Shown here piece after piece: positions 1 through 32,934 of a stretch of DNA of 32,934 nucleotides. Both the position numbers and the translations under genes were made by a program. Location: positions 1 through 32,934 of the forward strand of contig JAUWCJ010000014.1 in the NCBI GenBank assembly GCA_030609365.1. Direction: 5' to 3'. The notes under the pieces were generated by a model. The model did not search any database, had not been told where the DNA came from, and saw nothing but the letters and a program-made list of their open reading frames with translations. The stretch comes from Candidatus Eiseniibacteriota bacterium. GTDB taxonomy: Bacteria > Joyebacterota > Joyebacteria > Joyebacterales > Joyebacteraceae. Position 1 is the first letter of the stretch, and every line of letters begins with the position of its first letter.

Positions 1-74
1 TACTGACCACTAGCTCAGTTTGCAGGTTTATGCGCGCATTCCTGAGCATGTGCTCATTTCAGTTCTGCCCCATG

Positions 75-111
75 CACTGCGCCCCCACGGTCCGTCCGTG
101 GGGGCGCAGTG
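75..111 (-). terminator. Hairpin downstream of the papain-like protease gene
   Basis: A perfect 16-bp inverted repeat, cactgcgcccccacgg at 75-90 and its complement at 96-111, encloses a 5-nt loop. It lies about 60 bp past the stop codon of the protease gene that reads toward it, where a transcription terminator is expected. No clear T-tract follows on either strand, so it may be an mRNA 3' end stabiliser or a non-canonical terminator. The remaining bases from 1 to 173 hold only a small TGAGCA/TGCTCA palindrome near 44-57 and no gene that I can recognise. Confidence 0.6.
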
Positions 112-173
112 ACACCATTACAACCTCTCTACTCACGTGCCCTCGCCCTCTGGACAGCGCGACAGCAGCGATG

Positions 174-2705
174 CTACCGAAGCAGGATCATCTTCCGCGT
201 CAGTTCCCTTCCGTCGGCCACGAGGCGATAGAGATAGATCCCCGCCGCGGCCTCGTCACCGTCGTCCCTGCGGCCGTCCCAGTGCGTCAGGTAGCCGTCC
301 GGTCCCAGTTCCGCATTCACCAGGCTCCGAACGAGGCGGCCGGAGATATCGTAGACCATGAGTTCCACGTGCGCCGCCTGCGGCACCGAGTACGCAATGC
401 TCGTCGCAAGCGTGAACGGGTTCGGCGCGTTCTGGAACAGCGAGAGCCTGCGTTCCACGTCGTCCGGGATGCCGGTCTCAGACCCGGCCGTGAAGTCGCC
501 GTCGGAGTCGTCCTTCTGCGCCAACCCGGCCGCGTCACGCGCCACCACACGGATCCGCGAGGTCGTGTTGAAGCTGTCCGGGACGGTCCATACGAAGACG
601 CCGTCGTTCGTTTCACCCGCCGCGATGATGTCGGGGAAGGTCGCGCCGCTGTCCCAGGACCGCAGGATGTCGACCGACGTCACGCCGACATTGTCCGAAG
701 CCGTCCACAGGATGCTCGGTGTGGCTCCGCCCTCGAACTCCTCTCCCCCGTTCGGGTAGCTGATGGCCACCGTCGGCTGCTCCGTATCGGGCCACGCACC
801 GTCGGCCAGCCACTCGACGCTCCGTCTCATGATGGTGTCCCGCATCGCGGAACCGGTGACGCCCTCGAAACCAAACGCGAAGTAGATCTCCCGGTGCCCG
901 GTGCTGTAGCGAATGGCGCCCTCCGCGCTCCCGTCGTATCGGAACACGGCCGTCGCGCCACTCCTCGGCTCGATCTCGCTCGGGTACTCCTGGTTCATCG
1001 CCGAGTCGGGTCCGTTCAAGGTGAACGAGAGCCCGTCACCGATCGGATCGCCGGACACGCCGGCGACGTCGCGGAAACCGGAGTCATCCAGAACGTAGTC
1101 AGCATGCAGGTAGTCCTCGTACCACTGCTGCGAGGCCGAGTTGCCCGCGTCGACCAGTGACCAGCCGATGTCCTCGCCGGAGATCAGCAGCCGCCCGCCG
1201 TTGTCGAGGAAGGGAGACAGTTCGGAACGATTGTCGCTGTCGGGCTTCCCGCCCCACCCGCAGTCCCAGACCACGACGGTGTACCGCTCGAGCTCCGACA
1301 GCGGCATGGGTCCCTGCAACTGCTCGTTCCAGTTCTGATAGATGTAGCCGTTGTTGTCGAGCGCGGCCTTGAAGTAGGCCTCGGTCCCCTCGCCCCCGTC
1401 GTCGTCCACGAGGATGATCGGCGTGGGCCCGAGCACGATGTCGAACGTGTCCGAACCCGCGTAGCGTGCGTCGGCCGTGATCTCCAGCACGAACTCCGCG
1501 ATCTCGCCGGCCGGTGCGAACTCATCCACGGTGAAGGTGTAGGACGAGAGGCCCCACTTGGTCTCTCCTGGATCCATACTCCCGTAGTTCGCTGTGGACT
1601 GAGTCACGGTAACGTACGCGCTTCCGCTCGAGAGCGACGCCGCTACATTCACCCGCCCGGGAGACACGACCTCGTTCTCGAGAGCGACGGCCATCGCAAT
1701 GCTCTCCCCGGGATCGCACCAGCCGTCCCCGTCTCCGGCCGAATCGTCCACCGTATGCGCATCGTGCACGATGCTGTCGCCGGCGTAGTAGAAGACCTGC
1801 TGCGTGGCGGTCCCTACGGCCGCGGCCCCGTACTTGATCCAGAAGAAGCCGCCCAGATCGCCCCACCAGTCGCCCCAGCTGTTCTTGCACAGCCAAGCGC
1901 CGTCGCCGGGACCGCACTTGTTGTCGTCCCATCCGACGATCGCCACGGCGTGGTTGATGGACTCGGTGTCCTCGTGGTCGTAGCATCCCGAGCCGTACGA
2001 ACCGAAGTCGTCGTAGACGGTGAACGTCGTGGCCACGGGACCGTCCAGAACGGCGGTCTTGATGGCGTCAACGTCTCTCGGGATATCTATCCAGCGCTTG
2101 CAGGTCGCGACCTTGTCGCAGAACTCGTCGGCGCACGGCACTGTGTCGTCCGCCTCGTAAGGCATGCACGTCTCATCGACAGACCCGTTCTCGCGAATGT
2201 AGTTCCAGGCCCAGGAGTACCACCCGCCGTCGCAGCCGAAGCCGCCCGTCTCGCACGACAGGACCTGCTGCTCGGAGAGGTCGAGTTCGACTCCGGAGTA
2301 GATGAGGATCATCGCCTCGAGCGCGCTGTGGGCCGCGAAGTCCCAGCAGCTGCCACACCCACCCTGGCTCTTGACGGGCGTGACGCCGTCCAGCGCCCGC
2401 CAGCTGAAGCTGTCTGGCAGATCGCGGGCGATCGGGAAATCGTCGGCGTCCAGCACCTCAAACCGCCTGAGGACCTCGGCCGGAATGCGGGCACCGAGAA
2501 GCCGCTGGAAGTCCTGCTCGCTCAGGTCGGTCGTCCAGTTCCGCTTCGCGGTCCAGGTGTATCCGTTCGCATCGATCTCACGCTGGATCGTCTCGATCTC
2601 AGGATCAGTGACGCCGTCCGTCTCGGCGGACACCGGGCCCAGAAGCGAGACCAGCGCCACAGCTGCGACAGCACACAGCAGTGCGTGTCGGAAAGTGCTC
2701 GGCAT
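174..2705 (-). CDS. Secreted papain-family (C1) cysteine protease with C-terminal sorting domain
   Basis: This is an 843-residue exported protease. Residues 1-27 form a signal peptide ending in VSA. A propeptide-like stretch follows to about 95, then a C1A catalytic domain at about 98-310 with all key residues: oxyanion Gln114, catalytic Cys120 in QGGCGSCW, His252 in SINHAVAIVGW and Asn275 in KNSWG. Beyond it are an Ig/CARDB-like segment (about 311-430), a segment opening with ILVDDDGG that resembles a glutamine-amidotransferase-like fold, another Ig-like segment (about 690-755), and a FlgD-Ig-like module (about 765-843, with NAPNPF, YDISGRLVR and a final MILLR). In the FCB group that module directs type IX-like secretion and surface attachment. 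GGAGG lies 8 nt before the ATG and a good promoter lies upstream, so it is probably monocistronic. It is an intact relative of the broken protease gene at 27.0-28.0 kb. Its physiological substrate is unknown; extracellular protein scavenging is inferred. Confidence 0.93.
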   Translation of the reverse strand: MPSTFRHALLCAVAAVALVSLLGPVSAETDGVTDPEIETIQREIDANGYTWTAKRNWTTDLSEQDFQRLLGARIPAEVLRRFEVLDADDFPIARDLPDSFSWRALDGVTPVKSQGGCGSCWDFAAHSALEAMILIYSGVELDLSEQQVLSCETGGFGCDGGWYSWAWNYIRENGSVDETCMPYEADDTVPCADEFCDKVATCKRWIDIPRDVDAIKTAVLDGPVATTFTVYDDFGSYGSGCYDHEDTESINHAVAIVGWDDNKCGPGDGAWLCKNSWGDWWGDLGGFFWIKYGAAAVGTATQQVFYYAGDSIVHDAHTVDDSAGDGDGWCDPGESIAMAVALENEVVSPGRVNVAASLSSGSAYVTVTQSTANYGSMDPGETKWGLSSYTFTVDEFAPAGEIAEFVLEITADARYAGSDTFDIVLGPTPIILVDDDGGEGTEAYFKAALDNNGYIYQNWNEQLQGPMPLSELERYTVVVWDCGWGGKPDSDNRSELSPFLDNGGRLLISGEDIGWSLVDAGNSASQQWYEDYLHADYVLDDSGFRDVAGVSGDPIGDGLSFTLNGPDSAMNQEYPSEIEPRSGATAVFRYDGSAEGAIRYSTGHREIYFAFGFEGVTGSAMRDTIMRRSVEWLADGAWPDTEQPTVAISYPNGGEEFEGGATPSILWTASDNVGVTSVDILRSWDSGATFPDIIAAGETNDGVFVWTVPDSFNTTSRIRVVARDAAGLAQKDDSDGDFTAGSETGIPDDVERRLSLFQNAPNPFTLATSIAYSVPQAAHVELMVYDISGRLVRSLVNAELGPDGYLTHWDGRRDDGDEAAAGIYLYRLVADGRELTRKMILLR

Positions 2706-2743
2706 CGATGAACCCTCCGTCTGAGGACTTGACCTACTGCGTC

Positions 2744-2772
2744 ATTGTAGTCTTGTAGCATAGTCCTGTCCA
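2744..2772 (-). promoter_or_regulatory. Sigma70-type promoter of the C1 protease gene
   Basis: On the minus strand TGGACA (2772-2767) and TACAAT (2749-2744) are separated by exactly 17 bp; each hexamer matches consensus at five of six positions. Transcription would start near 2737, giving a leader of about 30 nt that contains the GGAGG ribosome site. The rest of the 2706-2867 gap contains a GC-rich inverted repeat (GGGCGCC, about 2861-2887) that overlaps the comM stop codon and may help terminate the upstream operon. Confidence 0.6.
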
Positions 2773-2867
2773 GCTGCAAGCTGTTTCTACGGATTGCTCA
2801 CCTGCCACCCCTCTGTAGCGCTCTCTGTGGCCCGGGTACGCCGCCAACGGGGTCCCTTTGGGGGCGC

Positions 2868-4445
2868 CTACGACCTGCGTGGGCGCCCGCCCGGGGCCCT
2901 CGACAGCCCCGGATCGGACCTGTATTGCAGGGCCTCGGACACGTGTTCGGCGGCCACCGCGCCCGCTCCCGCCAGGTCGGCGATGGTCCTCGCGACGCGC
3001 AGCACCTTGTGGTAGGAGCGCGCTGACAGGTCGAGCTTCCTGACCGCGCCCCGTACGACGCTGCGAGCTTCCGGGTTCATCCGCACGACGTCGTCGAGAA
3101 CTGCAACGTGAAGTCTCGCGTTGACCGGTGCGAACCCGCCCCGGTCCAGGTCAGTGCTCTGCGCCCGCTCTTCCTGCACGCGCCGCGCCGCAAGCACGCG
3201 CTCGCGGGCCCCCCGGGTGTCATCGCGCGCCGGTCCTCCCGCAAGTTCCTCGAACGCGGGCGTCCCCAGCGAGACCCGAACGTCGATCCTGTCGAGAAGG
3301 GGCCCGGATACCTTCGACAGATAGCGCCTGATCACAGGCGGCGTGCACCTGCACGGCACGCGCGGGTGACCGAGGTTGCCGCACGGGCAGGGGTTCATGC
3401 TGGCGACAAGGGCGAACTCGGACGGGAACGAGACCGTCGACATGGACCTCGTGATGGTCACTCGGCCCTCCTCGACCGGTTGCCGCAACGCCTCCAGCGC
3501 GTCCCGACGGAACTCCGGGAGTTCGTCCAGGAACAGGACCCCCTTGTGCGCCAGACTGACCTCTCCCGGACGCGGAACGCTGCCCCCTCCGATCAACCCC
3601 GCCGCGGACACCGTGTGGTGCGGCGCCCTGAACGGCCGGGCCGCGACGAGCCCGCCGCCCTCGGGAAGCAGACCCGCGACACTGTGGATGGTCGTAACGA
3701 TCAGCGCCTCCTCTTCCGTCAGATCCGGGAGTATCGCCGCCATCCGCCGCGCAAGCATCGTCTTCCCCACGCCTGGCGGTCCCACCATCAGCAGGTTGTG
3801 CCCGCCGGCGGCCGCCACCTCGAGAGCACGCTTGGCGTGCTCCTGTCCGCGAACGTCCGACAGGTCCTCCGGGCGGCCTCCAGGGTCGGGACGGCTGCGG
3901 GAGCCCTCGGAAAGAGCATCCGGCTCCCCTCCCGCAAGAACTCTGACCGCGCTCTTCAGGCTCGCGACCGGCAGCACGTTGAGTCGCCCCACGGCCGAAG
4001 CCTCTCTGGCGTTGGCCGGGGGAACGACTATCCCGGTGAGCCCCGCGCGCGCAGCGGCCACGGCCATCGGCAACACGCCCCTCACGCGGCGGGTGGACCC
4101 GTCGAGCGCCAGCTCTCCCATCACGGCCACGCGTTCGAGCGCCCTCGCTTCCACCTGTCCGGTGGCCGCCAGAACGCCAAGCGCTATCGGCAGATCGAAG
4201 CCGGCTCCCTCCTTCCGGACGTCCGCCGGCGCCAGGTTGACGGTGACCCGCTCCATCGGGAACTTGAATCCCGAGTTCCTTATGGCCGAGGCCACGCGGT
4301 CGCGCCCCTCGCGTACGGCGCTGTCGCCGAGGCCGACCGTCGAGAACGAGGGCAGCCCCCGGCTGACGTCGGCCTCTACCCTGACCACGTACCCATCGAT
4401 CCCACTTACGCCTCCGCTCAGCACTCTCGCAAGCACGGTCACCAC
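2868..4445 (-). CDS. comM: YifB/ComM-family Mg-chelatase-like AAA+ ATPase
   Basis: This 525-residue protein is full length for ComM/YifB. In transformable proteobacteria ComM is a hexameric helicase that drives branch migration during integration of incoming DNA. Homologues occur widely in bacteria that are not known to be competent. The N-terminal Lon-protease-like domain (about 1-170) is followed by the AAA+ core, with Walker A GPPGVGKT at 222-229 and Walker B VLFLDE at 303-308. A Cys-rich insert (NPCPCG ... PCRC, about 351-367) and the C-terminal Mg-chelatase domain complete the family layout. The likely start is a GTG at 4445 that overlaps the yraN stop by 7 bp, so the two are translationally coupled; comM next to yraN and rnhB is a common bacterial arrangement. 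I see no other competence gene here. Confidence 0.95.
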   Translation of the reverse strand: MVTVLARVLSGGVSGIDGYVVRVEADVSRGLPSFSTVGLGDSAVREGRDRVASAIRNSGFKFPMERVTVNLAPADVRKEGAGFDLPIALGVLAATGQVEARALERVAVMGELALDGSTRRVRGVLPMAVAAARAGLTGIVVPPANAREASAVGRLNVLPVASLKSAVRVLAGGEPDALSEGSRSRPDPGGRPEDLSDVRGQEHAKRALEVAAAGGHNLLMVGPPGVGKTMLARRMAAILPDLTEEEALIVTTIHSVAGLLPEGGGLVAARPFRAPHHTVSAAGLIGGGSVPRPGEVSLAHKGVLFLDELPEFRRDALEALRQPVEEGRVTITRSMSTVSFPSEFALVASMNPCPCGNLGHPRVPCRCTPPVIRRYLSKVSGPLLDRIDVRVSLGTPAFEELAGGPARDDTRGARERVLAARRVQEERAQSTDLDRGGFAPVNARLHVAVLDDVVRMNPEARSVVRGAVRKLDLSARSYHKVLRVARTIADLAGAGAVAAEHVSEALQYRSDPGLSRAPGGRPRRS

Positions 4446-4816
4446 CCCCGTCCGTCGGCGCCGAACGCCCCGACTATGTGCTCGACCACCAGTGACAGAC
4501 CGCCGCGCTCGATGCGCACCTCGACGACGTCGAAACGTGACGACGTGTCGCTGAGGTTCCGCTCAGCGAGGAATCCCCGGGCCGCGTGGACGATGCGCCG
4601 CATCTTCTCCCTCCCGACCGCCTCGCGAGGAGAACCGTATGCCCGGCTCGACCTGCACTTCACCTCGACGAAGACGATCCGGCCCTGCGCCTCGGCGATG
4701 ATGTCGATCTCATGCCTGTGGAAGCTGTAGTTCGTGGCGAGTATGGCGTAGCCCTTCATCTGGAGGAACGCCGCGGCGACCCTCTCGGCGAGCTCGCCAA
4801 GCTGTCTGGTGGACAT
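4439..4816 (-). CDS. yraN: YraN/UPF0102 family nuclease-like protein
   Basis: I chose the ATG at 4816, giving 125 residues, the usual family length. The reading frame stays open to 4864, but GGAG lies 7 nt before 4816 and the conserved start LGELAERVAAAFL follows it. The restriction-endonuclease-like core is visible: HEIDIIAE, then FVEVKCRSS, which supplies the acidic and lysine residues of a PD-(D/E)xK fold, then a C-terminal FDVVEV strand. The family's biochemical role is poorly defined; a nuclease-like function in DNA processing is inferred from the fold and from genetic linkage to comM and rnhB. It overlaps comM by 7 bp. Confidence 0.9.
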   Translation of the reverse strand: MSTRQLGELAERVAAAFLQMKGYAILATNYSFHRHEIDIIAEAQGRIVFVEVKCRSSRAYGSPREAVGREKMRRIVHAARGFLAERNLSDTSSRFDVVEVRIERGGLSLVVEHIVGAFGADGRGW

Positions 4817-4842
4817 GGAGATACTCCACGGGGAATCCGCTC

Positions 4843-4918
4843 GAGCAGGGGGATGATGGGTCACTCAGTGAGCAGGGGAATGACGGAGCATGCGTTCAGT
4901 GAGCAGGGGGATGACGAG
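4843..4918. repeat. Three short degenerate repeats between rnhB and yraN
   Basis: The 110-bp gap between yraN and rnhB contains three copies of gagcagggg(g/a)atga, starting at 4843, 4870 and 4901. The last two share the longer core cagtgagcagggg(a/g)atgacg. Spacing is 27 and 31 bp. Related gtgagcagga strings occur in other gaps near 24158 (plus strand) and 28050 (minus strand), so this may be a dispersed intergenic element. No function is evident. Confidence 0.55.
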
Positions 4919-4926
4919 TCTCGCGT

Positions 4927-5991
4927 CTAGCGTCCCGCGGGGATACCCGATCGCAGGCGCACGTAGCAGCGCTTGTAGAGGCCCCTCAACTTGGAGAGCT
5001 CGAAGGCAACCAGCCTCTCCTTCTCGCACGCTATCTCGCGGGCGATGCGGTCCAGACGCTCGGCGTCGGGGGCCGCCATGAGCGCAGCCCGGAACCCCGC
5101 GTAGAGCTCCGAGAGCCCGCCCGCCGCGTCGAGCACGACCCTGAACGATCGACGGTGTATCTCGCACGGGCCCAGGCGCATGAGCGCTGAGATGTGCTCC
5201 TTCGTCCCGTAGCCCTTGTGCCTGGCGAACCCGTAGCCGGGGTAGCGACTGTCCATCTCGACTATCATCCTGTCCCTCGTGACCTTGGCCACGATGGACG
5301 CCGCGGCTATTACGGTGGACTTCCCGTCTCCCTGGTGGATGGCCGTCTGCGGGAGGTCGAGGGCAGGAATGGGGTCACCGTCCACGAGCACATGCGAGGG
5401 CGTCACGTCGAGCCCTGCGACGGCCTCGCGCATCGCCCGGTGCGTCGCCCTCAGGATGTTGATCTCATCGATGACACTCTCTGACGTAATGCCGGTGCCG
5501 ACCGACACGGCGTCACGCATGATGAGTTCGAAGAGCTCCTCGCGCCTCGCGGGAGTCAGCTTTTTTGAGTCGTCGATGCCTCGAATCGAGAGGTCCCGGG
5601 GAAGGACGACCGCCCCTGCGACCACCGGTCCGGCGAGAGGCCCGCGCCCGGCCTCGTCGATGCCGGCCACGTACTCCGCGCCCCGGGCCCAGAGCTCGGC
5701 CTCGCTCCTGCGCATCCGCTCCTCGCGCTCGCGCGCGCGGAGTTCCGCGTTCCTGCGCCGCATCAGTCGGTCACACAGGTCTCGCACGCCCTTTCGGGGA
5801 TCGCCCTCCAGCGCGCGCCAAAGAGAGTCGCCGGGCTCGGGGTGAGCTCCGGCGACGTACTCGCTTACTGCTCTAACGGTCATGCTGGAGAGATCATGCG
5901 GAGCGCCCGGCTCGCAACCCGGGTCACGGTCGGTCTCGACCGCGTCCGGGCTGGCTTCCCCGTCGCCGTACCTGGTCTCGGATTCGGCCAT
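4927..5991 (-). CDS. rnhB: Ribonuclease HII with N- and C-terminal extensions
   Basis: RNase HII nicks RNA-DNA hybrids 5' of single embedded ribonucleotides during ribonucleotide excision repair. The catalytic core lies at about 107-290: GIDEAGRGPLAGPV gives Asp112 and Glu113, VDGD gives Asp204, and AKVTRDR gives Asp240, completing the four acidic metal ligands. DSKKL and the HRRSF motif are also present. The family is usually 200-260 residues; this frame encodes 354. About 105 residues precede the core, and roughly 65 charged, probably helical residues follow it. The start is uncertain: the ATG at 5991 gives the full length, while a second ATG at 5883 (residue 37, MTVRAVSEYV) resembles the N-terminal region seen in some longer RnhB proteins. 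Neither has a strong SD. It follows rplS by 28 bp, the usual trmD-rplS-rnhB order. Confidence 0.95.
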   Translation of the reverse strand: MAESETRYGDGEASPDAVETDRDPGCEPGAPHDLSSMTVRAVSEYVAGAHPEPGDSLWRALEGDPRKGVRDLCDRLMRRRNAELRAREREERMRRSEAELWARGAEYVAGIDEAGRGPLAGPVVAGAVVLPRDLSIRGIDDSKKLTPARREELFELIMRDAVSVGTGITSESVIDEINILRATHRAMREAVAGLDVTPSHVLVDGDPIPALDLPQTAIHQGDGKSTVIAAASIVAKVTRDRMIVEMDSRYPGYGFARHKGYGTKEHISALMRLGPCEIHRRSFRVVLDAAGGLSELYAGFRAALMAAPDAERLDRIAREIACEKERLVAFELSKLRGLYKRCYVRLRSGIPAGR

Positions 5992-6019
5992 CGCCCGTGT
6001 CTCTCACAAGGGGAACGTG

Positions 6020-6370
6020 CTACCGCAGATCGCGGGCCTTTGTCTTCGCGGCCTTGCCCGTTCTCTTCCTCAGGTAGTACAGCTTGGCCCTGCGCGCCTT
6101 GCCGTGACGCGTGACCACGATCTGCTGGACGTTCGGCGAGGACACCGGGAAGACTCTCTCGACACCTATGCCCTGTGCCACCCTGCGCACCGTGAACGTC
6201 TCGTTGGGACCGGTGCCCTGCCTCGCAATGACCGTCCCCTCAAACGCCTGCGTTCTCTCCTTGTCGCCCTCACGAATACGAACGTGCACCCGGACGGTAT
6301 CGCTGACCGCAAACTCGGGGACGTCCTCACGCGTGTGGCCACGTTCTATCTCTCTTACCCTGTCGTTCAT
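6020..6370 (-). CDS. rplS: 50S ribosomal protein L19
   Basis: The product is 116 residues, standard for L19, which sits at the interface between the ribosomal subunits. Family motifs are clear: VRVHVRIREGDKERTQAFEG, then GPNETFTVRR, GIGVERVFP and the basic C-terminal KARRAKLYYLR. The ATG is preceded by GGGAG with 5-nt spacing. It lies 41 bp after trmD in the conserved rpsP-rimM-trmD-rplS order, so it is almost certainly co-transcribed with them. Confidence 0.98.
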   Translation of the reverse strand: MNDRVREIERGHTREDVPEFAVSDTVRVHVRIREGDKERTQAFEGTVIARQGTGPNETFTVRRVAQGIGVERVFPVSSPNVQQIVVTRHGKARRAKLYYLRKRTGKAAKTKARDLR

Positions 6371-6411
6371 CTCAACTCCCTGGGGCCCTGGGCCCGCGCT
6401 GCCTGTTCAGT

Positions 6412-7173
6412 CTACTCGTCTACTTCTTCCTGCTCTATCTCCTCGAGGATCCTGAGGTCCTCGTCTATCAGCTTCGTCGCGTCCAGAAGATCAGGCCGCC
6501 TCTCCTTCGTCACTCGCAGCGCGGCCTTCCGTCGCCACAATCTTATCTTCTCGTGATTCCCGGACACGAGCACGTCCGGCACCCGCAACCCCCTGTACTC
6601 CTCCGGCCGCGTGTAGGTCGGGGGTCCCAGAAGCCCGTCGAAGTGGGAATCCGTCTCGGCCGACTCGATATCCCCGAGCACCCCGGGGACCAGACGAGCG
6701 ACGGCGTCCACTATGACCATCGCCGCGATCTCTCCGCCGGTCAGAACGTAGTCGCCGATGGAGATCTCGTGCGTGACCAGTGAAGTCACGCGCTCATCGA
6801 CACCCTTGTAGCGTCCGCAGATGAGAACGAGTCTCTCCCGCGTCGCCAGCTCCCTCGCTACGGCCTGGTCGAACAGCCGGCCGCGCGCCGAGAGCAGAAT
6901 CACTGCGGGCTCACCCGGACCCTCGGCGGTCTCTCCCGACCCCTCGCCGAGCACGCTCTCGGTGGCTTCGAAGATCGGGTCGGGCTTCATCACCATCCCG
7001 CTGCCGCCACCGTACGGATAGTCGTCGGCGGTCCGGTGCTTGTCCCTGGCGAAATCCCTGATGTTCGTAAGGCCGATGGTCAGAAGGCCCAACTCCCTCG
7101 CCCGCCGGAGAATGCTCTCGCTCAATGGGCCCTCGAACATCTCCGGGAAGAGCGTCAAGACGTCTATCCTCAA
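6412..7173 (-). CDS. trmD: tRNA (guanine-N1)-methyltransferase TrmD
   Basis: TrmD methylates G37 next to the anticodon of several tRNAs, using S-adenosylmethionine, and prevents +1 frameshifting. The 253-residue protein shows the SPOUT trefoil-knot features: [13 protein letters not shown] at the start, [14 protein letters not shown] (51-64), [12 protein letters not shown] (117-128) and [11 protein letters not shown] (138-148), followed by [15 protein letters not shown]. The length is typical. The start appears to be TTG at 7173, because the conserved [10 protein letters not shown] begins there and AGGGGG lies 7 nt upstream. Only 10 bp separate it from the rimM stop, and TTG may hold its expression below that of the ribosomal protein genes beside it. 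Confidence 0.97.
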
Positions 7174-7183
7174 GAGATGCCCC

Positions 7184-7699
7184 CTACGCCAATCCCTCCA
7201 TCAGGTGGATCACCATCCTGCCCGAATCGATGTCCGTACTTATGATGACATCGTCAATGACCGGAAGCAGGATCTCCTTCTCGCCGTTCCGAACGACGTA
7301 GACGTCGTTCCCCGGCATGTGCATCACCTCGGCCAGCTTCCCGAGGCACTCACCCTCGTCCGTGTAGACATCGATCCCGATGATGTCAGCCACGAACCAG
7401 CGGTCGTCCTCCAACGGGCCAATCTGCTCTCTCGTCAGCCAGACCGACCAGCCACGCAGGGCCTCAGCGTCCTCCACGGTACTCACGCCCTTGAACTGCA
7501 CCACCTTGCGGGCCTTGTGGTTGCGCGCGCGCTCTACGGTGAGAACACGCTCTCCCTCTCGGGGGCCGGTCACCCTGAGTTTCAGCGACTCGGTGACGAC
7601 CTCCAACAGGTCCCGGGCCAGATCGACGACCACTTCTCCCTTGAGACCGTGTGGTCGCACTATCGCTCCCGCTTCGATCCAGTCGTCCTTCTGTCTCAT
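7184..7699 (-). CDS. rimM: Ribosome maturation factor RimM
   Basis: RimM assists late assembly of the 30S subunit head and binds S19. I start it at the ATG at 7699 (171 residues, the family's usual size), preceded by GAGGG at about 8 nt, rather than at the upstream GTG at 7750 in the same frame. The N-terminal barrel contains [14 protein letters not shown]. The PRC-barrel half includes [30 protein letters not shown] and [11 protein letters not shown]. It lies between khpA and trmD as in many bacteria. Confidence 0.95.
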
Positions 7700-7750
7700 C
7701 GGACGGCCCTCGGAAGCGGTCGCTCCGGCGTTCGGGAACCCGGAGAGCAC

Positions 7751-8026
7751 CTAGTCAATGATCTCGACCGTCGCCTTCTTCTCGGCCTTCGTCGCCGCCG
7801 CACCGATGATCGCACGGAGCGCCTTCGCGGTCCGCCCGTTCTTGCCGATGACGCGGCCCTTGTCCTCGTCGGCGACCCTGACCTCGTAGACGATCATGTC
7901 ACCCTTGGTTCCCTGGGTGACGTTGACGTCGTCAGGCCTGGTCACCAGACCTCGCGCAATGAACTCGACCAGTTCCTGAAGTGAGAGGTCCGTATGTTCT
8001 GTGGTCTTGGTCTCGTCCTCAAACAT
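7751..8026 (-). CDS. khpA: KH-domain RNA-binding protein KhpA (YlqC family)
   Basis: This is a 91-residue single KH-domain protein. The GxxG loop is GKNG at 61-64 within GRVIGKNGRTAKALR, and the LQELVEFIARGLVTRPDDV helix is typical of KhpA. In Firmicutes KhpA pairs with KhpB/Jag and binds many RNAs, affecting cell division and elongation; here only RNA binding is safe to infer. About 15 acidic residues precede the usual family start. The ATG at 8026 has AAGG-rich sequence upstream. The position between rpsP and rimM is conserved in many phyla. Confidence 0.93.
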   Translation of the reverse strand: MFEDETKTTEHTDLSLQELVEFIARGLVTRPDDVNVTQGTKGDMIVYEVRVADEDKGRVIGKNGRTAKALRAIIGAAATKAEKKATVEIID

Positions 8027-8065
8027 AGCCTTGAACCTTTCCGGGAGACTCGGTATGAACTTCTG

Positions 8066-8761
8066 CTACTCCTCGGTCTTCTCCGGCTCCGGCTCGACTG
8101 CTGCATCTTCAGCCGCCGGTGCCTCCGCCGGCTTGACTGCCGCATCTTCAGTCGCCGGTGCCTCCGCCGGCTTGACTGCCGCATCTTCAGTCGCCGGTGC
8201 CTCCGCCGGCGTCTCCGCAGTCTCCTCACCGCCCGATTCCGCCGCTGCGCCTGCGTCGGATGTGTCCGCCGCCGCCTCCTGCGGTTCCGCCGTGGGTTCT
8301 GCCGCCGCCTCCTCGGCGCCAGTCGCCTCGGATCCTGCCTCGTCGGCCACGGGCTTCGCCTCATCCTCTTCGGCCGTCTTGGCAGTCTTCTTCGCCACCT
8401 TCACTTCTTCCTTCTTCCGCTTCTGCATGGCGGCCGCAGCCTCGGTCCGCTTGCGGGCCTCGTCCTCGATGTGGTGAAGCTCATCGTAGGGCTTGCCCTG
8501 GCGAACATGATGCCAGGTCTCCATGATCCCAACCCGAGAGAACAGTGATTTCACCGTCTCGGTCGGCTTTGCACCCTTGCTGAGCCAGTCGAGAACCTTC
8601 TCGGTATCGACATTGATGTCAGCGGGCTCCTTGAGGGGATCGTAGTAGCCCAGCTGCTCGATGAACCGTCCGTCCCTGGGCGCCCGTGAGTCGGCTACAA
8701 CGAACCTGTAGAACGCCCTGTGCTTCGCGCCCTTGCGCTGCAGTCTGATTCGTACTGCCAC
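8066..8761 (-). CDS. rpsP: 30S ribosomal protein S16 with a long Ala/Glu-rich C-terminal tail
   Basis: Residues 1 to about 85 are a normal S16 ([38 protein letters not shown]), a protein needed for 30S assembly. S16 is normally 80-100 residues, but this product is 231. After a bridging segment ([17 protein letters not shown]), the last hundred residues are low-complexity Ala, Glu, Pro and Thr. They include three near-identical 13-residue units of the form [13 protein letters not shown] encoded by 39-bp DNA repeats. The tail is acidic and probably disordered. The GTG start has a near-perfect AAGGAGG at 7 nt, consistent with high expression. The tail runs to the natural stop in frame with no break, so it is likely made. 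Confidence 0.96.
8101..8217. repeat. 39-bp tandem repeat inside rpsP
   Basis: Three consecutive 39-bp units occupy 8101-8139, 8140-8178 and 8179-8217. The first two differ at two positions and the third diverges only in its last bases. A partial extra copy (ggctcgactg) precedes the array on the plus-strand side. Each unit encodes 13 residues in frame, so a change in copy number would lengthen or shorten the S16 tail without a frameshift. Confidence 0.9.
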
Positions 8762-8825
8762 TGAGTGTCCTCCTTGCGTGCTGAGTCTGTCCGGTGTAAG
8801 TGCCCGTTCGGGAACCGGCGACCCG

Positions 8826-10154
8826 TCACATTGCGAATGGAATCCCGCCGGGGAGCTTCCCGCGCTTCCCCAGCCTCCCGAACTGTTTCGCCATCTTCTT
8901 CATCGCGTCGAACTGCTTGAGGAGCCGGTTGATGTCCTGAACGGTCGTCCCGCTCCCCCTCGCGATGCGCTTCCGTCTGCTCCCGTCGATGATGCCCGGA
9001 TCGCGTCTCTCGTCCGGGGTCATCGAACTGATGATCGCCTCGATCCGCGCCAGCGCCCGCTCGTCTACGTCGACACGCCCGACCTTGCTCATGCCGGGCA
9101 TCATCCCGACCAGCTGATCCAGAGGCCCCATCTTCTTGAGGGCCTGAAGCTGCTCGGAGAAATCCTCGAGCGTCAGGCTCTCCTTCCGAATCTTCTCCTC
9201 GAGCTTCGCCGCATCCTCGAGGTCCGTGGCCTCCTGAACGCGCTCCACCAGGGTCACGACGTCGCCCATACCCAGGATCCGCGATGCCATGCGGTCCGGG
9301 TGGAACATCTCGAGCGCGTCGAGCTTCTCGCCCACCCCGGCGAACTTGATAGGCTTGCCTGTGACGGCGCGGAGCGACACCGCCGCACCCCCGCGCGTGT
9401 CACCGTCGAGCTTCGTCAGGACGGCCCCGGAGAAATCGAGCCTACCCGCGAACTCCGACGCGACGTTGACCGCGTCCTGCCCGGTCATGCTGTCGAGGAC
9501 GAGCAGGATCTCGACAGGCTTCGTCGCCTCCCGGATCCGATCGAGCTCGGACATCATGTCCTCGTCGACGTGCAACCGCCCCGCGGTATCCAGGATGACG
9601 ACGTCCAACCCCGTCTCTCTGGCCTCACGAAGCGCGGTCGACGCGATCCCGACAGGGTCCGCGCCAGCCTCACCCACGTGCACCGGCACGCCGAGCTGTC
9701 CACCGAGTGTGGCGAGCTGATCCTGGGCCGCCGGGCGGTACGTGTCCGCCGCAGCGAGCAGGGGGCTCTTCCCACGCTGCCGGAGGTAGCTCGCCAGCTT
9801 CGCGCAGAACGTCGTCTTACCGGAGCCCTGGAGCCCCACGACCATAACGACCGCGGGTGCACCCGACGGGATCCTGAACGTGTCCGCACGTCCTCCGAGC
9901 AGAGCAGCCAGCTCCTCGTGGACGATCTTGATCATCTGCTGGCCCGGCGTGACGCTCTTCAGAACGTCCTCGCCGATCGCGCGCGCCTTGACGTCCTCCA
10001 CGAACCCGCGCGCGACCTTGAAGTTGACGTCCGCCTCGAGAAGAGCGCGCCGAACCTCCCTGAGCGCCTCCTCGATGTTGGCCTCGCTGAGTCTTCCCCT
10101 TCCGGTGAGCGACCTGAACGCGCTCTGGAATCGTTCCGAAAGCTGTTCGAACAT
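8826..10154 (-). CDS. ffh: Signal recognition particle protein Ffh
   Basis: Ffh is the SRP54-type GTPase that binds signal sequences and 4.5S RNA and delivers nascent chains to FtsY and the Sec translocon. The start at 10154 ([16 protein letters not shown]) gives 442 residues, a normal length; the open frame extends upstream without conserved sequence. The N domain is about 1-85, and the G domain has P-loop GLQGSGKT at 107-114, DTAGR at 189-193 and TKLDGD at 247-252. The M domain follows from about 300, ending with the RNA-binding region ([17 protein letters not shown] ... VNxLLKQF-like). It is the first gene after the 242-bp gap and is followed by rpsP 65 bp later, the usual ffh-rpsP pairing. 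Confidence 0.97.
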
Positions 10155-10338
10155 CCCTTGGTCGCTTCCTCCGACGGGTTCCTCTGCTGCCCCGCGCGGC
10201 ACGCGCACGAACGCGCGTCCCGAACAAGAGGGTTACGGGGCTAGACCAGGCAGACCACAACGCTCGCCACGGGGGTACAACAATACACCGCCCCGGCAAG
10301 CCATCAAGCTTCGGGCCCGCAACTGCTACAGCCTAGAG

Positions 10339-10367
10339 AATATATCAAAAGGGGAGATATCGTGCAA
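10339..10367 (-). promoter_or_regulatory. Probable promoter of the ffh-rpsP-...-comM operon
   Basis: The 242-bp stretch 10155-10396 between rpe and ffh contains no gene. It has a local AT-rich patch with TTGCAC (10367-10362), a 17-bp spacer and TATATT (10344-10339) on the minus strand. The -10 matches consensus at five of six positions and the -35 is weak. A second, weaker candidate (TTGATG, 16 bp, TATTGT) lies closer to ffh, near 10280-10310. Either would give ffh a long untranslated leader. I saw no riboswitch or clear terminator in the gap. Confidence 0.4.
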
Positions 10368-10396
10368 GTGTAAACGTGACGTCCCGGGCGGTATCC

Positions 10397-11074
10397 CTAC
10401 GCCAAGGCGGACTCCCCCGCCGCTCGGAGCGCCACGAGCGCCGCCCCGGCATCCTGCGCTCCGAAGATCGCCGAGGCCGCCACCAGGATCTCGCCGCCGT
10501 TCGCAACGACCACCGGCGCCTGCGAGGGCCCTATACCGCCATCGACCTCTATGAAGAAGTCGAGGCCCCTCTCCCGCTTCCAGCGCGCCAGTGTGGTCAC
10601 CTTGGGCATCGCGTCCGCAATGAAGCTCTGGCCCGCGAACCCCGGGTTGACGGTCATGACGAGGGCCAGGTCGATCTTGTCGAGAAACGGCTCGAGCTTC
10701 TCGGCCGGATTGGGAGGATTGACCGCCAGACCCGGCTTCGCACCCCGCGACTGGATGAGTTCGATGACGTTCGACGGGTCCTTACACGCCTCGCTGTGGA
10801 AGACGATGAAGTCGGCGCCCGCGTCGATGAACGCCGCGGCATGTTCGGCAGGATCGGTGATCATGAGATGCGCGTCTATGGGAAGGTCGGTGCACCTGCG
10901 CACGGCCTCCACGATGAACGGCCCCATCGTCAGGTTGGGTACGAAGTGACCGTCCATGACGTCGATGTGTATCATGTCGGCCCCGGCGGCCTCGATCGTC
11001 CGGATCTCGTCGCCCAATCGCGTGAAGTCGGCCGCCAGTATCGACGGTGAGATGAGAATCTTACGCTCCGCCAT
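10397..11074 (-). CDS. rpe: Ribulose-phosphate 3-epimerase
   Basis: Rpe interconverts ribulose 5-phosphate and xylulose 5-phosphate in the pentose phosphate pathway. The 225-residue TIM-barrel protein is full length. Visible family residues include SPSILAAD at the start, the metal-binding and catalytic set His36 and Asp38 (HIDVMDGHFVPN), His69 (DAHLMI) and Asp178 (EVDGGI), and the phosphate-binding MTVNPGFAGQ (140-149) and NGGEILVAASAIFG near the end. AAGGAGA lies about 7 nt before the ATG. It follows the PASTA gene by 49 bp at the end of the def-fmt-rsmB group, a placement also seen in Firmicutes. Confidence 0.97.
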   Translation of the reverse strand: MAERKILISPSILAADFTRLGDEIRTIEAAGADMIHIDVMDGHFVPNLTMGPFIVEAVRRCTDLPIDAHLMITDPAEHAAAFIDAGADFIVFHSEACKDPSNVIELIQSRGAKPGLAVNPPNPAEKLEPFLDKIDLALVMTVNPGFAGQSFIADAMPKVTTLARWKRERGLDFFIEVDGGIGPSQAPVVVANGGEILVAASAIFGAQDAGAALVALRAAGESALA

Positions 11075-11123
11075 GTGTGCGTCTCCTTAGCACCCCGCCT
11101 TCTCCGGCCGGGCCGCAGACCTG

Positions 11124-11981
11124 TCAGCTCCCGATCCTCAGCGTGACGCCCTCTCCCTCGACGACGTGCGACCCCGCAACCGGATCCTGGGTCACAACGA
11201 TCTCCCTGGAGCTCCGGCCCCGGCCGCGTTCGTATTTGACCGCGTGCGTGACCAGCCCCAGCGCTTCCACGACGAGCCGGGCTTCCTCGGCGGTCCTCCC
11301 GACCAGGGAGGGCATCGTGAGCTCGACCGGCCTCGGGCCCAGACTCACGAGCATCCGTACGCCGGTCCCGAGCGGCCGCACGGCGCGCCCGCCGGGGTCG
11401 GTGCCTATGACTCTGCCCCGCTCAACGTGGTTCGTGTGAACTTCCACGACCGCCTCAACAGCGAACCCCGCGTGCTCGGCGTCCAGCTGCGCCTGCCTCG
11501 CGTTCAAGCCGGCGAGCATCGGGAGGCTTCTCATGTCAGCGCCGGAGCTAACGATGACCCCCACGGTCCTGCCCCGCTTGATCTGTGTGCCCACGCGCGG
11601 TGTCTGGAACGCGACCGAGCCGACCGGCACCGCGTGATCGGGCCGCTCGGCATCGACACGGACCTTCACGCCCGCAGCCTCGGCCATCTTCTCGGCCTCG
11701 ATTACCGGCACTCCCACGAGATCGGGAGTCACGGTGAGGTCTCCGCGGCGGACGATGATGGGCATAATGATGTAGTTAACGAGAAGGGCGGCACACACCA
11801 CGGCCGCGAACACGGCCGACATATGAAGGAGAACGCGCCGCACGGCCGGGCCAATGCGTCTGCGCTCATCGGCACCGGTCTCGGGCGTGTCGCCGGATGT
11901 GCGATGAGAACGATGGCGCCCCAGCACACGTTCCAGCAGACGCGCCGCGGTGCTCTCGGACCTCGAGGTCGACTCACCCAA
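11124..11981 (-). CDS. Membrane-anchored protein with three PASTA domains and no kinase domain
   Basis: A short polar N-terminus precedes one membrane segment (about residues 53-76, VFAAVVCAALLVNYIIMPII) and three extracytoplasmic PASTA modules, at about 80-150, 152-218 and 220-285 (the last begins MPSLVGRTAEEA). PASTA domains bind peptidoglycan fragments or beta-lactams and usually form the sensor half of PknB/PrkC kinases or the tail of penicillin-binding proteins. Here the whole gene is accounted for without a catalytic domain. The open frame begins at 12047 inside rsmB; I favour TTG at 11981, which overlaps the rsmB stop by 8 bp and follows GGAGG closely, giving 285 residues. A role in cell-wall sensing or septal localisation is inferred only. 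The start is the least certain part. Confidence 0.85.
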   Translation of the reverse strand: MGESTSRSESTAARLLERVLGRHRSHRTSGDTPETGADERRRIGPAVRRVLLHMSAVFAAVVCAALLVNYIIMPIIVRRGDLTVTPDLVGVPVIEAEKMAEAAGVKVRVDAERPDHAVPVGSVAFQTPRVGTQIKRGRTVGVIVSSGADMRSLPMLAGLNARQAQLDAEHAGFAVEAVVEVHTNHVERGRVIGTDPGGRAVRPLGTGVRMLVSLGPRPVELTMPSLVGRTAEEARLVVEALGLVTHAVKYERGRGRSSREIVVTQDPVAGSHVVEGEGVTLRIGS

Positions 11982-13422
11982 CTTCCTCGGCCTCCATTGC
12001 CAGTTCGGTGGACTCCTCCGCCTCCATGGCCAGCGGCTCGCGTCCACTCTTGACCAGTCTCGCCGCGAACGCGCCGTCGATCGCGTGTTTGTGAGGAAGC
12101 ACGCGGACGAACCCTCCGTCCACGAACATCGGTGGCACGAAGTCCGCGGCGTCCTCCAGCGCGAAGTCCGGACGCTTGTCGAGGAACCGCGTTATCACCT
12201 GCTCGTTCTCCTCCGGCTCCATCGAGCAGGTGCTGTAGACGATCCTCCCGCCGTCCTCCACCAGGGTCGCCGCCTTGAGGAGGAACCGCAGCTGGCGTTC
12301 GACCTGACGCGCGAAGATCTGCCTCGGGTGCATTCGCTTGAGTTCCTTGATGTCGGAACGCACGCGTTCGCGCGCGTCCAGATCGAACTTCCAGCGGGAG
12401 TCGGCTCGTCGTCCCAGCGTACCCGTGCCGGTGCACGGCGCGTCAATCAGAACGCCGTCGGCAGTGCCGTCGGCCTCGGCTATAGCGTCGTCCCGAACGA
12501 TGTCGCAGCTCTTGATCGAAAGCCTCTCGATGTTGCTGACCAGTTTGGCGGCGCGCGCCTCGGAGATCTCGAACGCCCTGATCCTCCCCTCCCCGAGCAT
12601 GCGCTCGGCGATGTAGGTCGTCTTGCCGCCGGGCGCCGCGCACATGTCTATAATGTGCTCGCCGGGCTGCGGGTCCAGAAGCCGCACGGCCAGAAGCGTG
12701 CTCTCGTCCTGTATCTGCATCATTCCGGTCTTGAAGCAGTCCAGTCCGGACACGTCGCCTCCGGTGAGGATCTCGAGACATTCGTCGAAGTACCGCCCGG
12801 GACGCGTCTCACGTCCCTCGGACTTGAGGGCCCGCGCCAGCGCTGGCGTCGTCGCGCTCAGTCCGTTCGCCCGTGCCACCAGACGCGGCACCTCGTTGTT
12901 GTATTCGCAGAAAACGACCGTCATCTCGACGCCGTACCGGGCGATCCACCTCTCGACCAGGACCCTGGGATGAGAGTAGACGACGCTGATGTGGCCCACC
13001 GGATCCTTCCGCAAGTCCGGGAAGTCCGGTCTGAGCGACGTGAGGATGTTGCGCAGCACGGCGTTCACGAGGCCGGCGGTTCCCTTGTGCCCGAACTCCT
13101 TCGCGAGTTCGACGGATTCGTTGACGGCCGCGCGCGGCGGTATTCTGTCCAGGTAGTCGATCTGATAGAGCCCCAGTCGGAGCGCGTTGCGAATGGGAAC
13201 GGGAAGCGACGTCAGACCACCCTTGACGTACTGGTCCAGGACCCAGTCGAGCCGGCCCTTCCACCGCAGGACCCCGTAGGTGAGATTCTGGGCGAGTGCG
13301 GTGTCCCTCGCGTCCAAGTTCGCGCCGACGAGGCGGCGCTCGAGCACGACGTCGATGTTCCGATCGCCGGACTCCCACTCAGTGAGGCTCAGGAGTGCTG
13401 TCTTCCGCGCGCCCAAGGGCAC
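11974..13422 (-). CDS. rsmB: 16S rRNA m5C967 methyltransferase RsmB
   Basis: RsmB makes 5-methylcytosine at position 967 of 16S rRNA. The 482-residue protein has the N-terminal NusB-like RNA-binding domain (about 1-140, with LTYGVLRW and AAVNESVELAK) and a C-terminal Rossmann methyltransferase. The latter shows the SAM motif IDMCAAPGGK (258-267), DAPCTGTGTLGRR with Cys330, and YSTCSMEPEENE with Cys399, the pair of cysteines used by this family. It is slightly longer than usual because of a short acidic tail. The GTG start at 13422 immediately follows the stop of the DUF116 gene, indicating coupling. The family neighbours fmt and def in many bacteria. Confidence 0.95.
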   Translation of the reverse strand: MPLGARKTALLSLTEWESGDRNIDVVLERRLVGANLDARDTALAQNLTYGVLRWKGRLDWVLDQYVKGGLTSLPVPIRNALRLGLYQIDYLDRIPPRAAVNESVELAKEFGHKGTAGLVNAVLRNILTSLRPDFPDLRKDPVGHISVVYSHPRVLVERWIARYGVEMTVVFCEYNNEVPRLVARANGLSATTPALARALKSEGRETRPGRYFDECLEILTGGDVSGLDCFKTGMMQIQDESTLLAVRLLDPQPGEHIIDMCAAPGGKTTYIAERMLGEGRIRAFEISEARAAKLVSNIERLSIKSCDIVRDDAIAEADGTADGVLIDAPCTGTGTLGRRADSRWKFDLDARERVRSDIKELKRMHPRQIFARQVERQLRFLLKAATLVEDGGRIVYSTCSMEPEENEQVITRFLDKRPDFALEDAADFVPPMFVDGGFVRVLPHKHAIDGAFAARLVKSGREPLAMEAEESTELAMEAEEVG

Positions 13423-14184
13423 CTACCTTCCGGCGGAAGCGAAGAAGGCTATCGCTTCCTCTACTCGATCCAGATTGACGGTCGTGTCACGGCACGGGCC
13501 GTGCGGTCGCTCGTTCAGAATTCCGTAGACCGGAAGCGGGTAGCTGTCCTGTATCCCGCTGGTCAGGTCGGTCTCGCAGGCAACTGCGATGATGGCTGCA
13601 GGCTTCACCTCGCCGATAACGCGGCGTGCCAGTGTACCGCCCGTCGCGACCGTCAGTGCCAGGTCGTGCTTCTTTGCGAGCACGAGAAGGCTGGAGATGA
13701 CGCACTTGCCGCAGCCCTGGCAGTTCTCGATCAGGCCACCTGTGATCCTGTTCGGACATTCGGTCGCCTGCAGGCAGTGAGGCAGCAGCAACAACAGCTT
13801 GCCCTTTCTCAGCGTGTCGCGGCCGGCGCCGACCAGGGCGTTGTTCACTGCTATGAAAGAGCGCTTGACGCTGTCCTTCTCTATGCCGATGACCCGCGAG
13901 AGCATGAACACCAGAGGGAAGAGGATGCGCACAACCGTCGCCGTGATGCGCTGGCTGAAGAGCACGCGGCGGCCGGTCAGCGCGGACAGGGCTATCAGGC
14001 CGAGTCCGACGGCGATGCCCGCGAACCCGAGCAGAGCGGCCACGCCAACAATCACGGGCAGGTCCTCTTGGAAGCCGGACAGGCGTGGCCCGATGAGATA
14101 CCACGCGGCCCCGGCCAGTACGGCCAGGAGAATCAGCCCGCCCCCTGCAATGGAGATGAAGAGCTTCTTCTCTCCGAGTTCCAT
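13423..14184 (-). CDS. DUF116 family membrane protein
   Basis: The product (253 residues from the ATG at 14184) has two N-terminal hydrophobic segments (about 8-30 and 42-68) followed by a soluble Cys-rich domain. The cysteines form a recognisable DUF116 pattern: LPHCLQATECPNRI, then NCQGCGKCVI, then ACETDLTSGI and HGPCRD, which looks suited to binding a metal or iron-sulfur centre. The function is unknown. Its start overlaps the fmt stop (TGATG) and its stop abuts rsmB, so it is locked into an operon devoted to translation initiation and rRNA modification; DUF116 beside fmt and def is a recurrent association. Confidence 0.88.
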   Translation of the reverse strand: MELGEKKLFISIAGGGLILLAVLAGAAWYLIGPRLSGFQEDLPVIVGVAALLGFAGIAVGLGLIALSALTGRRVLFSQRITATVVRILFPLVFMLSRVIGIEKDSVKRSFIAVNNALVGAGRDTLRKGKLLLLLPHCLQATECPNRITGGLIENCQGCGKCVISSLLVLAKKHDLALTVATGGTLARRVIGEVKPAAIIAVACETDLTSGIQDSYPLPVYGILNERPHGPCRDTTVNLDRVEEAIAFFASAGR

Positions 14185-15149
14185 CACTGCCCTCCGGACG
14201 TGTCGTCCGACCGCGCAAACGGCCTCGTCCCTACCTCGGGCCTGTAGCCCCGCACGAACGAGGCGGCGTCCATTGCGCCCTTCCCCGAGGGTCCAAGACG
14301 AGTCAACCAGACGCTGCCGTTCCCCACCGCGACTTCGATGCCCCTCTCGGCGTCGAGCGTGACGATCTCCCCCGGTTCCCCCCTGGTCCCCGAGTCCTCA
14401 CCGCGCGCGGCCTCGAGCACCCTGAGCGCCTTCCCGCGGTACCACGTGAACGCCCCGGGCCACGGGGTCGTTCCACGAATGTGATCATACACACGGCCCG
14501 CGTCCCCGGACCAGTCAATCTCTCCGTCGGACTTCTTGAGCTTCCGCGCGTAGGTCACGTCTGCCTTGTTCTGAGCAATCCTCGGCGCCGTGCCCGCATC
14601 AACGAGCTCCAGCGTCTCGATGAGCAGGTCCGCCCCCATCGCCGCCAGTCTGTCGTATAGCTCGCCGGCCGTCTCGTTATCGGCGATGGGCGTCTTCCTC
14701 GTAAGGATGATCTCGCCGGCATCCACCTTCTTCGCCATGAACATGGTCGTGACGCCGGTCTCCGTCTCGCCGGTCATGATGACCCAGTTGATCGGCGCGA
14801 CGCCGCGGAACCGGGGCAGAAGCGATGCGTGGACGTTGATGGCGCCAAGGGCCGGGCACTCGAGGATGTCCCCGCGCAGTATCTGGCCGAAGGCCGCGAC
14901 CACGATGACGTCGGGCGAGAGCGTATGCAGACGCCTCACGAACTCGTCGGTGTTGACGGTCTCGTGCTGCTCGAGGGGAAGCCCGAGCGCCGTCGCTGCG
15001 TCCTTGACGGGCGGGCTGCGCAGAGCGCGCCCCCTGCCGGCGGGGCGGTCTGGTTGGGTGACCACGAGCACTACCTCGTGGCCGGCCTCACTTAGTTTCC
15101 TGAGGGACGGGACCGCGAAATCGGGGGTCCCCATGAAGACGATGCGCAT
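14184..15149 (-). CDS. fmt: Methionyl-tRNA formyltransferase
   Basis: Fmt formylates initiator Met-tRNA using 10-formyltetrahydrofolate. The 321-residue protein is the normal length. It begins MRIVFMGTPDFAVPSLRKL and contains the catalytic Asn105, His107 (NVHASLLPRFRG) and Asp143 (KVDAGEI), then the C-terminal OB-fold-like tRNA-binding domain from about 205. It lies 57 bp downstream of def, its functional partner, which removes the formyl group after synthesis, and overlaps the next gene by one base. Confidence 0.97.
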   Translation of the reverse strand: MRIVFMGTPDFAVPSLRKLSEAGHEVVLVVTQPDRPAGRGRALRSPPVKDAATALGLPLEQHETVNTDEFVRRLHTLSPDVIVVAAFGQILRGDILECPALGAINVHASLLPRFRGVAPINWVIMTGETETGVTTMFMAKKVDAGEIILTRKTPIADNETAGELYDRLAAMGADLLIETLELVDAGTAPRIAQNKADVTYARKLKKSDGEIDWSGDAGRVYDHIRGTTPWPGAFTWYRGKALRVLEAARGEDSGTRGEPGEIVTLDAERGIEVAVGNGSVWLTRLGPSGKGAMDAASFVRGYRPEVGTRPFARSDDTSGGQ

Positions 15150-15206
15150 TTGGGCAACTCACTGGGACCGGCGGCGGCGCCAGACGCGGAGCGTCGGCAC
15201 ACCGGT

Positions 15207-15722
15207 CTATGTTCTTCGGATCCGCGCCTTTACGAGCTGCCGTTTGATCGGATTGAGGTGATCGAAGAAGAACTTGCCGTGCAGGTGGTCGGTCTCGTGC
15301 TGGAATATCCTCGCCAGCGCGCCCTCGACCTCCAGCTTGACCGCGTTGCCATCCCGATCCATGCCCTTGATCACGATGTGACTGGGACGCTCCACTTCGG
15401 CCGTCACGCCGGGACAACTGAGGCAGCCTTCCTCAATGATCGTGTGCCCCGACGAGTAGACGATCTCCGGGTTCATGAGGACGACCGCGCCGTTGTAGAC
15501 GGCCTCCGTCCCCTCATAGTCCGGCGGCGGCTCGGCGACGATGATGGACAGCGCCTTGCCGACCTGGGGAGCGGCGAGACCGACGCCCGGGGTCTCCCCG
15601 TTCCGCATGGTGTCGATCATGTCATCGAGGAGCGTTCTCAACTCGTCAGTGACGTTCTCGATGGCCTCCATGCGGGCCGTCAGAACCGGATTGCCGTGCC
15701 TTGTGATCGGGAGTATGGCCAT
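15207..15722 (-). CDS. def: Peptide deformylase
   Basis: Def removes the N-formyl group from nascent proteins with a metal (usually Fe2+) centre. All three family motifs are present in the 171-residue product: GVGLAAPQ (46-53), EGCLS with ligand Cys100, and QHETDHLHG with ligands His142 and His146 and catalytic Glu143. It begins MAILPITRHGNPVL, typical of type I enzymes. It sits 8 bp past yajC and upstream of fmt. Confidence 0.97.
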   Translation of the reverse strand: MAILPITRHGNPVLTARMEAIENVTDELRTLLDDMIDTMRNGETPGVGLAAPQVGKALSIIVAEPPPDYEGTEAVYNGAVVLMNPEIVYSSGHTIIEEGCLSCPGVTAEVERPSHIVIKGMDRDGNAVKLEVEGALARIFQHETDHLHGKFFFDHLNPIKRQLVKARIRRT

Positions 15723-15730
15723 TTCGTGTG

Positions 15731-16063
15731 CTAGTCCCTCTTGCCGCTGATCGCCGTCTTCGCGACCTCGACCTTGAGGTTCTCTGCTATGCGAATGACG
15801 ATCTTGTCGTCGTGAACGTCCTGAACCTCGCCGTAGAGACCGCCGATGGTCACTACCTTATCGCCTCTCGCGAGCGAGTCTATCATGGACTGGCGCTCTT
15901 TGCGGCGCTTGGACTCGGGTCGGATCATCAGGAAGTAGAAGATGGCGAATATGGCGACCAGCATGATGAGCATGCTGGTTCCGCCGCCGCCGCCCTCGGC
16001 CGAAGCACCTGTAGCGCCCATTGCGTGCGCTGTCTCGGGACCAAGCAGTGTGAAGAGCAACAT
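15731..16063 (-). CDS. yajC: Sec translocon accessory protein YajC
   Basis: YajC is a small inner-membrane protein that associates with SecDF and the Sec translocon. The 110-residue product has a Gly-rich stretch and then one membrane helix (about 31-48, MLIMLVAIFAIFYFLMIRP). The conserved cytoplasmic part follows: RPESKRRKERQSMIDSLARGDKVVTIGGLYGEV. Residues before the helix are unusual in being a second hydrophobic-to-Gly segment, which may be a cleaved or periplasmic leader. secD and secF, often next to yajC, are not in this window. Confidence 0.93.
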   Translation of the reverse strand: MLLFTLLGPETAHAMGATGASAEGGGGGTSMLIMLVAIFAIFYFLMIRPESKRRKERQSMIDSLARGDKVVTIGGLYGEVQDVHDDKIVIRIAENLKVEVAKTAISGKRD

Positions 16064-16075
16064 CGAGCAAACCCC

Positions 16076-16357
16076 CTAGTGAGTGACGTCGTCGTCCGAA
16101 AGCGGCATGCCGTCCCGGAATCGCTCCGTCTTGACCTTCTCCAACTCCTCCATGAGCTCGTTGGGATCGACGTTCCCGCTCCGGGAGAGCACCCGGACGA
16201 GTGCCTCGAGAGAGAGCGTGTTCGAGAGCGCCAGCTCCTCGAACGAAACCTCCCGCTGCACACCGTCCTTCACCAGAACCAGCCCCGGCTTGGGTCTGCC
16301 CGCAACCTCGTCGGCCTTCTTGCGTCTCTTCCTGAGAGGCACGTCTCCCCCGTTCAT
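16076..16357 (-). CDS. Small charged hypothetical protein, first gene of the yajC-def-fmt operon
   Basis: I do not recognise this protein. The ATG at 16357 gives 93 residues; GGAAGG lies 4 nt upstream and the promoter only about 15 nt before it. The start is very basic (PLRKRRKKADEVAGRPKP), the middle forms a short beta-like piece (LVLVKDGVQREVSFEELAL), and the rest is probably two helices ending in an acidic tail (PLSDDDVTH). There is no membrane segment. Twelve bp separate it from yajC, so it is co-transcribed with the export and translation genes. Confidence 0.7.
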   Translation of the reverse strand: MNGGDVPLRKRRKKADEVAGRPKPGLVLVKDGVQREVSFEELALSNTLSLEALVRVLSRSGNVDPNELMEELEKVKTERFRDGMPLSDDDVTH

Positions 16358-16378
16358 GGAACCTTCCAAACCCTAAGG

Positions 16379-16408
16379 ATGTTAGCAGGCTTCGAAACAC
16401 GAAGTCAA
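16379..16408 (-). promoter_or_regulatory. Promoter of the hypothetical-yajC-def-fmt operon, with an internal palindrome
   Basis: On the minus strand TTGACT (16408-16403) and TAACAT (16384-16379) are 18 bp apart. Transcription would begin near 16372, so the leader is only about 15 nt and consists of little more than the SD. The spacer contains an inverted repeat, CTTCG-5-CGAAG (16390-16404), which could be an operator or simply chance. Confidence 0.5.
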
Positions 16409-16441
16409 GTCGCGGGAGCGGTTCCGCCGGAGGCCCGTGCG

Positions 16442-16730
16442 AGGGAATCCGAAGAAATACGGGAGCGTCCGGCCGCTGACGCTCCCGCGGTGAGGGGGGA
16501 CGGCGAACGAAGTCAACTTCGTTCGCACCGTAGGACGGCCGAAGATTCCCTGAACGATCCAGGCCTTCAGCAAGCCCGGAAGCAGCGCACCATACCTGTG
16601 TTCCTCGATGGTGTCACTCCCCCCGACCCACCAAAGCGCACCGTACCACCAGGGCAGGAACCTGTAAAGGGTATTCCCGCATCTCAGAAGTGTGCGCGGG
16701 CTGAAGCGAGAACGCGGCCGCCCGTTCGCC
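16442..16730 (-). ncRNA. Candidate structured RNA in the divergent gap
   Basis: Between the two divergent promoters lie about 290 bp with no convincing gene but many inverted repeats. There is an 11-bp near-perfect palindrome (16503-16526, gcgaacgaagt and its complement, 2-nt loop) and a 10-bp stem (16460-16469 with 16478-16487). An 8-bp long-range stem (16442-16449 with 16544-16551) encloses both. Further pairs are GTTCCT/AGGAAC (16600-16605, 16656-16661) around TGGTG/CACCA, and CCCGC/GCGGG (16676-16680, 16696-16700). On the minus strand the 16460-16487 hairpin is followed by TATTTCTT, as in a terminator, and a weak promoter (GTGATG, 17 bp, TATACT, 16778-16750) lies upstream. A 127-codon open frame covers the same stretch but looks spurious. 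It matches no RNA family I know. Confidence 0.3.
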
Positions 16731-16759
16731 TTGTCTCTTGCCTCAGAAAAGTATATAAT
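16731..16759 (+). promoter_or_regulatory. Sigma70-type promoter of the GH13 amylase gene
   Basis: TTGTCT (16731-16736), a 17-bp spacer and a perfect TATAAT (16754-16759) point toward the amylase gene. The start would be near 16766, giving a leader of about 70 nt. The leader is GC-rich (ggtgggcaggcgcccttgcg near 16781) and can form small hairpins; no known riboswitch is visible. Confidence 0.7.
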
Positions 16760-16834
16760 AGTCAAGAAGACTCATCACACGGTGGGCAGGCGCCCTTGCG
16801 GCGCGGCGCACGCGGTCCCACGGGAGAACACAAG

Positions 16835-19327
16835 ATGTCACGAAGCTCCGCCCTACTGCTGGCCCTCCTCGTCACCGCGACAGCAACGATGCCCGCGGCG
16901 GCGGCATCGCACGACAACAACATCGAATGGGACGGCGTCTCGCACGTTGCATGGCTGGACAGGGACCCGCTCTGTCCGGTGGACGGTGAAACGTTCCAGG
17001 TCCTCTTCCAGACATACGCGGACGATCTCACTGCGGCCCGCGTGCGCGTCGACGACGGCACCGCCGCCTGGACGGTTGCCTCGAAGACGGCTGTGCGCGG
17101 GCCGTACGATATCTGGTCAGCGACCGTCCCCACGACCGTCTCCACCGGGCTCTCGTACTACATGGAACTCACCGACGGCACGGCCACCGATTATCTGAGC
17201 GTCGGGGGAATGAGCGCCGGCACGCCTACTGACGGCGGGTTCCCCGTCGACTACGCTACGCTCGAGCACGCTCCAGTAGGGGCCACTCCCTTGCCCGACG
17301 GTGGCGCCGTTTTCAGGGTGTGGTCCCCGACCAGGACGATCGCGCACGTGCGCGGGGAGTTCAACGGATGGGGCACCGGCGACCCGATGACGAAGATCGG
17401 TGAGCACTTCATCGTGCGTGTCCCCGAAGCGACCGTCGGCCAGAAGTACAAGTACTACTTCCAGAACACGCACTGGAACACCGACCCGCGCGCCCGTGCC
17501 CTGGACGCCGGCGACAACTACAACGCGTATCTGCTGGATCCGTCCACCTACGACTGGCAGGTCGATGACTTCGACGTGCCCGACTTCGAGCAGATGATCG
17601 TCTACCAGCTTCACGTCGGGACCTTCTCGGGAAGAAACGACCCCTACGGCGCCGCGCCGTTCCCGGCAGGCTACCTCGATGTGGCCGCCAGGGCCTCGCA
17701 CCTTGCCGAGCTTGGTATCAGCGCCGTCATGCTCAATCCGATCACGGAGTTCCCGGGCGACTACTCCGCCGGCTACAACCCGGTCACGCAGTGGGCGCCG
17801 GAATGGAAGTACGGCACACCCGACGACCTCAAGTACATGATAGACACGCTCCACTCCTACGGCATCGCGGTGCTTCTGGACATCGTCTGGAACCACTTCT
17901 CCCCCACGGACAACTACCTTTGGTACTACGACGGAACGCAGATCTACTTCGACGACCCCGCCGTGGAGACCCCCTGGGGCAGTCAGGCCGACTTCGACCG
18001 CAATGAGGTCCGCAGCTACTACCTCGACAGCGCGCTCTACTGGCTGGATGAGTTCCGGATGGACGGCTTCCGGATGGACGGCGCCGACTTCATGAACATC
18101 TACCCGCAGGAGGCCTCGGGCTGGAGCCTGATGCAGGCGATGAACGACGCGATGGACAACCGCTTCGCCGACAAGATAGCCATCGCGGAGCAGCTGCCGG
18201 ACGACTCGTGGGTCACGCGCCCGACGAGCCTCGGGGGCGCCGGGTTCGACTCGCAGTACTACGACGAGTTCACGGACCGTCTGCGAGAGGAGATCTTCGA
18301 CGCGGCGCTCGGCAACCCGGAGATGTGGAAGATACGGAACATCATCAACGGCGGCGGCGACTATCTGAACGGCCGCTATGTAACGAACTACCTGGAGCTT
18401 CACGACGAGTGCTGGCCGACGAGCGGCGGGCAGCGCATCGTCAAGTCGATAGACACGACGGCCCCCCACGACGATGAGTGGGCGAAGGGCCGCACCAAGC
18501 TGGCCCAAGGCGTCGTGATGACGTCCCCCGGCATCCCGGCCATACTGCAGGGCACCGAGTGGCTGGACGACACCGACTTCGGGACCGATTCGGGAAACCG
18601 CATCGACTGGTCCAAGAAGACGACCTACGCGGGCATCTTCGCCTACTACCGTGACCTCATCACGCTGAGGCGCATCTCCCCGGCGCTGCGCGCGGATGCG
18701 GGTGTCGACGTCTTCCACCTGAACGAGACCGGAAACGTCATCGCGTTCCAGCGTTACGATCTGTCGGGCAACGTACACGTCGTCGTCGCGAACTTCAGCA
18801 ACACCGACTACACGAGCTACCGCATCGGTCTGCCGCAGTCAGGAGACTGGGTCGAGGAACTCAACAGCCAGGCGACCGAGTATGAGGGGAACGGGATGAC
18901 CAACCCCGGCGTCATCACGCCTGACGCCATAGGCGCGGACGGCTTCGCGCAGTCCAAGGCCATAGCGATACCGAAGATGGCACTCATCATCCTGACCTGG
19001 GGCACGGGCACGGGCATCAATGAAGGCAACGAGGGCGCGCAGCAGACCCTCACGCCGCGGCTGCTCGGTGCATACCCGAATCCGTTCAATCCACGCACGA
19101 CCATCGCGTTCGAGCTGCCGGAAGAGCAGCACGTGCGGCTCGCCGTGTTCGACATCGCCGGCCGGGAAATCTGCGTCCTGGCGGACGGGGCCTACAGCGG
19201 CGGCCGGAGCAAGGTCGTATGGAGCGGAACGGACGGCGGTGGCGGGGCACTGGCTTCGGGTGTCTACTTCGTGCGGATGGACGCGGGTGGCGAGCGCGAT
19301 TCGACCAAGGCCGTGCTGCTCAGGTAG
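16835..19327 (+). CDS. Secreted GH13 alpha-amylase/branching-enzyme-like protein with CBM48 and sorting domain
   Basis: This is an 830-residue exported glycoside hydrolase. A signal peptide (about 1-24, ending AAAA) precedes an N-terminal Ig-like domain (about 30-130) and a CBM48-like domain (about 145-240, with FRVWSPT and FNGWG). The GH13 barrel runs from about 252 to 650 and is laid out like GlgB and related enzymes. Region I is LLDIVWNH with Asp349, the nucleophile is Asp415 in GFRMDGADF, the acid/base is Glu452 in IAEQ, and the third acid is Asp524 in LHDE. Residues 745-830 are a FlgD-Ig-like sorting module (NPFNP, FDIAGREI). Export makes starch or glycogen-type glucan hydrolysis more likely than intracellular glycogen synthesis, but hydrolysis versus branching cannot be decided here. 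The open frame extends far upstream, but the ATG at 16835 has GGGAG at 8 nt and begins the signal peptide. Confidence 0.92.
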   Translation: MSRSSALLLALLVTATATMPAAAASHDNNIEWDGVSHVAWLDRDPLCPVDGETFQVLFQTYADDLTAARVRVDDGTAAWTVASKTAVRGPYDIWSATVPTTVSTGLSYYMELTDGTATDYLSVGGMSAGTPTDGGFPVDYATLEHAPVGATPLPDGGAVFRVWSPTRTIAHVRGEFNGWGTGDPMTKIGEHFIVRVPEATVGQKYKYYFQNTHWNTDPRARALDAGDNYNAYLLDPSTYDWQVDDFDVPDFEQMIVYQLHVGTFSGRNDPYGAAPFPAGYLDVAARASHLAELGISAVMLNPITEFPGDYSAGYNPVTQWAPEWKYGTPDDLKYMIDTLHSYGIAVLLDIVWNHFSPTDNYLWYYDGTQIYFDDPAVETPWGSQADFDRNEVRSYYLDSALYWLDEFRMDGFRMDGADFMNIYPQEASGWSLMQAMNDAMDNRFADKIAIAEQLPDDSWVTRPTSLGGAGFDSQYYDEFTDRLREEIFDAALGNPEMWKIRNIINGGGDYLNGRYVTNYLELHDECWPTSGGQRIVKSIDTTAPHDDEWAKGRTKLAQGVVMTSPGIPAILQGTEWLDDTDFGTDSGNRIDWSKKTTYAGIFAYYRDLITLRRISPALRADAGVDVFHLNETGNVIAFQRYDLSGNVHVVVANFSNTDYTSYRIGLPQSGDWVEELNSQATEYEGNGMTNPGVITPDAIGADGFAQSKAIAIPKMALIILTWGTGTGINEGNEGAQQTLTPRLLGAYPNPFNPRTTIAFELPEEQHVRLAVFDIAGREICVLADGAYSGGRSKVVWSGTDGGGGALASGVYFVRMDAGGERDSTKAVLLR

Positions 19328-19357
19328 CACGACAACACTGACATCATCTAGCGAGAG

Positions 19358-19389
19358 CGGCCCGTCCATAGACGGGCCGTTTCTTCATT
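19358..19389 (+). terminator. Rho-independent terminator after the amylase gene
   Basis: CGGCCCGTC (19358-19366) pairs with GACGGGCCG (19371-19379) around a CATA loop and is followed by tttcttcatt. It stands 31 bp after the amylase stop codon. On the other strand the stem is followed by mixed sequence, so it is stronger for the plus strand, though it lies between convergent genes and may partly serve both. Confidence 0.85.
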
Positions 19390-19436
19390 CGGGCAAGCCA
19401 CCTGACCACGCCGCGTCTGCGGCAGCCGTTGCACCG

Positions 19437-20609
19437 CTACAGCAACCCCTCCGCCAGAAGCGTGTACATGACCGAGTAGATCCTGCCCACTTCGGCGAGC
19501 GTCGCGACCCAGGCCGCGGGGCCGCCCTCCCAACTGAACTCGAGATCCACGTGCTGGAGAGACTCGAGGATCCTGAGCTGCGAGTTCGCCTTCGGTGGAG
19601 CATTCTCCGCAAGGAGAATGCTCTCCGTGTAGGGCATCAGGTTGTCATCGCGGCCGTGGACAATGATGAGACGCGCGGTCACGTTCTCGATGTTCCCCGG
19701 CATCGAGAGCTCGTCGAAGAAGCTGAGGATGCGGGGGTTCAGGCTGTCGATGATCCTGCCGGCGGCATCCGGATCATCGTTCATCATAAGCTCGTAGAGC
19801 TTCGAGCCCTCCTCCCCGAGCGAGTCGGCCGACACAGAGACGTCGCACCTCTCGTCCTTAAGCTTGGAGTTCGCTATGCGCGTGAGAAGCCGTCGGTCGG
19901 TCTCATCCTCTGCCAGCTCCAGGCTGTTCCGCAGGAATGCCCACTTCCCCGTGTGCCGCGGCTTCATGTAGACCCACTCCCCGTCCTCGAGGTAGTAGCC
20001 GGTCGTGGCGTAGGTGACGATACTCCTGAGATCGTAGTAGCTGCCCAGCAGGAAGCAGAACCGCACGCGCTCGGAGATGCGGGGATCGTTCGCGGCGAGC
20101 ACCGCGAGCCCGCCCGCGTAGCTGAAGCCGAAGAACCCCACTCGGTCGGGATCGACGTCGGGAAGCCGCTCAAGATACTCGTACGAGCCCACCATCTCGC
20201 CCACGTCCGAGGGCTGGACGTGGAACTCCTTCAGATTGATGAACTCGGGAACCAGCGCGACGTAGCCCACTCTCGCCAGAGCATCGGCGAAGTTGGTGAG
20301 ACGGAGGTCGTTCATGCCCCCGGCGGCCACACCGTGGTTCAGAACGATACCGGGGTGGCGCGCATCCGGCGAGCCTGAGGCCGGACGGTAGACGTCCGCG
20401 ATCATCGCGCGGCCGGCGGCCTCGAAGGTCACGCGCTCGAGCTTTGGGTCGGGCATGCGGCTCGCGATGGGTCCGTTCGTCTCCGGCGTCGGCAGCTCGA
20501 GCAACAGAAAGGTGGTCAAGTACGCCACGCGCATCCGCGGTCCCAGTGCGAGCAGCGCGATAGCCACGAGCACGGCACAGACCAGCAGTCGGGATCGTCC
20601 ACTCCTCAT
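19437..20609 (-). CDS. Membrane-anchored or exported alpha/beta hydrolase (dienelactone-hydrolase-like)
   Basis: The 390-residue protein begins with a hydrophobic segment (residues 8-23) after basic residues, a signal anchor or signal peptide. An alpha/beta-hydrolase domain follows from about 60. It has NHGVAAGG (91-98) for the oxyanion region, the nucleophile elbow GFSYAGG with Ser163, an acid in VHGRDDNLMP (Asp321 or 322) and His353 in QHVDLE. Dienelactone-hydrolase-like and prolyl-oligopeptidase-like enzymes share this layout; the substrate could be an ester or a peptide. The ATG at 20609 has AGGTGA 6 nt upstream, inside the last unit of the tandem array, and an in-frame TGA just before it fixes the start. 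It lies downstream of the pullulanase, but I see no functional tie to glucan use. Confidence 0.85.
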   Translation of the reverse strand: MRSGRSRLLVCAVLVAIALLALGPRMRVAYLTTFLLLELPTPETNGPIASRMPDPKLERVTFEAAGRAMIADVYRPASGSPDARHPGIVLNHGVAAGGMNDLRLTNFADALARVGYVALVPEFINLKEFHVQPSDVGEMVGSYEYLERLPDVDPDRVGFFGFSYAGGLAVLAANDPRISERVRFCFLLGSYYDLRSIVTYATTGYYLEDGEWVYMKPRHTGKWAFLRNSLELAEDETDRRLLTRIANSKLKDERCDVSVSADSLGEEGSKLYELMMNDDPDAAGRIIDSLNPRILSFFDELSMPGNIENVTARLIIVHGRDDNLMPYTESILLAENAPPKANSQLRILESLQHVDLEFSWEGGPAAWVATLAEVGRIYSVMYTLLAEGLL

Positions 20610-20610
20610 C

Positions 20611-20729
20611 GCGTGTCACCTGTCCGGGTAACGGGTCACCTGTCCGGGTTGCGTGTCACCTGTCCGGGTAACGGGTCACCTGTCCGGGTAGCGGGTCACC
20701 TGTCCGGGTAGCGGGTCACCTGTCCCGCG

Positions 20730-20730
<1 letters not shown>
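20611..20730. repeat. Six 20-bp tandem repeats carrying SD-like sequence
   Basis: Six head-to-tail 20-bp units run from 20611 to 20730 with consensus (g/a)cg(g/t)gtcacctgtccgggta. Only the first bases vary between units, and the last unit ends differently (cgcgc). The array fills the whole gap from the pullulanase stop to one base before the hydrolase ATG. Read on the minus strand, every unit contains AGGTGA, which is complementary to the 3' end of 16S rRNA (UCACCU). The copy nearest the gene stands at ideal spacing and is the gene's ribosome site. Units alternate partly as A-B-A-B, suggesting expansion by duplication of 40-bp pairs. Confidence 0.95.
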
Positions 20731-24080
<3,350 letters not shown>

Positions 24081-24176
24081 CGTTCCGTCCTCCTCTGGAG
24101 AACTGAGATGGTTTGGCTGTCGTGTGTCCGAGGAGTCTACCACATCCGGGTGCTCGTGGTGAGCAGGAGATGGGGC

Positions 24177-24242
24177 AATGAAAAGAGGAAGGGCTCCGCC
24201 GACAGAGCCGGCGAAGCCCCTTCAGTCCCCCCTCAGGGACTG
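24177..24242 (-). terminator. Terminator after the LVIVD-repeat gene (two hairpins)
   Basis: Right after the stop codon at 24251, CAGTCCC/GGGACTG (24223-24229, 24236-24242) forms a 7-bp stem. Next, an 11-bp stem with one G-U pair (24191-24201 with 24209-24219) is followed on the minus strand by ttcctcttttcatt. The second hairpin plus its T-rich tail looks like an intrinsic terminator. It separates the LVIVD gene from the pullulanase, which therefore needs its own promoter; only a weak TAGACT -10 candidate is visible near 24130. Confidence 0.75.
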
Positions 24243-24250
24243 CTCCCGTA

Positions 24251-26809
24251 CTAGCGCACAAGAAGAAGCTTGATGGACCTTTCGTAGTCCGCCGCCGCCA
24301 TGCGGCAGTAGTAGACGCCCGAGGCCACGGCCAGGCCGCGTTCGTCCCTGCCGTCCCACGTGACGCTCATAGCCCCCGCGGCCTGCGGGCCGTCAGTGAG
24401 CACGCGCACGCGCCTGCCCGCAACATCGAAGATCTCGATCTTCGCGGTCAGCCCGTCCCGCGGGATGTCGTACCTGACGGTGGTCCCGCCGCTGAACGGA
24501 TTGGGCGCGTTCTGCCTGAGCGCCAGCGATGTCGGCAGACCGTCGTCAATGCCAGTCTCGCTCTTGAAATATTCGATGAACATCCAGGTGCACGCCGGGT
24601 TCACCTGCCCGCTGCTGTAGTAGTGGGCAGACCGCCACATGAGCAGCGTGCCCGGGTAGACGAACTCGAACATGGAACCGTCTGCGACGATCAGCTCCCA
24701 GTGCTCCCCTCCGTCAGCGCTCACGTTCCATGCGATGTAGTCCGTCTGTAGGGTCACCAGCCTGGCGCTGATGATGTTGACGTGCGAACTGTCGATGATC
24801 TCGGAGACCGCGGTGTTGTTCTCCAGATCGAACCGGCGATGCTTGTGCTCGATCACGACGAAGCCGCCGTCGTGGTCGGCAACGTAGGCGTAGTCCCCGT
24901 CCACCGCCAGTCCGTACGACCATCCGTCCGTTTCGATGTCACCGAACAGAACAGGTGCGGTCGGGTCAGTGATGTTGTAGATCTGCAAGCCCCAGAACCC
25001 GATGGTCATGTAGGCGTAGTCGCCGGAGACCACAATGTCGTAGCCGCCGTCCGCGACGGCGCATCCACCAACGTAGACGGGCGCCGTCGGGTCAGTAATC
25101 CTGATGGAGAGAAGACCCGTCCCGACGTCCGCAACGAGCGCGTAGTCACCCTCAATGACCACTCCCCTGGCATCCCCTGGCACGGTGCACGTGCCGGCGA
25201 TGAAGGGAGCGGAGGGAACGCTGACATCGACCACCTGAAGCCCGGCAAGCCTGTCCGCCACGTAGACGTAGTCGCCCGCGACCGCAACGGAGTAGGCCGT
25301 TCCCGGCGTGTTGCACGTCCCGATGAGCAACGGGGTCCCGGGGTCGGTGATGTCGATCACCTGAAGACCCGACGTGCCGCCCGCGACGAAGGCGAAGTCA
25401 CCGTCTACGACGACGTCGTAACCGAAGCCCGTCGTGTTGTAGGCGCCGAGCAGAGTCGGGTTCGTCGGGTCCCTCACATCCAGGACGGTCAGTCCCGCGC
25501 CTCCGTCGGCAAGGTAGGCCTCGTTTCCTGCGACGTCCAGACCGTACACTCGGGAAGACGTATCGTAGTTTCCGATGATGGACGGAGCGAGCGGGTCAGA
25601 CACATCTATCACCTGTACACCTTCTAGTCTATCGCCGACATAAACGATGTCACCCTGGAGGGCGATCCCGTATGCGTCGCCGGGCGTGTCCAGTGTCGCC
25701 ACGACTTCCGGAGGGAGCGCGTCCGCTACGTCAATGATTTGAAGGCCACTGCAGGCGTCGGCGACGAACGCGTAGTCCCCCGCAACTACCACCGCCATGG
25801 CCCAATCGGGCGTATCGGTGGTTGACAGCGGCCGGGGATCAGTCGGGTCGCTGATGACCATGATGCGCAGGCCGCCGGTAGCATCGGCGACGTAGGCGTA
25901 TTCACCCTCGACACATATCCCGAACGCCAGGCTGGACGTCCTGTGTGTGCCCAGGAGCACGGGACTCATGGGGGCGGTCACGTCGATCACCTGGAGGTAC
26001 GAACTGTTCGGGGGCGGCCATCCCGTGTAGGAACTGACCACGTATGCCAGGTTGCCCCGGACATCGACGTCGGCGGCGTCCCCGGCGGTGGCGAACGACC
26101 CCATGTACACCGGATTCAGCGGGTCCCTGATGTCGACGACGACAAGTCCGTTGAGCTTGTCCGTGACGTACAGTATGTTGCCCTCGAGGCACACGCTCGT
26201 GGCCTCGTTCCCCACATCACAGAGTGCCACTATGACAGGCGCCGATGGCACGCTCACGTCAGCCACCTGAACCCCACCCGACCCGTCCGCGATGAACGCG
26301 TAGTTTCCGGAGACGACAATGTCGAGGGCGATCCGGAGCGTGGCCGTCGTTCCGACCACAGCGGGAGTCGCGGGGTCGCTGATGTCAACGACCGCCAGAC
26401 CCGACATGCCGTCGGCAACGAAGATGTAATCTCCCCAGAGTGCAAGTGCGGTCGCCGACCCGTCCGTCGCACAGCTCCCGACGAGTCCGGGGCTCGTGGG
26501 GTCGGTGATGTCCACGATCTGCAGGCCCCCGACGTCATTAGCGGCGATGTAGGCGTAGTCTCCATCAACGAGGACGGCGTTGGCCGGTCCCGGCGTCAGA
26601 TAGCTGCCAACGATCTGAGGCTGGCGCATGTGCAGCCGGATCGTCCCCTCTGTCGTGTCCCAGAACGCCTTCGTCTTCCCTACATCGCAGTACTCGAGCG
26701 ACATGAAGTCCTCGACGTACTCGTAGGCGCTGGTCTCCGCGGACCATGGCAACAACGCACAGATGAGCGTCACCGCCACCAGACCGATGGGACGCGTTCG
26801 AATCCTCAC
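24251..26809 (-). CDS. Secreted LVIVD-repeat beta-propeller protein with sorting domain
   Basis: This 852-residue surface protein has a signal peptide (about 1-28). A short lead-in (YVEDFMSLEYCDVGKTKAFW) then gives way to thirteen LVIVD repeats of about 42 residues each, plus a degenerate fourteenth. Each has the form VxGDYAYVADxxxGLQVIDITDPxxP. LVIVD repeats fold into beta-propellers; thirteen or fourteen units would make two seven-bladed propellers. A non-repeat domain (about 665-760, with FEFVYPGTLLMW) precedes a FlgD-Ig-like sorting module (about 770-852: NAPNPFSGG, FDVAGRRVR, ending LLLVR). The ligand or role is unknown; adhesion or display is typical for the family. The GTG start has GGGGAGG close by. 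It has one of the two best promoters in the window and its own terminator, so it is monocistronic. Confidence 0.92.
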   Translation of the reverse strand: MRIRTRPIGLVAVTLICALLPWSAETSAYEYVEDFMSLEYCDVGKTKAFWDTTEGTIRLHMRQPQIVGSYLTPGPANAVLVDGDYAYIAANDVGGLQIVDITDPTSPGLVGSCATDGSATALALWGDYIFVADGMSGLAVVDISDPATPAVVGTTATLRIALDIVVSGNYAFIADGSGGVQVADVSVPSAPVIVALCDVGNEATSVCLEGNILYVTDKLNGLVVVDIRDPLNPVYMGSFATAGDAADVDVRGNLAYVVSSYTGWPPPNSSYLQVIDVTAPMSPVLLGTHRTSSLAFGICVEGEYAYVADATGGLRIMVISDPTDPRPLSTTDTPDWAMAVVVAGDYAFVADACSGLQIIDVADALPPEVVATLDTPGDAYGIALQGDIVYVGDRLEGVQVIDVSDPLAPSIIGNYDTSSRVYGLDVAGNEAYLADGGAGLTVLDVRDPTNPTLLGAYNTTGFGYDVVVDGDFAFVAGGTSGLQVIDITDPGTPLLIGTCNTPGTAYSVAVAGDYVYVADRLAGLQVVDVSVPSAPFIAGTCTVPGDARGVVIEGDYALVADVGTGLLSIRITDPTAPVYVGGCAVADGGYDIVVSGDYAYMTIGFWGLQIYNITDPTAPVLFGDIETDGWSYGLAVDGDYAYVADHDGGFVVIEHKHRRFDLENNTAVSEIIDSSHVNIISARLVTLQTDYIAWNVSADGGEHWELIVADGSMFEFVYPGTLLMWRSAHYYSSGQVNPACTWMFIEYFKSETGIDDGLPTSLALRQNAPNPFSGGTTVRYDIPRDGLTAKIEIFDVAGRRVRVLTDGPQAAGAMSVTWDGRDERGLAVASGVYYCRMAAADYERSIKLLLVR

Positions 26810-26857
26810 GCGACCTCCCCTGTGTCGGTTAGTGTAAAGCTATGAGATTCAACATTC

Positions 26858-26886
26858 ATTATACCACAGCCGGTCCGACCAGTCAA
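26858..26886 (-). promoter_or_regulatory. Near-consensus promoter of the LVIVD-repeat gene
   Basis: On the minus strand TTGACT (26886-26881), a 17-bp spacer and TATAAT (26863-26858) differ from the sigma70 consensus at one base. Transcription would start near 26851, giving a leader of about 42 nt ending in AGGGGAGG before the GTG start codon. Confidence 0.8.
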
Positions 26887-26957
26887 GAATCTGCCCGCGG
26901 GTTTAGCCGAAGTGGAACTTCCTTTGAGGCGCTCTTCAGAATACGTGACAAGAGCAT

Positions 26958-26984
26958 GCCCGGGAATCTGTGTGACTCCCGGGC
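26958..26984 (-). terminator. Hairpin after the broken protease gene
   Basis: GCCCGGGA (26958-26965) pairs with TCCCGGGC (26977-26984) around an 11-nt loop, 60 bp past the end of the pseudogene's sorting module. The minus strand continues with atgctcttgtcacg, only mildly T-rich. It is probably the terminator of the former protease gene. The rest of 26842-27045 holds only the LVIVD promoter. Confidence 0.55.
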
Positions 26985-27045
26985 CTGCTGGTGTCGCCGT
27001 GTGTGGCGTTATGGTGTGCGCCCCGCGTCGCCCGCGCGGCCGTCT

Positions 27046-28027
27046 CTACTTCAGGAGGATCATCTTCGCGGTCAGCGTCTCACCGCCGGCGTCGAGCCGA
27101 TAGAAGTACGCGCCTGCGACGACGGGCTGCCCGCGGTCGTCGCGCCCATTCCAGCGGACGGCGTGCGGCCCTTCTCCCCTGTGCTCGTGATCGATGAGTG
27201 TCCGCACGACGCGCCCCGACGCACTGTGAATAGTGAGCAGCACAGGCGCGCCCCCGGGCAGTGAGTACTGGATAACCGTGCTGGGTCCGAACGGGTTGGG
27301 CGCGTTCGGTCGCAGGGCGAGCCCGGACCGCTTGCTCGGGTCGTCCGATGCCGTGACCGTGTCCCCACACGACAGCTAGCTGACCGAGAAGTCGTCGATC
27401 GCCGCCTCAACGAGCGAACCCCCGGGAAGATCCGCGACCTCCACGCGCACGCGCACATGGTGGGTGAGCGCGACGTGCTCGCTCACCAGGATCGTCTTTC
27501 TGTGCCAGCCCTCGGGGAGTGGAGCCCGGGGACCCATGGTGTCGGCAGCGGTCCAGCTGCCGCAGCTGCCTTGGGCCTTCACGGCGGTCGTTCCGTCCAT
27601 CGTCCGCCAGTCGAACTTCGCGGGCGGGACGCCGCTTGGGGGACTGCCGCCGAACGACACGGCCAGCCTCTTCGGGTTGTGCCTGTCCTTGCGGGCGGAC
27701 GCATCGTCCTCGCCGTCGCCCGCCGGAGCGTCTGACGTTTCCGAGCCGCTCCCCATGATGCCCCCTATGGTCTCGAACTTGAGCCCCATGAGCTCAGTGA
27801 CCGTCCCGAGCTCCCTCCTCTCCTCCGAGACACACGCCGCGCTGCCCGTCGTCGCCGTCAACGATCTCGTAGGTGTAACCCAGATTCTCGCAGTAGACCG
27901 CGGTGGGGTCGGACATCGAGAGTGAAGGGGACTCCGCGAGAGCGGACGCTCCCACGAGGAAGATGAAGAGTGCTGCTGAACACACTGCGCAGGGCACGCG
28001 CACGGCAGGATCGAACATGGCTTTCAT
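27046..28027 (-). pseudogene. Decayed DUF333/papain-type protease with sorting domain
   Basis: Remains of a secreted protease can be read in order. Residues from the ATG at 28027 give a signal peptide and a DUF333 module (AVYCENLGYTYEIVDGDDG ... GVC). The frame then shifts by one base around 27810-27820, just after GVC. The next frame carries ELGTVTELMGLKFE, a linker, and the beginning of a C1 protease (FDWRTMDGTTAVKAQGSCGS). There the sequence jumps: the catalytic Cys of CGSCW is missing, as is almost all of the protease domain. It continues with the end of another beta module (GSLVEAAIDDFSVS). An in-frame TAG at 27378-27376 follows, and then an intact FlgD-like module (LRPNAPNPFGPSTV ... 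AKMILLK) in the same frame. One shift, one large deletion and one nonsense codon make a working protease impossible. Confidence 0.88.
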
Positions 28028-28158
28028 AGCCTCTCTCCTCAGCGCGTATCCTGCTCACCGGATGGTAAATTCATGATAGCAGAACGGCAGAACCGGCTCC
28101 AGCAGAAAGCGGCTCCGCAGACGCGCACAGACGTGTCCCTGCCTCAGACTGCGATTCC

Positions 28159-29193
28159 CTAGTCATCGTCCACACCGGGCCAGACTATCCTGAACTCAAC
28201 CGGATGGTGGTCGGAGTAGTGCTGGCAGAACAGGTTGTGATCGTAGGCCGTCGTGTCGCCGGGATAGGGTTCGGAGTAGGAGTCGTACCAGTAGTCCTCC
28301 ATCGTTGCGAGCAGATCAACGATCCAGAACCCGTAGTCTTCGTCGATCTCCCGACCCGTGTCATCGGGCCTGTACATCACGTGGTCATACGGTCCCTGCG
28401 TCCCGAGGGCCGTGTTCGTGGGCCAGCAGTCGCTGTTCATGGAAACGAAGCCCGCGGGGGTCGCGTCGGTCAACTCATCCTCATCGTGGATGTTCATGTC
28501 GCCCACGATGATGAAGTCGCGTTCGTGACCGTCGTGCGCGTCCACCCATTCCTCGATGGCCGCCAGTTCGTTCTTCCTCACTCCGCTGTCGTCGGGATCA
28601 AGATGCACGGAAATGAGAACGAAATCGGCGTTCGCGTCCGTGGTGCGGAACCCGAAGGCGTAGGGGACGCGCCTGTAGATGGGATGAGCACTGCGGTCGT
28701 CGGCCAGGAACCCGCCGGGAAGGTCTGGGGCGCTGTGGACGCGGTCCTCGCGGAAGTAGGCCACCCACCACTCCGTGGCCGAGGTCGCCTTGTGGATCAG
28801 CGTATCGGGCCCAGTGTCTTCCTCCGACAGCAGGGTCGTGAAGCCGAGATCCTCCATTGCAGCGGAGAAAGCCGCCGCCTCGGTGTCGCTCGTGTAGTCC
28901 GTTCCGTCCGGGTATGTGCCGTCGCTCGGAGGCGCCACCAGTTCCTGGACGACGACGATGTCGTAGTCCACCAGCATGTCGGCGAGCTGCTCGTTCTCCC
29001 GCTTCTTGTAGTGCCCGAGAAACCTGATGTTGAACGAGCAGACGCTGAGGGCGTCGATCGACTCCTCCGCGTCCTCCGCCGTCCTCAGACCTTCGACGAC
29101 GTAGCTCCTGGCGTGGTCCCGCTCCGCCTCCCCACCGCACGACGCGAGCACGACCGCCACCATGACCAGCAGAGCGGCAAGGGGGTTCGTCAC
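28159..29193 (-). CDS. Lipoprotein nuclease/phosphatase of the endonuclease-exonuclease-phosphatase (DNase I-like) family
   Basis: The GTG at 29193, with AAGGAG 9 nt upstream, starts a 344-residue protein whose N-terminus is a lipoprotein signal (VMVAVVLASCGG, lipid-modified Cys19). The open frame extends upstream to 29286 with no such signal. The EEP fold motifs are all visible: SVCSFNIRFLG, the metal-binding Glu in VVVQELV, LISVHLDPDD with a catalytic His, IIVGDMNIHDED, YDHVMY and the C-terminal SDHHPVEFRI. The family includes DNase I-like nucleases and phosphodiesterases. As a surface or periplasmic lipoprotein it may degrade extracellular DNA for nutrients, an inference only. It reads in the same direction as the patatin gene 108 bp upstream; that gap contains an inverted repeat (GATGCTC/GAGCATC, 29224-29259). 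Confidence 0.9.
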   Translation of the reverse strand: MTNPLAALLVMVAVVLASCGGEAERDHARSYVVEGLRTAEDAEESIDALSVCSFNIRFLGHYKKRENEQLADMLVDYDIVVVQELVAPPSDGTYPDGTDYTSDTEAAAFSAAMEDLGFTTLLSEEDTGPDTLIHKATSATEWWVAYFREDRVHSAPDLPGGFLADDRSAHPIYRRVPYAFGFRTTDANADFVLISVHLDPDDSGVRKNELAAIEEWVDAHDGHERDFIIVGDMNIHDEDELTDATPAGFVSMNSDCWPTNTALGTQGPYDHVMYRPDDTGREIDEDYGFWIVDLLATMEDYWYDSYSEPYPGDTTAYDHNLFCQHYSDHHPVEFRIVWPGVDDD

Positions 29194-29301
29194 GAGTGGA
29201 CTCTCCTTTCCAGCTGATGGGCTGATGCTCCGGGGCGACCAGCGGCCCGTGAGAGCATCCAGCCGGCCCCGGGGCGACGGAGCCATCCGGAACCTCCCCG
29301 A

Positions 29302-31536
29302 TTAGTTCTGAACGACGGACATGCCAAGAGAGATGTAGGCCGACCAAACGCCGCCCTCGGCCAGCCCCAGCCCGAGATAGAGCGGACCCAGCAGAGTGTC
29401 GGCTCCAATGAAGACGGAGCTCGCGTATCGCAGGTCGTCCACGGCGACTGCGCCCGCGTCTTCCCACACGTTGCCCGCCTCCAGAGAGGCGCCCGCGTAG
29501 ATGCCCGTTCCGAACGGGCGGGGCAGACGGAGGAACCTGTAGTGGTAGATGAACTCGCCAAACGCGAAGTACGGTCCGAGGAACTGCCCGCGCTCGTAGC
29601 CCGAGAGCGACAGGAACCCCCCAAGCTCAAACTGCTCGTAGATGGGCGGCACTGACCCGAGGCTCGTCCCTCCCCTGACAACGGCGGCGAGCGCGTGGTC
29701 TCCTCTACTAACCGCAGTGCAGGCACTGATCGACGCCTTGTCGTAGGAGACCTCGGAGCCGAAGTTGCGGCTGAAGAACCGGCCCCCGAGCCCCGCGAAC
29801 ACACCAGAGCGCGGGAAGCTCAGGTTGTCGAGCTGGTCGATCGTGAAACTCGCTGAGTATCCCCCGATCGTTGAATCCTGAACCGAGGACCCCCGGCGCG
29901 GCGCCGCCCTCCGCCTGCCGAGGAAGAAGCCGCCCCGGATCTCTCCATAGTTTCGCAGCTGGATGCCGGCGTCCATTCCGCCCTCCAGAACGCCAACGTG
30001 ATACTCGTCGTCGAATGACCCGTCGGTGAAGACCTCGAATCGCCGCTGATTGAAGCCGATCCGCGGGGAGACGAAGAACAACCCCGAGAAGTCCAGGGGC
30101 TGATAGAGCTCGGAAGAGATCCTGTTCTCCGCTCCGAATCGAAGGCTCGTCCTCCACTCCCCACCGTGCGGATTGACTCGCACCGTGAGGAGGTCCGTGA
30201 GCACGGTGAACTCGCTCTTGCCCTTGAAATCGGCCTCTGAGCTGAGACCCACCTTGATGAGGTGCGGCCCCCAGGACTTCTCCTTCACATTCACGAGCAG
30301 CGTCTGCGTGTCACCCGCAGGAATCAGCCGGAAACCCACGTGCTCGAAGTCGCCTAGCTCGTAAATGCGGTCCAAATCCTCCCTGAGAACATCGAGCCGC
30401 AACGGCGCTCCCGCCTCCGTTCTGATCACCCCGGCAATGATTCGCGGATCGGCGCGCGTCACGCCTGAGATCTGAATCCGCTCGACGACCGCGTCCCCCA
30501 GCAGTTGCGCCGTGGAGCGCCGTTGGCGTTCCAGGAATATCTCGTAGTCGTCTTCACTGACGGATAGGCGGGCCAGCTCGTCAGTCGCCAGGCGAGCGCC
30601 CTCCTGTCCTGCATCGATCGCCGAAGACACGGCGCGGAAGTCCACGGAAGTCATGTCGCCCAGATCGGGAACGACCAGGACGTCCGCGGGGCCCAGGAGT
30701 TCACGCTGCTGCTGCACGTTCTCATCCATGAGGAAATAGAGACTGTGCACGAGAATCGTGGCCGCGGATGCGTTCTCCTGGGAAGCGTCTGTCTGAGGGG
30801 GTACGTCGACTGCTATGATGATATCTGCGCCCTTGGATTGGACCAGATCAACGGGCAGGTTGCACACCAGGCCACCGTCCACAAGCGTCATCCCATCACG
30901 TTCGACGGGAGTGAAGGCGCCCGGAACAGCCATGCTCGCGCGCATTGCTTCGGCGAGACTGTCCTTCCATAGAACGACCCTCTCACCGGTGCCGATGTCG
31001 GTCGCCACCGCGCGAAAGGGAATGGGCAACTCGTCGAAGTTAGCGGCGCCGGCGGAGCGCAGCGTCAGCGCCTCAAGGAGATAGCTGAGCTTCTGCCCGG
31101 TGACAAGACCACCGGGTAACTCGAATCCGTTTCGGCCCAGACCGAACTCGAAATCGAACAGGGCCGCCTGATCTACTCTCTTCCGCCGGAACGGAAGGTG
31201 CCGCCTCGGACGACGGTCGTCGAACACGTCGTCCCAATCGACCGCCCTCAGAGTGGTCTCTATCTCCCCGGGGGACATGCCGCACGCGTAGAGCCCGCCG
31301 ACCACAGCGCCCATGCTCGTACCCGCAATGTAGTCTATGGGTATTCGAAGCTCCTCCAAGACCTCCAGTACGCCGGCGTGTGCGGCGCCGCGCGCGCCAC
31401 CACCACTCAGAACGAGACCGACGACAGGGCGCGGCGGGTGCTCCTCCGCACCCGCTCGAGGCGGCACGGCAATGAGCAGCATAAGCAGTGTGGAGAGACT
31501 CAGAACAGATGAGCGCAAGGCGCCGTCCTTTCTCAT
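29302..31536 (-). CDS. Patatin-like phospholipase fused to POTRA and Omp85-type barrel (type Vd autotransporter-like)
   Basis: The ATG at 31536 gives 744 residues: a signal peptide (about 1-30), a patatin domain (about 36-330), one POTRA domain (about 375-450) and a C-terminal outer-membrane barrel of the Omp85 family. The patatin catalytic dyad is Ser74 in GTSMG and Asp220 in DGG; the oxyanion loop GGGARG is at 45-50. This layout matches PlpD-type (type Vd) proteins, where the barrel carries a phospholipase A domain to the surface. It also matches RssA/NTE-like patatin-barrel proteins common in FCB bacteria, in which secretion of the passenger is less certain. A true outer membrane is implied. 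The start codon lies 1 nt after the stop of the methyltransferase gene (TGA-C-ATG), so translation is coupled. Confidence 0.93.
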   Translation of the reverse strand: MRKDGALRSSVLSLSTLLMLLIAVPPRAGAEEHPPRPVVGLVLSGGGARGAAHAGVLEVLEELRIPIDYIAGTSMGAVVGGLYACGMSPGEIETTLRAVDWDDVFDDRRPRRHLPFRRKRVDQAALFDFEFGLGRNGFELPGGLVTGQKLSYLLEALTLRSAGAANFDELPIPFRAVATDIGTGERVVLWKDSLAEAMRASMAVPGAFTPVERDGMTLVDGGLVCNLPVDLVQSKGADIIIAVDVPPQTDASQENASAATILVHSLYFLMDENVQQQRELLGPADVLVVPDLGDMTSVDFRAVSSAIDAGQEGARLATDELARLSVSEDDYEIFLERQRRSTAQLLGDAVVERIQISGVTRADPRIIAGVIRTEAGAPLRLDVLREDLDRIYELGDFEHVGFRLIPAGDTQTLLVNVKEKSWGPHLIKVGLSSEADFKGKSEFTVLTDLLTVRVNPHGGEWRTSLRFGAENRISSELYQPLDFSGLFFVSPRIGFNQRRFEVFTDGSFDDEYHVGVLEGGMDAGIQLRNYGEIRGGFFLGRRRAAPRRGSSVQDSTIGGYSASFTIDQLDNLSFPRSGVFAGLGGRFFSRNFGSEVSYDKASISACTAVSRGDHALAAVVRGGTSLGSVPPIYEQFELGGFLSLSGYERGQFLGPYFAFGEFIYHYRFLRLPRPFGTGIYAGASLEAGNVWEDAGAVAVDDLRYASSVFIGADTLLGPLYLGLGLAEGGVWSAYISLGMSVVQN

Positions 31537-31537
31537 G

Positions 31538-32128
31538 TCAAGCCGGCACTGTCTCGCGGTGTGCCGGATGGAAGGCCGGCCTAGCGGACGACTCGTCGCT
31601 CCCGTCCAGGAGAGCGAACAGACAGTCGCGGCAACCAAGTACCTGTGCCCCCGGCAATGAGTCGCTCAGGAGAGCGGCGAGCTCGTTCTCCACCAGTGGA
31701 GAACCGAGCTCGAAGCAGACTCGCGACGGCCCGCTGAGCGGCTCGCGCACACAAACCAGATCGTAGTTGTCCCGGACTCGACGGAGGCAACTCCGGGGAT
31801 CGCTGAGATGGTGGAGAACTCCCCACAGGACCGCCAGCTCGCCCCCCGGCATGTCGCACTCGAGATCCAGAACCTCGGCATCGACGCCTCTGTTTCTGGC
31901 CTTGCGCACGAGCGCGGGGCTGATGTCGAACCCCCTGAGTCCGGCCGGCTGAAAGACGTCCTCCAGAAGAACGGTAACCCTGCCGTCGCCGCAGCCCAGG
32001 TCATCCATGCGACGGTCGAGGAAGCTGGGGGGAAGCGCGTCCCTCAGATGCTCGAGCTGGCGCCGGATGTGAGGCCCGATCACGATGTTGTTGCCGAACG
32101 GTGCGTACAAAAGACTCGCGAGGTTCAC
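31538..32128 (-). CDS. Class I SAM-dependent methyltransferase
   Basis: The 196-residue product has the class I SAM-binding motif DLGCGDGR (43-50), an acidic residue ending the second strand (GFDISP), and LDLECDMPGGE with LWGVLHHLSDP for motif IV, as in the Methyltransf_11/25 group. Substrate unknown; small-molecule or lipid-quinone methylation would be typical. The GTG start at 32128 has GGAG at 8 nt. Two short motifs near the start (YAPFGNNIVIGPHIRR) are not part of the SAM fold and may contact the substrate. The C-terminal forty residues contain CRDCLFALLDG. It is coupled to the patatin-barrel gene and lies 74 bp after the TPR gene. Confidence 0.87.
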   Translation of the reverse strand: MNLASLLYAPFGNNIVIGPHIRRQLEHLRDALPPSFLDRRMDDLGCGDGRVTVLLEDVFQPAGLRGFDISPALVRKARNRGVDAEVLDLECDMPGGELAVLWGVLHHLSDPRSCLRRVRDNYDLVCVREPLSGPSRVCFELGSPLVENELAALLSDSLPGAQVLGCRDCLFALLDGSDESSARPAFHPAHRETVPA

Positions 32129-32202
32129 TCCTCTTGCTCCTTCTCATCCTGCCTGATGGAACTGCCACTTCTGCCTGCGCGCAGGACCGGCAGCTGTCCG
32201 GA

Positions 32203-32895
32203 CTACTCCGGGAACCTGGCCTGGAATCTCTCCTCTTGGTACGCGTTGTGGCGGTCGGCGCTCTGCGCGGAACCCGTGATGTTCCCCACGTAGAAGCCGA
32301 GGGCAACTACCGAGCAGAATCCTCCGGCGCCGTTGTTGCCCTCGCTGAACGCGTGCACGGTGGCCCAACCCAGGAGACCGTTTACGATCAGCGACGCGAC
32401 GGCCGTCCCGTAGTGCTCCGCGTAGGCGTAGCCCGCACCGGGGACGATGGCGAGAACCGCGGCTACGCGGGGGCTCTTTCTGGGAGGTCTCTGTGCATCT
32501 CGCAGAGCATCGAGATAACGGCCTGACCTCTCGGCGTAAGAGGATGAGTCCTCAACAAGGGCGAACGACCGCCGTGCCAGATCGAGTTCGCCGATGCGTA
32601 TCCGGGACAGGCCGATGTAGTAGTGTGCCTCGCTACTTCGGGCAGACGCGGCCCCGTCACGAGAGGGCGCTTCCAGAAGATCCATCGCACCGTAGTATCG
32701 TCCTAACCTGAAGAGAGCGCGACCGGTCAGGAGCCGTGCCGTGGAGAGATCCTCACCCTCCTCGAACTCCGCCCAAGGACGCAGATTTCTCCTCGTCCCG
32801 AGCGGAGTTCTCTGAAAGCGACTGCGGAAAGACGACCGAGACGATAACGCATCCCGACTCCTTCCTGTCGCACGCGCGGGACAATGGGAAATCAC
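32203..32895 (-). CDS. TPR/membrane protein, N-terminus uncertain or disrupted
   Basis: From about residue 45 the frame encodes TPR-like helices (STARLLTGRALFRLGRYYGA, then HYYIGLSRIRIGELDLARRSF). A C-terminal membrane region follows, with the motif PRKSP ... IVPGAGYAYAEHYGTA, two hydrophobic segments and YVGNITGSAQSADRHN. That combination is a recurrent uncharacterised family in FCB-type genomes. The first forty residues (RATGRSRDALSSRSS and so on) look unlike a signal peptide. An ATG at 32852 with a strong SD begins in another frame and soon stops, so a frameshift near 32780-32850, or a true start beyond the window, is likely. The bases 32896-32934 hold nothing I recognise. Confidence 0.6.
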   Translation of the reverse strand: MISHCPARATGRSRDALSSRSSFRSRFQRTPLGTRRNLRPWAEFEEGEDLSTARLLTGRALFRLGRYYGAMDLLEAPSRDGAASARSSEAHYYIGLSRIRIGELDLARRSFALVEDSSSYAERSGRYLDALRDAQRPPRKSPRVAAVLAIVPGAGYAYAEHYGTAVASLIVNGLLGWATVHAFSEGNNGAGGFCSVVALGFYVGNITGSAQSADRHNAYQEERFQARFPE

Positions 32896-32934
32896 AAATG
32901 ATGTCGGCAGTCTATCCGAGTTCCTGAGTGGGTG

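Follow-up and report, generated by a model that had tools for sequence, protein, structure and literature searches.

A six-unit tandem array between a pullulanase and a hydrolase gene of Candidatus Eiseniibacteriota, probably a minisatellite derived from the ribosome-binding site of the hydrolase

In the window, the whole stretch of 32,934 nucleotides analysed here, a pullulanase gene and an alpha/beta hydrolase gene on the minus strand are separated by six head-to-tail 20-bp units, each carrying a Shine-Dalgarno (SD) sequence. With a probability of about three in four, we regard this array as a variable minisatellite that grew from the hydrolase gene's own ribosome-binding site (RBS), the proximal unit being the working RBS. 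The locus offers a clear example from nature of tandem duplication acting on an RBS. Moreover, the genus includes relatives with one copy, an intermediate, a start codon that was duplicated along, and two species about 2% apart whose arrays expanded differently.

Architecture of the array and its flanking genes

TRF detected the array at 20611-20725 of the window, with a period of 20, 5.8 copies, 90% matches and a score of 195. The preliminary description had placed it at 20611-20730; the array itself was confirmed, and its coordinates were one base off, the true position being 20610-20729 (Table 1). As had been described, six units fill the intergenic gap exactly, the gap between the two genes measuring 120 bp. 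The pullulanase gene terminates with the stop codon TAG at 20732-20730, and the first base of the hydrolase ATG is at 20609. Both flanking genes were named from Pfam matches, that of the pullulanase to Pullul_strch_C having an E value of 7.8e-61. Judging from its translation, the true pullulanase start is probably an internal ATG at 24080. Further along the minus strand, 24251-26809 encode an 852-aa protein in which 13 LVIVD repeat stretches are accompanied by a FlgD-Ig tail.

Table 1. Coordinates of the array, its units and the flanking genes in the window
Feature	Position	Strand	Evidence
Tandem array, six 20-bp units, whole intergenic gap	20610..20729	-	TRF score 195, period 20; gap length 120
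Unit 1, adjoins pullulanase stop; first bases CGCGGGACAGG	20710..20729	-	Gap comparison
Units 2-5, AGGTGA in each, start codon absent 3-13 nt downstream	20630..20709	-	
Unit 6, most likely the RBS in use; AGGTGA at 6 nt from ATG	20610..20629	-	SD kept in 6/6 same-genus genomes
Alpha/beta hydrolase gene behind the array, 390 aa, hydrophobic N terminus	19437..20609	-	Pfam DLH, weak (E 2.8e-05)
Pullulanase gene before the array, open frame from GTG	20730..24143	-	Pullul_strch_C, Pullulanase_N2, PUD, CBM_48

The core sequence GGACAGGTGAC is present in all six units. When one mismatch was allowed, six matches were obtained in the window, all of them within the array. Among 100 dinucleotide shuffles of the window, the mean number of such matches was 1.07 and none of the shuffled sequences reached six. 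Units 3 and 5 are identical and units 4 and 6 are one base apart, units 3-4 and 5-6 thus forming a near-perfect 40-bp pair. The A-B-A-B order noticed earlier is therefore real and marks a 40-bp duplication. No Rfam element was matched across the window.

Ribosome-binding sequence in each unit

The proposal that every unit contains a ribosome-binding sequence was borne out: AGGTGA occurs in all six and is complementary to the 16S rRNA 3' end of G001, another species of the genus, which ends GGATCACCTCCTTTCT. This anti-SD sequence was read from the 16S gene of G001; no 16S gene was found in the assembly of the window's own genome (G000). The six SDs of the window follow each other at a spacing of 20 nt, and the AGGTGA of the last unit ends 6 nt before the hydrolase ATG, in agreement with the distance given earlier. 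The unit next to the ATG is most likely an ordinary Shine-Dalgarno site. For five of the window's six SDs, the stretch 3-13 nt downstream contains no start codon.

In unit 6, the TGA inside the SD is an in-frame stop codon, which closes the frame upstream of the ATG. An in-frame N-terminal extension of the hydrolase was also considered, and was excluded in five of the six genomes by the TGA within the SD; G004 has an open frame ahead of the hydrolase, though one that contains no ATG, GTG or TTG.

Distribution in the own genome and in relatives

The G000 assembly comprises 2.78 Mb in 206 contigs and is 97% complete. It contains nine exact copies of GGACAGGTGAC, six in the array and three single. 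Tandem-repeat scans of the three single loci in G000 gave no array of the 20-bp unit. One of these single copies precedes the putative GTG start, read by eye, of a frame that appears HflC-like.

G001 to G005 are other species of the same genus (Candidatus Eisenbacteria MAGs). Hydrolase orthologues with 79-86% identity were found in all five of these genomes, and relatives with 45-60% identity in 7 of 14 other members of the family. The number of units before the hydrolase gene was six in G000, four in both G001 and G005, two in G003 (unit 1 of which has no full SD) and one in G002, with one diverged unit (AGGAGA) in G004. Hence, the variable copy number proposed in the preliminary description holds between species, each represented by one genome, and the expression switch that it was meant to provide is not supported. 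Inspection by eye of the gap before the hydrolase in seven genomes of other genera gave no such unit.

A pattern of two neighbouring units with at most 3 mismatches was also searched in 98 genomes. Five of them matched; four were the own genome or same-genus genomes with the match at the pullulanase-hydrolase gap, and the fifth (G070) had a single 3-mismatch site elsewhere. A search of the unit in its own and related genomes had been suggested beforehand, and it showed the array to be local, in one orientation and before one gene.

Growth of the array

A tree of nine hydrolase genes (midpoint root, three other-genus genes as outgroup) placed G002 and G004 outside, then G000, then G003 with the pair G001 and G005. 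Support was 98/99 for the fork uniting the four multi-copy species and 98/96 for the G001 and G005 pair. As the tree puts the one-unit genomes G002 and G004 outside, one unit is the likely early state. The end branches of G001 and G005 are 0.010 and 0.012, which separates the hydrolase genes of the two species by about 0.022 changes per site (about 2%). Because they carry different duplications at this small distance, the array turns over fast. In G001 the four units are a 40-bp block present twice (TRF period 40, 95%), and the duplicated block carries the gene's own start ATGAGG, with an ATG at -40. This upstream ATG is a duplicate of the hydrolase's own start. The four units of G005 arose in another way, with a 23-bp first step repeating spacer sequence, and are unlike those of G001. 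Since four units were arrived at through different duplications in the two species, and in one case the start codon was copied along, the array appears to have grown locally from the gene's own RBS.

In G001, G005, G003 and G002, but not in G000, the pullulanase stop is followed by a shared spacer of about 58 bp. The start of unit 1 in G000, CGCGGGACAGG, matches the spacer start CGCTGGACAGG of G001 and G005, which suggests that the spacer was lost in G000. Comparison of the gap sequences indicates that the loss probably occurred by recombination between GGACAGG repeats, unit 1 being the leftover junction. A MAFFT alignment of the gaps does not put the junction at this point, the alignment of such repeats being ambiguous.

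We thus propose the following course. The starting point would be one RBS unit (GGACAGGTGACNCGNN before the ATG), the state in the lineages of the genus that branched off early. In the narrow gap separating the two co-directional genes, this unit would then have been duplicated in tandem, giving a presumed two-unit intermediate; short direct repeats such as GGACAGG probably allowed slippage during replication or unequal exchange. From there, six units would have arisen in the species of G000 and, independently, four in two others, and the species of G000 would also have lost the older spacer. The upstream copies would most likely be passengers that hardly affect translation, if at all.

Distal units and alternative explanations

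The proximal SD stands at a constant spacing in all six same-genus genomes, as AGGTGA or, in G004, AGGAGA. In the proximal units, 1 of 16 distinct changes fell in the six SD columns (binomial P 0.026), and in the 12 distal units 4 of 21 did so (P 0.20). Six columns outside the SD (6-8, 15, 17, 18) were invariant in the distal units. Being based on few, related units and small numbers, these constraint tests may be taken as weak indications. AGGTGA is damaged in one distal unit each of G001, G005 and G003, or three of the seven such units in species other than that of the window; all five distal units of G000 have it intact. In the folding model, the unpaired probability of the proximal SD was 0.19-0.35 at any unit number, and that of the six SDs ranged from 0.18 to 0.48.

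Several findings count against the view that the upstream copies are passengers. In G000, AGGTGA is intact in all units and recurs every 20 nt, copies were gained on more than one occasion, and the modelled accessibility of the ATG increased from 0.32-0.34 with one to five units to 0.63 with six. Similarly, pairs of AGGTGA motifs 8-22 nt apart before an ATG numbered 18 in 20 genomes against 5 for the reversed pattern (15 against 5 without the pullulanase-hydrolase array); as a control the reversed pattern is crude, since its role as an SD already favours AGGTGA ahead of an ATG.

The intact SDs and their spacing, the repeated gain of copies and the modelled accessibility of the ATG also speak for a natural leader with multiple SDs, in which the additional SDs would capture or retain 30S subunits (standby loading) and increase hydrolase translation, copy number being a slowly evolving dial. 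There is an engineered precedent. In the study of Zhang et al. 2022 (PMC9723656), one to six RBSs placed head to tail before the GFP gene in B. licheniformis raised its output up to five-fold, and SD distances of 15-21 nt alone worked. The window array resembles these leaders in its head-to-tail RBS units, up to six, before one gene, and its 20-nt spacing lies within their effective range. However, the engineered leaders are synthetic, with a start codon and an own protein form for each RBS, and the gain was abolished when the leader start codons were removed (PMC9723656). In the window array, by contrast, the distal units have no start codon in range and a stop within the SD, and N-terminal extensions are impossible because the TGA of the SD is an in-frame stop. 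The damaged distal SDs of G001, G003 and G005 and the distal units' want of SD-specific constraint also oppose such a leader, which is therefore unlikely. Tuning of translation by copy number through standby loading, as put forward in the preliminary description, is not supported: five of the six SDs lack a start codon, the distal SD cores are not specially conserved, and the accessibility of the proximal SD hardly shifts with unit number in the folding model. Present evidence thus leans against it, and it is quite improbable that RBS copy number is an evolvable dial set by tandem duplication, with the upstream SDs that have no start codon acting as ribosome-loading sites. Natural leaders with 1, 2, 4, 4 and 6 units form a ready set for asking whether such SDs matter.

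Another reading takes the units as target sites of a regulator that binds DNA or RNA, on the ground of an imperfect dyad GG.CA..TG.CC recurring every 20 bp, which is close to two helical turns. The commonest unit forms four of the six dyad pairs, but only two or three pairs remain in 11 of the 18 units. A consensus scan of 20400-24400 identified no promoter-like site and no terminator in the gap, the former arguing against regulator sites, as do the want of a second array of the unit in G000 and of CsrA (PF02599) in the genome. We consider this reading very unlikely. Sites for CsrA itself were rejected: the protein was not found, and the first GGA of the unit is AGA in 5 of 18 units (column 5). 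Translational coupling to a leader ORF is doubtful in the extreme. On this view, duplications would give rise to short ORFs that lie upstream and terminate a little way into the hydrolase gene, handing ribosomes to its start. Indeed, the upstream ATG of G001 is preceded at 6 nt by the SD-like AGGTGG and opens a frame of 16 codons with its stop TAG at +9 to +11, and an ATG at -22 in G003 opens one of 10 codons ending at the same TAG. However, the gaps of G000 and G005 contain no ATG, so that a leader ORF is at most a by-product in two species.

The preliminary description had also allowed for a dispersed repeat that happened to land in the gap. In favour of a mobile element of this kind, for example REP-like, is the sequence GGACAGGTGACC, which we take to resemble REP-type ends. 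Against it, G000 holds the three further single exact copies of GGACAGGTGAC and no more, the array is bound to one gap in four species, and Y1 transposase (PF01797) gave no match in the 97% complete assembly. REP repeats mobilized by Y1 transposase (RAYT) were accordingly rejected, with nine exact cores, six of them in the array, in place of many copies, and no such transposase. The chance that a dispersed element is involved is therefore minute. The initial observation was right, the doubt about a dispersed repeat is gone, and the array is best described as a local, fast-changing minisatellite of the gene's own RBS.

Comparison with known repeats

Bacterial intergenic VNTRs and minisatellites consist of short imperfect head-to-tail units, differ in copy number between lineages and show higher-order duplications. 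The array agrees with them in having head-to-tail units of about 10-60 bp (period 20), a copy number that differs between related genomes, and 40-bp duplications of higher order. Unlike ordinary minisatellites, its unit contains the RBS of the next gene.

The nearest natural repeats found at start codons are the TAACTGA repeats and the mycobacterial interspersed repetitive units (MIRUs), both of which are dispersed. TAACTGA direct repeats of marine Beggiatoaceae lie just upstream of start codons and have a proposed role in translation (PMC4679880); they are 7 bp long, occur in 169 sets in one genome and have little SD character, whereas the array has a 20-bp unit with an SD in each and is confined to one locus. 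MIRUs are located at start codons between genes and contain translation signals. According to a review (PMC12548453), they are dispersed and apparently mobile, with an ORF coupled to the gene; in contrast, the array is local, and the window species has no such ORF. According to the discussion of PMC9723656, reports of genes having multiple RBSs have been rare, and among open-licence papers we found no described natural array of this kind.

Tandem arrays elsewhere

The TRF survey of G000 covered 392,934 bp (18 stretches of 20 kb plus the window) and repeats with at least 2.8 copies and a period of at least 8. It returned 25 rows, overlapping rows being counted separately. The pullulanase-hydrolase array was the top-scoring one outside long ORFs, which counts against its upstream copies being passengers. 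The next best outside long ORFs was a 14 bp x 4.9 array (L081:17994-18061), which immediately follows a stop codon, in the gap separating two co-directional genes, and lacks AGGTGA. Meanwhile, the pullulanase-hydrolase gap of G011, from another genus of the same family, contains an unrelated 46-bp x 3.4 array (L042:2446-2602), the units of which copy the pullulanase stop-codon region and have no SDs. The SD-free arrays at L081 and in G011 thus indicate that RBS sequence is no prerequisite for tandem duplication in such gaps.

Tandem repeats were also seen inside open frames. A 39-bp x 3.1 repeat with 96% matches lies in a long open frame at 8089-8210 of the window, and a 51-bp x 4.4 repeat at L089:5074-5297 is rich in AAG and GCG codons, its product resembling by eye a lysine-alanine histone-like tail.
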